From positions 2,428,501 to 2,492,500 of the forward strand of contig NC_015914.1 in the NCBI RefSeq assembly GCF_000222485.1: a stretch of DNA of 64,000 bases, read 5' to 3'. The number at the start of each line of letters is the position of its first letter. The stretch's first letter is position 1. The DNA comes from Cyclobacterium marinum DSM 745 (lineage in GTDB: Bacteria > Bacteroidota > Bacteroidia > Cytophagales > Cyclobacteriaceae). The notes below the pieces were generated by a model. The model saw nothing but the letters and a program-made list of their open reading frames with translations, was not told the origin of the DNA and ran no database searches. This document shows positions 1 to 64,000 of this stretch, one piece after another. The translations under genes and the position numbers were made by a program.

Positions 1-60
1 CAAAATGGTCTCCTTTACGCTATCCTTTTAATTAACAATTAACCATTTACAATTTTTAAT
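1..60. repeat. AT-rich repeat, outer copy left of the four-helix-bundle pseudogene
   Basis: The first bases (CAAAATGG, then TCC, TACG and TATCC) followed by AATTAACAATTAACC resemble the two tandem units at 541-685. The copy is cut by the window edge, so its true start is unknown. It is one of three related units that flank the broken gene at 130-483. Confidence 0.5.
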
Positions 61-129
61 TAACACCAGTCGACATCAGGAGAAAAAATACAATATTCTT
101 TGCGCTACCCTGAAGTTAATAATTAACCA

Positions 130-483
130 TCAACTTTTATTTTTTGTTGATTTTATTATACTAGTAATTAATTTGATAAGTGCTATTGCATCAGTATTAA
201 TGCTGATATATTGTTCTTCACTTAGGTAATTGGTATCTTTTAGAAGGTCGATTCAATAGATGGTTTCATTTATTTCTTTTTGGGCAATAGCTAATTTATG
301 TATAAAATCCTTTCTGGACTCAGCATGTTCGCTTTCTCGAATCATAGCACCCACACTTGTGCCACTTCTTAAAAGCTGTTTTGAAAGAATAAACTCTTTC
401 CTTTGTTCACACAAGAATTGATAAATCCTAACTGTTTTGACAGCGAATGTAAAACTCTTGGATTTAACAATGTTCTCTTTCAT
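130..483 (-). pseudogene. four-helix-bundle protein (23S rRNA IVP family), broken by an in-frame TGA
   Basis: The reading frame opens with MKENIVKSKSF and runs 76 codons to a TGA at 253-255. Beyond it the same frame continues without interruption as IDLLKDTNYLSEEQY and ends at a TGA at 130-132. The joined frame is 117 residues, the usual length of this family. The stop falls after NETIY, where family members normally have Trp, so a single TGG to TGA change explains it. Family members are small helical bundles of unknown function, some encoded within 23S rRNA intervening sequences. Repeats flank the gene on both sides. It is most likely dead, unless the TGA is read through or is a sequencing error. 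Confidence 0.75.
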
Positions 484-540
484 TCTAGTTTTACCGTTAA
501 TAATTATTAATTCTTTAATTATAAATTATAATTGGAAACA

Positions 541-685
541 CCTGATATCGAAAATAACAAAATGGACTCCTCTACGATATCCACATAATTATCAATTATA
601 AATTATTAATGAAAATAACCAATATCGGTAATAACAAAATGGTTTCCTCTACGATCTCCCCATAATTAACAATTAACAATTAACC
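541..685. repeat. Two tandem AT-rich units of about 77 bp
   Basis: Two adjacent units share AATATCG-like starts, then AATAACAAAATGG, TCCTCTACGAT, TCC and CATAATTA. The AACAAAATGG core lies at 556-565 and 633-642, a period of 77 bp. A third related copy lies at 1-60. There is no coding potential in the units. Confidence 0.6.
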
Positions 686-1738
686 ACCACCCATTCCCGC
701 AACCGCTTTTACCAGGGTTTGCAAATCAGTTGGAAGATGCCAGGCTGATAATATGATTCTGTTTATAGGAGGACTGTCCTGAAAAGGATAAGGAAAAGAG
801 GAGACTATAAATCCTTTTTGATGCAATTCATCTACCCAAGCTGCAGGTTCAAAAGATATAACAGGGTATTGGGGCAACATCTTAAAATCATCAAGCTTGG
901 CTATGGCGGAGTACATATAGCTCAGATTTTTGCGTAGAACTTCTTGTTGTTGGAAATAAATATCTTGGCCTTCAATAAAAGCATTTAGAAATACCGGGGC
1001 AGGAGGGGAGGAAGTCCGGTAAACTGCGCTTTCTCTAACTTTTTGTAAGATTGATTGATTACCCAAAATAATTCCTGCCGGTAGGGCAAGGGCTTTGCCT
1101 AGTGATCCGCATACAACTAACTCAACCGGTAACTTTTTCCATGAAGAGAAGGTGCCATAAATACCTTTTCCAAGAACTCCAAAGGCATGGCTGTCATCGA
1201 TAAGTAAAAAGTATTTGTTGGAGGGAGAAAGCAATTTGGTCCATGCAAAATCATGAATTTCAGGAATTAGGGGATTGACAGCATTGGAAAGGAGAAGTAT
1301 TCTTTGTCCCATTAATTCATGGGATTTAGCAATACATTTTTGTTGCCATTCTTTATGCGATAGCCCTGAAAGTAGAGGTTTTCCACTTGTGATGGCCGGA
1401 TGGGTGTTAGGCGCAGTCCAGGTGAGATCAACCATAGGGGTTAAAGTATTGAATGCTAGTTGCCCGGCCATAAAGCCACTACTGAGAAGGGAGGCGGCCT
1501 CAGCTTCTGCTTCAGCAGCAAAATGTTCCTCAAAGGTATCGTATATCTGCAACTTAACATTACTATTGCGGCTAGAGCCATGATTTGGCCCATACTTCAA
1601 AATACTATCAATTAGGAGTTGCCTGAATTTTGGATGGCTTCCCATGCCCAGATAGGAAGTGCCGCAAAAGTGAAGGAAACTTTTCCCTTCACAATAAATT
1701 TTTCTATCAGGAAGCTCAGTATTATAAGAGTGGCTCAT
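680..1738 (-). CDS. PLP-dependent aminotransferase of the AONS (8-amino-7-oxononanoate synthase) family
   Basis: The protein is a fold-type I PLP enzyme. It shows a GSSRNSN segment, the IDDSHAFGVLG motif (PLP-ring Asp and His) and GSLGKAL, whose Lys should form the Schiff base. At about 352 residues it is somewhat shorter than typical BioF or KBL (385-400), so the exact acyl-CoA and amino-acid substrates cannot be assigned. I chose ATG 1738 over the GTG one codon upstream. It follows the dipeptide epimerase gene by 14 nt on the same strand, so the two are probably co-transcribed; the pair suggests amino-acid or cell-wall peptide metabolism. No other biotin gene is nearby, so a biotin role is not supported. 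Confidence 0.8.
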   Translation of the reverse strand: MSHSYNTELPDRKIYCEGKSFLHFCGTSYLGMGSHPKFRQLLIDSILKYGPNHGSSRNSNVKLQIYDTFEEHFAAEAEAEAASLLSSGFMAGQLAFNTLTPMVDLTWTAPNTHPAITSGKPLLSGLSHKEWQQKCIAKSHELMGQRILLLSNAVNPLIPEIHDFAWTKLLSPSNKYFLLIDDSHAFGVLGKGIYGTFSSWKKLPVELVVCGSLGKALALPAGIILGNQSILQKVRESAVYRTSSPPAPVFLNAFIEGQDIYFQQQEVLRKNLSYMYSAIAKLDDFKMLPQYPVISFEPAAWVDELHQKGFIVSSFPYPFQDSPPINRIILSAWHLPTDLQTLVKAVAGMGGG

Positions 1739-1752
1739 CACAAATTTCTGGA

Positions 1753-2763
1753 TTACAAGAGTAAAGCACCTGTTCCGTTTCTGTCAGGGAATGCAACATG
1801 ATCCTCATAAACTTTAACTCCATCAGCGATATCCTTCGACAAAAGCATGGCTCCATCCATGTCTACATAGTCTAGTAAGGGGGCAATATGAGCTATAGCT
1901 GATATCCCTACAGAAGACTCGGTCATACAGCCTACCATTGTTTTCATACCCAAAGCTTTGGCCTCTTTAAGCATTCTGAGTCCTGGAGTTATTCCGCCGG
2001 CCTTGACCAGTTTTACATTGATGCCATGAAAGGTGCCATAGCATTTGGCAACATCAGCTTCAGTAATACAGCTTTCATCTGCGATTACAGGTAAAGCACT
2101 CTCTCGAAATACTTTTTTCATTCCTTCAAAATCATCTTTTGGAAGGGGTTGTTCCATAAATTCTACATTTAAATCTGCAAGTTCTTGAGAGTATGAAATG
2201 GCCTGTTTGGCATTCCAAGCACAATTTGCATCAATCCTAAAAGCAGAATCAGTATGTTTTCGTAGTTCCCTAACAATGTCCATGTCGTGTTCAGTACCCA
2301 GTTTAATTTTGTATAGGGGCCATTGTTGTTCCTGCATTTTTTCAACCATTTTATTAACGGGAGCAATACCAATGGTAAAGTTGGTGACAGGAATATTTTG
2401 AGGGTCAAGATCAAGCAATTCAAACAGTTTTTTACCTTGCTGCTTGGCATATAAATCCCAGGCTGCCATGTCCAGTGCACATTGAGCAAATGGATTGCCC
2501 TCAAAGAACGGTTTGGTGATTTCCCAAAGCTCTTCAGGATGGATCGCATCTATTGCTGAGAGTTTTGCTTTGGTTTCTTCCAAACATGCTTCCATATTCT
2601 CCAGAGATATTCCATAAAAAGGATTGGTTGTTGATTCCCCCAGTCCATAGTTTTCTCCGGAGTTTAACTTCACAATCAAGGTGTCTTGTACATCCCTGCT
2701 TTGGTGAGCAATGGTAAAGGTATGTTTGAGAGGTAATTTAAAAGGAAGAATTTCTAGTTTCAT
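1753..2763 (-). CDS. Dipeptide epimerase (L-Ala-D/L-Glu epimerase type, enolase superfamily)
   Basis: The 336-residue protein belongs to the muconate-lactonizing subgroup of the enolase superfamily. Visible catalytic features are the KIK pair in YKIKLG, the metal ligands in DANCAWN, EQP and DES, and the second catalytic Lys in KLVKAGG. The DMDGAMLL segment near the C-terminus resembles the DxD specificity motif of L-Ala-D/L-Glu epimerases, which recycle murein peptides in the cytoplasm. It is first in a two-gene operon with the AONS-like aminotransferase and is divergent from the M14 peptidase gene. The exact dipeptide specificity is inferred, not proven. Confidence 0.85.
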   Translation of the reverse strand: MKLEILPFKLPLKHTFTIAHQSRDVQDTLIVKLNSGENYGLGESTTNPFYGISLENMEACLEETKAKLSAIDAIHPEELWEITKPFFEGNPFAQCALDMAAWDLYAKQQGKKLFELLDLDPQNIPVTNFTIGIAPVNKMVEKMQEQQWPLYKIKLGTEHDMDIVRELRKHTDSAFRIDANCAWNAKQAISYSQELADLNVEFMEQPLPKDDFEGMKKVFRESALPVIADESCITEADVAKCYGTFHGINVKLVKAGGITPGLRMLKEAKALGMKTMVGCMTESSVGISAIAHIAPLLDYVDMDGAMLLSKDIADGVKVYEDHVAFPDRNGTGALLL

Positions 2764-2871
2764 AAAATGGTAGCGGTTTAGATGTTTTTCCCCTGGGCTG
2801 TTTGCTAAATCAGGACTTGAAATTAATTAAAATTCACCATATTTACATGGTAACCAATATCCTGTAACACA

Positions 2872-4347
2872 ATGAAATCGTCTTTTAGAATTCCTGTGAT
2901 TTTTACTCTTCTCTCAATTTTACTTTATAGTTGCCAAGAAAAAAGGGTAAAAACAGAAGTTATCAATCCTGAAATTCTGGAAAGTGCTTTTAAGCAATAC
3001 AAAGAAAAGTCCATTGATAACAGGCGCTTTGGATACCAGGTTATTGCTCCTCTGATTGCAAAAAGGCATGCATTATTTGAAAATAATGTACTTGGTGAAT
3101 CTGTAGAAGGTAGGCCAATACATTTACTTAGCTATGGAAAAGGTGAGCGTAGAGTCTTGCTATGGTCTCAAATGCATGGCAATGAAAGTACTGCAACCAT
3201 GGCATTGTTCGATCTTTTCAATTTCCTTGAAGGTTCAGCGGAAGATGGGTTTGAATCTATTCGGCAAGCAATTCGAGAAAATTTGTATCTAAGGTTTATT
3301 CCTATGTTGAATCCCGATGGAGCGGAAAAATTCAAAAGAAGAAATGCACAACAAATCGATTTAAATAGAGATGCTGTTCGGCAAAGCAGTCCGGAGGGAA
3401 TCATTTTGAAAAATGTAAGAGATGAATTTAACCCCGAATTTGGCTTTAACTTACACGATCAGAACAGGTATTACAATGTGGAGGGGAGCTCCCTCCCCGC
3501 TACCATCAGTTTTTTAGCACCGGCTTATAATGAAGCAAGAGAAGTGAATGCAGTGAGAAGTAAGGCCATGAAAGTAATCGTAGGAATGAATCACTTGTTA
3601 CAGCAGGTGGTGCCGGGGCAAGTAGGTAAATATAACGACAGTTTTGAACCTAGGGCGTTTGGTGACAATATCCAGAAATGGGGGACAAGTACAATTTTAA
3701 TCGAATCTGGCGCCTATCCCGGGGATCCGGAAAAGCAATACATTCGTCAGTTAAATTTTATGATATTATTGGATGCACTATATGGTATAGCCACAGAGCG
3801 TTACCTTAATTATACAGAGGAGCAGTACATAGCGATACCCGAAAATGATTCAAAATTGATGGATTTGTTAATTAGAAATGTGGAAACCGTTGTCGGTGAT
3901 AAAGCTTATCTTACAGATATAGGCATCAAAAGTAGTGAGGAATTCCTTGATAGTCTTATTTTAATGAAAGGAAATATAGTGGATTGGGGAGATTTATCGG
4001 TTTACCATGGCTATCAAGAAATTGATGCAAATGGTATGGTGTTGGAGAGAGGGAAAATATGGACAGAGACAATACCTCTGGAAAAGCTGACAGAAAAAAG
4101 AGCTCTGGATTTGCTTAGAGAAGGTTATTTAGCGGTCGCTACCGAAAAAACCAACCAAGGGCAAGCCCATCAATTACCCTTAGTGGTATTTACAGAAGGA
4201 AACGAACCCGACGTTAACACAACATTAGACAAATCTCCATTGTTTTTTCTGTCCAAGAAAGGAGAGAAAAAGATGGCGATAGTAAATGGTCATGTTATAA
4301 GGTTGGACAATGGAGAAAACTTCTCATTTTGGCAACTGGTTGAATAA
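2872..4347 (+). CDS. M14-family zinc carboxypeptidase, lipoprotein
   Basis: The N-terminus is a lipoprotein signal ending in LLYSC with Cys at about residue 21, so the enzyme is probably anchored in a membrane facing the periplasm or surface. Zinc ligands of the M14 fold are visible as HGNE (His and Glu), with a third His in NLHDQ; LIESGAYPG carries the likely catalytic Glu. DLNRDAV matches the substrate-binding Asn-Arg of the family. The 491-residue length leaves a C-terminal extension of about 180 residues after the peptidase domain with no recognised motif. It is divergent from the epimerase operon, which fits peptide scavenging, though that link is inferred. Confidence 0.8.
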   Translation: MKSSFRIPVIFTLLSILLYSCQEKRVKTEVINPEILESAFKQYKEKSIDNRRFGYQVIAPLIAKRHALFENNVLGESVEGRPIHLLSYGKGERRVLLWSQMHGNESTATMALFDLFNFLEGSAEDGFESIRQAIRENLYLRFIPMLNPDGAEKFKRRNAQQIDLNRDAVRQSSPEGIILKNVRDEFNPEFGFNLHDQNRYYNVEGSSLPATISFLAPAYNEAREVNAVRSKAMKVIVGMNHLLQQVVPGQVGKYNDSFEPRAFGDNIQKWGTSTILIESGAYPGDPEKQYIRQLNFMILLDALYGIATERYLNYTEEQYIAIPENDSKLMDLLIRNVETVVGDKAYLTDIGIKSSEEFLDSLILMKGNIVDWGDLSVYHGYQEIDANGMVLERGKIWTETIPLEKLTEKRALDLLREGYLAVATEKTNQGQAHQLPLVVFTEGNEPDVNTTLDKSPLFFLSKKGEKKMAIVNGHVIRLDNGENFSFWQLVE

Positions 4348-4501
4348 AAAAAAATAGAATATTTAATCCATTGATATTCAAAATGATATGGTTTTTTCTT
4401 TTTAGGAAGAATTTGTGGATTCTTGTGAAAATGTTGTTATTGCAGTAATAAATGGCTAAAATCAAGAAAGTTTAGTTTAAATAAACCCTAATAAATAAAC
4501 C

Positions 4502-5218
4502 ATGCAACACAAGTCTACTGTAAAGGAAATTAAAGAAAGATTTGATCATGATGTAGAACGTTTTTCTAATTTAGACACAGGCCAACAAGCGACAATGGAT
4601 GCCCCATTGTGTATGAATTTGATCGCACATGCTGCGAAAGTTTCAAATCCTAAGGCCAAAAATTTATTAGATATTGGCTGTGGGGCCGGCAACCTTAGCC
4701 TTAAGATTTTGGAAAATTTCCCTCAAATTAACAGTGATTTGCTAGATTTAAGTAAACCCATGCTTACCAAAGCCAAAGATAGGGTAACTTGGGCAACAAC
4801 AGGTCAAGTGAATACCATCCAAGGTGATCTAAGAAAGGCAAAGCTGGAAGAAGGCAAATATGATATTATTGTGGCTGCAGCAGTTCTACACCACCTTAGG
4901 GACGAAGAAGATTGGGAAAAAACCTTTGCCAAAATTTTTAACTTATTGGCTCCGGGAGGTACATTTTGGATATCAGATTTGGTACATCATGATGTGCCTG
5001 AAATTCAGGAAATGATGTGGCATTGGTACGGTAGTTATCTGGAAAAGCTTAAAGGTCCTGAATACCGCAAGGATGTATTTGCTTATATTGAAAAAGAGGA
5101 CAGCCCAAGGTCTTTACTCTTTCAACTTAACCTTATGGGAAAAGTTGGATTTTCCGGAATAGAGGTGCTCCACAAGAATTGCTGCTTTGCAGCTTTTGGT
5201 GCTAAAAAACCTGAATAA
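4502..5218 (+). CDS. Class I SAM-dependent methyltransferase
   Basis: The SAM-binding motif I is LLDIGCGAGNLSL, followed by a motif II-like SDLLDLSKPML and IVAAAVLHHL as motif IV. The 238-residue length suits a single-domain small-molecule methyltransferase. The gene stands alone, with 154 bp upstream and a convergent radA downstream, so neighbours give no hint of the substrate. Confidence 0.8.
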   Translation: MQHKSTVKEIKERFDHDVERFSNLDTGQQATMDAPLCMNLIAHAAKVSNPKAKNLLDIGCGAGNLSLKILENFPQINSDLLDLSKPMLTKAKDRVTWATTGQVNTIQGDLRKAKLEEGKYDIIVAAAVLHHLRDEEDWEKTFAKIFNLLAPGGTFWISDLVHHDVPEIQEMMWHWYGSYLEKLKGPEYRKDVFAYIEKEDSPRSLLFQLNLMGKVGFSGIEVLHKNCCFAAFGAKKPE

Positions 5219-5291
5219 AAAGCTTTATTCTAATGGATATATCCTAAGGGTATAAAGTTTAGTGTAGCGTAAACCTGATATTGTGTACCGA

Positions 5292-6668
5292 CTATAGAAA
5301 TATATGTCGGTACATTTCTTCCAATTTACTTACAGCAAGTACTTCAATGGGATATTTATTTAATTCCAGCCCTTTAATGGCATATCTGGATAGCATGATT
5401 TTTTTAAATCCCATTTTAGCCGCTTCTGCAATTCTGTTTTCAATTCTATTGACAGCCCTTACCTCACCACCAAGGCCAATCTCTCCTGCAAAGCAAATCC
5501 CAGGATCTATCGATTTGTCTTCATAGGATGAAATGATGGAGGCTACTACTGCTAAGTCCAGCCCCGGGTCATCCACTCTCAAGCCACCGGCAATATTTAA
5601 AAAAACATCTTGCTGACCCAATCGCATGCCCCCTCTTTTTTCCAATACAGCAAGCAGCATATTTAGTCTTTTTGCATCATGCCCGGTACTGCTTCGTTGT
5701 GGGGTTCCATAAGTTGCCGGGCTAACGAGTGATTGAATCTCAATCAACAGTGGTCTATTTCCTTCGAGCATAGCCCCAATCGCCACTCCGTTTAATTGCT
5801 CCTCCCTTTGGGTCATCAATATTTCTGAAGGGTTGGTAACAGGCCTAAGTCCGTTGGCATGCATTTCATAGATACCTAATTCATTGGTAGACCCAAATCT
5901 ATTTTTGGAGGTACGCAAGATTCTATAACTTAAATGCCTATCCCCTTCGAACTGTAAAACAGTATCTACCATATGCTCTAGAATTTTAGGTCCCGCAATG
6001 GTGCCATCCTTTGTAATATGCCCTATTAAAAAGACTGGTGTTCCCGTTTCTTTAGCAAATTTCATCAATTCAGCGGTGCACTCTCTTACTTGGCTGACAG
6101 AACCAGCAGCAGATTCAACATATTGGCTGTGGAGGGTTTGAATCGAGTCTATGACTAGAAGTTCCGGTTTGAGTAATTCTATCTGTTGAAAAATTTGTTG
6201 TGTTTTGGTTTCTGAAAGCACATAGCAGGACTCCGAATGGTGTTGCATCCTTTCACTGCGCATTTTGATCTGCGTTTCACTTTCTTCACCTGAAACATAT
6301 AGTACCTTGGTTTTTGAAAGCATAAGAGCGATCTGCAACATCAATGTTGATTTTCCAATGCCGGGCTCTCCACCGATAAGTACCAAAGATCCTGGGACGA
6401 TCCCACCACCCAGCACTCGGTCTAGTTCAATATCCCCAGTAATTAAGCGGGATTGTTCTTCAAAGGTAATTTCCCCCAAGGTTTTGGGTTGGTTGGCCTT
6501 TTTAGTGTTTTTATTATTAGCTTTCCAGCTTCCTCTTTGCGCTTCTTCTTTCTGTACCACCTCTTCCACAAAAGTGTTCCATTCACCGCAAGAAGGGCAT
6601 TTACCGGTCCATTTTGGGCTTTCTACACCGCAATTCTGACAGAAAAAAGAAGTCTTTACTTTAGCCAC
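5292..6668 (-). CDS. radA: DNA repair protein RadA
   Basis: The protein has the three standard RadA parts in order: an N-terminal four-cysteine zinc finger (CQNC and CPSC, residues about 10-27), a RecA-like ATPase with Walker A GGEPGIGKST near residue 100 and the RadA-specific KNRFG motif, and a C-terminal Lon-protease-like domain. RadA promotes branch migration during homologous recombination. At 458 residues it is full length. The start is GTG, supported by AKVKTSFFCQNCG, the usual RadA N-terminus, immediately after it. It lies 66 bp downstream of polA on the same strand, so a polA-radA repair transcript is plausible. Confidence 0.96.
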   Translation of the reverse strand: MAKVKTSFFCQNCGVESPKWTGKCPSCGEWNTFVEEVVQKEEAQRGSWKANNKNTKKANQPKTLGEITFEEQSRLITGDIELDRVLGGGIVPGSLVLIGGEPGIGKSTLMLQIALMLSKTKVLYVSGEESETQIKMRSERMQHHSESCYVLSETKTQQIFQQIELLKPELLVIDSIQTLHSQYVESAAGSVSQVRECTAELMKFAKETGTPVFLIGHITKDGTIAGPKILEHMVDTVLQFEGDRHLSYRILRTSKNRFGSTNELGIYEMHANGLRPVTNPSEILMTQREEQLNGVAIGAMLEGNRPLLIEIQSLVSPATYGTPQRSSTGHDAKRLNMLLAVLEKRGGMRLGQQDVFLNIAGGLRVDDPGLDLAVVASIISSYEDKSIDPGICFAGEIGLGGEVRAVNRIENRIAEAAKMGFKKIMLSRYAIKGLELNKYPIEVLAVSKLEEMYRHIFL

Positions 6669-6734
6669 AGTTTTTTTGTTGAGCTTTTACTGATACAATA
6701 GATTTATCAAATGTTGTTTTCCTCCGAATTGGAA

Positions 6735-9551
6735 TCAATGGGCTTCCAGCCAATCTTTTCCAACCCCTACTTCCACTTCTAGTGGCACTTCAATTTTAAT
6801 GGCATTGCCCATCAGTTGAGGGATTTCTTTTTTCAAAAGGTCTACTTCATCTTTATGGGCATCAAAAACCAATTCATCATGAACCTGGAGTATCATTTTG
6901 GATTTTAGTTTTTCCTTAATCATCCAATCTTGCACGTGGATCATGGCCAATTTAATCATGTCAGCAGCTGACCCTTGGATGGGGGCATTGATTGCATTCC
7001 TTTCAGCAAACCCTCTCATAGTGGCATTTCTGCTATTGATGTCTCTCAAATACCTTCTCCGGCCCAAAATAGTTTCTACGTATTCATTCTTTCGGGCTTT
7101 TTCAATGCATTCGTCCATATAAGCCTTTACTGCAGGAAATTCTTTGAAGTAAGCATCTATAATTTCTTTTGCTTCTCCTCTAGGGATCCTTAGTCGCTGG
7201 GACAAGCCAAATGCAGAAATACCGTAAATGATTCCGAAATTGGCTGTTTTGGCTTTCCTTCGCATGTCTCCAGTAACTTCTTCCAGAGGAACTTGGAAAA
7301 TTTTAGCAGCAGTAGTGGCGTGAATGTCACGGCCTTGCTTGAATGCCTCTATCATTGATTCGTCTTGGGAGAAGGCAGCCATAATTCGCAACTCTATTTG
7401 ACTATAATCTGCTGCAAGAATGACATGGTTTTCATCTCTGGGGACAAAAGCTTTCCGTATTTCCCTACCCCTTTCAGTCCGGATTGGGATGTTTTGAAGG
7501 TTGGGATTTATAGAAGACAGCCTTCCTGTTGCTGCCACAAATTGATTGTAGGTAGTGTGGATTCTATCGGTTTTAGGGTTGATCAGCGCTGGAAGTGCGT
7601 CTACATAGGTTGACTTAAGTTTTACCATTTGCCTAAAGTCCAAAATTGCCTGGGCAATTTCATGCTCTCCGGCCAATTTACTGAGGACCTCTTCACCGGT
7701 AGCATACTGTCCGGTTTTGGTTTTCTTGGCTTTGTCATCTAGTTTAAGCTTGTTGAAAAGTACCTCTCCAAGCTGCTTAGGTGATGCGAGATTAAAAGTT
7801 TCCCCGGCCATTTCATAAACCTTGGCTTCAATTTCTTTGCTTTCCTTTTCCAAGGACAAGGACATTTCTTTTAGGCTATCTGTATCTATTTTAACTCCCT
7901 CAAACTCCATGGCTGCCAAGACACCTATCAAAGGACTTTCCACTTCCAATAAAAGCTTCTCCAGTTTATTTTCTTTGATTATGGGGTCAAACTTGGTTTT
8001 TAACTGCAGGGTAATATCTGCATCCTCAGAGGCATAGGGAGCCACTTCATCTGGATCAACATCCCCCATATTGCCTTGGTTTTTGCCTTTTTTGCCGATT
8101 AGACTTTCTATAGAAACAGGCTTGTAATTTAAGTATTGCTCTGCTAACCAGTCCATGGAATGTTTTCCCTCCGGCTCTATTAAATAATGAGCCAGCATGG
8201 TATCATAAAGTTTTCCTTTGACAGCAATGCCATAGTTCATCAATACCAAAATGTCATATTTGATGTTTTGACCAATCTTCAAAATATGCTCAGCTTCAAA
8301 TACCGGCTTTAGTTGGGACAAAATAACATCAATATTTTCTCTATCTTTAGGGAAAGGGATATAATAGGCTTCTGAACTTATATAGGCAAATGATATTCCA
8401 ACCAATTCAGCTTTGTTGGGGTTAAGAGCGGTGGTCTCCGTGTCAAAGCAAACTTCCTTTTGTTTCAAAAGATAGTTGACCAACTCCCCTATGGCTGCTT
8501 CTCCTTCTACCTTATGGTAATCATGAGGGCGGCTAAAAATGGTATCAAGCGCCTCTGCATTAGGAATAAGGGGAGCTTGTTCAGCAATTTCAGTAGAGGT
8601 GTCGGCCTTACTTTCATTCCCTGTAAACAATCCCAACTGTTCGTCAACTTTTACCTTTGACTTTTTAACTCCTTCCCCAAAAACTCTCTTAGTTAATGTT
8701 TTGAACTCCAGTTCTGCAAATAGCGCCTTTAGATTTTCTTCATCCGGTGGCTCAACGGTAAAGTCATCTGCATGGTATTCAATGGGTACATCTTGAATAA
8801 TGGTTGCCAACTCTTTAGACAATATCCCTTGTTCTCCATACTTTTCGACATTTTCCTTTTGTTTACCTTTCAGCTTGTCTGTGTTCTTAACCAATTCCTC
8901 AATGCTTCCAAATTGCTTAAGTAGCTTTACTGCAGTTTTGGCTCCAATTCCCGGAATCCCTGGAATATTGTCCACAGCATCACCCATCAAACCCAGGATG
9001 TCCCTAACCTGATCTACATTTTCGATATCCCATTTTTCACAAATCTCTTTGGGACCCATTACGTCTACAGCATTGCCCATGAAAGCAGGTTTGTATAGGA
9101 AAATATGATCATCCACTAATTGTCCGTAATCTTTATCAGGGGTCATCATGTAAACAGTATAACAGCTTTTTTCTGCTTGCTTTGCGAGCGTGCCTATGAT
9201 ATCATCGGCTTCATAACCGTTCAATTCAAGGGTAGGGATATTAAAGGCTTTAACTATTTGTTTCACCCATGGGATACCTATGCTGATATCTTCGGGCTGT
9301 TCCTGTCTATTGGCCTTGTAGGCCTCAAACTGCTTGTGTCTAAAGGTAGGTGCCGAAGTATCAAATACTACTGCTATATGAGAGGGTTTTTCTTTTTCTA
9401 AGATTTCCAAAAGGGTGTTGGTAAAGCCCAACATGACTCCTGTATTTAATCCTTTACTATTGATTCTGGGATTTTTGCTGAAAGCAAAATGTGCTCTGTA
9501 AATAAGAGCCATTGCATCCAGTAAGAATAATTTTTTATTGTCTTTAGACAT
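6735..9551 (-). CDS. polA: DNA polymerase I
   Basis: The 938-residue protein is full length. The N-terminal 5'-3' exonuclease has LLDAMALIYRAHFAF and the GLMGDAVDNIPGIPGIG helix-hairpin-helix. The middle 3'-5' exonuclease keeps its first catalytic acids in CFDTETTALNP, so proofreading is probably active. The polymerase domain shows AADYSQIELR (motif A), RRKAKTANFGIIYG (motif B) and VHDELVFD (motif C). It fills gaps during repair and removes RNA primers. A TATATTTG element at 9593-9600, on the same strand, is a likely -7 box. Confidence 0.97.
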   Translation of the reverse strand: MSKDNKKLFLLDAMALIYRAHFAFSKNPRINSKGLNTGVMLGFTNTLLEILEKEKPSHIAVVFDTSAPTFRHKQFEAYKANRQEQPEDISIGIPWVKQIVKAFNIPTLELNGYEADDIIGTLAKQAEKSCYTVYMMTPDKDYGQLVDDHIFLYKPAFMGNAVDVMGPKEICEKWDIENVDQVRDILGLMGDAVDNIPGIPGIGAKTAVKLLKQFGSIEELVKNTDKLKGKQKENVEKYGEQGILSKELATIIQDVPIEYHADDFTVEPPDEENLKALFAELEFKTLTKRVFGEGVKKSKVKVDEQLGLFTGNESKADTSTEIAEQAPLIPNAEALDTIFSRPHDYHKVEGEAAIGELVNYLLKQKEVCFDTETTALNPNKAELVGISFAYISSEAYYIPFPKDRENIDVILSQLKPVFEAEHILKIGQNIKYDILVLMNYGIAVKGKLYDTMLAHYLIEPEGKHSMDWLAEQYLNYKPVSIESLIGKKGKNQGNMGDVDPDEVAPYASEDADITLQLKTKFDPIIKENKLEKLLLEVESPLIGVLAAMEFEGVKIDTDSLKEMSLSLEKESKEIEAKVYEMAGETFNLASPKQLGEVLFNKLKLDDKAKKTKTGQYATGEEVLSKLAGEHEIAQAILDFRQMVKLKSTYVDALPALINPKTDRIHTTYNQFVAATGRLSSINPNLQNIPIRTERGREIRKAFVPRDENHVILAADYSQIELRIMAAFSQDESMIEAFKQGRDIHATTAAKIFQVPLEEVTGDMRRKAKTANFGIIYGISAFGLSQRLRIPRGEAKEIIDAYFKEFPAVKAYMDECIEKARKNEYVETILGRRRYLRDINSRNATMRGFAERNAINAPIQGSAADMIKLAMIHVQDWMIKEKLKSKMILQVHDELVFDAHKDEVDLLKKEIPQLMGNAIKIEVPLEVEVGVGKDWLEAH

Positions 9552-9875
9552 TTTCAGGTAGGTTTTTGATTTTTTGCGCTACGTTAGGAGAGCAAATATA
9601 CCAACAATTTTAATCCAAGTTAATGAATTTTAAGCCGGATTCCCGAATAGACTTGTTGGGGCTGAGCTGATTTTCTTTAGAAGTGCCTTTGCGATATATT
9701 AATGGTGGAAAAGTTTAAATAGAATAGGTCACACAACAAGACGGTTTTCAAGAACTCAGACGCAGGAAGGGGCATTAATGGAAATTGGTAAGATTATTGG
9801 TATTAAAATATTTTTCATCGGCTTACCATGTATGTCCTATTAAAAAGTTAATGTTAAATTTAAAAATTAGTTAAA
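9552..9875. other. Intergenic region with polA promoter candidate
   Basis: A 324-bp gap between the divergent polA and the small membrane protein gene. The minus strand has TATATTTG at 9593-9600 (TAnnTTTG type) and TTG at 9618-9616, spacer 15 nt, shorter than the usual 19-21. I see no convincing promoter for the plus-strand gene and no other coding region. Confidence 0.45.
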
Positions 9876-10190
9876 ATGAAAAAGCTAGCCTATTCTTTGT
9901 CCGTATTGATGCTCTTTGTCTCAGTTGTTCCTTCTGCCATGGCGAAAAAAGATGAGCCGGAACCAAATAAGAAAGAGTTAAGTTCTGAAGATCAAGCAAG
10001 ATTGGATGAGTTGGATGATCGCTTTTTAGAAATCAAAGCCATGGATTTTAAAGCTATGGAGAAAAGTGAAAGAAAAGAAGTGCGGAAAGAATTAAGAGAG
10101 ATTAACAAGGAGTCAAAAGATTTGGGAGGAGGAGTATACATTTCTACCGGGGCCATAATCATTATCCTTCTGTTAATCCTTATTCTATAG
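9876..10190 (+). CDS. Small exported protein with a charged helix and a C-terminal membrane anchor
   Basis: The 104-residue protein starts with a signal peptide (MKKLAYSLSVLML to PSAMA). A very charged segment rich in Lys, Glu and Asp (residues about 24-85) is probably helical. It ends with GGGVYISTGA followed by a run of Ile and Leu, a C-terminal transmembrane helix. Small proteins with this GGVYxSxGAIIII tail recur in Bacteroidota, but I know no function. A weak terminator follows at 10199-10221. Confidence 0.7.
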   Translation: MKKLAYSLSVLMLFVSVVPSAMAKKDEPEPNKKELSSEDQARLDELDDRFLEIKAMDFKAMEKSERKEVRKELREINKESKDLGGGVYISTGAIIIILLLILIL

Positions 10191-10198
10191 TTGGAATT

Positions 10199-10221
10199 AA
10201 TCCAAAAGGGTTGGGTTTTTT
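10199..10221 (+). terminator. Weak rho-independent terminator
   Basis: AATCCAA pairs with TTGGGTT (one wobble) across AAGGG, and is followed by a short T run. It lies 9 nt after the stop of the small membrane protein gene. Confidence 0.45.
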
Positions 10222-10290
10222 GTATCAATTAATCCAGCCCAATCGGATTGTATATAGAGGGAGTGAGATTCAAGAGCTCAAATTAATCAC

Positions 10291-10737
10291 TTAATCAGGG
10301 AGTGTGGCCAAGTACTTTTTTACTTTCCAAGCTTTCCACAGCATGGCTGTTACTAAAAGAAAAAAAAGGATTTCATTGAAGAATAAGTGAAATCCAATTC
10401 TTTTGTTCCATTCCAAATTTGGCAGGTAGACCATTATAAAAGAAAGGATGGAAATAAGTTTTCCGGTGAGGCCAACTGCTATGAGATATATCCAGCTTAC
10501 AGGGTAAAAAGCAGAAAGAAAGAGGAGCACACCGGCAATAATTCCTATTGTCCCATACCATTCTGTTGACATCATGATGGTGAATTCCCTTTCCATGGCC
10601 AACCATGAAAATAGGGCAGGACCAAACCATTTAAAAAGTCCGCCCCATGCAATGGTGTAAATCCCACACAAAAGCAGAATTCCTCTGTTGGCCATCGTAA
10701 ATATTGGAAAGCTAATTTCTTCTTTGGTAGTATTCAT
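10291..10737 (-). CDS. Hypothetical integral membrane protein, four helices
   Basis: The 148-residue protein has four hydrophobic stretches (GILLLCGIYTIAW, IGIIAGVLLFLSAF, IYLIAVGLTGKLIS, EILFFLLVTAMLW) and little else, so it should sit in the inner membrane with both ends in the cytoplasm. I chose ATG 10737 over a TTG two codons upstream. No motif points to a function. The gene is convergent with the small exported-protein gene. Confidence 0.65.
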   Translation of the reverse strand: MNTTKEEISFPIFTMANRGILLLCGIYTIAWGGLFKWFGPALFSWLAMEREFTIMMSTEWYGTIGIIAGVLLFLSAFYPVSWIYLIAVGLTGKLISILSFIMVYLPNLEWNKRIGFHLFFNEILFFLLVTAMLWKAWKVKKYLATLPD

Positions 10738-10807
10738 GCTCAAAGTTAAAAAGGATCCTTTGGGATTATTTTATTTTTGTGGATTTTATTACATAAAGCT
10801 TCTAACC

Positions 10808-11260
10808 TTAGTTTTTGATGGTATTTGAAAAGTACCTGAAAGACCAGAGTGTTTCACAAATAAGGTTAATTGGAGAGCTGGTATCTTTGATTGTTTTAGG
10901 GATAAATGGTTCCAAAGTCACCCTTAAGTTTTTAAATCTATCCTTTTCTACAACAAAGGAAAACCTTGAAGACAAGGCAAGTAATTCCTTAGGAAAAAAT
11001 ATTCGTTGTTGTAAATTAACAGGAGCTGGCAGACCAAATCTTTTTTGACTGGCAGCATAGGTTTCCACCGCCATTTCAAAGTTTTCCGGACCAATACTTA
11101 AATTTGAATGAGCTGTAAAGTTTGGGTTGAAGGAGTGTAAAAGTTTGATCTTATTTTTTTTAAAAACATAAAGTACACGGGTATCAATTTCCTTTTTAAG
11201 AAACAATTGATTTTGCGTTGCAAAGAAATGCCAGATATTGTCGATTCTTTTCAATTCCAT
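10808..11260 (-). CDS. Hypothetical cytoplasmic protein, 150 aa
   Basis: The frame starts with ATG and has no signal peptide or membrane segment. The composition is ordinary for a soluble alpha/beta protein. I recognise no family. The gene lies alone between two hypothetical minus-strand genes, with 70 bp to the membrane protein gene downstream. Coding is supported by the long clean frame and the lack of a competing frame of similar length. Confidence 0.6.
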   Translation of the reverse strand: MELKRIDNIWHFFATQNQLFLKKEIDTRVLYVFKKNKIKLLHSFNPNFTAHSNLSIGPENFEMAVETYAASQKRFGLPAPVNLQQRIFFPKELLALSSRFSFVVEKDRFKNLRVTLEPFIPKTIKDTSSPINLICETLWSFRYFSNTIKN

Positions 11261-11400
11261 AGGTCATCGTTTTGGGTCAATGTATAGGTCTTGCATCAAA
11301 AAAGTTATTTAATTTAACAAAAAATGTTGCCATTCGCAATACGTGGGAAAAGACCGTTTATTATGAGAATGGGAGCAAATTTTCATAGTTAATAACAAAT

Positions 11401-12006
11401 TCAATGCCTGCCGGTGATTTTTAAGAAATCATTTAGGCTATGTAAAAATGCCTGTTTTTCTTTTTTTCTTTCAAATATAGGGGTCCATTTATTGCTTGAT
11501 AAAACTTCTATATTCCCAGATTCTTGTTCGAGCCAATGCCCAATTGTTTTGACATTTTCCAAATGAGCTTGCCTATTGGATGTATTTGGTGATATGGTTA
11601 AACTATCTTGTTTTTGGCCTTCTCTATTTCTGAGTAGTATTTTCCGGTTGATGTAATTCCCTTGGGGCTTTAAGAACAGAAAGGCTGTTTGGTTGTGTTT
11701 ATTTACAATAATGTTCAAAATTATCGTGTTAAGGGTACTGTCATTATCAAAGGATTTATGGGTATATATTTCCAGTTTGGCTTCTGCCAATCTGCTGGTA
11801 CGATAATCGATTCTTCTGACATTATAGAAGAACAAAAGACCGGCATCTTTAATTGTAAATGTGGGGTCTTCTCCTGAATTATTGGCCCTATACTCATTGA
11901 AGAAAGAAAGGATTAAAACCAAGGAAAGAGATGCAATACCAAAAATTTTAAGCAGGCGAAACATTTCTGTCTGGGAAGGATCAATATGGGATGCGCTTTT
12001 TGGCAT
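11401..12006 (-). CDS. Hypothetical protein with one N-terminal membrane anchor
   Basis: The 201-residue protein has one transmembrane segment (FGIASLSLVLILSFF, residues about 21-35) and a periplasmic or cytoplasmic domain of about 160 residues with no recognised motif. It is divergent from gltX, with 138 bp between the two starts, a space that holds the gltX promoter candidate. Confidence 0.65.
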   Translation of the reverse strand: MPKSASHIDPSQTEMFRLLKIFGIASLSLVLILSFFNEYRANNSGEDPTFTIKDAGLLFFYNVRRIDYRTSRLAEAKLEIYTHKSFDNDSTLNTIILNIIVNKHNQTAFLFLKPQGNYINRKILLRNREGQKQDSLTISPNTSNRQAHLENVKTIGHWLEQESGNIEVLSSNKWTPIFERKKEKQAFLHSLNDFLKITGRH

Positions 12007-12106
12007 GTTATGCTATTTAAACATCCAAGACCGTTTTATAGTTTTGGATATGGCTAACATTGGCAATACTTTGGACTATATTCGGTCAATTTCGTTAATT
12101 ATTGAT

Positions 12107-12114
12107 TATCTTTG
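12107..12114 (+). promoter_or_regulatory. Candidate -7 element of gltX (TATCTTTG)
   Basis: TATCTTTG fits the Bacteroidota -7 consensus TAnnTTTG exactly and lies 30 bp upstream of the gltX ATG. No TTG is found at the ideal spacing upstream, so only the -7 half is supported. Confidence 0.5.
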
Positions 12115-12144
12115 CCCACTTAAATTGAAATTTATTGCTGTTTT

Positions 12145-13680
12145 ATGAGTAAGGAAGTACGCGTTAGATTTGCTCCATCACCTACCGGAGCTTTACATAT
12201 AGGCGGTGTTAGAACTGCATTGTACAATTATCTTTTTGCCAAAAAGAATGGTGGAAAATTTTTGTTAAGGATAGAAGACACTGACCAAAACAGGTATGTC
12301 CCTGGAGCTGAGGAATACATTAAAAATGCTTTGGAATGGATAGGGATTGCTCCTGATGAAAGCCCATGGAATCCGGGAGAGGTGGGTCCTTACAGGCAAT
12401 CTGAACGCAAGCCAATGTACATGGAGTATGCCCAATATTTATTGGATCAAGGACATGCATATTATGCTTTTGATACACCGGAAGAGCTGGATGAAATGAG
12501 AAAGCGACTTACTGCTGCAAGGGTGGTATCTCCGCAATACAATTCCATCACCAGAACTCAGATGAAGAATTCGCTTACCTTACCTGCAGATGAGGTCAAA
12601 GCGCGATTGGCATCAGGAGATCCCTATGTAATCCGTATCAAGATACCGAGAAAAGAAGAGGTTCGATTAAATGATTTGGTACGTGGCTGGGTAATGGTTC
12701 ATTCCAACTCTTTAGATGACAAAGTGTTGATGAAATCTGATGGTATGCCTACCTACCATCTGGCCAATATTGTAGATGACCATTTAATGGGAATTACTCA
12801 TGTAATCAGGGGCGAGGAATGGCTTCCTTCGGCTCCACTTCATGTATTGTTATATAAATTTTTGGGATGGGAAGATTCCATGCCACAATTTGCCCACCTT
12901 CCTTTATTATTGAAGCCTGATGGCAATGGCAAATTGTCTAAGCGGGATGCCGAGAAACACGGTTTTCCAATTTTCCCTTTAAACTGGACAAGTCCTGAGA
13001 ATGGAGAATTGGTAGATGGGTTTAAAGAAGCCGGTTATTTGGCAGATGCTTTCTTAAACTTTCTTGCCTTTTTGGGTTGGAACCCTGGAGATCAAAGAGA
13101 AATGTTTACGGTGGATGAATTAATCGAAGCCTTTTCCATAGAACGAATTGGTAAGTCGGGCACTAAATTTGATATAAATAAGGCTAAATGGTACAATGAA
13201 CAGTACCTAAGAAAGAAAAGTAACGCAGAATTATCTGATTACTTATTGGCAGATCTTGCAAAAGAAGACATAAGTATAAGTAAAGAAAAGGCTGAAAAGA
13301 TAGTTTCTCTCATGAAAGAAAGAGCTACTTTCCCTGCTGATCTTTGGAAGGAAGGTCGATTCATGGTGTTTGCACCAACGGAGTTTGATGAGCGGATTGT
13401 TAATAAAAAATGGAATGACAATGTAGTGATCGTACTAACTGCATTTAGAGATAAGCTTGAAGTAATTTCCACAGACCTTAGCGCTGATTTGGCTAGAACT
13501 ATGTTGGGAGAAACTGCGGAGGAAAAAGAAATTAAATTAGGTAAAATAATGCAAGCGGTAAGACTTGCCATTACCGGCGTAGGAGCAGGACCGGATCTTA
13601 TGCAGATATTTGAAATTTTAGGTAAAGAAGAACTAATCTTAAGGATAGATTTTGCGTTAAAGAATATAAAGGCATCTTAA
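12145..13680 (+). CDS. gltX: Glutamyl-tRNA synthetase
   Basis: The enzyme charges tRNA(Glu) with glutamate in the cytoplasm. The N-terminus has RFAPSPTGALHIGG, the class I HIGH-type motif, and the KMSKS-type motif reads GKLSKRD near residue 270. At 511 residues it is full length, with the C-terminal anticodon-binding helical region after residue 330. The small basic protein gene follows 31 bp downstream and is probably co-transcribed. Confidence 0.96.
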   Translation: MSKEVRVRFAPSPTGALHIGGVRTALYNYLFAKKNGGKFLLRIEDTDQNRYVPGAEEYIKNALEWIGIAPDESPWNPGEVGPYRQSERKPMYMEYAQYLLDQGHAYYAFDTPEELDEMRKRLTAARVVSPQYNSITRTQMKNSLTLPADEVKARLASGDPYVIRIKIPRKEEVRLNDLVRGWVMVHSNSLDDKVLMKSDGMPTYHLANIVDDHLMGITHVIRGEEWLPSAPLHVLLYKFLGWEDSMPQFAHLPLLLKPDGNGKLSKRDAEKHGFPIFPLNWTSPENGELVDGFKEAGYLADAFLNFLAFLGWNPGDQREMFTVDELIEAFSIERIGKSGTKFDINKAKWYNEQYLRKKSNAELSDYLLADLAKEDISISKEKAEKIVSLMKERATFPADLWKEGRFMVFAPTEFDERIVNKKWNDNVVIVLTAFRDKLEVISTDLSADLARTMLGETAEEKEIKLGKIMQAVRLAITGVGAGPDLMQIFEILGKEELILRIDFALKNIKAS

Positions 13681-13711
13681 TGTGCCCAAAACATACTTAA
13701 ACCCTTTGGTC

Positions 13712-13906
13712 ATGGCAAAAAATTCAAAGAAGAAAGATATTCCAAGAGTAAATGAGGAATTGGAAGGTTTTAAAATGAATATTAATTCATTTGGAGAAAT
13801 TTCAAGCTCATTTTCTATTGATAAAATCAATGCGTTTTTGAATAAAAATGTGGATGACAAGAAATTAAGAGATAGGGAAGAAGATATAGATGAGAAGAAA
13901 AAATAG
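13712..13906 (+). CDS. Small charged hypothetical protein
   Basis: The 64-residue protein begins MAKNSKKKDIPRVNEEL and ends in a very charged tail (REEDIDEKKK). I prefer ATG 13712 to the GTG at 13682, because the upstream codons look unrelated and the MAKNSKKK start fits similar small proteins found behind gltX in relatives. It has no signal peptide or membrane segment. Function unknown. Confidence 0.6.
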   Translation: MAKNSKKKDIPRVNEELEGFKMNINSFGEISSSFSIDKINAFLNKNVDDKKLRDREEDIDEKKK

Positions 13907-13952
13907 GTTATTGGCCCATTTTACTTGAGTCAGCAGACCAACTTAGCACCTT

Positions 13953-14591
13953 ATGAAACCTTCCTTTATACTATTATTTCTTGTGAGCATTTTTTCTGGG
14001 GAATTAATGGCCCAAACTAGCATTGGTATAAAAGCAGGATATACACAATCAAGTGCTACTTACAGAACATCTCTGGGAGCTTATCCCAGAGATGTTACTG
14101 GTTTTAAAGCACCAAGTTTTTCCTTGGTGATCGAACAATTTTTCGAAAAAAATGCAGGAGGACAAATAGAATTTCAGCTTTTGACCACTGGATATGCCGC
14201 TACAGATACAATCAACACCGGCAATAAAACTAGTTTTGATTATTTAAAGGTCCCTGTTTTATCTAATTTTTACTTGGGAAACTCTGGTCGTTTTCATATT
14301 AAGATCGGTCCACACCTAGGTTATTTACTGAACGTAAACGATGAAGTAAGGGTAATAGAAGGTGATCTTGTAATTCCCACTTATGGTCAAGAAGGTGATA
14401 GGCCTAGAAAGTTAATGTATGGACTTACCGCTGGTGTTGGTTTGTCTAAATTGTTTGGAAATCATACCATCCAAGGAGAAGTAAGGTACTCTTACGAGTT
14501 TGGAAATCCCGAAGCACAAGAAAGAATCTTTGACCTAAACTTCACCCAATTGGAGTTTTCTTTATCTTATTTATTTCGGGTGCTAGATTGA
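13953..14591 (+). CDS. Outer-membrane beta-barrel protein (porin/PorT-like)
   Basis: A signal peptide (MKPSFILLFLVSIFSGELMAQ) precedes SIGIKAGYTQSS, the start of the PorT-like outer-membrane beta-barrel family common in Bacteroidota. The body alternates hydrophobic and polar residues and ends LEFSLSYLFRV, a typical terminal barrel strand. At 212 residues it would form an eight-strand barrel in the outer membrane. Its 3' end overlaps the convergent TPR gene by 25 bp. Confidence 0.75.
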   Translation: MKPSFILLFLVSIFSGELMAQTSIGIKAGYTQSSATYRTSLGAYPRDVTGFKAPSFSLVIEQFFEKNAGGQIEFQLLTTGYAATDTINTGNKTSFDYLKVPVLSNFYLGNSGRFHIKIGPHLGYLLNVNDEVRVIEGDLVIPTYGQEGDRPRKLMYGLTAGVGLSKLFGNHTIQGEVRYSYEFGNPEAQERIFDLNFTQLEFSLSYLFRVLD

Positions 14592-15448
14592 GCTGAGGCT
14601 ACTGTCACGATAATTTCCTCAAAAATTTCCCCTGTCTTGTCTCGTATTTTTTCATGAGCAGCTTCTTCTGCTCGATTATATCCACCCATGTGAAACCTTT
14701 GGTACCAAGGCAATATGGAAATCGCTGCATCCCATAGAGAATAATTGAACATGGTCTGTAAAGTGAGGTAAGCAAAGCCGCCATTTAGGACCAATGAGTT
14801 AATTCCATTTCTTACATCTCCGGCATAAAAATGCCCCAAACCAGGTATTATCATACTCATAACTCGGGCTTTTTTAGGGTTTATCTTTTCCACTTTCTTT
14901 AATTTTGAAAAGGATTCCAACACCGCTTTCTTTTGCTTTTCTTCCGACACAAGGTTTAAAAAACTTCCTTTTGAGTCTTCGTATTCTCCCAAGCCATAGT
15001 AAATTATGCCTTCGTAAAGATTTTTTTTCTTGGTCAAGGAATGAGTCAAATCATCAGGTAGATTGAGTATTTCTACTTGGGCGAAGAGAAATGATTTTTC
15101 TCTAATTAAGCTTTCAATTTTTTTAAAGGTGAAATTCGTTTTGGCAGTATCTGTTTTTGCTGCAAAATAGGCGAGATCATAATACCTAGCCGCAGAAGAA
15201 TAATCACCCATTAAAAAATAACACTCCGCAATGTTTGGAAAGACCTTTTGCTGAAAATCCCTATTACCAAAAAACAGCACACGCTGAAAAGCTGCGATGG
15301 CTTTATCAGGTTGATTCGTTTGCATAAGTTGCCGTCCAAAATCAAAGGTTTGATCAATGGATTGGGAATAGCTTTGAATTGGTGCAAAAAAGCAAAAGCT
15401 AAAAATTAGAATAAAAGAGATGCTCGATTTTATTTTGATGGAATTCAT
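14567..15448 (-). CDS. Exported TPR protein with C-terminal PGxGxFYxGD membrane segment
   Basis: A signal peptide (ending SYSQ) leads into two or three TPR-like repeats (QPDKAIAAFQRVLFF, CYFLMGDYSSAARYYDLAYF; residues about 40-140). The C-terminal third has PGLGHFYAGDVRNG followed by hydrophobic stretches, a pattern seen in TM2/DUF5683-type proteins. It is the last gene of a five-gene operon, and its start lies inside the 3' end of the preceding gene (50-bp overlap). The preceding gene has the same architecture, so the two are likely paralogues. The role is unknown; envelope assembly is inferred from context only. Confidence 0.7.
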   Translation of the reverse strand: MNSIKIKSSISFILIFSFCFFAPIQSYSQSIDQTFDFGRQLMQTNQPDKAIAAFQRVLFFGNRDFQQKVFPNIAECYFLMGDYSSAARYYDLAYFAAKTDTAKTNFTFKKIESLIREKSFLFAQVEILNLPDDLTHSLTKKKNLYEGIIYYGLGEYEDSKGSFLNLVSEEKQKKAVLESFSKLKKVEKINPKKARVMSMIIPGLGHFYAGDVRNGINSLVLNGGFAYLTLQTMFNYSLWDAAISILPWYQRFHMGGYNRAEEAAHEKIRDKTGEIFEEIIVTVASAQSSTRNK

Positions 15449-16226
15449 CCTTTTTAAGATTTATCAATTTTGCGGACTTATGTGATCCAAAAATATTACC
15501 AATATGGAATCCAAAGGAGATAGAGGCAAAGATCCATCCTCTTACACTTTCTACACCCTGTTTTTGGAAAGCTCTTTGAGCCTGCCAGCCAGTGGTTCCA
15601 ACAAAAAGAAGTGCTACTAATCCATCCTTCCAATCACCAGTGTAAATTTTTCCTGAACCGGGCACGATGGTAGACATAACAGCTGCCAGCGCAGGACTTT
15701 TTCTTTTTTCTTCCAAGGCTTGCCTAGAAATTTCCAAGTATTTTTGTGCAGATTGAAAATTACTTTCTCCGAGCAGGCTATAGCTTTCATAGGCAGATTT
15801 CCATTCGAATCTCAGTGCATCAGAGGTTCCGGAATAAAAGTAGCGCTCATGAGCTTGAAGGTGGGTATTGTTTTCTGAAAAGGATTTGGCATCATTAAAC
15901 TGCTTGTTTTTAAACAACAATGCCACGTATTCAAAGGCCAGTTCACTAGGCATGGTGTTTTCATTTGGGTAAAGGTTTAAAGCTCTATTTATTCCCGTTT
16001 CCCACATCTCAGCTTCCCAATATACTGCCAGTAAGTCTTTCTCAATAGTTAAGTCGCCGGGTTTCATGAATACAAGTCTTTCATATTCAGGAATGGCAAG
16101 ATTGAATTGATTTGTTTGCCTTAGGTAACTTGCAAAAGCTGCAGAATTATCGAAATCGTACAAATTTTGACTATATCCGGATAGGGAAAATAAGGGCAGC
16201 ACGATTACTGCTAACAAATACTTCAT
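15399..16226 (-). CDS. Exported TPR protein, paralogue of the next gene, with PGSGKIYTGD segment
   Basis: I chose ATG 16226, because it opens a clean signal peptide (MKYLLAVIVLPLFSLSGYSQ) and overlaps the stop of the YidD-like gene as ATGA, a translational-coupling signature. The body has TPR-like helices (NQFNLAIPEYERLVF, KQFNDAKSFSENN). The C-terminal part has VPGSGKIYTGDWKDG followed by a hydrophobic stretch, matching PGLGHFYAGD in the downstream gene. About 275 residues. No known function. Confidence 0.7.
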   Translation of the reverse strand: MKYLLAVIVLPLFSLSGYSQNLYDFDNSAAFASYLRQTNQFNLAIPEYERLVFMKPGDLTIEKDLLAVYWEAEMWETGINRALNLYPNENTMPSELAFEYVALLFKNKQFNDAKSFSENNTHLQAHERYFYSGTSDALRFEWKSAYESYSLLGESNFQSAQKYLEISRQALEEKRKSPALAAVMSTIVPGSGKIYTGDWKDGLVALLFVGTTGWQAQRAFQKQGVESVRGWIFASISFGFHIGNIFGSHKSAKLINLKKDEFHQNKIEHLFYSNF

Positions 16227-16627
16227 TTCAATTCGTCTATCATTAAGGTTCGGTCTTCTGTCCAAGCATATTTTTCAGGGCTTAGACCATTGCACCTTGT
16301 CAACCTATCCATTGTATTCGCTGTCCCTAGCAATACTCCATATTTTTTTACCGCCAATAAGCCATATTCTGAACATGAGGGGTAGAACACACAATTAGAT
16401 CCATCTTGGGAAGAAATAAAATTTTTGTAAACCTTAAACAATCCAGAGAAAACTGTCTCTATCTCATTCTTGTTTTCTTCTGCTGCTTTGTAATGAACCG
16501 CCTTCTTTTTTTCAGTTAGCAAATCTTTGTATGCCAACACTTCATTATTGGACTGAGCAAAGGTTACTCCAATTAAACTACAGATCAGGAAGCTTGTAAT
16601 CGTAAATAATTTCATTTCCTTTTTCAT
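16223..16627 (-). CDS. YidD-like protein with an N-terminal signal peptide
   Basis: The C-terminal half carries the YidD signature: an amphipathic YKNFISS segment, then CVFYPSCSEY, a Gly-rich helix and RLTRCNG. Ordinary YidD is about 80 residues, lies at the inner face of the cytoplasmic membrane and helps YidC-dependent insertion. Here the protein is 134 residues and starts with a signal peptide (LFTITSFLICSLIGVTFAQ) plus a charged linker, which predicts export to the periplasm. It starts inside the end of the LolA-like gene (50-bp overlap) and overlaps the next gene by ATGA. It should be called YidD-like, not YidD. Confidence 0.75.
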   Translation of the reverse strand: MKKEMKLFTITSFLICSLIGVTFAQSNNEVLAYKDLLTEKKKAVHYKAAEENKNEIETVFSGLFKVYKNFISSQDGSNCVFYPSCSEYGLLAVKKYGVLLGTANTMDRLTRCNGLSPEKYAWTEDRTLMIDELK

Positions 16628-17273
16628 TTATAATCACATTTTTATAGGAAGTAACCTGGTAATTTTGTCCTTGCTCATGGTAATTTATTTGCGTGATTTC
16701 TGTTGGGACTTCACAACCCGATACGTTAGTATAATTTTTATAAAATTGCTTGCTCAACAAATCATTATCAGGATTGTAGAATGCTATGGCTTGTAATTTT
16801 TTGTCTAAATTAGACATTATAACTTTACCCAACGAACTTTTTACTTTTTCTTCTTCTGGCTCCCAGGTGGTTAAAATTTGATCTTCTTTTTTGGCAACAT
16901 CTATTATGGTATAGCCACTATTTCTTAACCCGAAATTGGCCAATTGTCCAGATAATGTAAAATGGAAAAATGAAGAAGTGGGAATTACAAAAGAAGATGA
17001 TTTACCCAGTAATTCATTGGATTGAAATCGATACAAAGTGGTGTCCTTTAATACCCAAGTTTCCGGTTCAGGAAAAGAGATGTCATAGATTATTTTCTCT
17101 GCGGAAAGATCATAATAGACCTTTCCTACAATTAATCTTGAGGTTCCATCTGCAATTTTTTCCTTGATTGAAAAGTCCGCACTTATCCTAAAAAACTGTT
17201 GCCCAAAATTAATTTCGGGCAACAGTGTTAATATCAGTAGTATTAGTATAGGTTTTTTCAGAAGTGTACTCAT
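16578..17273 (-). CDS. Exported LolA-like protein
   Basis: I chose ATG 17273 (MSTLLKKPILILLIL), which overlaps the stop of the preceding gene as TAATG; the longer frame adds 28 unlikely Cys- and Trp-rich residues. After a signal peptide, the sequence FSIKEK, GTSRLIVGKVYYD and WVLKDTTLYRF resembles the start of LolA/LolB-type folds, which shuttle lipoproteins to the outer membrane. The similarity is one of pattern only, and a structural match would be needed to confirm it. About 231 residues. It is second in the five-gene operon. Confidence 0.6.
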   Translation of the reverse strand: MSTLLKKPILILLILTLLPEINFGQQFFRISADFSIKEKIADGTSRLIVGKVYYDLSAEKIIYDISFPEPETWVLKDTTLYRFQSNELLGKSSSFVIPTSSFFHFTLSGQLANFGLRNSGYTIIDVAKKEDQILTTWEPEEEKVKSSLGKVIMSNLDKKLQAIAFYNPDNDLLSKQFYKNYTNVSGCEVPTEITQINYHEQGQNYQVTSYKNVIINEKGNEIIYDYKLPDL

Positions 17274-17719
17274 TAAAATGGATAAGCAGAGAAAGCAAAT
17301 ATATAAGATGCAGCTACCAAAAGGGCGTACACACCACCTAAGGTTACACAACCCCAAATTGCTTTTCTAGTTTGTTCCTTGTCTTCAGCGTCTAAATGAA
17401 CAATGGCTATACCAATAGGCCCCAATACACATCCCCAAAGGAAAGATGGTATACCAGCTACTGGGTGATCACCTGCATTTACAGCAAAGTTGTTCAACAT
17501 GTCTGCATCAAGGTTTACGTTTAACCCATTGTTTTGAGCAATTACTTCTTTCAAAGTTACTCCTTCATTGGAAAGAACATATTCTTCCAATTGATCAAGT
17601 TCTGAAAATTGAGCTTCAATAAGTGCCGAATTGAAGTCTAAAACATCAGGTTTAATTTCTTCTCCAAAGGAGATTCCCGTTATCAAGAACGGGACAAGGA
17701 ATGCAATAAGTTTTTTCAT
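17273..17719 (-). CDS. Small membrane protein with signal peptide, first gene of the YidD-like operon
   Basis: The 148-residue protein has a signal peptide (MKKLIAFLVPFLITGISFG), a linker, and two C-terminal hydrophobic segments (FLWGCVLGPIGIAIV and IWGCVTLGGVYALLVAASYIF). The WGCVxGPxG pattern recurs in Bacteroidota proteins of unknown function. It leads a five-gene minus-strand operon with 1-nt to 50-nt overlaps throughout. Its upstream region carries the perfect 16-bp hairpin at 17812-17846. Confidence 0.65.
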   Translation of the reverse strand: MKKLIAFLVPFLITGISFGEEIKPDVLDFNSALIEAQFSELDQLEEYVLSNEGVTLKEVIAQNNGLNVNLDADMLNNFAVNAGDHPVAGIPSFLWGCVLGPIGIAIVHLDAEDKEQTRKAIWGCVTLGGVYALLVAASYIFAFSAYPF

Positions 17720-17811
17720 AATATAGATTTATTAAAGATTTGGATTATAAAGATATTAAAAAATATAAATAATAGGCAGTTTTTGAAAAATATTAAGCTA
17801 GTTCATTTATT

Positions 17812-17846
17812 AAAATTAATCTCTTGTTATACAAGAGATTAATTTT
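17812..17846. promoter_or_regulatory. Perfect 16-bp inverted repeat upstream of the five-gene operon
   Basis: AAAATTAATCTCTTGT and its exact reverse complement are separated by TAT. It lies 93 bp upstream of the start at 17719. It is AT-rich and lacks a T run of its own, so it reads better as an operator or RNA hairpin than as a terminator. Confidence 0.5.
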
Positions 17847-18469
17847 ATAATTTCAAGCTGTGAAAAACCTAGGATTTTATGGTTGGAAAAATTGATGCGT
17901 TTGTATTTTTTTGCCTCAAAATGTTTGGAATAATAACTTAAGAATTAATGGTTTTTCTTGATTGAAACTACATTTTAATAATTTCAGGATGGTTTTTTAA
18001 ACCTTTAGTTCTCTGGCAAAATCGAGTATAAATACTCTTTTTTCTTTATTGTTTAGGATGTAATTGCAGTTGTAAGTTTCAATAGAGAGGAAATAAATAG
18101 TATTTCTTCACTATTAATTAATAAAAATATAACAGCAATACTATTCAGTGTTAATATAATAAATTTATTTTATAATTATATTATTCCGTTTTTTGCTAAT
18201 TGTAGGGGGAGCTCACCTAACCTTAAAAAGGTATTCAAATTTAATATAGATGAAAAGAATGATTCAATAATAAATGCTAAAATTGCGAGTAGTTAGCAAT
18301 TTTCTATCCATTTTAAAATAAGAATTTATCATGGTTGTAATGGATCTGAAGTTAGTAGAAATAAATTATTAGAATTTATGTCTTGGTATTTATTTATTAA
18401 TTAGATTTATTGTCCTATTTATTTAATGAACTCGGGGTTTTAGTCCTTGTGACCAACTAATTATACGAT
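17847..18469. other. Long AT-rich intergenic region
   Basis: More than 600 bp without a plausible gene between the operon promoter region and the lipoprotein gene at 18470. Stop codons are dense in all frames and the sequence is very AT-rich. Apart from the hairpin just before it, I see no structure I can support. Confidence 0.4.
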
Positions 18470-19057
18470 ATGAGAATACAGAAAAAATTTCATTACTTAT
18501 TATTTGCATCATTATTGATTTTTAGTAGTTGTGACCTATCAGAGGTTTTTGATGATGAAGATGACATGGATGATTCCGAAGCAGAGATTGTGACGGCTAA
18601 AATCAATGGAGAAGCCTTTAGTGCTGTTGAATCTGATGATGCATTAATTCAACTTGACCAAGTTGAAGGGGATTTGGATTTGAATGGAGATGTATTTGAA
18701 TTAAGCTTTACGGCTACAGATTTTGGACAGAGCTATTTGACCACTCTTTCATTGTCACTTCAAGGACTAAATTATTCTGATTTAAAAGCCGGAAGTCAAT
18801 TTGTAGGTTTTACTGAGGAAAATCTATCTAGCGGTAACCCTACAGGAGCAGCTGGTGTGGTGGCAAAAGCTTCTTTGGATGGGGAAACTGAATTTGGTGG
18901 AATAACACTACTGGTAGGTACGATTGAAGTAGAATTAACCAAGCTGGACAAAGAGAATGAACTGATGTCCGGTGAATTTTCCTTCGTGGCTTATGATGAT
19001 GACAATGATACCAACATAGTAGTTACAGAAGGGGTTTTTACAAATGTTGAATTTTAA
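18470..19057 (+). CDS. Hypothetical acidic lipoprotein (DUF6252-like)
   Basis: The signal ends LLIFSSC, with the lipid-carrying Cys at residue 21. A very acidic linker ([12 protein letters not shown]) follows, which in Bacteroidota often marks surface-exposed lipoproteins. The rest is beta-rich: KINGEAFSA and FELSFTATD resemble proteins annotated as DUF6252. The 195-residue gene is convergent with queG, overlapping its stop by 4 bp. Confidence 0.65.
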
Positions 19058-19986
19058 GATGCTTCATTTTTAACAAAATGAATATTTCTTTGAAATCCTT
19101 CCCATTTGGTCCTTTTTAAAGCTGACCGCTTGAATACTTTATTAAAAGTTTCTTTTGTCATTTCTTCCCATGCTGATTTTTCTAAATCAGCATGGGGAAG
19201 AAATGCTTCTTCTTTATGGGGCTTTGAAAACCTGTTCCAAGGGCATACATCTTGACAAATGTCACAGCCAAATACCCAATTCTCCATTTTCCCTTTAAAA
19301 TCATCCGGGATGGCTTCCTTAAGCTCTATGGTCAAATAGGAAATGCATTTTGATCCATCAATTAAATTGTCCTGTAGAATTGCATCTGTTGGGCAAGCAT
19401 CTACGCATCGGGTGCAAGTTCCGCAATAATCTTTATCGGACGGATTGTCATAGATCAAAGGTAAATCGATGATTAGCTCCGCTAAAAAGAAAAAACTACC
19501 TGAGGATTTATTTAGCAGTAAGCTGTTTTTTCCTTTCCAGCCTAATCCCGCCTTTACTGCCCATTGCCTTTCCATTACGGGAGCACTGTCTACGAAAACC
19601 CTTCCATGTACCTCACCTATTTCTTCCTTTAAGCATTTTAAAAATTCTTTTAGCTTGTCCTTGATCACAAAGTGATAATCTTCCCCATAAGCATATTTTG
19701 CAATTTTTAGTGCATTTCTGCTTTCATCCAAATTTTGCTGAGGATAATAGTTAAACATTAGGCTTACAACGGATTTTGCTCCTTCTACTAGTTTTCTTGG
19801 ATCTAGTCTCTTGTCAAAATGGTTGGCCATATAGGCCATTTTTCCGTGGTAATTTTTGTTTAACCAATTTTCCAACTTAGGCGCTTCCTCTTCCAAAAAA
19901 GTAGCTTCAGCAATTCCACAATAGTCAAAACCGAGTTTTGACGCTGTTTTTTTGACTATTTGCGTATGCTTTTCAATTGTACTCAA
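19054..19986 (-). CDS. queG: Epoxyqueuosine reductase
   Basis: QueG performs the last step of queuosine synthesis, reducing epoxyqueuosine in tRNA using cobalamin and two 4Fe-4S clusters. Two cluster motifs are visible: [12 protein letters not shown] and [11 protein letters not shown]. Length is about 310 residues, typical for the short QueG form. The frame starts with TTG, and stops lie close upstream in frame with no ATG before residue 50, so a TTG start is most likely. It follows ruvB by 32 nt on the same strand. Confidence 0.92.
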
Positions 19987-20018
19987 GGCATTTGGTAATT
20001 AATTTCTGGATTAGCACC

Positions 20019-21056
20019 CTAGCTTTCAAATAAATTACCAGACTGTCCCCCGGGCTTTGGCTTTATTTTGAGATGGGTATAGGCAAGGTCAGTGGCAGTT
20101 CGGCCTCTACTTGTTCTTTTGAGATAGCCCTCTTTTATTAGAAAAGGTTCATAGACCTCTTCTATCGTTTCAGCCTCTTCTCCGCAAGCTGTGGCGATAG
20201 TTGAGATACCTACCGGACCGCCGGCAAATTTATTGATAATGGTAAGCAAGATCCTATTGTCCATTTCATCCAAACCATTTTGATCCACATCCAATGCATT
20301 AAGCGCCATTTCTGCAATTTCTAAAGTAATTCTCCCATTGCCTTTTATTTCAGCAAAATCTCTGGTTCGTCGCAACAGGGTATTGGCAATTCTTGGAGTT
20401 CCGCGGCTTCTTCTGGCAATTTCAAAGGCTGCTTCAGGATCCAAGGGGGTGCCTAAGATAGCTGCAGAGCGGGTTACAATGGTAGACAGTAACTTTGCAT
20501 CATAATATTCAAGCCGGGCATTGATACCAAACCGAGCCCTCAGGGGTGAGGTAAGTAGGCCGGATCTAGTAGTGGCCCCTACTAGGGTAAATGGGTTTAA
20601 GTTTATTTGTACAGTCCTTGCATTCGGACCTGAATCAAGCATAATATCGATCCTAAAATCCTCCATGGCTGAATAGAGGTATTCTTCCACAATCGGATTC
20701 AAGCGATGGATTTCATCTATAAATAAAACATCGCCTTCTTCAAGATTGGTGAGCAATCCAGCGAGATCTGAAGGCTTATCCAAAACCGGACCGGAGGTAA
20801 TCTTAAGTGTAGATTCCAATTCATTGGCGATGATGTGACTCAAGGTGGTCTTTCCAAGGCCGGGAGGCCCATGGAGCAAAACATGGTCCAAAGACTCACC
20901 TCTTTTTTTGGCAGCCAAAACAAAAATTTTGATGTTTTCAACCGTCTTTTTTTGACCTGTGAAATCATCAAAACTCAGGGGTCTTAGTGCTTTTTCTATT
21001 TCCTTGTCTCCAGGGCTTAAGCTTTCCTGGTCACCACGCAGATATTCTTCTCTCAT
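20019..21056 (-). CDS. ruvB: Holliday junction helicase subunit RuvB
   Basis: The 345-residue AAA+ protein drives branch migration of Holliday junctions together with RuvA. It has Walker [11 protein letters not shown], Walker [11 protein letters not shown], sensor motif GATTRSG, and the C-terminal winged helix with [10 protein letters not shown]. It is full length. The -7-like TATATTTG at 21076-21083 suggests its own promoter and a ruvB-queG transcript. RuvA and RuvC are not in the window. Confidence 0.97.
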
Positions 21057-21075
21057 ATGAACCTTCTATGTCCCA

Positions 21076-21083
21076 CAAATATA
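21076..21083 (-). promoter_or_regulatory. Candidate -7 element of ruvB (TATATTTG)
   Basis: On the minus strand the sequence reads TATATTTG, matching TAnnTTTG, 20 bp before the ruvB start. A clear TTG at the right spacing was not seen. Confidence 0.4.
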
Positions 21084-21213
21084 GAAAAATCATTGAAGCT
21101 TTTCAGGTTTTAAAGGGTTTCCGCTGAAACACTAACTAAGGTTAATGACCAAAAGTAATGAGCAATTGAAAAAATAGAATTAACTTTCGGAAAATTAAAA
21201 CTGGCATTGTTTT

Positions 21214-22281
21214 ATGCGAAAATCAGCCAAAAAAAATATCATTTACAGCATTTTGTTACTGTTAGTGGTGTTTATGGTTTACCTCTACAGACAAAATAAA
21301 GAAACTGCAGTTTCTACAGATACAACCCACCCAAAAATGGTTTTGAGTGGAAAGACCATGGGCACCACCTATAGGATTGTCTATTTAGATCCGGGGGGGC
21401 GTAATTTTAAAAAAGAAATTGATTCAATCCTCGTTGATTTTAACCAGTCTCTTTCTACCTATATACAGGATTCTGAACTTAGTAGACTAAACAGGTATGA
21501 TTCCCTTGTTTTTGAATCGGATTATTTTTATCCTGTGTTGCAGACCAGCAAGGAGGTGTTTTCAATTACAGATGGCGCTTTTGATCCTACCATTGGTCCT
21601 TTGGTCAATGCCTGGGGTTTTGGACCGGACGGACCTTCTTTGCAAGATAGTTTAGGAGTGAAACAATTATTGGAGCAAGTAGGCTTTGAGAATTTGGATT
21701 TTAATGAAAAAGGCGTTAAAAAATCCAATACTGATGTTTATCTTGATTTTAGTGCCATAGCAAAAGGATACGGAGCAGATGTTGTTGCCAATTTTTTAAA
21801 GGATATGGGTATAGTAGATTTCCTTGTGGAGATTGGTGGCGAACTTGTAGGAAATGGCGTAAATGACAAAGGTGAATTATGGAAAGTAGGCGTTTCACAT
21901 CCGGATGAAGAAGGTTTGGCCAATGAAATCTATAGTATTGTTGCCCTGGAAAATAAAGGCTTGGCTACTTCAGGCAATTATCGTAATTTTTATGTTAAAG
22001 ATGGTGTAAAATACTCTCACACAATTAGCCCATTTACGGGTTATCCTGTGGTACATCGTTTGCTAAGTGCTACGGTGGTGGCTGATGATTGTATGGTGGC
22101 TGATGCCTATGCTACAGCCTTTATGGTTTTGGGATTAGACCGCGCAAAGGAAATACAAAAATCAGTGGAAGGTATAGAGATCTTTCTTATCTTTAATGAT
22201 GACCAAGGCCAAATTCAATCTTACGTTAGTGATGGTCTCGCTCCATTTTTGACTACCGTAGGTGCTAAAGAGCCCAAATAA
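21214..22281 (+). CDS. apbE: FAD:protein FMN transferase
   Basis: ApbE links FMN covalently to Thr or Ser in proteins such as NqrB, NqrC and RnfG. The family hallmarks GKTMGTTYRI, DPTIGPLVNAWGFG, DFSAIAKGYGAD and EIGGE are present in order, and the C-terminal metal-binding Asp and Thr lie in VADAYATAF. It has an N-terminal membrane anchor (NIIYSILLLLVVFMVYLY), so it acts on the outer side of the cytoplasmic membrane. The ZIP transporter gene follows 13 nt downstream. Confidence 0.94.
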   Translation: MRKSAKKNIIYSILLLLVVFMVYLYRQNKETAVSTDTTHPKMVLSGKTMGTTYRIVYLDPGGRNFKKEIDSILVDFNQSLSTYIQDSELSRLNRYDSLVFESDYFYPVLQTSKEVFSITDGAFDPTIGPLVNAWGFGPDGPSLQDSLGVKQLLEQVGFENLDFNEKGVKKSNTDVYLDFSAIAKGYGADVVANFLKDMGIVDFLVEIGGELVGNGVNDKGELWKVGVSHPDEEGLANEIYSIVALENKGLATSGNYRNFYVKDGVKYSHTISPFTGYPVVHRLLSATVVADDCMVADAYATAFMVLGLDRAKEIQKSVEGIEIFLIFNDDQGQIQSYVSDGLAPFLTTVGAKEPK

Positions 22282-22294
22282 CCCTAGCTAATAT

Positions 22295-23029
22295 ATGTTG
22301 TATGTACTTTTACTTTTTTTTGCTGCATTGGGTGCAGGATTGGTTGCAATCCTGGTGCCAGGTTGGAATGAGAAAAGCTTTAAGCTGGCATTAATATTTG
22401 CCGGTGCGTATCTTTTTGCCATTACAATTCTCCATATTTTCCCTGAACTTTTTGCCAATAAAGAATCAGCCTATTTTATGGGCTTGTATATCTTGCTTGG
22501 GTTTTTGCTACAACAAGTCCTTGATTTTATGTCCTCGGGAATTGAACATGGACATATTCATGACCATAAAGGACACGGAGCTAGCAATACAGTATGGACT
22601 TTAATGATTGGTTTGTTTTTGCATGCATTTCTGGAAGGAACATTGCTTTCAAAACAACCCATGCTCACCGGACATCATCATGGAAGTGAAACCCTTCTAT
22701 TGGGAATGATTATGCATAAAATGCCGGAGGCCTTTGCATTATCGGCTGTTTTATTGTCCCGTCTTAATAAAACAAATACAATTTTATTGTTGATCCTATT
22801 TGCTTTGGCCTCACCTCTGGGTATGTTATCAACAGATTTTCTTTTTGATCGATCATTGATAGGTAGAGAAACCCTCGATATTTTATTTGGTTTGGTGGCA
22901 GGTGGCTTTTTACATATATCTACCATTATATTTTTTGAAAGCTCCCCACAACATCGGTTTCAATTGCATAAATTACTGATCATTCTATTGGCATCTGTAT
23001 TGGCCATTTTGACGGAGTTTATTGTTTGA
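22295..23029 (+). CDS. ZIP-family metal transporter
   Basis: The 244-residue membrane protein has about eight hydrophobic helices. HIFPELF and HKMPEAFAL match the metal-binding His and Glu motifs of ZIP helices 4 and 5, and a His-rich loop (HGHIHDHKGHG) lies between helices 3 and 4. ZIP proteins import zinc or other divalent cations. It is 13 nt behind apbE; ApbE is magnesium dependent, but a functional link is only a guess. Confidence 0.88.
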   Translation: MLYVLLLFFAALGAGLVAILVPGWNEKSFKLALIFAGAYLFAITILHIFPELFANKESAYFMGLYILLGFLLQQVLDFMSSGIEHGHIHDHKGHGASNTVWTLMIGLFLHAFLEGTLLSKQPMLTGHHHGSETLLLGMIMHKMPEAFALSAVLLSRLNKTNTILLLILFALASPLGMLSTDFLFDRSLIGRETLDILFGLVAGGFLHISTIIFFESSPQHRFQLHKLLIILLASVLAILTEFIV

Positions 23030-23663
23030 GTACGTAAGAGAAGCACCGCATTTCATTTATTATACAGGGTTTAAAAATTGATACTTCATTAACTTTTTTA
23101 GCTGTGAGGTCCGGAACCTATTTGGAATAAGGGATAGGCTACTTTTATTTTTTAAGGATGAAATATAGCTTGATAAAATAAATTAATAAGTGATTTGATC
23201 TTGTGGTTCAAAGCAGGAATTGGATAAAAAAAAATGCCAGGGTTTTATCATAAATAAAACCCTGGACAAACCCTACATTAAAAAATAACCAACTTCCGCT
23301 ACGGATTCCAACTTCTCAATTCAACTGGTTCCGTTTTCATTTTTTTGATAGAATAAATGTACTAAAGATAAATTTATAAAACCAATTATTATTAAGGTAT
23401 ATTGTTATATTACTGTACAAAGATTTTTTAATTGTATGAAATACATTAATATAAATATAAATATGTAAGAAATACAGTTTTTTGTATTTGATAGTGTGAA
23501 AAACCGATCTTATTTGGTGTTCACTTTCGAAAAAGTAAGTTAAGATACTGTGAATAAGGTTATTGCGATTGTATTGTGTTAATTTTTCTATAATTAGTTA
23601 TATAATTGAATCAGACTTAGTTTTTCTATTTAAATAAATTCGAAAAAGAAATGCCATATAATT
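23030..23663. other. AT-rich intergenic region between convergent genes
   Basis: A 634-bp gap between the ZIP gene and the convergent glycosyltransferase gene. It contains the hairpin terminator at 23237-23265 and otherwise no open frame or repeat that I can support. Confidence 0.4.
23237..23265 (-). terminator. Rho-independent terminator, minus strand
   Basis: CCAGGGTTTTAT pairs perfectly with ATAAAACCCTGG over a five-base loop. On the minus strand it is followed by CA and then a run of nine T, so it would end transcription coming from the glycosyltransferase gene 400 bp away. Confidence 0.65.
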
Positions 23664-25175
23664 TTAATAAGAAGAAGGAATAGAAGGTGTGTATTCTATT
23701 AATTTCCTACAAAACTTTATATTTATCGGCCTTCTTGGAATACCTTTAAAGGACGTGACAAAGGATTCTTCATAGATAATTTCTTGAAAAGCAGCCTTGC
23801 CTTCAAAATTATCATAGTTCCAGCTTACAAAAACTCCGTATTTTTCCTTTCCCAAAAACTGATCCATACCTTTCCAGAGATCAAATTGGTTTTTACGAAC
23901 GCCCATATTTATAACATAAGTTTGAGGATTTCCGGACAAATAAAAGGAGAGTTCAGATGCCGTGTGATAAGAATCAGAAAACACAAAGGGGGCTTCAATT
24001 GCCAAGCTATCTGTCAAGAAATCGATTCTTTCCGCAAGCTGTTGATGTCCCAGCAACCTTTTGATTAAATTCTGCTCTGTTTTGATCATTATATTGGAGG
24101 ATTTTAACCCCAAATAATCAGGTGATAAGAAAAGAATAGGAATAAACATCCCAAGAAATACCCCGGAGAAAGTAATCTTTTTCCAACGTATAGATTGCCG
24201 ATCGATCCATTTTGCTAAGACAATTGCCAAACCTGTGTAAGCAAAGGCCGGCCAATTTATCATGGCATCTTTAAAAATACTTAACGCGGCAAATGTTACG
24301 AATGCCAATAATCCTGGAAGAATAAGGTAAATTGATTCAGCGTTTTTGCTTTTAATGGTATTTCGAAAAGCTGCTAACCAAGCAGGAAGTAAAAACAAAG
24401 AAACAACCGCCATTTGGCTTAAGATAAACTCTATAAAACTTCTGCTAGCGATGGATAAGTTGGTAGGGATATTATTTATACCTTCTGTACCTGATAAGGC
24501 TAACAAATGTCTGAAGGTATCAAAGTTATTTTGCCAGTTCCAAATAAATGCAGGGATGAATCCCAATAAACTAATCAAAATGAATTTCAAGAAATTTTTC
24601 TTGTGGACATTAAATTCCCCTATATAAAGTAAGTAAATTATTAAAACAGGGAATACCAACATGATGACAACTTTTGCCATTAGCCCCATTGCAGTAGTTA
24701 TCCCGGCAAGAAGCCACCACTTGGAGCTATTTTCCCTAATCCCTCTATAGCAAAGATAAATACTTAATGTCCAAAAAAGGGTGAGAGAAGAATCTGTCAT
24801 ATGGAAGGTGGATGCAAGCCACCAAACAGGCATAGATTGGACGATCAAGGCCGCCCAAAATCCTATTTTTTTCGAGTACAAATAGGATCCAAATAAATAA
24901 GTAACCCATGCAATTCCAACTCCGCTCAATATAGCATTTATTCGAACGGCCATTTCTGTATTGCCGAATACCGAGGTACTTAAAAAATTTAATACAGCAA
25001 CCAATGGAGGTTTTGAATAATAATGCCAAGCCATGTTCTGTGACCATAGCCAATATTGTGCTTCTTCGGTAAATAAATTTACTTCCGGTCTAAGGGTGAA
25101 AAGAATCTTCGGTACCGCTAACGAAATCGTTATAATGTAGAAATAGAAAGAATATTTTTTTTGGTTAGGAACCAT
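23664..25175 (-). CDS. Glycosyltransferase family 39 (PMT/ArnT-like) membrane protein
   Basis: The 503-residue protein has about ten hydrophobic helices and the first periplasmic loop signature TEEAQYWLWSQNMAWHYYSKPP, close to the DExxYxxx and SKPPL pattern of ArnT and bacterial PMT_2 proteins. These enzymes transfer a sugar from a polyprenyl phosphate donor to lipid A, glycolipid or protein outside the cytoplasmic membrane. The donor and acceptor cannot be told from the sequence. It stands alone with long gaps on both sides. Confidence 0.82.
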   Translation of the reverse strand: MVPNQKKYSFYFYIITISLAVPKILFTLRPEVNLFTEEAQYWLWSQNMAWHYYSKPPLVAVLNFLSTSVFGNTEMAVRINAILSGVGIAWVTYLFGSYLYSKKIGFWAALIVQSMPVWWLASTFHMTDSSLTLFWTLSIYLCYRGIRENSSKWWLLAGITTAMGLMAKVVIMLVFPVLIIYLLYIGEFNVHKKNFLKFILISLLGFIPAFIWNWQNNFDTFRHLLALSGTEGINNIPTNLSIASRSFIEFILSQMAVVSLFLLPAWLAAFRNTIKSKNAESIYLILPGLLAFVTFAALSIFKDAMINWPAFAYTGLAIVLAKWIDRQSIRWKKITFSGVFLGMFIPILFLSPDYLGLKSSNIMIKTEQNLIKRLLGHQQLAERIDFLTDSLAIEAPFVFSDSYHTASELSFYLSGNPQTYVINMGVRKNQFDLWKGMDQFLGKEKYGVFVSWNYDNFEGKAAFQEIIYEESFVTSFKGIPRRPINIKFCRKLIEYTPSIPSSY

Positions 25176-25580
25176 AAAAAATTAATTTAAGTAAAATTTA
25201 TTATCCAAATAAAGAAAAGCATGAGGCTCGATGATTTGAGGAAATTGCAATCTAAACCATTTAATAGATTGCCTTCTTCAACTAATTTTCTTGAATAAGA
25301 AAATTCCATAATGAATCAAATCAATGTAATAACGACATCCATTGTTATGTGAAACTCACTAGGATGCATTAAAACCCGTACTTTAGCCTTTTTTGCTAAC
25401 GGAAAGGGAGGAAAGTTGTTTGTTTATTTGGCACTACTTTTGGCACGAGTCCGGAAGAGAGTCGGTTTTTGAAATTACAAAAAATTGGATAAGTATAATT
25501 CTTTAAAATATAATTGGAGAGAGAGGTAAATCCTCAACTATAAATTTGTTTATTTGATGCAAGGGTTGATGATAAAATAT
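25176..25580. other. Intergenic region, nothing supported
   Basis: A 405-bp gap between two minus-strand genes. I see no reading frame, terminator or repeat that I can defend. Confidence 0.4.
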
Positions 25581-28004
25581 TTAATCCGGTTTTGGAATAA
25601 TCCATATCTCAGCCACTTGAACCCCTCTTTCTCCTTCACCACACGTCCAATGGAGCACCAGGTCCCCATCGGCATAGCTGCTTTGAGATAATTCAAATTC
25701 ATACAAAGGTTTGGCCCCGGTCTGAATGAAGTCGTGAATCAAATGACCATCATCAGTAGATAATTTCATTTTAGACCTGAACCTACCGGTATAAGCTATT
25801 TTAATTTTATATGCTTTTTCAGGGTTTAGTTCTTCATATTTTATGAGCAAGGGAGTATCATAGAGCGTGGTTATTTGGTTCATCCAGGCCAGAGGAGTGG
25901 CAGTCCCTCCAAATCCTACAGCCTGTATTTCATGCACCCATTCTTGACCTTTTAGGCCTACCCCGAAGCTTTCTCTAGGTCCATATAACCCACCGGGGTC
26001 TTGACTCCATATTTTTGTTTTAACAACTCTATTCCAGCTTTTTCCCATCCCGAAATTGTCATAAAAACCTCCCGGACCCGGATTAGTACGGTTGAGCAGT
26101 TGCTTTATTTTATCTTCTCTTAGCTTTTCCTCCGGTACTTTTTGAATGGCCTTGAGATTGGCCAAAAGCCAAGGGGAATCATTAAGCGGTACCTCTAAAT
26201 TGTCAATAAAATTTCCTCTTCCTGAAGCTGCACCATGAGACTCAATGGTAAGTTGCGCTCCTATGCTTTGGTAAAGTGCATCAGCCAGTTCTAAACTTCT
26301 TTGCTTCAACTGTGCTAAATAAGGGTCTGAGGCGGGTTCTGTAAGAATTCTTGTAGCCTTTTCTATACTTTTGAGGCTGCCAATTTTTTCTGACCCTTGT
26401 AATACATTGATTGCTTTCTGTTCTTGCTGAGTTTCAAACAGTAGTTTTTGCTGAATATAAGCATCAAAATAGGCTCGGATTAACCCCATTTGAAATCTAA
26501 AATTAGCCATTAATTTATTGTCAGCTTTTTCTTCCATTGCCTGCCATTGAGCCAAGGCTTGGGAAACACTGGAATTGTATAGCAATCTACCTCGCAGATT
26601 TTCCTCTTGGGCTAAAAAGCCATTTGTTGCAGCATCCACCCATTTAGGGCCAAAGAAAAAACGGGAATAATCTCTTAAAGTTTCCAAGACCTTTGTTTCC
26701 GGATTCCATTCTTGATCTGTCCATATGAATTTATTTACATCGTCATTGGTACCTTCAGAATAGCTAATGCTCCCATTAGCAAAGTGGGCCAGTGAATTGT
26801 GGATGGTTTTTTGGTCCTTAGGTCGAGGATTAATAGACTCCCTACCCAAAGTCATGGCCATGGCCAAATCCCATTCAGGAATAGGGTACTGTGAACTCAA
26901 ATTATGAGTAATGTCAGGATACCTACGGATAGGAATAGAGGAATCAGTTAACTGTCGCAATTCAGGTAATGGTATTTTTACCCAAGGGCCGAAAACTACG
27001 CCACCAAACCAATCATACTTCTGGTTGACGTGAAAAAAGAATTGGTCAAACCAAGCCTTCGTCGGCCTAAATACCTGGGGGGAAACCCATATTTTGGCAG
27101 TAGGGTGAAATCGGTGAAGCACTGTAGCCACTTCTTCTAACCAATGGAACAATACATCCGGCTCTAGGTCCCCCGGGTCCCCGCCGGGAACAAATAAATG
27201 ATCCAATCTTGGGATGGAGGCGAATACATCTTTGCGCTGGGTTAGCTCAATGGTTCTTGTTTTAGGATCTTCATAGTCTTCAGCCATATTGGGGTACCAC
27301 ATCCACACATCCAAATCCAATTCATCAGCTATTCGTGATTGTTCGCCAATCATATCAATGGCGGGAATAGTCATGTGAGGCGAAGTGAAATCATCATCGG
27401 TTCGTGGAGGCATAATTTCAATACTATTGGCTCCAAACAATGCCAGCTCCCTAATATATTGATCAAAGCGATCTACAGAAAAGGCATCGTAGGCGTTTGT
27501 TTTGGGACGGTATCCCAATTGATGCCCTCTAATGGGATATTTTGGGGAACTAGTTTTTTCAATGCCTTTATTCAATAGCAAATGATTTTCTGACCAATCC
27601 ATTTTTCTCAAAAGATGGCCTATACCAAATAGCAAGCCTCTGTCATCTTTCCCTATAATAATGGCCATGGGCGGAGAAAAGGTGTCATCGATGACCACCT
27701 TAAAGCCTTCACCGGGCATGGCTTCGACGTCTTTTAATCTTTTCTTCCATTTTTTGGGAAGACTTTGAATGGCATCGTATTGAGTCAATAGGATAATTGG
27801 GGAGGCGGCCTCCTCTTTTTGCTTGATGGGAAATGTAGAATTTATCCGGCTTTCTAGTTCTTCTTTCAGTATCTTGGCATAGGTAGGTATGCGCTCACTT
27901 TCTCCAAAAGGAACAATTACAGCTCCAGAAAAGTTAAAATTTTGGCCATATGAAAGACCACTCACTAGAAAAATTGTTGTAATTAATAGGTGTCGTAGCA
28001 GCAT
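25581..28004 (-). CDS. Secreted glycoside-hydrolase-like protein, 807 aa
   Basis: A signal peptide (MLLRHLLITTIFLVSGLSYGQ) shows export. Residues about 25-140 resemble the GH20/GH67 N-terminal domain (KILKEELESRI, DRGLLFGIGHLLRKM). A TIM-barrel-like region follows from YPIRGHQLGYRP with YIRELALFGANSIEIMPP, common to GH67- and GH84-like catalytic domains. The C-terminal part is probably a carbohydrate-binding beta domain (YEFELSQSSYADGDLVLHW). It could act on an alpha-glucuronide or hexosaminide; the family and substrate are not certain. Confidence 0.7.
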   Translation of the reverse strand: MLLRHLLITTIFLVSGLSYGQNFNFSGAVIVPFGESERIPTYAKILKEELESRINSTFPIKQKEEAASPIILLTQYDAIQSLPKKWKKRLKDVEAMPGEGFKVVIDDTFSPPMAIIIGKDDRGLLFGIGHLLRKMDWSENHLLLNKGIEKTSSPKYPIRGHQLGYRPKTNAYDAFSVDRFDQYIRELALFGANSIEIMPPRTDDDFTSPHMTIPAIDMIGEQSRIADELDLDVWMWYPNMAEDYEDPKTRTIELTQRKDVFASIPRLDHLFVPGGDPGDLEPDVLFHWLEEVATVLHRFHPTAKIWVSPQVFRPTKAWFDQFFFHVNQKYDWFGGVVFGPWVKIPLPELRQLTDSSIPIRRYPDITHNLSSQYPIPEWDLAMAMTLGRESINPRPKDQKTIHNSLAHFANGSISYSEGTNDDVNKFIWTDQEWNPETKVLETLRDYSRFFFGPKWVDAATNGFLAQEENLRGRLLYNSSVSQALAQWQAMEEKADNKLMANFRFQMGLIRAYFDAYIQQKLLFETQQEQKAINVLQGSEKIGSLKSIEKATRILTEPASDPYLAQLKQRSLELADALYQSIGAQLTIESHGAASGRGNFIDNLEVPLNDSPWLLANLKAIQKVPEEKLREDKIKQLLNRTNPGPGGFYDNFGMGKSWNRVVKTKIWSQDPGGLYGPRESFGVGLKGQEWVHEIQAVGFGGTATPLAWMNQITTLYDTPLLIKYEELNPEKAYKIKIAYTGRFRSKMKLSTDDGHLIHDFIQTGAKPLYEFELSQSSYADGDLVLHWTCGEGERGVQVAEIWIIPKPD

Positions 28005-28064
28005 CGTTTCTTTGGGTTATCTTCCAATATACCCTTAGTACAGCTAATATGACTACTTAGATGC

Positions 28065-28673
28065 TTATTCTCTGCGTTTTACTTCGTAATTTTTTATGGG
28101 ATTGTGCATGCTGACTTTTTGCATTTTCCCATTTTGGTAGTAATATTTATTTTCATCACCCTCTATATGGGTGGTGTAGATGCCTTTGCCATGCGATCTG
28201 ATCTCAGAGAATTTCCCTAAATTTTCTGCAATCATCACTGTTATCCCTTTTGGTTCCTCAAAAAATAGTCTTACAGCACTATGGTGAATAGGTGATTTGA
28301 TAATGTCTTTGTGTTCATATTTATATCCATTTGCATCAATTTTATATTCATCACCCTCAAGCCATATTCTACTGATAAAGTTTCCTCTATTTGTTTTTGA
28401 ACTTACTTTAGAATCTATGAAAATATCATCGTGGTATTTTACCTCAGTGTGGTAGTCTACTTTGATGGTTCCGAATAGCCAGAAACTAACCTTACTGTCC
28501 AACCTGTATATGGTGGTGTCGTTTTCTAAGGTTTTTGTGGCTTTCATTTGCCCGATGGTAAAACCGGCCAATTTGATATCAAAATCAATTGTTTCTTGGG
28601 CTTTTAAGGAGCTTGAATAGAGAATGAATAGTGTAAGTATAAGAGAGGTTAAAGAAGATACTTTTATGGGCAT
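28065..28673 (-). CDS. Exported hypothetical protein (DUF6134-like)
   Basis: The 202-residue protein has a signal peptide ending SLKAQ and a beta-rich body: FDIKLAGFTIGQMKATK, WLFGTIKVDYHTEVKYHD. This pattern resembles DUF6134 proteins, which are predicted to fold as an open beta-sheet binding lipids. It lies 60 bp downstream of nothing on its strand but ends 60 bp before the glycosidase start, so the two may share a transcript. Function unknown. Confidence 0.65.
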   Translation of the reverse strand: MPIKVSSLTSLILTLFILYSSSLKAQETIDFDIKLAGFTIGQMKATKTLENDTTIYRLDSKVSFWLFGTIKVDYHTEVKYHDDIFIDSKVSSKTNRGNFISRIWLEGDEYKIDANGYKYEHKDIIKSPIHHSAVRLFFEEPKGITVMIAENLGKFSEIRSHGKGIYTTHIEGDENKYYYQNGKMQKVSMHNPIKNYEVKRRE

Positions 28674-28764
28674 TTTCTAGTGGTTTAGTAGATTGTGCTT
28701 TCTATTATGTTAGGGTTAAGGGAAGCAAAAGTCAAGCTCCTTGACGAATAGGCAAAGTTTTGTT

Positions 28765-29229
28765 TTACCTAATTAGCTTTAAAAACTGTAAAGCGATGCT
28801 GTTGAAAGCCTCAGGCTTTTCTACGTTAACTACATGACCGCAAGCTGGAACTACTTTAAGCTGTGCAGATTGATGAGTCTTAACCAGCTTGGTGATAGTG
28901 GGCAAAAACATATAATCCTCCTCCCCCATTAGATAAAGGGTGGGGACAGGGGTTTCCTTAATTCTAAATAAACTCAGCAAAGGATTGACTCTGGAAGCAA
29001 GACTAAACCACCTTATAAACTCTTTTTGGTAAAGTTTTTTTGCTTCCTTAACGAATAGGTACCTGGAGGCCTTGTGATTTTTCCTCGGCATAATAATAAA
29101 AGCAAAAAGCTTATAAAGGAGTAGGTACGGGATGACAGATTTTAATAAAATACCCAAGCGCATTAGTACTTGGCCACGTAGATTAAGTTTCATTATGGCT
29201 CCTGCCAGCACCATGCTTGACACCCTTTC
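28765..29229 (-). pseudogene. Alpha/beta hydrolase, 3' part, separated by IS110 copy 1
   Basis: This piece encodes the C-terminal 154 residues: ERVSSMVLAG, the cap region, the acid residue in GEEDYMF and the catalytic His in CGHVVNVEKPEAF. Joined to 30547-30861 it restores one frame of 259 residues, reading ERYP-ERVSSMVLAG across the joint with no base lost or added. A GTG at 29223 could start a fragment, but without the nucleophile it would be inactive. Confidence 0.9.
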
Positions 29230-29232
29230 CTT

Positions 29233-29240
29233 TAGATTTG
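29233..29240 (+). promoter_or_regulatory. -7 half of a promoter completed only in the circular IS form
   Basis: TAGATTTG fits TAnnTTTG. In the excised circle it follows the TTG at 30527-30529 with a 20-nt spacer. In the inserted state neither flank supplies a TTG at that spacing. Copy 2 has the same element at 57618-57625. Confidence 0.65.
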
Positions 29241-29246
29241 ATAAAT

Positions 29247-29485
29247 GTTAATATTCTTAGATTACTGTTATATACATTGAGAGTGCTGGTAGAGACTCAT
29301 AAATTGTTAATAACGGTGGATAACATTAAATTAGGAATAGGAACGGGGTGAACTTACGCCCTTTCTAGGACACTAAGGCCTATGCCCTGTATCAGTCCCC
29401 GTTCCAAGTTCCGGTTGCTTTGAGAACCAGTTAGAATTTTAGGTTAACAGACCTTCTAAAGGTTTTAGTTTCAGCAACCATATTT
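29247..29485 (+). ncRNA. Bridge RNA of IS110 copy 1 (limits approximate)
   Basis: The non-coding left end folds into a 5' hairpin (about 29278-29300) and two larger stem-loops. The first has a 9-bp stem GGAACGGGG/CCCCGTTCC (29340-29348 with 29397-29405); its loop holds ACGCCCTTTC at 29356-29365, like the left half of both targets, and GCCCTG at 29384-29389, complementary to CAGGGC in the right half. The second has the stem GGTTGCT/AGCAACC (29413-29419 with 29473-29479); its loop holds TTAGAAT at 29431-29437, same as the IS right end, and TCTAAAGG at 29455-29462, complementary to CCTTTAGA at the left end. This is the target-loop and donor-loop plan described for IS621. The ends are guesses from the promoter and from the last stem. 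Confidence 0.8.
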
Positions 29486-29506
29486 ATTACACTTAATAGT
29501 AAAGTT

Positions 29507-30502
29507 ATGAAATTTAGAGCATTTATCGGTATTGACGTTAGTAAATCTACCATTGACATCTATTTGAGAAACGCTGGAAGACACGCTGTGTTTGTTAATG
29601 ATTTGAAAGGTTTTGAAGCCATGGTCGAATGGCTTATGGACATTTTGGGACAGGTATGTCCTGAAGAAATGATGTTTGGCATGGAGCACACCGGGCTTTA
29701 TAGCGAGCTTCTGATCTCTTTTCTCGACGATCACAATTTCCCCTTTACAGTACTGCCTGGCTTGGAGGTGAAAAAGTCTATGGGGATCCGAAGAGGTAAA
29801 TCAGACAAAGCTGACTCCAAAGTTATTGCCGAGTATATTTATGAGAAAAGAGAGAAAATCAAATTGTTCCGTAAGCCCTCCCGAAACTTGGAATCGATAA
29901 GAAAGATTGCCTCTTACAGGGAACGTTTGGTAAAGGAAAGAACTGCCTTCAAAACAAGACTAGGAGAACACCAAAAGGTCTATGGTAAGGAGTCTTATGA
30001 GATATATACTCAATCACATAAACAGATCATAGCCTGTCTAGACAACCAGATTAAAGGAATGGAAGCCGAAATGGAACGGCTGATAAAGGATGACCAGGAA
30101 ATGTTAAGACAATACCAGTTGGTCAAATCTGTAAAGGGTATAGGTCCCCAGACGGCCATCATGATGATTGTACTTACTAAAGCGTTTACTGCTTTTCCAG
30201 ATTGGAGAAAGTTTGCCAGTTATGCAGGAATCGCCCCTTTCCCAAACCAGTCGGGGACATATATGGGTAAGACGAGAACCAGTAAACTGGCAAACAAACG
30301 TATAAAAGCACTTCTAACCATGTGTGCGGGGGTGGCCGTACAATACAATCCAGAGATGAGACTTTATTACGAACAACGGGTTAATAAAGGCAAGAATAAA
30401 ATGAGTACAATGAATATTATAAGGAATAAACTAGTATCAAGGATCTTTGCGGTAATAGAAAGAGGTACCCCATATGTCGAAACAATGAAATATGCTGCCT
30501 AG
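29507..30502 (+). CDS. IS110-family transposase (DEDD/serine recombinase)
   Basis: The 331-residue protein has the N-terminal RuvC-like DEDD domain: FIGIDVSKSTIDIYL, FGMEHTGLYSE and SDKADSKVIAEYI supply the acidic residues. After a coiled-coil of about 80 residues, the C-terminal Tnp20 domain reads VKGIGPQTAIMMI and FASYAGIAPFPNQSGT, whose Ser is the expected catalytic nucleophile. It joins donor and target guided by the bridge RNA. It is identical to the copy at 56356-57351. Confidence 0.95.
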   Translation: MKFRAFIGIDVSKSTIDIYLRNAGRHAVFVNDLKGFEAMVEWLMDILGQVCPEEMMFGMEHTGLYSELLISFLDDHNFPFTVLPGLEVKKSMGIRRGKSDKADSKVIAEYIYEKREKIKLFRKPSRNLESIRKIASYRERLVKERTAFKTRLGEHQKVYGKESYEIYTQSHKQIIACLDNQIKGMEAEMERLIKDDQEMLRQYQLVKSVKGIGPQTAIMMIVLTKAFTAFPDWRKFASYAGIAPFPNQSGTYMGKTRTSKLANKRIKALLTMCAGVAVQYNPEMRLYYEQRVNKGKNKMSTMNIIRNKLVSRIFAVIERGTPYVETMKYAA

Positions 30503-30526
30503 AAATTAAAAATTGTACTATTCCAC

Positions 30527-30529
30527 TTG
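30527..30529 (+). promoter_or_regulatory. -33 half (TTG) of the IS circle-junction promoter
   Basis: This TTG near the IS right end lies 17 nt before the border; adding three bases of the left end gives a 20-nt spacer to TAGATTTG, the usual Bacteroidota value. The same element in copy 2 is at 56329-56331 on the minus strand. Confidence 0.6.
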
Positions 30530-30546
30530 CTTTAATCTTAGAATAC

Positions 30547-30861
30547 AGGGTATCTCTCCGTTATTTCCCGAATAATAATTGTACCCAAAGAGATGCCAAT
30601 GAAATGAGATTTTTTTATTTTTAGATGGTTTAAAACCTCCATTACTTCATCTGAAATAACCGGGAAACTGTATTTTTTTAGTTTCTCGTAAACCTTGTCC
30701 TTGGATTTTCCATGCCCCCTCAAGTCCACCAACAGTACATTATACGATTTCTTGAAATCACGAATTTGCTTAAACCATATGGCACTACTACCTCCTGCCC
30801 CATGAATAAAAGTTACCCAAGGTGCCTCTGGTTTTAAGATATAAGTGGTGTAATGCAGCAT
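30547..30861 (-). pseudogene. Alpha/beta hydrolase, 5' part, separated by IS110 copy 1
   Basis: This piece encodes the N-terminal 105 residues, from MLHYTTYILKPEAPW through the oxyanion region FIHGAGGSS to the nucleophile elbow GISLGT and ITERYP. I take ATG 30861; a TTG nine codons upstream is less likely. The frame then runs into the IS and stops after two codons. Without the acid and His it should be inactive. Confidence 0.9.
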
Positions 30862-30986
30862 GAAGGAATATAACACGGAATTACCCAATATGGTTTAATC
30901 CCAGATAAAACGTATAGGGAATTGATTGATTTTCAATCTTTTTCCCGGTGTAGCTATTGATAACCTCTCCCGTATTTACGAGAAGT

Positions 30987-31130
30987 CTTGCAATCGCAAG
31001 AAAATCAGGCAGTTTGGAGATTTTTTAGCATGGCACCGCTATGGTGAAAATGGAAAGCAGCAACCAAGTGGCTGATTTTGAAGCGATTTCTGAACGTAAA
31101 AGATTTTCTATTCCATATTTAGGGTTTAAA
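30987..31130 (+). repeat. Dispersed intergenic repeat, copy A
   Basis: The stretch begins with the near-palindrome CTTGCAATCGCAAG, has TGATTTTGAAGCGATTTC in the middle and ends CATATTTAGGGTTTA. The reverse complement of 62932-63022 shows the same blocks in the same order with a shorter middle. The gap 30862-31238 holds no gene. Confidence 0.6.
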
Positions 31131-31169
31131 TAGCTGTCGAAGGTTAGACTTGGCATTTTCAGAATTATT

Positions 31170-31210
31170 AAGCAATGCCGGCCCGACGTTGAAAAGGGCC
31201 GGCTTTGCTT
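31170..31210 (-). terminator. GC-rich hairpin terminator after the SGNH gene
   Basis: AAGCAA-T-GCCGGCCC pairs with GGGCCGGC-T-TTGCTT over an 11-base loop. It lies 28 bp downstream of the stop at 31239. There is no long T run, so termination may rely on the strong stem. Confidence 0.55.
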
Positions 31211-31238
31211 AGTATATTCAAATTACTGGTTTACAAAA

Positions 31239-31868
31239 TTATTTGATGGCTTTGGCAACCAGTTTTGCCATGATTTTATTGCCTTTGGTATTGGGATGTA
31301 CCCCATCTGCGAATAGCTTCCCGTATTTCTCCATAGGGGTGTGTAAATCGATAATGGTGGAACCGGTTTGTTCAGCTGCTTGGCGGATCAAAGGTACCAT
31401 TTCATTAACAATTATTTCCTCAGTGATGTCAAAATTGGTCTTGAAGACAGGAACCGGTATACATACATAAACTTTTCCGTCGGCCGGCATGCTTGCTTTA
31501 TAGGTTTCTATCATTTCCACATAATCTTTAAGAAACTCATCCTTGTATTTCCAGTTCTGTGGTTTAGAATCATTGGTTCCCAACTTTATTACCAGCACAT
31601 CGGGCGCAAATTCTTTTACAGCTTCAAATTGTGGCTCTTCCCAATAAGGATGATCTCCCTTCTTTAATAAAGTACGGCCACTTACTCCAAAATTGATCAC
31701 TTGGTATTTATCCTTTAACCTTTTCTGCATTTGAAGTGGGTAGCTGTCAGGATTGTCTCTTCCGGGACCTTGAGTAATACTGTTGCCTACGCAAGCTACT
31801 TTAATAGGTTCTTGGGCAAAAACTTGTTGACTGACAATTAACAAAAGAATATAAAATAATTTGTTCAT
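31239..31868 (-). CDS. Secreted SGNH/GDSL hydrolase
   Basis: A signal peptide (MNKLFYILLLIVSQQVFAQ) is followed by VACVGNSITQG with the nucleophilic Ser at about residue 30, KLGTNDSKPQ (block III Asn) and DGVHPNTKG with the catalytic Asp and His. Such enzymes remove acetyl or other ester groups from carbohydrates or lipids. At 209 residues it is a single-domain member. It stands alone with its own terminator, so the substrate is unclear. Confidence 0.87.
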   Translation of the reverse strand: MNKLFYILLLIVSQQVFAQEPIKVACVGNSITQGPGRDNPDSYPLQMQKRLKDKYQVINFGVSGRTLLKKGDHPYWEEPQFEAVKEFAPDVLVIKLGTNDSKPQNWKYKDEFLKDYVEMIETYKASMPADGKVYVCIPVPVFKTNFDITEEIIVNEMVPLIRQAAEQTGSTIIDLHTPMEKYGKLFADGVHPNTKGNKIMAKLVAKAIK

Positions 31869-31969
31869 GAATAGTAGATTTTCTTAGAAAGTGGAAATTA
31901 CATAATTTTTAAATGTTTTGATCCTTTCATTTCCTTAAATTGCCTTTTACTAAGAATTTTTCTGTGACG

Positions 31970-32815
31970 ATGAAATTGAAGCATTCGCTTATTTATGAAA
32001 AGTTTAACCTCCTTTCTTTGGATGTGGTGGTGGGAGCTTGTTCAGGAATGTATTTTTTTGCTGACCTTATGAAAGTGGATTTGTCGTGGAAAGTATATTT
32101 ACTTCTGGCATTGGCTGTTTGGTGCATTTATACCTTTGACCATTTATTGGATGCGAAAAAAGTGGCGGGGCCAGCCTTATCTCAGAGGCATAGATTTCAC
32201 CAAAACCACTTTAAATTTTTGATGTTATCACTATTTGTGGCCATAATATCGGGTTTGATTTTGGCTTTTCTGTTTTTACCTTCGATTAAAATGCTTGGAT
32301 CAGGCCTAGCTCTTGCCCTGATTATTATGCTTACCATGACACTTTTGCGCATTGCAGGGAAGAAAATGGCTGCCATAAAAGAATTTTCTACAGCTTTCTT
32401 TTATGTGGCAGGCCTGGTGCTGATACCTATTTTAAATCTCGATCATGCTTTCTCCTCTGCCAATTGGGCTTTCTTCCTTGGCGCGTATTTTTTATTGGCT
32501 TGGTACAATTTGGTTTTTCTCTCCTATAGTGATGGAGAACAAGACCTGGCTGAAGGTCAAGCTTCCATTAGTACAGTTATAGGCATGAAAGATACACGAA
32601 AATTACTGTGGGGGCTTTCCTTTATAGGGTTGGCCTACCTGGTTGTACTATTCTTAATTCTGCCCTCTTATTTTCATATTTACACCTTAATTTGGGGATT
32701 GATGTTGCTGATGCATATTATCAGTTTTTTAGAGTCTCCGGCTAATGATACCATGAAAACAAGAAAGCGCCTTGAGCTCTCCTTTTCTTTGCCAATTTTG
32801 CTGTTATTATTTTAA
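31970..32815 (+). CDS. UbiA-superfamily prenyltransferase-like membrane protein
   Basis: The protein has about eight membrane helices. YTFDHLLDAKK stands where UbiA enzymes have the first Asp-rich motif, and DGEQDLAEGQASISTVIG fits the second (DxxxDxxxGxxT). The canonical NDxxD is altered to a FDHLLD form, so activity is uncertain. I use ATG 31970 in place of the TTG ten codons upstream. A methyltransferase gene follows 45 bp downstream, a pair that suggests a prenylated lipid or quinone, but this is inference. Confidence 0.65.
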   Translation: MKLKHSLIYEKFNLLSLDVVVGACSGMYFFADLMKVDLSWKVYLLLALAVWCIYTFDHLLDAKKVAGPALSQRHRFHQNHFKFLMLSLFVAIISGLILAFLFLPSIKMLGSGLALALIIMLTMTLLRIAGKKMAAIKEFSTAFFYVAGLVLIPILNLDHAFSSANWAFFLGAYFLLAWYNLVFLSYSDGEQDLAEGQASISTVIGMKDTRKLLWGLSFIGLAYLVVLFLILPSYFHIYTLIWGLMLLMHIISFLESPANDTMKTRKRLELSFSLPILLLLF

Positions 32816-32860
32816 TCCGGAACAAGATTATAAGTTAAAACCTATGGTAGACCTAATATT

Positions 32861-33514
32861 ATGAATTCTTATAATTATATTGCTCCCTTTTATGACACGC
32901 TGGCTACCTTGGTATTGGGTCATAAATTTCATGAAAGCAAGTGGGCGTTTTTAGATATTATTCAGCCTGGAGCGACTGTTTTGGTGGTGGGAGGGGGAAC
33001 CGGAGCCAATTTACCTGAAATTTTGAACAGATGTGGTAAAGAAGGTAAGGTGATTTATATGGAGGCTTCGGAAAAAATGATTGACAAAGCCTTCCAAAGC
33101 ATCCCTCAAGATCTAAAAAACCGTGTGGAATTTATTTGTAGGGCTGATTTTAAGTTTCAGGAAAAATACAATTTTGACGTAATTGTCACCCAATTTTTAT
33201 TGGACGTGTTGACAGACAAAGCGATCAAAGAACTATTTAAGGAAGTCAACAAAAGAGCAACTCCCAATTCCAAGTGGTTATTTTTGGATTTCTTTCCTCT
33301 CAAGGGAAAAAGTTTTTTGATTTGGGTAATGATCACCAGCTTTGGCGTTTTGACCAAACATCCGAGAAAAGAATTACCTGATTATAGAGTTTTTTTTGCC
33401 AAAGGGGGCTGGAAAGAAGCGAAGGTGAGGTTTTTTGAAAATGGATTTTACCAAGCAAAAGTTTATTTGCCTGCACCAAAGGATATCAAGTCTGATACAA
33501 TCTCCTTAAAATAA
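32861..33514 (+). CDS. Class I SAM-dependent methyltransferase behind the UbiA-like gene
   Basis: Motif I reads VLVVGGGTGANLPEIL, with YMEASEKMI as motif II. The N-terminus SYNYIAPFYDTLATL resembles UbiE-type enzymes. At 217 residues it is a single domain. The final 52 bp overlap the convergent ceramidase-like gene, and both ends look genuine. Confidence 0.75.
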   Translation: MNSYNYIAPFYDTLATLVLGHKFHESKWAFLDIIQPGATVLVVGGGTGANLPEILNRCGKEGKVIYMEASEKMIDKAFQSIPQDLKNRVEFICRADFKFQEKYNFDVIVTQFLLDVLTDKAIKELFKEVNKRATPNSKWLFLDFFPLKGKSFLIWVMITSFGVLTKHPRKELPDYRVFFAKGGWKEAKVRFFENGFYQAKVYLPAPKDIKSDTISLK

Positions 33515-34791
33515 TCTCCATTATAAGGCCCATAGAAATTCATATCTCTGGCTTCATAATAATCTCCTGAATAATATTTGTCAGGCGTTATATAGCCAAT
33601 ATATCCTCCATTAAAAGTAGTAATGAACAAGGATAGCCCAAGAGCTTTGGCATGTTCCTCCCATTCCTTATAAAACACCCCCGAGACTTCCCCGGAAGAA
33701 GAAATAAATAAGGCATCTCCAATTCTGACCACATCGAAATAAGCGGGGTTATCCCCAATGGCCCAGTCAAAAAGCCAGGGCCTAAGCCGAATATTATGAC
33801 TGATCCGATAATGCGGGGAACGAAGTTTTAAAGGGAGCCTTGTGGCTAAAATCTGTTTGCCTACAAGGGCTTTTTCGTATTTATTCTCATTGACTATTGA
33901 ATCCAATGATGAAGCATACTGCTTGATGCTCTGAATGTCATTTCCGGGTGCTTTTGGGCGATGACTGCCTACTGCACCCGCTGCAAATACGGCAAAGTCA
34001 TGCTTTTCTTCCATTAATTCAGAAAGGTAATAAGGATAATCTCCGGAAAGTCCCATAAACTTGCTACTAAGGCATGTGGCGTGGGCACTGTAAGTTACCA
34101 AAGAGCAGCTTTGACCTGCAGTATTTTCCAAAATCAACTGCCTAATATACGGGTCTATAGGGTCAGTAGCAATAAGTCTGTTGGATACAAAGTCAGCAGC
34201 TTCTGATTTTTTGGTGCGAAGGCTTACCGTGTCCATATTTCCTAAGGCTTCTGAAATGGCCTTTAATGTGCCGCTTTTAATGGTATTTACCAAGGGTTCA
34301 TCCCATCCCCCCATTGCAATTTCTCCTACAGGTCCGGGTATGGTTCCACCCATTCCACTATGGGTATGTGTGGCTGTAAAATAGACCTGATCGACCGGTA
34401 ATTGCTGTTTGGTTATGGCCTCTCTTAAGGTTAAGGCAAGTTCCGGATGAACAATAAGTAGCTCGTAATTTAAGAAGGCTACCTTAAATTGCGCATTGCC
34501 TATAATGATGGCTTTTACAAAGCTACTGTCTGCCACGAATTCATAAGGTCCGCGAGGTTTGTAAGCCACCAAGTTGGCAGGTTTGTCAGGAGTTATATTC
34601 GCCTTGGCCCAACCACCCAAAAGATAGCCTTTGTCTGCCCCCTTAAAGGTCAAAATCTCAAGTTCTTGCTTGGTTTCTTTGTAATAAGCCGTCTCTTTAT
34701 AAGGTGTCCAGTCCACCGTCGTGAGCGTTAGTAATCCCATGGCCAATAAAAAAATGAGGCAGCCTAAAATTATTTTTATAAGGATTTTCAT
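33463..34791 (-). CDS. Neutral/alkaline ceramidase-like protein
   Basis: The 442-residue protein has an N-terminal membrane anchor (IKIILGCLIFLLAMGLLTL). GGWAKANITPD and YFTATHTHSGMGG match the neutral ceramidase N-terminal domain, including zinc-binding His residues, and SAHATCL carries another. It is shorter than full ceramidases (about 650) because it lacks the C-terminal immunoglobulin-like domain. It lies 23 bp behind purM on the same strand. Ceramide hydrolysis is plausible, as many Bacteroidota make sphingolipids, but not proven. Confidence 0.75.
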   Translation of the reverse strand: MKILIKIILGCLIFLLAMGLLTLTTVDWTPYKETAYYKETKQELEILTFKGADKGYLLGGWAKANITPDKPANLVAYKPRGPYEFVADSSFVKAIIIGNAQFKVAFLNYELLIVHPELALTLREAITKQQLPVDQVYFTATHTHSGMGGTIPGPVGEIAMGGWDEPLVNTIKSGTLKAISEALGNMDTVSLRTKKSEAADFVSNRLIATDPIDPYIRQLILENTAGQSCSLVTYSAHATCLSSKFMGLSGDYPYYLSELMEEKHDFAVFAAGAVGSHRPKAPGNDIQSIKQYASSLDSIVNENKYEKALVGKQILATRLPLKLRSPHYRISHNIRLRPWLFDWAIGDNPAYFDVVRIGDALFISSSGEVSGVFYKEWEEHAKALGLSLFITTFNGGYIGYITPDKYYSGDYYEARDMNFYGPYNGDYFKEIVSDLISFGAGK

Positions 34792-34814
34792 TTGCTCAGG
34801 GTTAATTGAGTGCC

Positions 34815-35984
34815 TTAACCCTCATAGGTAAAGGTGCCATGTGTACTTTTGACGGTAACTTTTTTGCCTTGATGATCTCTCACACGGCCTATTACTTTTG
34901 CTTCTACTCCAAAATTGGCAGCAATGGCAATGGCTTGTTCAGCATCTTTTTCATCCAAATAAACTTCCATTCTGTGCCCCATGTTGAAAACCTTGTACAT
35001 CTCTTTCCAATCGGTGCCGCTTTCTTCTTGAATGATCTTAAAGAGCGGAGGAGTATCAAATAGGTTGTCTTTGATAACGTGAAGGTTGTCTATAAAATGA
35101 AGCACTTTGGTTTGGGCTCCACCACTACAATGAACCAAACCATGAATGCCGGCTCTATTTTCTTTCAATAAAGCAGCTATAATCGGCGCATAGGTTCTGG
35201 TAGGTGATAGGACCAGTTTTCCCATATCCAAAGGTGTACCCGGAGCGGGGCTTGTGAGGTCATGGCTTCCGGAATAGACCAAGTCTTCAGGAACAGAAGG
35301 ATCAAAACTCTCCGGATAGGCAGACATTAACTGCTTTGAAAATACATCATGTCTGGCAGAGGTAAGTCCATTACTTCCCATTCCCCCATTGTATTCAGAT
35401 TCATAAGTTGCTTGACCAAATGAGGTCATTCCCACAACCACATCACCTGCTTTTATATTGTCATTGGAAATGACTTCATTTCTCTTCATTCTGCAGGTAA
35501 CCGTACTGTCCACAATAATGGTACGTACCAAATCACCTACATCTGCTGTTTCTCCACCGGTAAGAACGGCATTTACCCCATGGTCTCTAAGCATCTGTAA
35601 TACTTCCTCGGTGCCATTGATTATGGCCGCAATTACTTCACCGGGAACAAGGTTTTTGTTTCTGCCGATAGTGGAGGAAACCAATATATTATTGACTGCA
35701 CCCACACATAGCAGGTCGTCTATATTCATGATGATTGCATCTTGGGCAATTCCTTTCCACACACTTAGGTCTCCGGTAGCTTTCCAATAAAGATAGGCCA
35801 GAGAGGACTTTGTTCCTGCGCCATCAGCGTGCATGATGTTACAATATTCAGGATCATTGCCCAAAACATCTGCCACAATTTTGCAGAAGGCTTTAGGATA
35901 CAGGCCTTTGTCAAGGTTAGAAATAGCTTGGTGTACGTCTTCTTTGGAGGCTGAAACCCCACGCTGCATGTACCTATCGTTCAT
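34815..35984 (-). CDS. purM: Phosphoribosylformylglycinamidine cyclo-ligase (PurM-type)
   Basis: PurM converts FGAM to AIR in purine synthesis. The protein shows NIMHADGAGTKSSLAY, the ATP-grasp-like PurM N-terminus, NIDDLLCVGA and LTGGETADVGD, all family motifs. At 389 residues it is longer than the E. coli enzyme (345), as is usual in Bacteroidota. No other purine gene lies nearby. Confidence 0.85.
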   Translation of the reverse strand: MNDRYMQRGVSASKEDVHQAISNLDKGLYPKAFCKIVADVLGNDPEYCNIMHADGAGTKSSLAYLYWKATGDLSVWKGIAQDAIIMNIDDLLCVGAVNNILVSSTIGRNKNLVPGEVIAAIINGTEEVLQMLRDHGVNAVLTGGETADVGDLVRTIIVDSTVTCRMKRNEVISNDNIKAGDVVVGMTSFGQATYESEYNGGMGSNGLTSARHDVFSKQLMSAYPESFDPSVPEDLVYSGSHDLTSPAPGTPLDMGKLVLSPTRTYAPIIAALLKENRAGIHGLVHCSGGAQTKVLHFIDNLHVIKDNLFDTPPLFKIIQEESGTDWKEMYKVFNMGHRMEVYLDEKDAEQAIAIAANFGVEAKVIGRVRDHQGKKVTVKSTHGTFTYEG

Positions 35985-36029
35985 AAACTCAGATTTGGAA
36001 AAAACAGATAAGGGGCAAAGGTAAGCATT

Positions 36030-37979
36030 TTACTCCGTGATTTCTATAACCTTAAACTCCGTTCTTCTGTTGATTTGATGTTCTTCTTCTGTTTGAGCAT
36101 TTTCTATGATCAATTGCCTTTCGCCATATCCCTTAGCCTCCAACCTATCGGCTGAAATTCCTTGAGAGACAATGTAAGCAACTGCGGATTCAGCCCTCCT
36201 TTGAGAAAGGTCATCATTATAAGCGTCTGTAGCTCTAGCATCAGTATGACTACTTAGTTCAATGCGAATACCCGGGTTGTCCTTAAGAATTTTCACCAGC
36301 TTGTCGAGTTCAATGGCTGCGTCAGGTCGGATATCAGCCTTGTCCAAATCGTAATAAATGTTTTCAAGTACAATAGCTCTTTCAAGTATTAACTGATCCA
36401 AAATTATGGTTGTATCTAAAGTGATATTGGTTACATCTTGTATGAGATCCTCTTCTGCCGGTGTTTTTCCAACGGTGGTATAAGGAATACTTTTGGCGAA
36501 ATATCCGGTTTTTGAAGCAATTATTGAGTAGTTTTCATTGGGCTCCAGAGAGAACCTCAGGCGTCCAGATTGGCTACTAAGGTCACCATCTAGGGTTTCA
36601 TTTTTATCATCATATAGCATCACCCTTACTTGAGGAAGAATCTCCTCTGAACCATTTTCAGCAATGGTTTTGGTGACCACATTGAGCATTACATTGACCA
36701 CTTTTGGTGCAGGAGTCATGTCTTTAAAGAAGTAGATGTCATCATCCCCTTTTCCGCCTTCCCGGTTAGAAGTAATGAATCCTTCTTCAGGATATTTGGT
36801 AAAGAAAATCCCAAAATCATCCGCTACTGAATTAAAATTGGGTCCAAGGTTTACAACCTTATTTTCCCCATCTACTTCCTTATAAACGAAAAGATCCAAC
36901 TTACCGAAGCCGGGATGACCATCTGAGGAGAAATAAAATTCGCCGTTGGGCAAAGGTCTCGGGAACATTTCATTGCCGGGTGTATTAATTTCCGGCCCCA
37001 GATTTACACCGGCCCCATAGTTGCCTGAAGCCATCTTAGTGGCTTTATAAAGATCTGTTCCACCATAACCTCCGGGACGGTTGGATGCAAAATAGAGCGT
37101 TTCTCCATCCGGACTAAAGGCCGGAGTAGAATTCCAATATTCAGGTTCCCCATTTACTCCCATATAAGCCGGCTGAGTAAATCCACTGCCATTAAATGTA
37201 GAAGAAAAAAGGCTAACTTCAGGTAGATCACCTTTGCGGTTACTGTTGCCTCTTGCGTAAACAATCCTGTTTCCGTCGGGACTTATGGCAATGGCTCCTT
37301 GATTTAGGCCTGATTCATTTTGAAATTCAGTAAGGGTTTGCACTCCTTGTACGTCCACGTTAATGCCGTCTGCTCTTGTTTTAAATAAGCGGGTATAAGC
37401 TTGACCAGAGCCGGTATACATGCCCCCGGCTCCTCTGGAACTGGTGAAGAACAATTGGTTTTCACTAAGTACCGGAGCATAATCCAATCCGGATGAATTC
37501 AGCAAGGTATAATTTTCCAACTCATGATTGGGCCAAATGGGGGTAATGTCTGCGATGGCGTCAATATTTTGTATCTCTTTGTTGGCAAGCGCTATTTTCT
37601 CGTCATCCATAGTCAGCGTTTTTGCTGCTTCAAAGGCTTTCTTTGCCTCCTCATATTCACCCTTTCCTTTAAGACTCTTTCCTTTATGGTATTGACTGTC
37701 GAATGTGGCATCTGCTTCATTGACCTTCTCATAGTATTCAGTAGCTTTTTCTATTCTGTTGGAAAGCCTGTAGCTTTCTGCGATATAGAAATTGGCTTCA
37801 CTATTATCCGGCTCGTTTTCTAACAGTTTAGAATAGGAGGCAATAGCCAGTTGGTATTCCCCGGTGTTGAACTGGGTCTGGGCTTTTTGTTGCAAACTGG
37901 TACAAGATGCTTGTAACACAAGCAGTAAAACAGGAAGTAAACAGCGGCTTGCAGGAAGGGTGAACTTTATGTTTCTCAT
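36030..37979 (-). CDS. OmpA-family lipoprotein with TPR and PD40 repeats (PorE-like)
   Basis: The 649-residue protein has a lipoprotein signal ending LQASC (Cys about 26), then TPR repeats (GEYQLAIASYSKLLENEP), a beta-propeller of PD40 units (FSPDGETLYFASNRPGGYGG, LPNGEFYFSSDGHPGFGKLD), a carboxypeptidase-regulatory-like domain and a C-terminal OmpA domain (LSSHTDARATDAYN, LSQRRAESAVAYI). The order equals PorE, a peptidoglycan-binding part of the type IX secretion system. Similar paralogues exist, so I do not assign porE. It follows the 162-aa gene by 21 bp. Confidence 0.82.
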   Translation of the reverse strand: MRNIKFTLPASRCLLPVLLLVLQASCTSLQQKAQTQFNTGEYQLAIASYSKLLENEPDNSEANFYIAESYRLSNRIEKATEYYEKVNEADATFDSQYHKGKSLKGKGEYEEAKKAFEAAKTLTMDDEKIALANKEIQNIDAIADITPIWPNHELENYTLLNSSGLDYAPVLSENQLFFTSSRGAGGMYTGSGQAYTRLFKTRADGINVDVQGVQTLTEFQNESGLNQGAIAISPDGNRIVYARGNSNRKGDLPEVSLFSSTFNGSGFTQPAYMGVNGEPEYWNSTPAFSPDGETLYFASNRPGGYGGTDLYKATKMASGNYGAGVNLGPEINTPGNEMFPRPLPNGEFYFSSDGHPGFGKLDLFVYKEVDGENKVVNLGPNFNSVADDFGIFFTKYPEEGFITSNREGGKGDDDIYFFKDMTPAPKVVNVMLNVVTKTIAENGSEEILPQVRVMLYDDKNETLDGDLSSQSGRLRFSLEPNENYSIIASKTGYFAKSIPYTTVGKTPAEEDLIQDVTNITLDTTIILDQLILERAIVLENIYYDLDKADIRPDAAIELDKLVKILKDNPGIRIELSSHTDARATDAYNDDLSQRRAESAVAYIVSQGISADRLEAKGYGERQLIIENAQTEEEHQINRRTEFKVIEITE

Positions 37980-38000
37980 ACTATTTTTTCTCTGGCAGTA

Positions 38001-38489
38001 TTAATGAGCAAAGTATTTTTTTAGCCAACTGTTATTGGCTTCAATAAGCCATTGTTCATCCAAGTCTGAAACTTTATTTACACTAGGGTTAAACATTTTG
38101 CTGGTAGACTTCAATGAACCGGCTGAAACGTGATTTTTAATTTCAGGCAAAAAGGCCACCCTAACATTTTCTCCATCCATATAGGCCACCTTGCCACTGT
38201 CTAGCAAATTCAGATTTAATTTAACTTCTATCTCCCGAATGATCCTAACAGAGCTGTCAATGGAGCATCCGCTGGCCCCTAACTTGCTTTCATCTACAGA
38301 AAGAATAATAAATTGGTCAAGCCTAATGTCAAAAGAACTAGGCATCTCTGCACCATGGGTGTTCCATTGGTTACAGAAGGCAACGAGTTTAGAAATTATC
38401 CAAACTTTTTCCTGCTCCTCAAAGGGCCGGTCTGCCTGATAGACCCAAATTCTCGCATCTTTTGGCATATCATCAAATGGTACGTACAT
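38001..38489 (-). CDS. Conserved hypothetical protein, 162 aa
   Basis: The frame begins MYVPFDDMPKDARIWVYQADRPF. The protein is soluble, without signal peptide. CNQWNTHGAEMPSSFDI and DESKLGASGCSIDSSVR mark a family widely conserved in Bacteroidota. Database entries sometimes call it an ABC transporter ATPase, but I see no Walker A or ABC signature. It precedes the OmpA/PorE-like gene by 21 bp, so the two are probably co-transcribed. Confidence 0.75.
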   Translation of the reverse strand: MYVPFDDMPKDARIWVYQADRPFEEQEKVWIISKLVAFCNQWNTHGAEMPSSFDIRLDQFIILSVDESKLGASGCSIDSSVRIIREIEVKLNLNLLDSGKVAYMDGENVRVAFLPEIKNHVSAGSLKSTSKMFNPSVNKVSDLDEQWLIEANNSWLKKYFAH

Positions 38490-38667
38490 AATTGGCTCTT
38501 TTAATTTATTAACAGAATCAAATTTACAAAATTAACAGGCATAGTTGCTGCTTTTTTATTAAACGAAGATAGATTCATTATGATACAAAATCTTTTTTAA
38601 GTTCCCTCAAAAAAAGAATAAAACCTAAAAACTGATCCTGTACAAGACGAATAAAATCCTTTTTTGT

Positions 38668-39462
38668 CTACAATTGTTGGTCTCTTGCAATTAATTCAGC
38701 CAAATCAAGCACATTTACCTCAGCCTCTTTTTCCTTGTTTTTTACCCCATCAGTCATCATGGTCAGGCAAAAAGGACAACCTACGGCAATGGTTTTGGCT
38801 CCTGTTTGCAAGGCCTCTTCGGTGCGTTCCACATTGATGTCTTTTTTTCCGGACTCCGGCTCCTTAAACATCTGTGCACCGCCGGCACCGCAGCAAAGGC
38901 CCTTGGATCGGCATCGCTTCATTTCCACAAGTTCCATATCCAAGGCTTTGATGACTTCCCTAGGGGCCTCATATACATCATTGGCCCTGCCTAGAAAGCA
39001 ACTGTCATGAAAAGTGATTTTTTTACCTTTAAACTCACCACCGTCTTTCATTACGATTTTACCCTCATTGATCAACTCCTGCAAATACTGAGAATGGTGA
39101 ACCACTTCATAATTACCTCCCAAAGCCGGGTATTCATTTTTAATGGTGTTGAAACAGTGTGGGCAGGCAGTTACGATTCTTTTTACCTGATAACCGTCCA
39201 AAACCTGAATATTGCTCATGGCTTGCATTTGGTAGAGAAATTCATTTCCTGCCCTTCTGGCCGGATCTCCTGTACAAGTCTCTTCATCTCCGAGTACGGC
39301 AAAGTTAACGCCCACCTTGTTTAATATTTTGACAAATGCCAAGGTTACTGCCTTGTAGCGGTCATCAAATGAACCGGCACAACCCACCCAAAATAAAATC
39401 TCCGGACTTTCTCCGGAAGCCATCTTCTGGGCCATTGTAGGGGCTTTATAGGTATCACTCAT
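38668..39462 (-). CDS. (Fe-S)-binding protein with CCG domains (HdrB-like)
   Basis: The 264-residue protein has two Cys-rich CCG-type regions: CPHCFNTIKNEY with the upstream WVGCAG, and CFLGRANDVYE with CCGAGGAQMF. This layout is that of HdrB, GlpC and LutA, where it forms a noncubane 4Fe-4S centre. It follows by 12 nt the membrane Fe-S protein gene, with which it should form a complex. The substrate is unknown; a menaquinone-linked dehydrogenase is a reasonable guess. Confidence 0.85.
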   Translation of the reverse strand: MSDTYKAPTMAQKMASGESPEILFWVGCAGSFDDRYKAVTLAFVKILNKVGVNFAVLGDEETCTGDPARRAGNEFLYQMQAMSNIQVLDGYQVKRIVTACPHCFNTIKNEYPALGGNYEVVHHSQYLQELINEGKIVMKDGGEFKGKKITFHDSCFLGRANDVYEAPREVIKALDMELVEMKRCRSKGLCCGAGGAQMFKEPESGKKDINVERTEEALQTGAKTIAVGCPFCLTMMTDGVKNKEKEAEVNVLDLAELIARDQQL

Positions 39463-39474
39463 AATATTATTCGT

Positions 39475-40806
39475 TTACTTTTCTTCTTTGTTTAAATCTG
39501 CTGCCCAGTTAAATCGGTCCGTAGGAGGGAATTTCCATGGAGCAAAGCTGGTCTCCATATTTTGGAACATGGCATTCCACTGTGCAGGGCTGCCACTTTC
39601 TTCCATGGCCGTATACCTTCTCAATTCGATGATAATGGCCAATGGATCGATGTTGACAGGGCAGGCTTCTACACAAGCATTGCAGTTGGTACAAGCATTG
39701 ATTTCTTCTTGGGTAATGTAATCTCCCAATAGAGATTTGCCATCGTCCAACCCTTTTTTTCCGGCAAGTAGATTTTGACTCACCTCTTCAGCCCTGTCTC
39801 GAGTGTCCATCATAATTTTTCGTGGAGACAATTTTTTTCCGGTAAGGTTGGCCGGACATTCTGCAGTACAGCGTCCGCATTCCGTACACGAAAAGGCATT
39901 CAATAGGTTTATCCTAGACAAATCATTAACGTCTTTGGCACCAAATCGTCCTATCTCTGCGGCTTCATTGGCCGGTGGCTCCGAGGCCATTCCCAACATC
40001 ATTTTCACCTCTTGGGTTACACTATCCATGTTTTCCATTTTCCCTTTTGGCTCCAAGTTGGAATACCAGGTGTTTGGGAAGGCAAGGAATATGTGTAGGT
40101 GTTTGGAATAAGTAACATATATCGCAAACCCTAAAATACCAATGATATGAAACCACCAAGCAAACCTTTCAATAAATACCAAAGTACCGGACTCCAATCC
40201 TTCAAATATCCCTTGGATACTTCCGCTTATCCAAAGGCCTCCCAGTGGGATATAGCCACCAATGCCTCGATAGGCCAAAAGCTGATCCGTTGCATTCATG
40301 GTTAGGATGGCCAACATCAAGACAATTTCAATAACTAGGATTAGGTTGGCATCTAACTTTGGCCAGCCTTTTAACTCCGCCATGTTAAGCCGGGGTACCT
40401 TAGTGATGTTTCTTCGCACGAGAAAGATCAGGCAAGAGACCAATACCCCAAGGGCCAAGAATTCAAAGAAATTCATGGCTATGGAATAAAAACCGGCCAG
40501 AAATGGGGCAAAGACCCTATGGGTTCCTGCAATGCCATCGATGATAAACTCCAATACTTCAAGATTGATGATTACAAATGAAACGTATATCACCAGGTGA
40601 AGTAGGGCAGGAATTATGTTCTTAAACATCTTTTTTTGTCCAAAGGCAACCAGCAACATGGTTTTCCATCGTTCACCGGGATTGTCATTGCGTTGTATGG
40701 GTTGACCCAGTTGGATGGTTTTCCGGATATAATTTATTCTCTTGTACAAAATATACCCTGCTGTACCTAAAACCAATAAAAAAAGCACTTGTGGTAAGCT
40801 ACTCAT
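39475..40806 (-). CDS. Membrane (Fe-S) oxidoreductase, HdrC-like
   Basis: The 443-residue protein begins with about five hydrophobic helices (residues about 1-240, nitrate-reductase gamma-like). Two 4Fe-4S motifs follow: CTECGRCTAECP and CTNCNACVEACP, each completing a bacterial ferredoxin-type cluster. It would carry electrons between quinone in the membrane and the HdrB-like subunit encoded 12 nt downstream. Its promoter lies opposite the tRNA-Phe region. Confidence 0.85.
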   Translation of the reverse strand: MSSLPQVLFLLVLGTAGYILYKRINYIRKTIQLGQPIQRNDNPGERWKTMLLVAFGQKKMFKNIIPALLHLVIYVSFVIINLEVLEFIIDGIAGTHRVFAPFLAGFYSIAMNFFEFLALGVLVSCLIFLVRRNITKVPRLNMAELKGWPKLDANLILVIEIVLMLAILTMNATDQLLAYRGIGGYIPLGGLWISGSIQGIFEGLESGTLVFIERFAWWFHIIGILGFAIYVTYSKHLHIFLAFPNTWYSNLEPKGKMENMDSVTQEVKMMLGMASEPPANEAAEIGRFGAKDVNDLSRINLLNAFSCTECGRCTAECPANLTGKKLSPRKIMMDTRDRAEEVSQNLLAGKKGLDDGKSLLGDYITQEEINACTNCNACVEACPVNIDPLAIIIELRRYTAMEESGSPAQWNAMFQNMETSFAPWKFPPTDRFNWAADLNKEEK

Positions 40807-40851
40807 ATTGAATGTGTTAATAAATTTCCATGATTTTTTTAATTAAATTGC

Positions 40852-40881
40852 TTGTACAAAAGTAACAAATACCTACCTTTG
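40852..40881 (+). promoter_or_regulatory. Promoter of tRNA-Phe
   Basis: TTG at 40852-40854 and TACCTTTG at 40874-40881 are separated by 19 nt. This equals the Bacteroidota -33/-7 consensus. The tRNA starts 13 bp after the -7 box. Confidence 0.75.
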
Positions 40882-40894
40882 CATCACTTTCAGC

Positions 40895-40967
40895 GGTGAT
40901 GTAGCTCAGTTGGTAGAGCATCGGACTGAAAATCCGTGAGTCGGTGGTTCGAGCCCACTCATCACCA
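40895..40967 (+). tRNA. tRNA-Phe (anticodon GAA)
   Basis: The 73-nt cloverleaf has acceptor GGTGATG/CATCACC, D arm GCTC/GAGC, anticodon loop CTGAAAA, T arm GGTGG/CCACT with loop TTCGAGC, and discriminator A. CCA is not encoded. The outer anticodon-stem pair 27-43 is T-T, a mismatch. It has its own promoter and terminator. Confidence 0.97.
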
Positions 40968-40969
40968 CA

Positions 40970-40998
40970 AGCCCCGGTTTTACCGGGGCTTTTTTTTT
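40970..40998 (+). terminator. Rho-independent terminator of tRNA-Phe
   Basis: AGCCCCGG pairs with CCGGGGCT over a five-base loop, followed by eight T. It begins three bases after the tRNA. Confidence 0.9.
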
Positions 40999-41290
40999 GA
41001 CCTTTATTTCTTGCAGTTGATTTTTGCTATTTTGCATGCTTGATTTTTATCTTTCCTTTGAGTAGGCAAATTAATAAATTGTTAGGAGGCAAACTATATT
41101 TTTTATTTTTAACAGGGATAATCCCTCGGATTTGTAGGGAATGGTGAGCGCTTATCCGTTCCTCTAGCCAACCCACTTACAAGCTTCTTGTTTGTGAGGA
41201 AGACTTAAAATTTTGCCTGAATGCTTTAAATTATAAAAAATAATTTCTGAAAAGTGTAACCTTTTTGTTTTTCGATCATCATCTTACTAC

Positions 41291-41776
41291 ATGAAGTCCT
41301 TTTTTGAATCTCATTTATGGCCCTTAAAAAACCGGCTCTTTCGATTTGCCTTATTATGGTTAAAGGATCGGGATAAGGCACAGGACGCTGTGCAGGACAC
41401 CATGTACAAAGGGTTTATGCAACAGGATTATCTTGCCACCATCCAAAACCCAACCGGGTGGATGGTGAAGACCTTAAAGCATGAGGCCCTTCAGCAAATC
41501 AGGGAAGCAGGTAGATGGGGAGCACTGGAGGAGATTGGGGATTTGCCGTTGGAAGAAGTGGAGGCAGTTGATCTCAGCATGAAAACCAAGATGGTATTCA
41601 AATTTATTGAGAAACTTCCTGAGCGACAAAAAGAAATTTTCTTCCTCAGAGAGGTAGAAGGGCTGACGCATAAGGAAATGGCTACTTATCTGGAACTGAA
41701 CGAAGGACAGGTAAAGGTGGAATTGCACCGTGCTAGAAAAAAATTAAAATCATTTCTTGAGAATTATGGAAAATAA
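41291..41776 (+). CDS. RNA polymerase sigma factor, ECF type
   Basis: The 161-residue protein has sigma region 2 (FRFALLWLKDRDKAQDAVQDTM) and region 4 (LPERQKEIFFLREVEGLTHKEMA), with no region 3, as in ECF factors. The next gene overlaps its 3' end by 11 nt and encodes a small membrane protein likely to be the anti-sigma factor. Two DUF4252 genes follow, so the operon appears to be a self-contained ECF unit, as in other Bacteroidota. Confidence 0.92.
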   Translation: MKSFFESHLWPLKNRLFRFALLWLKDRDKAQDAVQDTMYKGFMQQDYLATIQNPTGWMVKTLKHEALQQIREAGRWGALEEIGDLPLEEVEAVDLSMKTKMVFKFIEKLPERQKEIFFLREVEGLTHKEMATYLELNEGQVKVELHRARKKLKSFLENYGK

Positions 41777-42188
41777 GCACAAGGATTTGTGGGAAAAATA
41801 CTGGAAAGGTGAAACCTCAGTGGCGGAAGAAAAAAAACTTTTTCAGGAACTTGAGGAAGAGCCGGAGGATGGAGCGCTAAAAGCCTTTTATTCGGGAATT
41901 CAATCCATACAGGAAGAGCGCCCAAATGGAATTCACTTGCCATTACGAAGCTTCCCTTGGCAAAAAATGGCAGCAGTAATGTTGGTTTTCCTAACAGTAG
42001 CCACTTGTTGGTGGGGCTTCCGAACCTATGAGGAGCAGCAAGAGGCCCAAGCTTATCGGCAAGTAGTGGAGGCCATGGGTAAAATCCAGATCAACCTCAA
42101 GAAAGGAACCAGCCACCTGGAAAGCATGGAAAAGATAAAATACCTCAATTCAGGTGCGAATTGGTATGAAAACGACAAAAACAACTAG
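41766..42188 (+). CDS. Putative anti-sigma factor, single-pass membrane protein
   Basis: I chose ATG 41766 (MENKHKDLWEKYWKGET), in place of a TTG three codons upstream. The cytoplasmic part (residues about 1-60) has WEKYWKGETSVAEEKKLF, reminiscent of the short zinc-less anti-sigma N-termini in this phylum. A membrane helix (MAAVMLVFLTVATCWWGF) follows. At 140 residues it is short. The role is inferred from the position behind the sigma gene. Confidence 0.7.
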   Translation: MENKHKDLWEKYWKGETSVAEEKKLFQELEEEPEDGALKAFYSGIQSIQEERPNGIHLPLRSFPWQKMAAVMLVFLTVATCWWGFRTYEEQQEAQAYRQVVEAMGKIQINLKKGTSHLESMEKIKYLNSGANWYENDKNN

Positions 42189-42190
42189 CA

Positions 42191-42721
42191 ATGAAAAAGA
42201 CAATATTCTTGGCATTGTGCTTATTGCCCTGCTGGCTACAAGCACAGACAGAAGTGATAGAGCAGTTTTATGAGAAATACCGTCAGGATGAGCGTTTCTC
42301 TAGGGTATACATAAGCCCTAAATTAATGCAAATGGCCGGTGGATTTCTTAGTTCCAATATGGAGCAAGAGGATAAAGATGCCGAAAATCTCATGGAATTA
42401 ATTACCAGAATCAAAGGGATTAGAATTCTCTCTGCCGAAAAAATTGGGGGCTTGAGTTTGTTTGATGAAGCCATGAGAGACTTGAAAACGAACCTTTATG
42501 AAGAACTAATGGATGTGAGGGACAAGGATAGCTCCCTGAAGTTTATGGTCCGAGAAGAAGGGGGGAGAATCAAGGAATTGCTTATGGTATCGGGGTCTAC
42601 CAGTGAATTTACCTTGATGAGCATGCTGGGGGATTTTACTTACCAAGACCTTAACATGCTTTCTGAAAACACCAATTTGCCGGGAATGGAAGAATATACC
42701 CGGGCAAAGAAACAAAAATAA
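42191..42721 (+). CDS. DUF4252 protein, first of two
   Basis: The 176-residue protein has a signal peptide (MKKTIFLALCLLPCWLQAQ) and the DUF4252 pattern FSRVYISPKLMQMAGGF and IKGIRILSAE, with KELLMVSGS near the end. It lies 2 nt behind the anti-sigma gene. The function of DUF4252 is not known; it often sits behind ECF sigma genes. It would be periplasmic. Confidence 0.82.
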   Translation: MKKTIFLALCLLPCWLQAQTEVIEQFYEKYRQDERFSRVYISPKLMQMAGGFLSSNMEQEDKDAENLMELITRIKGIRILSAEKIGGLSLFDEAMRDLKTNLYEELMDVRDKDSSLKFMVREEGGRIKELLMVSGSTSEFTLMSMLGDFTYQDLNMLSENTNLPGMEEYTRAKKQK

Positions 42722-42746
42722 ACAATCAACATTTAATTACAATAAC

Positions 42747-43235
42747 ATGAATCGATTAGCAATTGTAGCAATATTGACGCTCTTGATCGCACTTCCTGGC
42801 GCAGTGCATGCACAAAGCAAAAGTGTAGACCAACTGTACAAGCAATACAAGGGGCAGGAAAATTTCTTTCATTTGGACCTTGCCGGCAATTTTCTGGATT
42901 TTGCCAAAGGCTGGAATCTTGAAATAGAGGAGGCCAATCTTGATGCCATTACGGAAAGCATTGAAAGGGTAAAATTCTTTAAGTTGCCGGTGCGAGGCTC
43001 GCGTGCATTGGCAGATTTTCGCAAACTAAGCAAGGGCTTGGACAAGGAGCATTATGAGCTAATGATGGATGCCACTGACAAGGATAGCGGATTGTCCATC
43101 TATTCCAAAGGGAAGGATATGGTGGATGGATTGGTTTTGATGATACGCTCAGACAATGACAAAGAATTTATGGTCATAGAGCTGGAGGGTCGATTTGATC
43201 AAAAAACCTTGGCCAAAGTGGGCAAAGCCATTTAG
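42747..43235 (+). CDS. DUF4252 protein, second of two
   Basis: The 162-residue protein has a signal peptide (MNRLAIVAILTLLIALPGAVHAQ) and the same fold pattern as its neighbour: FFHLDLAGNFLDFAKGW and ATDKDSGLSIYSKGKD. The two differ strongly in sequence, so the duplication is old. It ends the ECF operon. Confidence 0.8.
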   Translation: MNRLAIVAILTLLIALPGAVHAQSKSVDQLYKQYKGQENFFHLDLAGNFLDFAKGWNLEIEEANLDAITESIERVKFFKLPVRGSRALADFRKLSKGLDKEHYELMMDATDKDSGLSIYSKGKDMVDGLVLMIRSDNDKEFMVIELEGRFDQKTLAKVGKAI

Positions 43236-43414
43236 TTTTCTTCAGGGCACAAATGATGGCTAAGTCTGCTTTTATGGAATAATAAGAGATGTTTTCCTCA
43301 CATTGAAATCTATTATTCATTTAATTGTATCTGCTTATTGTTATAAATTATTTGAATAAATCGGTTTTTGGCATAGTTTTTCCTTGATAGTAGTTTGTAT
43401 TTATAAAAACTACT

Positions 43415-44029
43415 ATGACTATGAAGACACTTAATTATTTTCTCTTTATCGGGGCTGTATCCCTGGCAGTTGCCTGCGGACCCGGAGCCAATAATTCCGA
43501 GGAAAGTGCTACCGATAGACTAGAAATTACAGAAAACCAGATGGACAATATGGAAAGTGAAACCGATACTGCCGAGCAGACAGCCATGGCTGTACTCTCA
43601 GGAGCTAGTGGAAGTGAGGTTTCAGGGACGGCTACCTTTACGCAAACAGCCGAAGGAAAAGTTAAATTGGTGTTGTCAGTAAACAACTTGTCAACCGGAA
43701 AGCATGCTGTTCACTTGCATGAGAATGGAGATTGCAGTGCTGAAGATGCATCTTCTGCCGGCGGGCATTGGAACCCTGCGGATGATGAGCACGGTAAAAG
43801 GGGTGAAAATGAATTTCATGCCGGAGATATAGACAATTTGACCGTTGGAGAAGATGGCATAGGATCCTTGGTAATGGTGGTAGACGGATGGTCTATCGGT
43901 GACGGGGAAGATTCAGATATCCTAAACAAAGCGGTAATTATTCATGCAGAGGCTGATGACTTTACTTCCCAACCTTCCGGAGCCGCCGGATCAAGGGTGG
44001 CCTGTGGAGTAATACAGGAATCCACCTAA
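43415..44029 (+). CDS. sodC: Cu/Zn superoxide dismutase, lipoprotein
   Basis: The N-terminus is a lipoprotein signal (SLAVACG), so the enzyme is anchored outside the cytoplasm. After a Glu- and Thr-rich linker, the metal ligands are complete: HLHENGDC (two His and the disulfide Cys), GGHWNP, DEHGK, FHAGD (His and Asp) and VIIHAEADDF, plus the catalytic Arg in AGSRVACGVI with the second Cys. Superoxide is dismuted at the cell envelope. ATG 43421 is a possible alternative start. Confidence 0.92.
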   Translation: MTMKTLNYFLFIGAVSLAVACGPGANNSEESATDRLEITENQMDNMESETDTAEQTAMAVLSGASGSEVSGTATFTQTAEGKVKLVLSVNNLSTGKHAVHLHENGDCSAEDASSAGGHWNPADDEHGKRGENEFHAGDIDNLTVGEDGIGSLVMVVDGWSIGDGEDSDILNKAVIIHAEADDFTSQPSGAAGSRVACGVIQEST

Positions 44030-44070
44030 TTCATGCTGTTTAAAATTAACCGAAAAGCAAGCAGAGCATA

Positions 44071-44106
44071 AAAAAGCTTGATGGCATTCGCCATTGGGCT
44101 TTTTTT
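44071..44106 (+). terminator. Rho-independent terminator of sodC
   Basis: AAAAAGCTTGATGGC pairs with GCCATTGGGCTTTTT over ATTC, with three G-T wobbles, and a run of T follows. Confidence 0.75.
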
Positions 44107-44280
44107 ATGTTCAATTGTCTAAGGAAGTCAAAGTCTCTTCCCAGCCAGGTGGCAAGAATAAAAACCTTAAAGATCAGCAGGCTGTTTTTTTATTCAACAA
44201 TTAAAAGAGGAGGCTTACGCTTGGCCAATAAAATATTGCCCATAACTTAGGGGGAAGATTTGTGGATAAAAAAAGGCATT

Positions 44281-44646
44281 ATGGAACATAAAATCAAGTC
44301 AATTCGGCCGTTTATTGGTGCCAAAGATTATAAGCTTTCCCGGCAATTTTATTCCGATCTGGGCTTTGCCGAAATCGTGCTTTCCAGCAAGATGTCCTAC
44401 TTCAAATCCGGTGCCTTTGGCTTCTACCTGCAGGATGCCTATGTCAAAGACTGGGTAGACAATACCATGGTCTTTATGGAAGTGGAAGACTTGGCCATGC
44501 ATCTGGAAAAAATAAAAGCCTTCAACCTCCCCCAAAAGTACAGCGGCGTCCGCCTATCCGAAATCGTCACCAACGACTGGGGCAGCGAATATTTCCTACA
44601 CGACCCTTCTGGGATTTTATGGCATATTGGGGCGTTTTTGGGGTAG
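44281..44646 (+). CDS. VOC-family (glyoxalase/bleomycin resistance-like) protein
   Basis: I use ATG 44281 (MEHKIKSIRPFIGAKDYKLS), as the longer frame begins with TTG. Typical VOC features are SRQFYSDLGFAEI, FYLQDAYVKDW and the C-terminal DPSGILWHIGAF. At 121 residues it is a single VOC unit that should dimerise. The substrate is unknown. The gene marks the left border of the AT-rich island. Confidence 0.85.
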   Translation: MEHKIKSIRPFIGAKDYKLSRQFYSDLGFAEIVLSSKMSYFKSGAFGFYLQDAYVKDWVDNTMVFMEVEDLAMHLEKIKAFNLPQKYSGVRLSEIVTNDWGSEYFLHDPSGILWHIGAFLG

Positions 44647-44760
44647 GGGGTACTAACAGGGGTTTAATTTATTGTTTTTTTATGTTCTAGGAAGGGAAAT
44701 TAATAGAATGTTTTACCGAATGGGAAAAAAAATATCAAGTAGTATTTGTATCCTATTAAG

Positions 44761-44798
44761 TTGTCCGTAATTTTGTCCGTGTACGTAAATTTGTCCGT
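44761..44798 (+). repeat. Three direct repeats TTGTCCGT upstream of the methyltransferase
   Basis: TTGTCCGT occurs at 44761-44768, 44773-44780 and 44791-44798, two of them within TTGTCCGTAATT. The last is 4 bp before the chosen ATG. Such repeats occur in front of Bacteroidota integrase genes and could be arm-type sites. Confidence 0.7.
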
Positions 44799-44802
44799 AA
44801 TT

Positions 44803-47010
44803 ATGGCGACTATTAATTTTTATCTTGATAAACCCGACAAAAAGGGGCAAGCACCTGTTTATTTAAGAATAAACTGTAATGGAAGTCAGATAAAACTTTC
44901 GACAGGTCAAAAGATTGCCCCAGTTCAATTTGATAAAAAAAAGCAGATAGCTATTGGTCCTAAAATGGAAGCGATAGAGTTTAATCATTATTTAAACTTT
45001 TTGAGAGAACGCGCAGATGAGTTATTACATAACTCTAATAAGCGTACTTTTACTCAAGAAGAAATAAAAGAAACGCTAAATCAACACATTGAAACATACA
45101 AAGGACATAATTCTATTCAAATTGTTAAGGAACAAATTTCACTTTACGGAAAGCCATTTGCCTTTGTAGATTTATTTGCAGGAGCGGGAGGGTTTAGCGA
45201 AGGGTTCTTGCAAGCCGAAGTGAATAATAAATATTTTGATTTTATAGCCGCTAGTGATATTAATGAAAATTGTGAGTTAACGCATATTGTTCGATATAAT
45301 CATCAGCTAGGATTAGAGGCCTCATTTCTCAAACAAGACATTACGGAACCGGATTTTTTGGATAATTTACTTGAAAAAATTGGGGATAGAAAGATTGACG
45401 TTGTCTGTGGCGGACCTCCTTGCCAAAGTTTTAGTTTGGCGGGGAAAAGAAAGAAATTTGATAAAAAAGATGATTTATTTTCTCATTACTTAGAGGTCAT
45501 TAAGCTTTTACAGCCAAAGTATTTTGTAATGGAGAATGTTAAGGGGATTTTAACAAAAGAAAATGGCAAAATCAAAGACTTAATAATTCAAGAGATCAAC
45601 TCAATAGTTGATATTAAAGAAATTCCAGCACTTGTTTTATTCATTAAAAAAGTTAAAGTGAAGCATGATAGCTTTCTGTTTGAAAGTATTGTCAAGCGTG
45701 TTGAAATGGAAAAATTACGAGATGGAGATCTGGAACTTAGCCGTGAAGGGTATATAAAATTTGTTGATAATAGATTTAAACAAATCACTCCTAAAATAGC
45801 TGATTACAAAACGAGTAAAACAGATTCAAGGATAAATACTATCAGACACGGTTTTAATATTCTTGCTCGAACCAAAGAATGGCAAAAACTTAAACGTGAT
45901 ATAATCAAAGAAAAAGACCAGTGTAACATTGATAGTGATGCTTATGTTGATACATTTAATTCGTTTCTTACCAAAATTAGTCCTGATAATGTTATTGTTG
46001 AAATTGAGACAGCTTTCAAATCATTAAAGGTTCCTAATGAATTCAAAAATGATTGTGAAGATATAATCAGTGCACTTAAGATTTACATTTCAACTTTTGA
46101 TGAAACAGTAGATCTTTTATCATCTTTATGTTCAGAATCAGAAAAAAACGAATTAAGTAAGATTCTTGAAAGTATTCGTCTTTATAAAATCGAAAAACCA
46201 TTTGTTGTGAATGCTTCAAATTATGGAGTTCCGCAGAATCGTGAGAGGGTATTGTTCATTGGTTGTCGTAAAGATCAAAGATTCATTTCGGACATCCCCC
46301 CAACAGTTTCTGAGAAGGAAAAGGTATCTGTTTTTGAAGCGATTTATGATTTAGACTTTATAGGGAATAACGAAGAAGCTCATCACTACGAATTGGTTGA
46401 TATCTCGAAACAATATAATGGGACGGCAAAGAAGATGAAAAATCTCTTAAAAAAACGTTCTGCTTCCGGTGAACAAAACTCAAAATCGGGAAAATCGTTT
46501 GCTGATTGGTCTAAGGAAGGAAGACTAATTAAAAGGTATCAGCCTCAAACAAAGCCGTTCTATGTCAAAAGCTTGCAAGGTCTTGAGAAAGGAGAGAAAT
46601 ACTTTGACATTCTCAACAATCATAAAACAAGTAACCAAAATAAAGATGTAATTAAAAGACTCCAGATTATTTTGAATAATGGTGATTACAGAACTGCTCA
46701 AAGTGAACTAGAAAAATGTGGATTGGCATCAAACAAAAGACATTATAATGTACTTAATCCTGAAGCACAAAGTTCAACTATAATGACAATTCCTGATGAT
46801 TATATCCATTATAATTCACCAAGAGCATTGACCGTTCGTGAAATGGCGAGGTTACAGTCCTTTGATGATTCATTTGTTTTTCAAGGAAAGAGATCGACAG
46901 GAGGGAATAACCGTAAGACTGAAGTGCCACAATTTACTTTGGTAGGGAATGCTGTACCACCTTTGTTGGCAAGAGCTGTTGCAACAGAAATTTTAAAAAA
47001 CATCAAATAA
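44803..47010 (+). CDS. DNA (cytosine-5) methyltransferase with N-terminal integrase-type arm DNA-binding domain
   Basis: The start MATINFYLDKPDKKG and IKLSTGQKI are the typical N-terminus of the Arm_DNA-bind domain of Bacteroidota tyrosine integrases; this covers residues about 1-100 of 735. The methyltransferase follows: motif I FVDLFAGAGGFSEGF near 120, motif IV GGPPCQSFSLAG near 205 (catalytic Cys), motif VI MENVKGIL near 240, motif VIII QNRERVLFIG only near 477, motif IX LTVREMARLQSFDD near 675 and motif X VGNAVPPLLARAVA near 713. The roughly 200-residue insert between VI and VIII is helical in look and unusual. It should protect DNA against the endonuclease encoded three genes later. I chose ATG 44803; a TTG 19 codons upstream reads through the repeats and is unlikely. 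Confidence 0.9.
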   Translation: MATINFYLDKPDKKGQAPVYLRINCNGSQIKLSTGQKIAPVQFDKKKQIAIGPKMEAIEFNHYLNFLRERADELLHNSNKRTFTQEEIKETLNQHIETYKGHNSIQIVKEQISLYGKPFAFVDLFAGAGGFSEGFLQAEVNNKYFDFIAASDINENCELTHIVRYNHQLGLEASFLKQDITEPDFLDNLLEKIGDRKIDVVCGGPPCQSFSLAGKRKKFDKKDDLFSHYLEVIKLLQPKYFVMENVKGILTKENGKIKDLIIQEINSIVDIKEIPALVLFIKKVKVKHDSFLFESIVKRVEMEKLRDGDLELSREGYIKFVDNRFKQITPKIADYKTSKTDSRINTIRHGFNILARTKEWQKLKRDIIKEKDQCNIDSDAYVDTFNSFLTKISPDNVIVEIETAFKSLKVPNEFKNDCEDIISALKIYISTFDETVDLLSSLCSESEKNELSKILESIRLYKIEKPFVVNASNYGVPQNRERVLFIGCRKDQRFISDIPPTVSEKEKVSVFEAIYDLDFIGNNEEAHHYELVDISKQYNGTAKKMKNLLKKRSASGEQNSKSGKSFADWSKEGRLIKRYQPQTKPFYVKSLQGLEKGEKYFDILNNHKTSNQNKDVIKRLQIILNNGDYRTAQSELEKCGLASNKRHYNVLNPEAQSSTIMTIPDDYIHYNSPRALTVREMARLQSFDDSFVFQGKRSTGGNNRKTEVPQFTLVGNAVPPLLARAVATEILKNIK

Positions 47011-47013
47011 AAT

Positions 47014-48138
47014 ATGAAATTTTGCATTTTAGGCTATACCAAAGACCAGAGAACAGACACTGAGGTAGTTTATGCTCAGATAGGTATTTCTGAATATTTA
47101 GAATTAGTAGGAGAAGACTTTGACCGTTTTGAGATTCAACGTAAAAGGCAAGACCCCAAAAAATATACAAGGTTGAAAGAAGATACTAAAAAAGGAGCCC
47201 TACTTCCCCCAATTACTCTTGCAATCAATCCAAGTAAGGTCAGTGAATTTAATGAGACTCTGAAAAGTAAGAACTCAGAAAAACTCAAAATTGACTTAAT
47301 TAAATCTTCAGATTTATATATCCTTGATGGATTACAAAGATCATATATAATTAAAGATTTAATTGACGAAGGTGTTACTTTCAAAACTGATCAAACACTT
47401 CTTATTGAAATTTGGTTTGAATCAAAAATTGAGCACTTAATTTATCGCCTTATTGTTCTTAACTCTGGGCAAAAACCCATGTCAATGCGACATCAAGTTG
47501 AACTATTGTTCACAACTTTAAAAACTGAAATTGAAGAAACAATACCGGATCTCAATATTTACGTTGAAAAAGATAGTCAGATAAGAAGTTCTGCTAAGAA
47601 ATTTTCATTTGACAGAATTGTAAATGCATACTACAGTTTTTTAACAAAAAGTCCTGAGGTAAAAAGAGATAACCTTATCGTTCAAAAACTAAATGAAGAT
47701 GATATTTTGTCTTCGAATGAAGAAGAGTTAAATGAAAGTTATAATCATTTTATTAATTATCTAAAAAAATATTGTGAGTTAGACGTAAAACTATTCCGAG
47801 CCTATTCATCTGAGGTAAAAGGACCAAATTTTAAAAATTGGCTTGCAGATGAAAATACGCTTAAAGGCTTTTTCTCAGCAATTGGTAGATACGCAAGTGA
47901 TGATAAAAAAAGAGATAGAATTGATAAAGCATTAGAAAATCTAATTCAATCATTTTCGGATTCAATTAAGGACCCTTTGTATTTAGAAAAATTTGCCGAA
48001 ATAAAATCTGGTATAGATCCAAAAAGATATAATGTTGGAAATGAAACAAGACGTCTCATTATGGATGGTTTTCGTGAATTCTTTTTCGAAGGCGGGGAAA
48101 GTTCATTCGAAGAATGTTGGAAAAACTCAGCTAGGTAA
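47014..48138 (+). CDS. DGQHR-motif-like protein in the restriction-modification operon
   Basis: The 374-residue protein has ILDGLQRSYII near residue 110, close to the DGQHR/DGQQR motif of DndB- and GmrS-like, ParB-fold proteins, which in GmrS is part of an NTP-dependent nuclease. Before it lies LLPPITLAINP, as in those families. The C-terminal half is charged and helical. It starts 3 nt after the methyltransferase stop. A role as regulator or accessory nuclease of the system is inferred; I cannot assign it to a family with certainty. Confidence 0.6.
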   Translation: MKFCILGYTKDQRTDTEVVYAQIGISEYLELVGEDFDRFEIQRKRQDPKKYTRLKEDTKKGALLPPITLAINPSKVSEFNETLKSKNSEKLKIDLIKSSDLYILDGLQRSYIIKDLIDEGVTFKTDQTLLIEIWFESKIEHLIYRLIVLNSGQKPMSMRHQVELLFTTLKTEIEETIPDLNIYVEKDSQIRSSAKKFSFDRIVNAYYSFLTKSPEVKRDNLIVQKLNEDDILSSNEEELNESYNHFINYLKKYCELDVKLFRAYSSEVKGPNFKNWLADENTLKGFFSAIGRYASDDKKRDRIDKALENLIQSFSDSIKDPLYLEKFAEIKSGIDPKRYNVGNETRRLIMDGFREFFFEGGESSFEECWKNSAR

Positions 48139-49206
48139 ATGACTATAAATGAAATAAATTCATTAAATAAAACCGGTAACACACCTGTGACGGTCTCAAA
48201 TATTCAAGAAATAGATGAATTAATTTCAGTAAATAATTTGGTTCCAATTAAAATTTTAAAGGTTAATCAATCCTATAATCAAGAAAATGTTATTGACTTA
48301 AGATTCGATGATTATTTACAGGGTTATTTAATTTTTCCAAAATCAAAAGAAAGGATAATTATTGCTGAAATGACTGAATTTGAATTCATTGCATTTTTAA
48401 ATGAGGCCAATTTAGATGAATATAATTTAGACGAATATAAATTTAAGTATAATTACGTTTTATTAAAGGAATCTTTCTATTTCACTTACAAAGAACATTA
48501 TTTAAAAACTTCTCCTTTATGGGGAGGCTTTTCCCATAATTTGGAATACACCGAACCTTCATCTATATTATTAAATAATGTACTTGAAATAAACACGAAT
48601 TATAAACTAAAAGATTTTGACAGATATGAATATGAAAATGCTATCAGAGCAATTGAGCAGCCATATGCATTTGAACGATTTTTAAAATTATATCATCTAC
48701 TTGAGTTGCAATTTGACTACCATCTAATAAAGAGAATTAAGAGTCTAAATATACCTGAAAATTCCAATAGAATTGGAATTCTGTTAAATGATTATAGTAG
48801 GAATGAACAAGACAGGCTTCACGACTTAATTTCCTTCTACTGCTCTGATTTTTCCCCTCTACTTAATTCATTGGAATTAGTCATTCCATTTCGTACAATC
48901 GCAAAGGATATGTTTATTAGGTTTGGTAACAGTAACAAGCCTCTTACTGAAATAAAGTTTGACTGCCTTTTTGATTCAGGAAACATAAATGAAAGCACAC
49001 TTGATTCATTAAAGATTACTAATTCAAATAATCCAATTGAAACCTTTCTACCAAAACTTATATCATTTTGGATTTATCGGGTTAGATGCAGTATTGCTCA
49101 CAACAAAATTGGTGAATATATTTTATCTTGGGAAGATGAGAACTTTATTACCGATTTTGCTGAGCCACTTATAAAAGAAGTATTAAATCAATGCTTTAAA
49201 AAATGA
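48139..49206 (+). CDS. Hypothetical protein with C-terminal HEPN-like motif
   Basis: The 355-residue protein starts at once after the previous stop (TAAATG). The N-terminal half has no motif I recognise. The C-terminal half is helical, and YRVRCSIAHNKIGEY holds R-x4-H with a following Asn, as in HEPN ribonuclease domains (Rx4-6H). This motif is short, so the HEPN call is tentative. The gene ends with ATGA overlap into the endonuclease gene, which shows that it belongs to the operon. Confidence 0.5.
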   Translation: MTINEINSLNKTGNTPVTVSNIQEIDELISVNNLVPIKILKVNQSYNQENVIDLRFDDYLQGYLIFPKSKERIIIAEMTEFEFIAFLNEANLDEYNLDEYKFKYNYVLLKESFYFTYKEHYLKTSPLWGGFSHNLEYTEPSSILLNNVLEINTNYKLKDFDRYEYENAIRAIEQPYAFERFLKLYHLLELQFDYHLIKRIKSLNIPENSNRIGILLNDYSRNEQDRLHDLISFYCSDFSPLLNSLELVIPFRTIAKDMFIRFGNSNKPLTEIKFDCLFDSGNINESTLDSLKITNSNNPIETFLPKLISFWIYRVRCSIAHNKIGEYILSWEDENFITDFAEPLIKEVLNQCFKK

Positions 49207-50381
49207 GAAAGTTAACTGAGATAGAACAAAATAAAATTAAGCTACTGACAAAAAATCAAATTTCTCTGGCACTCATTGAACCAACAGAAACAGGTTTGAA
49301 AAAATCAATAATGGATGCTACTGGTTCAGTTAGGAGTTTTTTGAAGGAAAATAAAATTCACGATTACGACATCCAAGGGCAAGGCCCTGAAAATAAAGTG
49401 CAGATTGACACAAAGATTTATGAAGATTTCCACATTATAAACTCAAAAGCTTCTTTGTACAGGCCACAAACCAAAAAAGGCGACCCAAGAATATGGTTTT
49501 CTGGACTTACAAAAGTTGCAAACCCAAATGATATTGTTGCTTTAATCTTTTATTCCGGTTCGTTTCATGTTTTCAATTTAACTCAATTTAATGTTGAATC
49601 ATTATTGAATTCCAGCCATATCAATCCTTTTAAAGAACTTATTTTAGAGATAAATGGTAAAACTAAAGAAATTGCTTTAGAACTTTTGAACATGTTGAGA
49701 AAGATTGCCAGTTCAGGGCCTATTCCATCTTTGGTAGCAGCTGACACTTCTGTTGGAAGAACTTTAGAGACAGCCTTGGGGATTGACATCAATTCATCCA
49801 AACAACCTGATTATAAAGGAATAGAACTCAAATCATTTAGAAGTAGTAGGAAAAATAGGAAAAACTTGTTTGCACAAGTGCCGGACTGGTCTTTAAGTAA
49901 ATTCAAAAGTTCGGCAGAAATTTTAGATGCGTTTGGTTATCACAGGAAGGATGATTTTAAACTGAATTGCACAGTATCGGCAATTACCCAAAATTCCCAA
50001 GGTTTATCGTTGCGGCTTGATTCTGATATAAAACAACTCATTGAAAATTCGGATAATCCTGAAATCGGAGACTTTGTTGTTTGGACTTTGGATAAACTAC
50101 ATAAAAGACTATTACAAAAACACCGTGAAACTTTTTGGGTTGAAGCAGAAAGCACTTCAATTGATGGAATTGAGCATTTTCAATACTCAATTGTGGAGCA
50201 TACGAAAAAGCCAATTGTATCTCAATTCGATCTATTAATAGATCAGGGAATTATTACTTTAGACCATTTAATTAAGAGGAATTCAAGAGGAGCTGTTGTT
50301 GAGAAAGGGCCATTGTTCAAAATAAAACCTTCAGGCCTTGACCTTCTCTTTCCTCCAAGCGAGAAATATAACCTAAGATAA
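49203..50381 (+). CDS. Type II restriction endonuclease, MvaI/BcnI family
   Basis: The C-terminal domain (about 165-392) has the family motif GRTLETALGI followed by PDYKGIELKSFR, where D and ExK are the PD-(D/E)xK catalytic residues. MvaI and BcnI cut CCWGG and CCSGG; the site here is not known but could be similar. The N-terminal 165 residues (LIEPTETGLKKSIMDA, YRPQTKKGDPRIWF) form an extra domain shared by long members. It overlaps the previous gene by four bases. The partner methylase is m5C type, unlike M.MvaI, which is m4C. Confidence 0.85.
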   Translation: MRKLTEIEQNKIKLLTKNQISLALIEPTETGLKKSIMDATGSVRSFLKENKIHDYDIQGQGPENKVQIDTKIYEDFHIINSKASLYRPQTKKGDPRIWFSGLTKVANPNDIVALIFYSGSFHVFNLTQFNVESLLNSSHINPFKELILEINGKTKEIALELLNMLRKIASSGPIPSLVAADTSVGRTLETALGIDINSSKQPDYKGIELKSFRSSRKNRKNLFAQVPDWSLSKFKSSAEILDAFGYHRKDDFKLNCTVSAITQNSQGLSLRLDSDIKQLIENSDNPEIGDFVVWTLDKLHKRLLQKHRETFWVEAESTSIDGIEHFQYSIVEHTKKPIVSQFDLLIDQGIITLDHLIKRNSRGAVVEKGPLFKIKPSGLDLLFPPSEKYNLR

Positions 50382-50427
50382 GTAATTTGATAAAAACTGT
50401 ATATAAGGTCTAACCATACATATTAAG

Positions 50428-50494
50428 TTTATTAGGAATGGATTAGGTTTGATACATTTCGGTGTTTCCATTTAAACCAATTTCTCCTAATAAA
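50428..50494. repeat. Long imperfect hairpin behind the endonuclease gene
   Basis: TTTATTAGGA at 50428-50437 pairs with TCCTAATAAA at 50485-50494, with inner pairing of GGTTT and AAACC. It lies 47 bp after the endonuclease stop. It may end the operon transcript or mark the right edge of the island. Confidence 0.5.
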
Positions 50495-50534
50495 ATTACT
50501 AATTTTTTAATTTTATTGTTATATTTAATAGATA

Positions 50535-50750
50535 TGTAACCGAAAAGTAGGAACGGGGACTTGTCAATAATGCAATTGTAATGGAAAAAAACCGAATTGT
50601 AACCTTAGAAAATGGAAGCGTAAGGGGGGAGAATGCAATTGTAACGTAAAAAAATCAAATGTAAATGGTCGGGAATGCAATTGTAATCATAGAGAATACA
50701 AATGTAATGGTAAATAATGCAATTGTAACGCGGGAAAAGGGAAATGTAAC
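50535..50750 (+). repeat. 21-bp periodic array, consensus AATGCAATTGTAACGG
   Basis: TGTAA-like cores begin at 50535, 50577, 50598, 50619, 50640, 50660, 50682, 50703, 50724 and 50745, nearly always 21 bp apart (one slot empty, one off by a base). Read in frame from AAT at 50569 the units give NAIVMEK NRIVTLE NGSVRGE NAIVT, and after two TAA codons NAIVIIE NTNVMVN NAIVTRE KGNVTLIYTGGACRNV. It may therefore be a decayed heptapeptide-repeat gene or a DNA array spaced by two helical turns. Confidence 0.8.
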
Positions 50751-50925
50751 GCTCATTTACACAGGAGGAGCCTGCAGGAATGTATGAGGGATGGTAAAAA
50801 ATAGGCCTAGTACCTATAAGAATGGATAAGTAACAATAATTAACGCAGGGTCAATTTTAGCAGATGGCAAGCATCCGAAAGGAGTTCGCAATAACTCAAA
50901 TTTATAAACCCAAAAGTTAATTATT

Positions 50926-51585
50926 ATGGCCAAAATGAATTCTTTATCCGAAGCCGAAACCCTTGAACTGTACAGGGTTTCTCTAAACAATACAGAAAAT
51001 CAACCCGAAATTGCCAATGCCATGGCAGAAAAAGGATACGATGCCAGCGTCATCAGCCAAGGCAAAGCCTTATTGGCTAAAGCCAGACAATTATTTGATG
51101 CCAACAGAATCGAAGACAATGAAACTTCCGCTGCTTATGCCAATTTTACGCAAGCTAAATCAGACTTGGAAGCCACTTATGGGGTCCACCGTAAATTAGC
51201 CAAAGTGGTTTTTAAAAATGATGGCGTTACCTTAGACCGGCTTGGGATATTGGGTAGAATACCAAGGCCCTATACAAGCTGGATGGAAAAGGTAAAAACC
51301 TTTTATTCTGAAGTGGTAGCAGACTCCGCTTTGCAAAACCAACTTTCTAGGCTAAATATTAGCATTGATGAATTAAATACAGGAGAAAGTCAGATAGCTG
51401 TTTTGGAAGCTGCAAGAGAAAATTACCTCAGAGAAAAAGGTGAGTCGCAAAAAACCACCAAATCAAAAGACGATGCCTTGGAAGAAATAGATGATTATAT
51501 GAGCGATTTCTATGCTGTTGCAAAGGTAGCGCTAGTAAGTGAGCCTCAGTTATTGGAATCTATGGGTAAATTAGTGAAAAGCTAA
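50926..51585 (+). CDS. Conserved hypothetical protein, helical, 219 aa
   Basis: The protein is soluble and helix-rich, starting MAKMNSLSEAETLELYR. It reads like a family common in Bacteroidota, with ATYGVHRKLAKVVFKND and LDRLGILGRIPRPYTSWMEK as conserved parts. No signal peptide and no catalytic motif is visible. A good terminator follows at 51611-51633, so it is monocistronic. Confidence 0.7.
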   Translation: MAKMNSLSEAETLELYRVSLNNTENQPEIANAMAEKGYDASVISQGKALLAKARQLFDANRIEDNETSAAYANFTQAKSDLEATYGVHRKLAKVVFKNDGVTLDRLGILGRIPRPYTSWMEKVKTFYSEVVADSALQNQLSRLNISIDELNTGESQIAVLEAARENYLREKGESQKTTKSKDDALEEIDDYMSDFYAVAKVALVSEPQLLESMGKLVKS

Positions 51586-51610
51586 GTGTAAACCTAAACC
51601 ATTTAAAAGG

Positions 51611-51633
51611 CGCCCTCATTGGGCGTTTTTTTT
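51611..51633 (+). terminator. Rho-independent terminator
   Basis: CGCCC pairs with GGGCG over TCATT, followed by eight T. Confidence 0.85.
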
Positions 51634-51778
51634 GTGATCCACTGTTAAATTCGGTCTAAGCCTAATAATAATCCCTAAGCCAGGAAAAGAGAATTATCAA
51701 AAAAACCTTACATTTCGTTTTCAACCAATAAACCTCAAATTCCCATTTCTTTCCCAATTCTCAAAGCACCTTTAGGCC

Positions 51779-52456
51779 GTGAAAATTTTAGTTATTGAAG
51801 ACGAAATAGACTTACAACAGAGTATAAAGGAATCCTTAGTAAAAGAAGATTACCTCGTGGAAACGGCCTCTGACTATCATTCGGCCATTGAGAAAGTATT
51901 TGTCTACCAATACGACTGTATTCTATTGGACATTATGCTGCCCCATGGGAGTGGTTTGGATATTCTGGACGAACTGAAGCAGGCGGGGAAAACGGAAAAT
52001 ATCATCATTATTTCAGCCAGAAATTCTCTGGATGACAAGCTTAAAGGCCTGGAGCTTGGGGCAGACGATTACCTGACCAAACCCTTTCACTTGGCTGAAC
52101 TTAATGCGAGGGTTAAGGCAGTGCTAAGAAGGAAAAACCTAGCGGGTGAAAATGGCATTGCTTTTAAAAACACCCGGCTGGATATCAGCGAACGATTGTT
52201 TTTTGTAAATGGCCAGAATATTTCTCTCAACCGAAAAGAATTTGATATCCTCTATTATTTTTTACTCAATAAAAAGCGATTGGTGACCAAAACCGGATTG
52301 GCCGAATATGTCTGGGGTGACAATTCAGACCAAGCCGATAACCTGGACTTTGTGTATTACCAAATCAAAAACCTTCGCAAAAAATTGCAGGACGCTCAGG
52401 CTGAAATAGAAATAGAATCCGTATACGGGATAGGTTATAAACTTATGGAAATATGA
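51779..52456 (+). CDS. Response regulator, OmpR/PhoB type
   Basis: The receiver domain has the acidic pair in IEDEIDL, the phosphorylation Asp 51 in CILLDIMLP, and the Lys in LTKPFHLAEL. The C-terminal winged helix ends with the Tyr-rich IESVYGIGYKL. Length 225. The start codon is GTG. It overlaps the histidine kinase gene by four bases (ATGA), forming a two-component system. Confidence 0.93.
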   Translation: MKILVIEDEIDLQQSIKESLVKEDYLVETASDYHSAIEKVFVYQYDCILLDIMLPHGSGLDILDELKQAGKTENIIIISARNSLDDKLKGLELGADDYLTKPFHLAELNARVKAVLRRKNLAGENGIAFKNTRLDISERLFFVNGQNISLNRKEFDILYYFLLNKKRLVTKTGLAEYVWGDNSDQADNLDFVYYQIKNLRKKLQDAQAEIEIESVYGIGYKLMEI

Positions 52457-53739
52457 AGCTCCTCAACCAGTCTCTGAAATACCTGTCTATTTCCATCTTG
52501 GGAATTGTTACTGTTTGGTCAGTGGTATTTTATATGAATATGCTTAATGAAATCAAAAGCAGTATTGACGAAGGACTGGAAAACTACAAGCGCTTAATTA
52601 TACAGAATGCTCAGGTGGATGCTACCATATTGACCAAAACCTATTTCGACGAAAGTTTCTTTACCCTCCGCAAAATAGCTGCTGAAGAAGCCCTCAAAAT
52701 GAGGGATAGCTATATTGACACGGAAATCTACATGCAGGATGCAGATGACCAGGCTCCCGAGCCGGAACCGGTAAGGATGTTGACGACGGCCTTTGAATAC
52801 AATGGGCAATACTACGAGCTCAAAGTGGCCAATTCAATGGTGGAGGAAGACGATCTGATAAACGAGCTCTTTTGGGATGTAGTTTGGCTTTACATACTCC
52901 TTATTGCAGGCATAATGGTAGTCAATAATATTGTACTGAAAAAGTTGTGGAAGCCTTTTTATGATTTCCTAAAGGAACTGAAAAATTACCGCCTTGGAAG
53001 TACCCAGAAGCTTCCTGAAACAAATACCCAAACTAGAGAATTTTTGGATTTACAACAGGCTGTCAATACCCTCTTGCAGCACAGCTTGGCCGCATTTGAA
53101 CAACAAAAGGAGTTTATAGGCAATGCCTCCCATGAGTTACAAACCCCACTGGCCATGGTGACAAATAAACTTGAACTGCTTCTGGAAAGCAGTGATTTAA
53201 AACAGGCTGAAGCTGAAAAGATTGCCGCGATTTTTCAGATCATTGAAAGACTTGTTCGCCTAAATCAATCCTTGCTCCTGCTTTCCAAGATTGACAACAA
53301 ACAGTTTTTTGACAACCAGCAGGTATCTATAAATGAAGTTGTGCAGCAAAATCGGTTAGAGCTGGAAGAGCTGGCATCATTCAAAGCCTTAAATATTACT
53401 GTCACTGAGTTAGAAGTATTAAAGGTAACTATCGACCCCACCCTGGCCGACATCCTTGTGGCTAACCTGCTTAAGAATGCCCTTTTCCACAATATTAAAA
53501 ATGGAAGGGTGAACATAAGCTTGTCAAAAGATAGTCTCCGCTTATGTAATACGGGCGTTTCCCAGCCTTTGGAAAGCGAAAAACTTTTCAGCCGTTTTCA
53601 CAAAACAGACTCTCGATCTAGCGGTACAGGCTTAGGTCTTTCTATTGTTAAAGCCATTGCTGACTTGTACGGTTTTACCATAGCTTACCATTTTGAAAAG
53701 GGGGAGCATGTCTTTGAAGTTAAATTTTCTTCTCTCTAA
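52453..53739 (+). CDS. Sensor histidine kinase
   Basis: The 428-residue protein has two membrane helices (residues about 9-29 and 146-166) enclosing a sensor region of 115 residues. The H-box reads GNASHELQTPLAMV with the phosphorylated His near 226, the N-box NLLKNALFHN and the G-box SSGTGLGLSIVKAI. The partner is the OmpR-type regulator upstream. The PepSY-like and porin genes just downstream are likely targets. Confidence 0.93.
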   Translation: MKLLNQSLKYLSISILGIVTVWSVVFYMNMLNEIKSSIDEGLENYKRLIIQNAQVDATILTKTYFDESFFTLRKIAAEEALKMRDSYIDTEIYMQDADDQAPEPEPVRMLTTAFEYNGQYYELKVANSMVEEDDLINELFWDVVWLYILLIAGIMVVNNIVLKKLWKPFYDFLKELKNYRLGSTQKLPETNTQTREFLDLQQAVNTLLQHSLAAFEQQKEFIGNASHELQTPLAMVTNKLELLLESSDLKQAEAEKIAAIFQIIERLVRLNQSLLLLSKIDNKQFFDNQQVSINEVVQQNRLELEELASFKALNITVTELEVLKVTIDPTLADILVANLLKNALFHNIKNGRVNISLSKDSLRLCNTGVSQPLESEKLFSRFHKTDSRSSGTGLGLSIVKAIADLYGFTIAYHFEKGEHVFEVKFSSL

Positions 53740-53814
53740 TTTCTCTTGTCTTAGGATTCCCAAATCTTTCCAAATTTGTCTTTTTTCTTTGTCGTAAATC
53801 AAAATTAAGACAAC

Positions 53815-54258
53815 ATGAAAAAGCAACTATTAATAATCGGCGCATTTAGCTTATTTGGGTTTACCCAAGCTCAGGACATCTCTCAAGACCAGGTTCCCTC
53901 CCTAATATTGAATCAATTCAAGGCTGATTATGCAAAAGCATCAGACATAGAATGGGAAAAGGAGGGAGAATTTTACAGTGTGGAATTTGAAACCGGTTGG
54001 AATGTGGACCATGAAATCTGGTACAATGCCGGCGGAGATTTGGTAAAACACAAAGAGGATATTCCTACCAAGGAATTACCCATACAGGTAAAAGAAAAGA
54101 TAAAAGAAGAGTTTAGCAATTACAGCATTGATGATTTGGAGCGCATTTCTGAAGAGGGAAAGGTGGTTTATAAAATGGAACTTAATTCCATATGGAAGCA
54201 AGATTGGGAGGTAGTAATAGATGCTGAAGGAGGTATACTTAATAAAGTGGCGGACTAA
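53815..54258 (+). CDS. PepSY-like periplasmic protein
   Basis: The 147-residue protein has a signal peptide (MKKQLLIIGAFSLFGFTQAQ) and two PepSY-like repeats: YAKASDIEWEKEGEFYSVEFE and EGKVVYKMELNSIWKQDWEVVID. Such proteins (PF11396-type) are often regulated by a nearby two-component system. The porin gene starts within the stop codon (TAATG). Confidence 0.85.
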   Translation: MKKQLLIIGAFSLFGFTQAQDISQDQVPSLILNQFKADYAKASDIEWEKEGEFYSVEFETGWNVDHEIWYNAGGDLVKHKEDIPTKELPIQVKEKIKEEFSNYSIDDLERISEEGKVVYKMELNSIWKQDWEVVIDAEGGILNKVAD

Positions 54259-55433
54259 TGCTAAAAAAAATGATTGTATTGGTGTTGTTATTGACAGGCA
54301 CCAAAGCTTTTGCTCAGGAAGAAAACAATGGTGGCGATAGGTGGTATGATAAAATCCATTTTGGAGGATACATGCAGGTGCGATACAATAAATTGCTGGA
54401 AACCAATCCTAATCTTGGTTGTGAACAATGCGATGAATATTGGGGTGGAGCGGGTGGTGGTCTTTCTTTGCGAAGGGTTAGATTTAAGTTTTATGGCCAA
54501 ATTAGCCCGAGGGTTTTCGTGTACATCCAACCGGATCTTTCCAAATCTGTAGGTGAATCCATCCATGTGGCCCGAATCAAAGATGCATATTTGGACGTAG
54601 GGCTAGATGCTGACAATGAATTTAGGGTTAGAATAGGTCAAAGTAAGGTGCCATTTGGCTTTGAAAACATGCAGTCCAGTAGTACTCGCCTGCCTTTGGA
54701 TAGAAATGATGCCATCAACAGTGGGGTAAAGGATGAACGGGATGTGGGTGTGTTTTTGTATTGGGCGAGTAAAGAAAAGCGTACACTGATGAAGGAGCTC
54801 AAATCCTACAAGCATTCAGGAGATTTCGGTGTTTTTGCCTTGGGGTTTTACAATGGGCAAACTGCTAATCATCCGGATCTAAACAATGAATTTCATCTGG
54901 TCTCCAGATTTTCCTATCCTATTGAATTAGGCAATCAAGTTGTAGAGCCTGGAATTCAGGCTTATTCAGGAAAGTATGTGATTACTGAGCATAGTCCTGA
55001 AATTGAAGTCAATACAGACGGGTATTTGGACCAAAGGGCAGCACTATCCTTCCTGCTTTACCCCAAGCCATTTGGTATTCAGGCCGAGTACAATGTAGGT
55101 AGAGGTCCGGAGTATGACCATGCCAGCAATTCAATAAAGGTGAAGCACTTGGAGGGGGGATATGCTACCCTTTCTTACATGGTAAATAGAGGAGAAACCT
55201 TGTTTACCCCATTTGTTCGTTTTCAGTATTATGATGGAGGGAAAAAACATGAGTTGGATGCACGAAGTTATACCGTAAAGGACACGGAAATTGGCATAGA
55301 ATGGAGTCCTTTTGACCATTTTGAGTTGGTAGCTGAATATGCTATTTCTGATCGAAGGTATGAAGATTATGAGTTACAGGACAACCACCAAACCGGAAGC
55401 CTGATGCGCTTTCAGGCACAGTTGAAGTTTTGA
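54258..55433 (+). CDS. Outer-membrane porin, OprO/OprP-like
   Basis: The 391-residue protein has a signal peptide (KMIVLVLLLTGTKAFAQ) and begins WYDKIHFGGYMQVRYN; SLRRVRFKFYGQISPRVFVYIQPD and RIGQSKVPFGFENMQSS are conserved in phosphate-selective porin O/P proteins. It ends with LMRFQAQLKF, a final aromatic strand. It should form a trimeric 16-strand barrel; transport of phosphate is not proven. It is coupled to the PepSY-like gene. Confidence 0.85.
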   Translation: MLKKMIVLVLLLTGTKAFAQEENNGGDRWYDKIHFGGYMQVRYNKLLETNPNLGCEQCDEYWGGAGGGLSLRRVRFKFYGQISPRVFVYIQPDLSKSVGESIHVARIKDAYLDVGLDADNEFRVRIGQSKVPFGFENMQSSSTRLPLDRNDAINSGVKDERDVGVFLYWASKEKRTLMKELKSYKHSGDFGVFALGFYNGQTANHPDLNNEFHLVSRFSYPIELGNQVVEPGIQAYSGKYVITEHSPEIEVNTDGYLDQRAALSFLLYPKPFGIQAEYNVGRGPEYDHASNSIKVKHLEGGYATLSYMVNRGETLFTPFVRFQYYDGGKKHELDARSYTVKDTEIGIEWSPFDHFELVAEYAISDRRYEDYELQDNHQTGSLMRFQAQLKF

Positions 55434-55511
55434 ATTGGAAAAATACTGCTTCTATTTTTGATTTAAGGTTTTACCCACTAAATTAAATTCATCAACACCT
55501 TAAACACAACG

Positions 55512-55994
55512 ATGGAATCGATGGATGGAAGTTTTTCTTATTACCAAAAGTTAATTCAAGCGGGAGATATTGCGAGAGTTTACAAGAGCTTAATTGCGTA
55601 TATGCTTTCCCTTAGGACTTATTTCAAGATTAACCATCAAGAATTCATTGTGGGTAGTTTTTATCAAGGAGCAATGGACTTCACCTATTTTTCGCTGAGT
55701 ACAAAGGAGTTAAAAGCAAAGAAATTAAAGTTGGTTATCATTTTTAATCATCAAGAGGCAAGTTTCGAAATTTGGTTGGCAGGGCAAAACAAACAAGTTC
55801 AAAGCCATTACTCAGGATTAATTGCTGACAGGGAAATGGGGGCTCATTACAGGGCATCTACCCATCCCCATTCCATTTTGGAATGGGTGGTTTTAAAAAA
55901 TCCGGATTTTAATGAAATGGATACAGTCACCACTAAAATGGAACAAAGTGTAAAAGTATTTTTGAAGGACTTGAGCAAAAATGGCGACCAATAA
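55512..55994 (+). CDS. Hypothetical protein, 160 aa (DUF7000-like)
   Basis: The soluble protein includes AYMLSLRTYFKINHQEFIVG and FYQGAMDFTYF, a pattern I associate with DUF7000 members, of unknown role. ATG 55521 is an alternative start. It stands 78 bp behind the porin gene and may be separate. Confidence 0.6.
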   Translation: MESMDGSFSYYQKLIQAGDIARVYKSLIAYMLSLRTYFKINHQEFIVGSFYQGAMDFTYFSLSTKELKAKKLKLVIIFNHQEASFEIWLAGQNKQVQSHYSGLIADREMGAHYRASTHPHSILEWVVLKNPDFNEMDTVTTKMEQSVKVFLKDLSKNGDQ

Positions 55995-56311
55995 AAAGTA
56001 AGGCTGTTGTAAAATTTGGGACGGGTAGTAGCTCATTCATTATTCGGCACAAGCTGCAGTAAATAATGTGGCCCTTTTTTTTTGGATAAAATTTATCAAA
56101 TTAAAGTCAGTGGTGTATGTCACCCTTTCAGCGCTTGAAGGGTAGGAATTGGACTTTATCACACAGGGCTAACACCCTGTGCTGATATATATCGCCCTTT
56201 CAGGGCTTAGGAATGGATAATCTGGAAAAATTGGAGCCCTGACTGGGCGGTGTAAAATAGGGATGGTTGTCAGCCCATCCACAATCGGCGAAAACGAAAC
56301 CTCAAAGCCCT
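55995..56311. repeat. Interspersed repeats flanking IS110 copy 2
   Basis: Within 317 bp lie CACCCTTTCAGCGCTT near 56129, the inverted repeat CACAGGG/CCCTGTG around 56162-56181 and CGCCCTTTCAGGGCTT at 56193-56208. A second family reads GTAAAAT, GGGA and CCCATCC, with related copies near 56010, 56250 and, beyond the IS, 57639. Gene-free; the IS sits within this cluster. Confidence 0.65.
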
Positions 56312-56355
56312 GTATTCTAAGATTAAAGCAAGTGGAATAGTACAATTTTTAATTT

Positions 56356-57351
56356 CTAGGCAGCATATTTCATTGTTTCGACATATGGGGTACCTCTTTC
56401 TATTACCGCAAAGATCCTTGATACTAGTTTATTCCTTATAATATTCATTGTACTCATTTTATTCTTGCCTTTATTAACCCGTTGTTCGTAATAAAGTCTC
56501 ATCTCTGGATTGTATTGTACGGCCACCCCCGCACACATGGTTAGAAGTGCTTTTATACGTTTGTTTGCCAGTTTACTGGTTCTCGTCTTACCCATATATG
56601 TCCCCGACTGGTTTGGGAAAGGGGCGATTCCTGCATAACTGGCAAACTTTCTCCAATCTGGAAAAGCAGTAAACGCTTTAGTAAGTACAATCATCATGAT
56701 GGCCGTCTGGGGACCTATACCCTTTACAGATTTGACCAACTGGTATTGTCTTAACATTTCCTGGTCATCCTTTATCAGCCGTTCCATTTCGGCTTCCATT
56801 CCTTTAATCTGGTTGTCTAGACAGGCTATGATCTGTTTATGTGATTGAGTATATATCTCATAAGACTCCTTACCATAGACCTTTTGGTGTTCTCCTAGTC
56901 TTGTTTTGAAGGCAGTTCTTTCCTTTACCAAACGTTCCCTGTAAGAGGCAATCTTTCTTATCGATTCCAAGTTTCGGGAGGGCTTACGGAACAATTTGAT
57001 TTTCTCTCTTTTCTCATAAATATACTCGGCAATAACTTTGGAGTCAGCTTTGTCTGATTTACCTCTTCGGATCCCCATAGACTTTTTCACCTCCAAGCCA
57101 GGCAGTACTGTAAAGGGGAAATTGTGATCGTCGAGAAAAGAGATCAGAAGCTCGCTATAAAGCCCGGTGTGCTCCATGCCAAACATCATTTCTTCAGGAC
57201 ATACCTGTCCCAAAATGTCCATAAGCCATTCGACCATGGCTTCAAAACCTTTCAAATCATTAACAAACACAGCGTGTCTTCCAGCGTTTCTCAAATAGAT
57301 GTCAATGGTAGATTTACTAACGTCAATACCGATAAATGCTCTAAATTTCAT
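56356..57351 (-). CDS. IS110-family transposase, second copy
   Basis: The 331 residues are identical to the transposase at 29507-30502, with the DEDD domain (GIDVSKSTIDIYL) and the catalytic Ser region (NQSGTYMGKTR). The identity of two copies means that this transposase was active recently. Confidence 0.95.
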   Translation of the reverse strand: MKFRAFIGIDVSKSTIDIYLRNAGRHAVFVNDLKGFEAMVEWLMDILGQVCPEEMMFGMEHTGLYSELLISFLDDHNFPFTVLPGLEVKKSMGIRRGKSDKADSKVIAEYIYEKREKIKLFRKPSRNLESIRKIASYRERLVKERTAFKTRLGEHQKVYGKESYEIYTQSHKQIIACLDNQIKGMEAEMERLIKDDQEMLRQYQLVKSVKGIGPQTAIMMIVLTKAFTAFPDWRKFASYAGIAPFPNQSGTYMGKTRTSKLANKRIKALLTMCAGVAVQYNPEMRLYYEQRVNKGKNKMSTMNIIRNKLVSRIFAVIERGTPYVETMKYAA

Positions 57352-57372
57352 AACTTTACTATTAAGTGTAAT

Positions 57373-57611
57373 AAATATGGTTGCTGAAACTAAAACCTTT
57401 AGAAGGTCTGTTAACCTAAAATTCTAACTGGTTCTCAAAGCAACCGGAACTTGGAACGGGGACTGATACAGGGCATAGGCCTTAGTGTCCTAGAAAGGGC
57501 GTAAGTTCACCCCGTTCCTATTCCTAATTTAATGTTATCCACCGTTATTAACAATTTATGAGTCTCTACCAGCACTCTCAATGTATATAACAGTAATCTA
57601 AGAATATTAAC
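57373..57611 (-). ncRNA. Bridge RNA of IS110 copy 2 (limits approximate)
   Basis: Same as in copy 1: left target guide at 57493-57502, right target guide 57469-57474, left donor guide 57421-57427, right donor guide 57396-57403, with the 9-bp stem at 57453-57461 and 57510-57518. No guide change is seen between the copies. Confidence 0.78.
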
Positions 57612-57628
57612 ATTTATCAAATCTAAAG

Positions 57629-57972
57629 GTAAGGGTGTAGTAAAATAGCGTGTTAGTGGCCCATCCAAGATTAGGCAAAATTCAGCCGCCTAAGGTCTGA
57701 ATGGCTATGGTAAATTTTTATGCCTTTGTTTTTGGAAGAAGGTTGAGCAAATAAATCCTAGAACCCAAAAATGTAATAGTCCCTATTATCCACCTAAAAC
57801 AGATTCCATAATAGGATATCCTTTTGTTTACTAAGGGGTTGATCAAATAGGGCATTTCTTTGAGGAGGTAAAAAGAACCAAGCTTAAAGTATATTGAAAA
57901 TGATTTGGCTATAGGTTTTAATTGCCCCTATAATATGTTTAAATTTGGTAAGATTTTTAACTTAAAAAAACC
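57629..57972. other. Intergenic region right of IS110 copy 2
   Basis: The first 60 bp continue the degenerate repeat (GTAAAATAG, GGCCCATCC, TTAGGCAAAA) that also occurs near 56250. The rest is AT-rich and without a gene, up to the promoter of the YceI-like gene. Confidence 0.5.
57922..57947 (+). promoter_or_regulatory. Candidate promoter of the YceI-like gene
   Basis: TAAATTTG at 57940-57947 fits TAnnTTTG; TTG at 57922-57924 lies 15 nt upstream, a little short. The gene starts 25 bp after the -7 box. Confidence 0.5.
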
Positions 57973-58602
57973 ATGAAAAACTTAAAACTAATTGCCTTAA
58001 GCCTTTTATTGCTTGCTAATTTTAGTTGTAACAATGCCAATAAAAGCACCGAAACTGAATCAGAGGTTGTAGTTGAAAACAACTTTAGTTTGGTGGAAGA
58101 TTCTACCAAGGTAAGCTTTGTGGCTTATAAGACCACTGAGAAAGTGCCAGTGGGTGGACAATTCACAAAGATCAATATTAGCAATTTTGGTCAGGGAGCT
58201 ACTGCCTTGGAAGCCATGAATGGTACAGAGTTTAGCATTCCTGTAAGCAGCCTATTTACCAATGATGCCACAGGAACAAGGGATCCTAAAATCTTAGAAT
58301 TCTTCTTTGGTGTAATGGAAAATACAGAATTGATCTCAGGAGTTTTTAAAGTAGAAGGTAGCAAATGTTCCATTGATGTGACCCTCAATGGATCGACTCA
58401 AAATATACCTTTGGAGTATTCTACAGTAAATGACACCCAGTTTATCTTTGATGGGGTAATGAATTTAGAAGATTGGGATGCGCTAGATGCCGTATCTTCT
58501 ATCAATAAGGCCTGTGAAGCTTTACACACCGGTAAAGATGGGGTAAGCAAAACATGGAGCGAAGTAGCTGTCCATGCAGAAGTCCTTCTGGAGAAGAAAT
58601 AA
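57973..58602 (+). CDS. YceI-like lipoprotein
   Basis: The lipoprotein signal ends LLANFSC with Cys 19. The body FSLVEDSTKVSFVAYKTTEKVPVGG resembles the YceI lipocalin-like fold, with SLFTNDATGTRDPKI where YceI has its NxxRDxHL region. YceI proteins bind polyisoprenoid lipids. The 209-residue protein should be attached to the outer membrane. A strong terminator follows. Confidence 0.82.
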   Translation: MKNLKLIALSLLLLANFSCNNANKSTETESEVVVENNFSLVEDSTKVSFVAYKTTEKVPVGGQFTKINISNFGQGATALEAMNGTEFSIPVSSLFTNDATGTRDPKILEFFFGVMENTELISGVFKVEGSKCSIDVTLNGSTQNIPLEYSTVNDTQFIFDGVMNLEDWDALDAVSSINKACEALHTGKDGVSKTWSEVAVHAEVLLEKK

Positions 58603-58628
58603 ATTTCATGCAATTATACAGAAATAGG

Positions 58629-58668
58629 AAACCCCACAACAAATCACCATTTGTTGTGGGGTTTTTTG
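58629..58668 (+). terminator. Rho-independent terminator of the YceI-like gene
   Basis: A perfect 16-bp stem, AAACCCCACAACAAAT with its reverse complement, over CACC, followed by T residues. Confidence 0.9.
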
Positions 58669-58915
58669 TTTGGTTCGGATTTGAGTGACGTTGAGATTTT
58701 GTCAGCATTACTGGAGGGAAAAGCAACAATATCGCCAAAATCGTGGTTCTTTCTTGTCTTTTCCGAGGGTTTCACCTAAAGATATTGTGGTTGATGTCCT
58801 TTAGCCTTCTTTGATCTGCACCTTATTATTCACTCCTAAAAGGTAGCCTGAATTTGACGAAATCTCAGAATAATTCTCGACAGGAGACCTAGATAGCGTT
58901 TTGGAGGGAAAATTA
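58669..58915. other. Short intergenic region between convergent genes
   Basis: About 250 bp between the two terminators with no gene that I can support. Confidence 0.4.
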
Positions 58916-58958
58916 ATCTGACGCGTCCCCTGGGCTTGTGGAAGGGAACGCATCAGAT
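58916..58958 (-). terminator. Terminator of the beta-propeller lipoprotein gene
   Basis: ATCTGA-GCGT-CCC on one side pairs with GGGAACGCATCAGAT on the other, with two wobble positions, starting 6 bp after the stop at 58964. TTAATTTT follows on the minus strand. Confidence 0.65.
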
Positions 58959-58963
58959 AAATG

Positions 58964-60211
58964 TTAGTCTAACCTCGCTGAAACCAAGAGGCTTTGTTCG
59001 GTGGTGTAATAGATTTCATCATCATAAACTTTGAAATATTTTTCACCATAATGATCCTCAAGACGATTGACAGCAAAGGAAATGGTGGCAGTTTCAAATG
59101 GATAAAGTTCCTTTAATTCACGTTCAGAAATGGTTTGGCCATTTTCAACATCAATCTCATAGAGGAAGTTGTTGTTAGTATAAAGGAAGAGCCTGTCTTT
59201 GACAAGAAATAATTGACCGACATCCCTATTCTGAACCTGAGATTCCCATGTTTTGGAATGAGAGGGCCAATTAAAGGCCACTACTTTTCCGGTTTCATTG
59301 TCATGGTATATCAGGGACTTCTTGCTTTCCAAGTGAAGCATATGCGTTAGGTCAAGGTTGTTGTTATTGAAACCTTCGGGGTATTTCCATTCCGCTTCTC
59401 CTGTAGTGGAGGAGCGCAATATGAAATTATCTTGGCTAATGCTTAGTATTTTACTCCCAAGGTCCACAGCAAAAGAGTTGTGGATAAGGTGACCATAATT
59501 GTTCTCATCATAATTGAAAACCTCCCAGTATTCAGTACAAGTATTGGGATCTATGGAAAGCAAATTTCTACCTCCACGTACCACCATCAGCACCAGCTTG
59601 TCATCTCTGAAAAGGAAATTTCTAATATTGTCTACCAATAACTCCTCACATGCGATTTCGTCATTGCCGGTTTCCAAACTGACCTTATAGAGGGATGTTT
59701 CCCTTTTTCTTAAGCCAAACCAGTTACCATCTACCTGCCCGGAAGGGAATGTACCCGAAGGCTTTTCAAATAGTACATTGCCATCTGAAGGATTTACTTT
59801 GATCACAGTTGGATTATTAATGTCGGCCGTCATGGTCCAAAGGTGATCTCCAATTGTTTTCATGACATAGGGTACGCCTATACTGGCTTTGTTAATGGTC
59901 CAATTGGTCTCCTGGCTGTTTTTGTTCATGGATACTATGCCCTTGCCACTGTAGGGGCTGTATAGGTAGAGGTTGGTTTCTCCCACATGTAAAAAAGGGG
60001 AAAAGGAGCCACCAATTTCATCACCTTCTTTATTGATAGACCAGTTGACTGTAAAAGGCAAATCAGTGGGGTCTTCCAGTACTACCTCTTCTTCTTCCTC
60101 CTCTTCTTCCTCTTCGTCATCAATCGTTTTATTGACATCATCCGGGGAGATGCAAAATTGAAACAGTAGCAATAACAATAGGGGAAAATAAGTTCGTAAT
60201 AAAAGTTTCAT
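58964..60211 (-). CDS. Lipoprotein with poly-Glu tract and PQQ-like beta-propeller
   Basis: The signal ends LFQFC with Cys 20. Then comes a run of ten Glu (coded by GAA and GAG triplets), a flexible acidic stalk such as is seen in surface lipoproteins of Bacteroidota. The remainder (about 55-415) has repeated blade-like segments (VSMNKNSQETNW, IKVNPSDGNVLF, YEIDVENGQTIS), each with the Asp-Gly pair of PQQ-like propellers. No catalytic site is visible. It may be exported to the surface. The upstream gap to the GH42-like gene is 98 bp. Confidence 0.75.
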   Translation of the reverse strand: MKLLLRTYFPLLLLLLFQFCISPDDVNKTIDDEEEEEEEEEEVVLEDPTDLPFTVNWSINKEGDEIGGSFSPFLHVGETNLYLYSPYSGKGIVSMNKNSQETNWTINKASIGVPYVMKTIGDHLWTMTADINNPTVIKVNPSDGNVLFEKPSGTFPSGQVDGNWFGLRKRETSLYKVSLETGNDEIACEELLVDNIRNFLFRDDKLVLMVVRGGRNLLSIDPNTCTEYWEVFNYDENNYGHLIHNSFAVDLGSKILSISQDNFILRSSTTGEAEWKYPEGFNNNNLDLTHMLHLESKKSLIYHDNETGKVVAFNWPSHSKTWESQVQNRDVGQLFLVKDRLFLYTNNNFLYEIDVENGQTISERELKELYPFETATISFAVNRLEDHYGEKYFKVYDDEIYYTTEQSLLVSARLD

Positions 60212-60309
60212 GTTGGTTAAAATGTATGGTTGTATGCGTCTAATTTCTGCAAATTATAAAAAAACTCCATAAGGTTCAGATAAACAGTGTTTTAAATTTA
60301 AAAGGTGAT

Positions 60310-62298
60310 TTATAAAGGGTGGACTCGATAAAGGACGGTGGACATGACATCCATCTTTATAGTGATTTGGTTGGTGGAATCTGCCATCACTTTATTAGTA
60401 AAAGGGTCAATAACCCGGGCAAAATAGGGGAGCTGAATAATTTTTTCACCACCATCTATAGAGTGCAAGCTCAGCCAATTTCTACCAACATAAATGATGT
60501 CTTCCGAAGTTATGTATTGATGAACACCGGCTTCTGCCCAGATTTTCTTTAGTTCAGAAGGCTTCCATTGTAACTTTTCCGGAAGAAAGTTGTCGGTTTT
60601 TCCTGGGAGGTTAAGCGTTGTTCCTTTATCGTTGGTCCACAATACAGTTTTGCCCAGCTTCTGCAACTTTTTGATTAGTGCAGTTTCTTTATCTGTTAAT
60701 TGAAGCAAGCCCATTAGCCATATTACTTGGTATTGACTGAAGGCAATCTCCTGAATGTCTGTCCTTAAATAAAGGTCATAGGAACTACCTGTTTTGGCTA
60801 TTGGATACCGGTTAGACAATATTTTTTCAGTAAGCCTACCATAACTTTTGTCCCAAAATGATAGTTCTTCATCTACAATTACCAATACACCAGGCTTCAT
60901 CTTTTCCGGGTTTTTAGATGGGAAATCTTGGTGAAATTTCTGGGTTTTTTCCAAGACCTGAAGCATTTCCGGATCGCTGAACCAGCCTCCCCACATATCA
61001 AACCACCAGCCTCCATAGCCATAGGCCAACATTCGAGCTGCATTTTTCCATAATAAAGCCACTGAAGTTTTGTGGCTTTTGGGGCCAAGCCAAACGCCCC
61101 CTTCATATTGTCCCGGAGGAGCAATTCCCCGGGATTGGTCTTTTAGCAAAGTAGTTTTTGAAGTCCGGGTATCATTCTCTGCCAACCAAAGTTTGCCATG
61201 TTTGTGAACGGAATTAATGGCGGCCATTGCCGGCCAATCTTCACCTACCACCCTGTTATAAACATTTGGACTGGACAGGTAATCCAAGTATGGGCTTTTT
61301 AATAATTTTGACAAGGCTCCATGTCCTCGCCTTGGATCAGTGACAAAGTAATGGTAGCCATAAAATGCCCCTGTTAATAAATATCCATCGCTTTTCTCTT
61401 TGACAACCTTACAGAAATAGGCAATATTGTCCGCCATTACCTCTGTATGAAATCGATAGGTATCAATATAATTGGTGTCATTGTCAGGGTCTCTCCATGA
61501 GACTTCGTCGACTGCTTCATCAATATTGGTCAATTGGGCATTGGCAAAAGTGACATTAGGCTTATTCCAAGCAGCTCTTAGGGATTTGACCGAAGTATAC
61601 TTTTCCTTTAGCCAGTCTCGGAATGCTTGCAACCTAACCGGATTTAGGTCTTGGTATTGCTTGGGATGATAGAACCATTCTTCTGTAAACCCGCTGGCCA
61701 CGTGTATACCCGCTAAGTGGTTACGGTATTTGGACTTCAGCAACCAGTCCAAACAATCCTCCAAGGCTACCTTAGTATGCTCCCTCCATTCTTGGGAGGC
61801 AAAGCTCTGGCGAAACAAGCTACCATCCGGTAGCTGTGCCGCAGCTGAGGGATTGGCTAAAGTCCACCAGCGGGGAGGGTCCAAATATAGTCGAATGACT
61901 ACCTTAGCTTTGGGATCAGCACTAAGTATTTTTTCAAAATCTGTCTCAATGCTTGAAAAATCATAATGACTTTCACCTTTCCAGATAGCATTTCTAAAAG
62001 CACCTATGCCTGAGGAGGTGTTGATGCCTCCTTCTCCCAAATAAGCAGGAAAATTGTACAGGTGGATCCCTGTAGCTGCTATTTCTTTGTAATATTCCAC
62101 TTCTCCTAAATAGGACATGTAGGCAAATGGCGGGTGATTTTGTCCATCAATAAATAGGGATGGATTTCCATTATTCCATTCAACTTCCGTTTTTATTTGT
62201 GCAGTGATGGGATGCATTATTGTAAGAAGAAAAATAAAGAAAACAAGAATCTTGAGCTTCTTCAGGTTTTGGATTAATTCAGGTTGATTGTTTGTCAT
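60310..62298 (-). CDS. GH42-like secreted beta-galactosidase-type protein
   Basis: I chose ATG 62298 (MTNNQPELIQNLKKLK), 14 codons inside the longest frame. A hydrophobic segment (ILVFFIFLLTIMHPITAQ) follows as signal. The TIM barrel includes KVVIRLYLDPPRWW, GFTEEWFYHPKQY (candidate acid/base Glu) and KLWLAENDTR (candidate nucleophile Glu), in the order expected of GH42-type enzymes. The C-terminal part, KPGVLVIVDEELSFW, resembles the trimerisation domain of GH42. Substrate not known. Confidence 0.75.
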   Translation of the reverse strand: MTNNQPELIQNLKKLKILVFFIFLLTIMHPITAQIKTEVEWNNGNPSLFIDGQNHPPFAYMSYLGEVEYYKEIAATGIHLYNFPAYLGEGGINTSSGIGAFRNAIWKGESHYDFSSIETDFEKILSADPKAKVVIRLYLDPPRWWTLANPSAAAQLPDGSLFRQSFASQEWREHTKVALEDCLDWLLKSKYRNHLAGIHVASGFTEEWFYHPKQYQDLNPVRLQAFRDWLKEKYTSVKSLRAAWNKPNVTFANAQLTNIDEAVDEVSWRDPDNDTNYIDTYRFHTEVMADNIAYFCKVVKEKSDGYLLTGAFYGYHYFVTDPRRGHGALSKLLKSPYLDYLSSPNVYNRVVGEDWPAMAAINSVHKHGKLWLAENDTRTSKTTLLKDQSRGIAPPGQYEGGVWLGPKSHKTSVALLWKNAARMLAYGYGGWWFDMWGGWFSDPEMLQVLEKTQKFHQDFPSKNPEKMKPGVLVIVDEELSFWDKSYGRLTEKILSNRYPIAKTGSSYDLYLRTDIQEIAFSQYQVIWLMGLLQLTDKETALIKKLQKLGKTVLWTNDKGTTLNLPGKTDNFLPEKLQWKPSELKKIWAEAGVHQYITSEDIIYVGRNWLSLHSIDGGEKIIQLPYFARVIDPFTNKVMADSTNQITIKMDVMSTVLYRVHPL

Positions 62299-62571
62299 AT
62301 AGATAGAAATCGGAAACCGAACAATTTGAGTAATAGTCAAAGCTTCATTTGAATGGGGGAGGCTTTGGTTATAGGAATTGAATGATTGGATAAAATTAAC
62401 TTGAAAAGAATTGTAATTCTATAGATTGTCTTTAAAATATTAGGTTTATAGCGTTGGTGAAAAATTTTGTAAGGAATTATTGTCCTGAAATATTCACTGA
62501 AAAGCTTGGGAAATAGTAGTGCTTTTGATCCTATTTTGGTAATTTGAGGAATACATAATTATTAGGAAGCC

Positions 62572-62910
62572 ATGGCATATGATGAAAAACTTGCCGATAG
62601 GGTAAGAGAATACCTTTATGAAGTCGGTCAAACGAAAGTAGAAGAAAAAAGAATGTTTGGAGGGCTAGCCTTTTTAATCAATGAAAAGATGTGTGTGAAT
62701 GTAAGCGGCTCAAGGCTTATGTGTAGATTTGACCCTGAAAAACTTGAAGAAGTGGCAGAGTTAAACGGGTTTCAATCCATGGTTATGAAAGGGAGGGTGT
62801 ACAAGGGGTATTGTTATGTAGGTGCCGAAGCCATTCAAACCAGAAGAGACTTGGCCTACTGGATTGACCTCTGCCTGGACTTCAATGATAAAGCCAAATC
62901 ATCAAAATAA
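62572..62910 (+). CDS. TfoX/Sxy N-terminal domain protein
   Basis: The 112-residue protein has the TfoX-N pattern: VEEKRMFGGLAFLINEKMCVNV and MVMKGRVYKGYCYVG. In gamma-proteobacteria TfoX regulates competence, but in other phyla stand-alone TfoX-N proteins have unknown roles. It lacks the C-terminal TfoX domain. It lies alone. Confidence 0.82.
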   Translation: MAYDEKLADRVREYLYEVGQTKVEEKRMFGGLAFLINEKMCVNVSGSRLMCRFDPEKLEEVAELNGFQSMVMKGRVYKGYCYVGAEAIQTRRDLAYWIDLCLDFNDKAKSSK

Positions 62911-62931
62911 AATCTCCTAAAAAACAGTTAA

Positions 62932-63022
62932 TTAAACCCGAAATATGCAATTTATTACGTGCTGAAATCGCTTTAAAATCAACGACTTCGTTGTCTTTTA
63001 GAGATTTACTTGCGATTGCAAC
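62932..63022 (-). repeat. Dispersed intergenic repeat, copy B
   Basis: The reverse complement reads GTTGCAATCGCAAG, then TGATTTTAAAGCGATTTC and CATATTTCGGGTTTAA, matching the blocks at 30987-31130 in order. The middle is about 50 bp shorter. The repeat lies between genes. Confidence 0.6.
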
Positions 63023-63160
63023 ACTCACCACAGATCCTATTACATATTCTTGGTAAATGATATAACAGAAGCCGCAATAATAATTGTTATAGTTTAGACA
63101 ACATTAAACTTGCAATCTATGAAACCTGTAAATGAGCTAATGGGTTAAAGGTTTAAAGGT

Positions 63161-64000
63161 ATGAAGCTAAAAAGACCCTATATAAGAATTGTATTTTGCC
63201 GACTTAAATTGGCTATCCTATTATTGGTCATGCTGTTATTCATTAAGGAGGGATATGCGCAAAAAGTAAATCTTGAACCCATACCTCTGCGGGTGGCTTC
63301 TCAGGTTTTTAGTCCGGAGGAATATTATATTGCTCGGGTCATTGATGAAAGAAAAGACCTTAATCCTACAGCTTTTGTGGTTGTTGATCTGATGCGAGGA
63401 AATAACTTGGAAACCGTAAACTTAAAAGGGGGGACCATTCATGCATTGGAGCAGTATATTTTGGAAGCCTATCCGGGAAATAGAGATTTATTGCCGGTAG
63501 TGATCCGGGTAAAAGACTGTAAAATTATAGAAAAACTTAAAGATTCCCAGACCGGGGCAGTTGAAGGAGACATTCACCTAGATTTTACCTTTGCCATAGA
63601 TCGGGACGAGCAACTAGTTGACTTGCTGGATTTCCAAGGTGGCATTAGTTACCAAAGAGGCTTTAGACAAGTTAATCTATTGGAGGCTTTTCTAAGACGT
63701 TCCGTGAATTTATCCATGAAATATTTTAATGATTGGATAGAGAAAGATGCGGCCAATAATCAAAAACTTGCAAAGACTGTTCGGTTAGAAATAAGTGATT
63801 ACAAAGGGTCGAATGACAAGGATACTGTTTTTTATTCTCCCAACAGGCCGCTTACATGGGAGGATTTCAAAGGCAGACCCAGGTTTAACAATTATGCAGC
63901 ATCAATATTTGCTAGTATAGGTTATGCGTCCAATAGCAAGGTAGAAAATGGTGAGATTGTCGTCGATTTGGTATTAAAAACTTACATGTTAAAAAGTTCT
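63161..64000 (+). CDS. Exported DUF922-like protein, cut by the window end
   Basis: An open frame of 280 codons from ATG 63161 runs off the window without a stop. A signal-like segment (LKLAILLLVMLLFIKEGYAQ) is followed by a domain of about 190 residues without a known motif. The last part, RPLTWEDFKGRP and AASIFASIGYAS, matches the start of DUF922, a family of putative secreted zinc proteases. The expected HExxH would lie beyond base 64000, so activity cannot be judged. Confidence 0.75.
   Translation, partial: MKLKRPYIRIVFCRLKLAILLLVMLLFIKEGYAQKVNLEPIPLRVASQVFSPEEYYIARVIDERKDLNPTAFVVVDLMRGNNLETVNLKGGTIHALEQYILEAYPGNRDLLPVVIRVKDCKIIEKLKDSQTGAVEGDIHLDFTFAIDRDEQLVDLLDFQGGISYQRGFRQVNLLEAFLRRSVNLSMKYFNDWIEKDAANNQKLAKTVRLEISDYKGSNDKDTVFYSPNRPLTWEDFKGRPRFNNYAASIFASIGYASNSKVENGEIVVDLVLKTYMLKSS

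Follow-up and report, generated by a model that had tools for sequence, protein, structure and literature searches.

The window, a stretch of 64,000 nucleotides from the genome of Cyclobacterium marinum DSM 745, carries a 1,317-bp insertion sequence (IS) at 29230-30546 on the plus strand that is, with a probability of roughly nine in ten judging from its sequence, a recently active member of the IS110 family that moves by bridge-RNA-guided recombination. We hold it somewhat better than an even bet that the element represents a Bacteroidota lineage with unequal target and donor cores, in which the target loop would itself serve as a bridge, with its left guide reading the first core base of the target and its right guide reading the donor core and the handshake bases. 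Full pairing would then be reached only after strand exchange, the top-strand cores would be inherited (target core at the left junction, donor core at the right), and the bridge RNA would be made only from the circular form, through a split promoter of the type used in this phylum.

Element, Recombinase, and Genomic Copies

The element is composed of a 277-nt left end, a recombinase gene (29507-30502), and a 44-nt right end, and its right-hand AC (30545-30546) is the element-borne core. The genome (6,221,273 bases, one contig) contains six copies, L001 to L006, two of which, copy 1 (L001) and L003, lie in the window (Table 1). L001, L003, L004, and L005 are identical across 1,317 bp, L002 differs from these four by one base change, and L006 is the most diverged copy at 93% alike. 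The reading frames of all six are intact, and a covariance model built without the element found one bridge RNA in each copy and thus six in the whole genome (E of 0.1 or lower). That the element is a decayed, functionless remnant, or that its resemblances arose by chance, is close to inconceivable given six stop-free frames, copies zero to one base apart, and flanks that follow the guides in 26 relatives; the guide-target shuffles, the site counts, and the near-identical copies already contradict it. Joining the flanks of copy 1 restores a single alpha/beta-hydrolase-like frame, and this gene is uninterrupted and without a stop in all 11 further genomes searched within the genus.

The recombinase passes the cut-offs of Pfam families PF01548 (DEDD_Tnp_IS110, 5.5e-25) and PF02371 (Transposase_20, 3.3e-23), and profile matches to recombinases of solved structure include ISCro4 (9t56, 4.3e-24) and IS621 (8wt6, 4.8e-22). 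Residues D10, E60, D100, D103, and S249 are invariant in four relatives and align to the matching ISCro4 residues; the IS621 catalytic residue numbers used for comparison are those in the available text of PMC11208158. The predicted protein carries the DEDD and catalytic-type serine residues expected of the IS110 family.

Several repeats accompany the copies. A small repeat of roughly 40 bases at window positions 30958-31000 is weakly matched (86-88%) at four other places in the genome. Two stretches, L072 (G000:C1:1636500-1644000) and L073 (G000:C1:1686500-1698500), lie about 50 kb from each other and have in common many diverged repeat modules with short hairpins, and copies L002 and L005 lie inside these repeat stretches, about 2 kb from each other. 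In the right flank of L005 and in L072 around 3600-3620, a short segment matches the right end of the element (ATCTTAGAATACAGGG) with no element present, and may be a remnant.

Table 1. Features of the element, its flanks, and its second copy in the window (positions are those of the window)
Feature	Position	Strand	Basis or remark
Whole IS110-family element, copy 1	29230-30546	+	Borders from six copies and from a sister genome whose orthologous site is uninterrupted
Recombinase gene, 331 aa	29507-30502	+	Pfam PF01548, PF02371; solved relatives ISCro4, IS621
Predicted bridge-RNA core, both loops	29340-29480	+	Model R2: 105.7 bits, E 4.2e-23; covarying helices
Target-binding loop	29340-29405	+	Perfect 9-bp closing stem, 29340-29348 with 29397-29405
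Left target guide (LTG), ACGCCCTTTC	29356-29365	+	Last two bases read target core TC; 9/10 with left target
Right target guide (RTG)	29382-29392	+	ATGCCCTG = 29382-29389; subroles by analogy with IS621
Donor-binding loop	29413-29479	+	Perfect 7-bp closing stem, 29413-29419 with 29473-29479
Left donor guide (LDG), TTAGAAT	29431-29437	+	Equals right end 30538-30544
Right donor guide (RDG)	29455-29463	+	TCTAAAGG (29455-29462) is the reverse complement of 29229-29236; complement including 29463 is ACCTTTAGA
Left-junction core TC, target-derived	29228-29229	+	Uninterrupted sites read CACCCTTTCAGGG
Left target half with core, GACACCCTTTC	29219-29229	+	Last ten bases match LTG 9/10
Right target half, AGGGTAT	30547-30553	+	Complements RTG 29382-29388 with one G-T wobble
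TTG, proposed -33 half (right end)	30527-30529	+	20-nt spacing in 26/26
TAGATTTG, proposed -7 half (left end)	29233-29240	+	Bacteroidota consensus
Alpha/beta-hydrolase-like gene cut by copy 1	3' piece 28765-29223; 5' piece 30538-30888	-	Joined-flank frame; whole in 11 congeneric genomes
Second window copy, L003	56312-57628	-	1,317 bp identical to copy 1; bridge RNA 57378-57518 (-)

Predicted Bridge RNA

An earlier note, made from the sequence of the window, had read a complete bridge RNA from the left end of the element. All four guide segments it described are present where it placed them, with the matches to target and donor that it gave, as are the perfect 9-bp and 7-bp closing stems. The covariance search that it proposed scored the element at 105.7 bits (E 4e-23) with model R2, from which the element had been left out, and the proposed folding separated the two loops: compared with shuffled sequences, the donor loop folds clearly better (z -3.43) and the target loop only mildly better (z -1.76). 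Within the RTG, 29382-29388 faces the right target, GU at 29389-29390 complements the donor core AC, and AU at 29391-29392 complements donor positions 6-7 (AT). The UU core bases of the LDG mismatch the donor core AC. A scan of Rfam gave no bridge-RNA match, its sole match being to a snoRNA model at 26.6 bits, below the gathering score of 50.

Relatives were gathered from 49 loci in one scan of named genomes and from searches with matches in 21 of 59 and 51 of 390 genomes. In an unfitted MAFFT alignment of ten sequences (A2), pairing reaches 99% in helix 1, 90% in helix 2, and 95% in helix 4, and stands at 47% in helix 3. The donor stem is one column out in some sequences of A2, and R2 was therefore built from six cleanly aligning relatives (A3). 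Run on 58 sources, namely the window and 57 of the 170 loci collected, R2 gave 54 matches from 48 sources; the other 10 (L050-L053, L092, L098, L115, L143, L144, and L167) had no match. Three of the 54 matches look spurious, two being on the strand opposite to true ones and one standing at E 0.25. Across the 54 (45 distinct rows, spurious ones included), all 24 base pairs have changed on both sides and 92.9% of cells pair. The fold covariation score of the same alignment is 0.771, against 0.203 when shuffled and at most 0.169 when slid, and these values come from a model-fitted alignment that leans towards its own structure.

A competing view is that the working molecule is a shorter, processed seekRNA of 70-100 nt that holds target guides only, with the donor ends recognised by protein and the donor loop less important. 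According to the available text of PMC11187229, RNAs of that length are recovered together with the purified transposases of several IS1111 elements and with that of ISEc21, which is of the IS110 type. We nevertheless regard this view as rather improbable here: the donor loop is conserved, both stems covary, and the LDG and RDG match the element ends in the window. The two views may also describe one RNA at different stages of processing. For the predicted bridge RNA with both loops, transcription, recombinase binding, and guided recombination are inferred functions.

Guides and Targets

The guides of L001-L005 read ACGCCCTTTC and, as complement, AT-AC-AGGGCAT. With the left and right cores in brackets, the flanks are CACCCTT[TC/AC]AGGG for L001 and L002, CACCCTT[AC/AC]AGGG for L003, CGCCCTT[TC/AC]AGGG for L004, CGCCCTG[TC/AC]AGGG for L005, and TTAGCCCT[TC/AC]GGGG for L006. 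The 13-base target pattern CRCCCTTWCAGGG is exact at the flanks of four of the six copies, and a fifth differs at one base. Uninterrupted, the same pattern occurs only four times in the 6.22-Mb genome, and the reversed-pattern control does not occur, so the match between guides and targets is beyond chance. Copies at targets unrelated to their guides, the outcome that the earlier note had named as speaking against its reading, were not seen, and at five of the six the flanks depart from the pattern by no more than one base. In L006, guides and flanks have changed in parallel at two positions (left T to C, right A to G), and its left guide AAGCCCCTTC fits its flank at only 6/10.

The same relationship extends to relatives, in which elements with other guides have other targets. 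After removal of 21 of the 54 R2 matches with an end or a guide missing, and of seven duplicates, 26 distinct guide pairs remained, whose sources all belong to the host's order or are named Bacteroidota. Among these, the seven LTG bases outside the core match the target at 124 of 182 positions (shuffled mean 0.33) and five RTG bases at 110 of 130 (shuffled mean 0.39); allowing wobble pairs raises these counts to 140/182 and 119/130. For neither guide did any of 20,000 shuffles do as well, and the same holds when shuffling is confined to the AC-donor group (11) or the TC-donor group (15), with the reservation that such shuffles model descent incompletely. Left guides are poor in register (at most 3/7) in 7 of the 26 (L045, L086, L089, L130, L133, L134, and L139), and those of L130 and L133 match 7/7 when shifted by one base. 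Right guides are poor (at most 3/5) in four (L044, L047, L061, and L145). Outside the 26-pair set, the right guides of L077, L078, and L087 match, and the left guide of L077 differs from its flank at the core. Among the Algoriphagus loci (L078-L085, L128, and L151-L154), several contigs end in or beside IS copies in a same-target repeat, as if the assembly had broken there.

Target shape was also considered. Counts do not support the idea that the target forms an abundant REP-like family in this genome: three matches to a hairpin-plus-linker pattern were found, and with up to two mismatches there were 304 matches against 224 for the reversed control. Some copies nevertheless lie inside repeats. 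Window positions 56111-56208, about 100-200 bp from the second copy, contain two 26-nt direct repeats with intact or near-intact target sites (CACCCTTTCAGCG and CGCCCTTTCAGGG), and CGCCCTTTCAGGG is one of the four perfect uninterrupted sites of the genome. A stem of at least 4 bp can form in 15 of the 26 targets, compared with 7.7 for re-paired halves, and only 3 of 3,000 shuffles reach as high. This excess would be expected if the recombinase recognised a small hairpin or palindrome in the target DNA and the match to the RNA were secondary. Such recognition is, in our estimate, very unlikely, as 11 of the 26 targets lack a stem of this kind, and the targets share no sequence between elements and yet follow the guides base by base.

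Unequal Cores

Uninterrupted sites reveal which side contributed each core. The site of L001 in the nearest genome (98% identical) reads GACACCCTTTCAGGGTATC; L002 sits in a repeat whose other copies include two with CACCCTTTCAGGG and one with CACCCTTTTAGGG; and for a related element in genome G304, two uninterrupted places read CCCAGCCACGGCTGGCAGG, with a third carrying one extra C. From these three sites it follows that the left junction holds the target core (TC, TC, and GC) and that the AC at the right is element-borne. No target duplication beyond the core is seen at the sites of L001 and L002. L003 is uninformative on core inheritance because AC stands at both of its junctions, and a repeat that resembles the L005 site has, in an unregistered reading, no AGGG and is therefore not proof of that site. 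If cleavage has the two-base stagger of IS621, all five informative copies would have retained top-strand cores at the left and right junctions alike, a small sample from which copies resolved otherwise may have been lost.

Across the 26 pairs, the second core base at the left junction is C in 25, and the first core base differs between the left (target) and right (donor) junctions in 23. The two target guides divide along this difference. The first core base of the LTG is that of the target in 19/26 and that of the donor in 1/26, and the first core base of the RTG is that of the donor in 26/26 and that of the target in 3/26. The two handshake bases of the RTG equal donor positions 6-7 in 49 of 52 cases. 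For the RDG, the core and handshake bases agree with the target in 5/26 and with the donor in 12/26, a level that shuffles also reach; a few rows are out of register.

The motif by which right ends were located restricted the first core base to A or T and required C at the next, so 15 of the set-aside rows were also inspected by eye. A right-end candidate is present in 14 of the 15, and 12 agree, including a third state in L140 (GC with GC). L142 and L155, two rows of one element, disagree, with G in the donor and A in the guide. This G123 relative has three copies (L142, L155, and L156) whose ends depart from the common motif, with left end ATCTTTATATTT, donor core GC, and an RTG core one base off. 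A tree of 34 recombinases shows three changes of the donor base, with only one independent pair bearing on the A state. Covariation between the RTG and the donor core is thin, resting on about three changes on the tree, and the argument from the core accordingly relies on the direct match of the RTG to the donor and its mismatch to the varying target.

Unequal cores could in principle be an artefact of misplaced borders around cores that are truly identical. The borders do rest on conserved end motifs, and only the C is common to both junctions (25/26). Against an artefact, which we consider unlikely, the uninterrupted sites of L001, L002, and the G304 element read TC, TC, and GC with AC found only on the element side, and no one-base shift makes the dinucleotides equal.

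According to the available text of PMC11208158, cleavage of the IS621 top strands falls on the 3' side of the core, and once the strands have been exchanged the RTG pairs with the donor core that has come in. In that of PMC11208160, the core is counted in all four pairings, and both cores are CT. Because CT is present in both DNAs, IS621 cannot separate the guide readings at the core; here target and donor cores are naturally unequal, and the sequence alone can separate the roles of the guides. The pattern of core reading described above fits the post-exchange state and agrees with the handshake model. Taken together, the matches of guides to target and donor, the covariation, and the uninterrupted sites support the bridge-RNA reading of the left end that the earlier note proposed, and they refine its IS621-like model: target and donor lack a fully shared core dinucleotide, and the right target guide reads the donor core. 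A literature search at the level of titles and abstracts, covering few subscription papers and preprints, found no report of unequal cores in IS110 elements.

These results suggest that equal first core bases are perhaps dispensable for these recombinases and that the RTG should be written to fit the donor. With two versions of the guides in a single genome, uninterrupted sites that are known, and a proposed phylum-type junction promoter, the copies offer a test system in the Bacteroidota.

Proposed Junction Promoter and Mechanism

When the right end is joined to the left, a TTG lies exactly 20 nt ahead of a TAG in 26 of 26 elements. The TAG belonged to the left-end search motif and the TTG did not; the TTG columns are invariant amid variable neighbours, and positions +8 to +11 mostly read TTTG or TTTA. 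Among the 26 integrated left flanks, a TTG at 19-21 nt occurs just once. In the available text of PMC2483708 and PMC9723704, the Bacteroidota promoter consensus consists of a -7 element, TAnnTTTG, and a -33 element, TTTG, and promoters at joined ends are described for IS621 and others in the sources available. We infer that the joined ends form a Bacteroidota-type promoter. Such a junction promoter in IS110 elements was not found in a title- and abstract-level literature search that covered few subscription papers and preprints.

A plausible cycle begins with the element leaving as a circle whose joined ends would create this promoter, from which the bridge RNA would be transcribed. The target loop would bind the left target together with the target core through the LTG, and the right target through the RTG; the donor loop would pair with the joined ends of the element itself. 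By analogy with the IS621 structures, and consistent with the pattern seen here, the recombinase would cut the top strands on the 3' side of the two-base core and exchange them, leaving the RTG to pair with the AC core brought in by the donor and with donor bases 6-7 (AT). The predicted outcome is a target core kept at the left junction and a donor core at the right.

Comparison with Known IS110-Family Systems

The longer non-coding region lies upstream of the gene (277 nt, against 44 nt downstream), a trait of the IS110 group; the long downstream region of the IS1111 group, for which subterminal inverted repeats of 11-13 bp are a further trait, is absent, with only 44 nt there. Also absent is the trait of the IS621 subtype, a CT core common to target and donor and read in all four pairings. 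The element is not filed under that subtype because the second core base is C in both DNAs and the first differs in 23/26.

ISCro4 (PDB 9t56; reviewed in PMC13199778, in its available text) is the best match among solved structures (E 4.3e-24, residues 6-323), a comparison of the recombinase alone. As far as the available texts of PMC11208160 and PMC11208158 describe IS621, the element resembles it in its DEDD/serine recombinase, in a predicted left-end bridge RNA with target and donor loops, and in the same order of the four guides. It further resembles IS621, as available sources present it, in the handshake bases of the RTG, in the joined-end promoter proposed here, and in palindromic targets (REP in IS621). 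Unlike IS621, in which the available sources give CT as both the target and donor core, the element and its relatives have C as the second base and unequal first bases in 23/26; and whereas the IS621 junction promoter is described there as sigma-70, the one proposed here is of the Bacteroidota type. Like IS1111/IS110 seekRNA elements such as ISEc11 and ISEc21 (PMC11187229, available text), it has a predicted non-coding RNA that matches both target strands, and as in the IS110-type ISEc21 that RNA lies upstream of the gene. In IS1111-type elements, by contrast, the same text places the long non-coding region downstream and gives the guides in reversed order.
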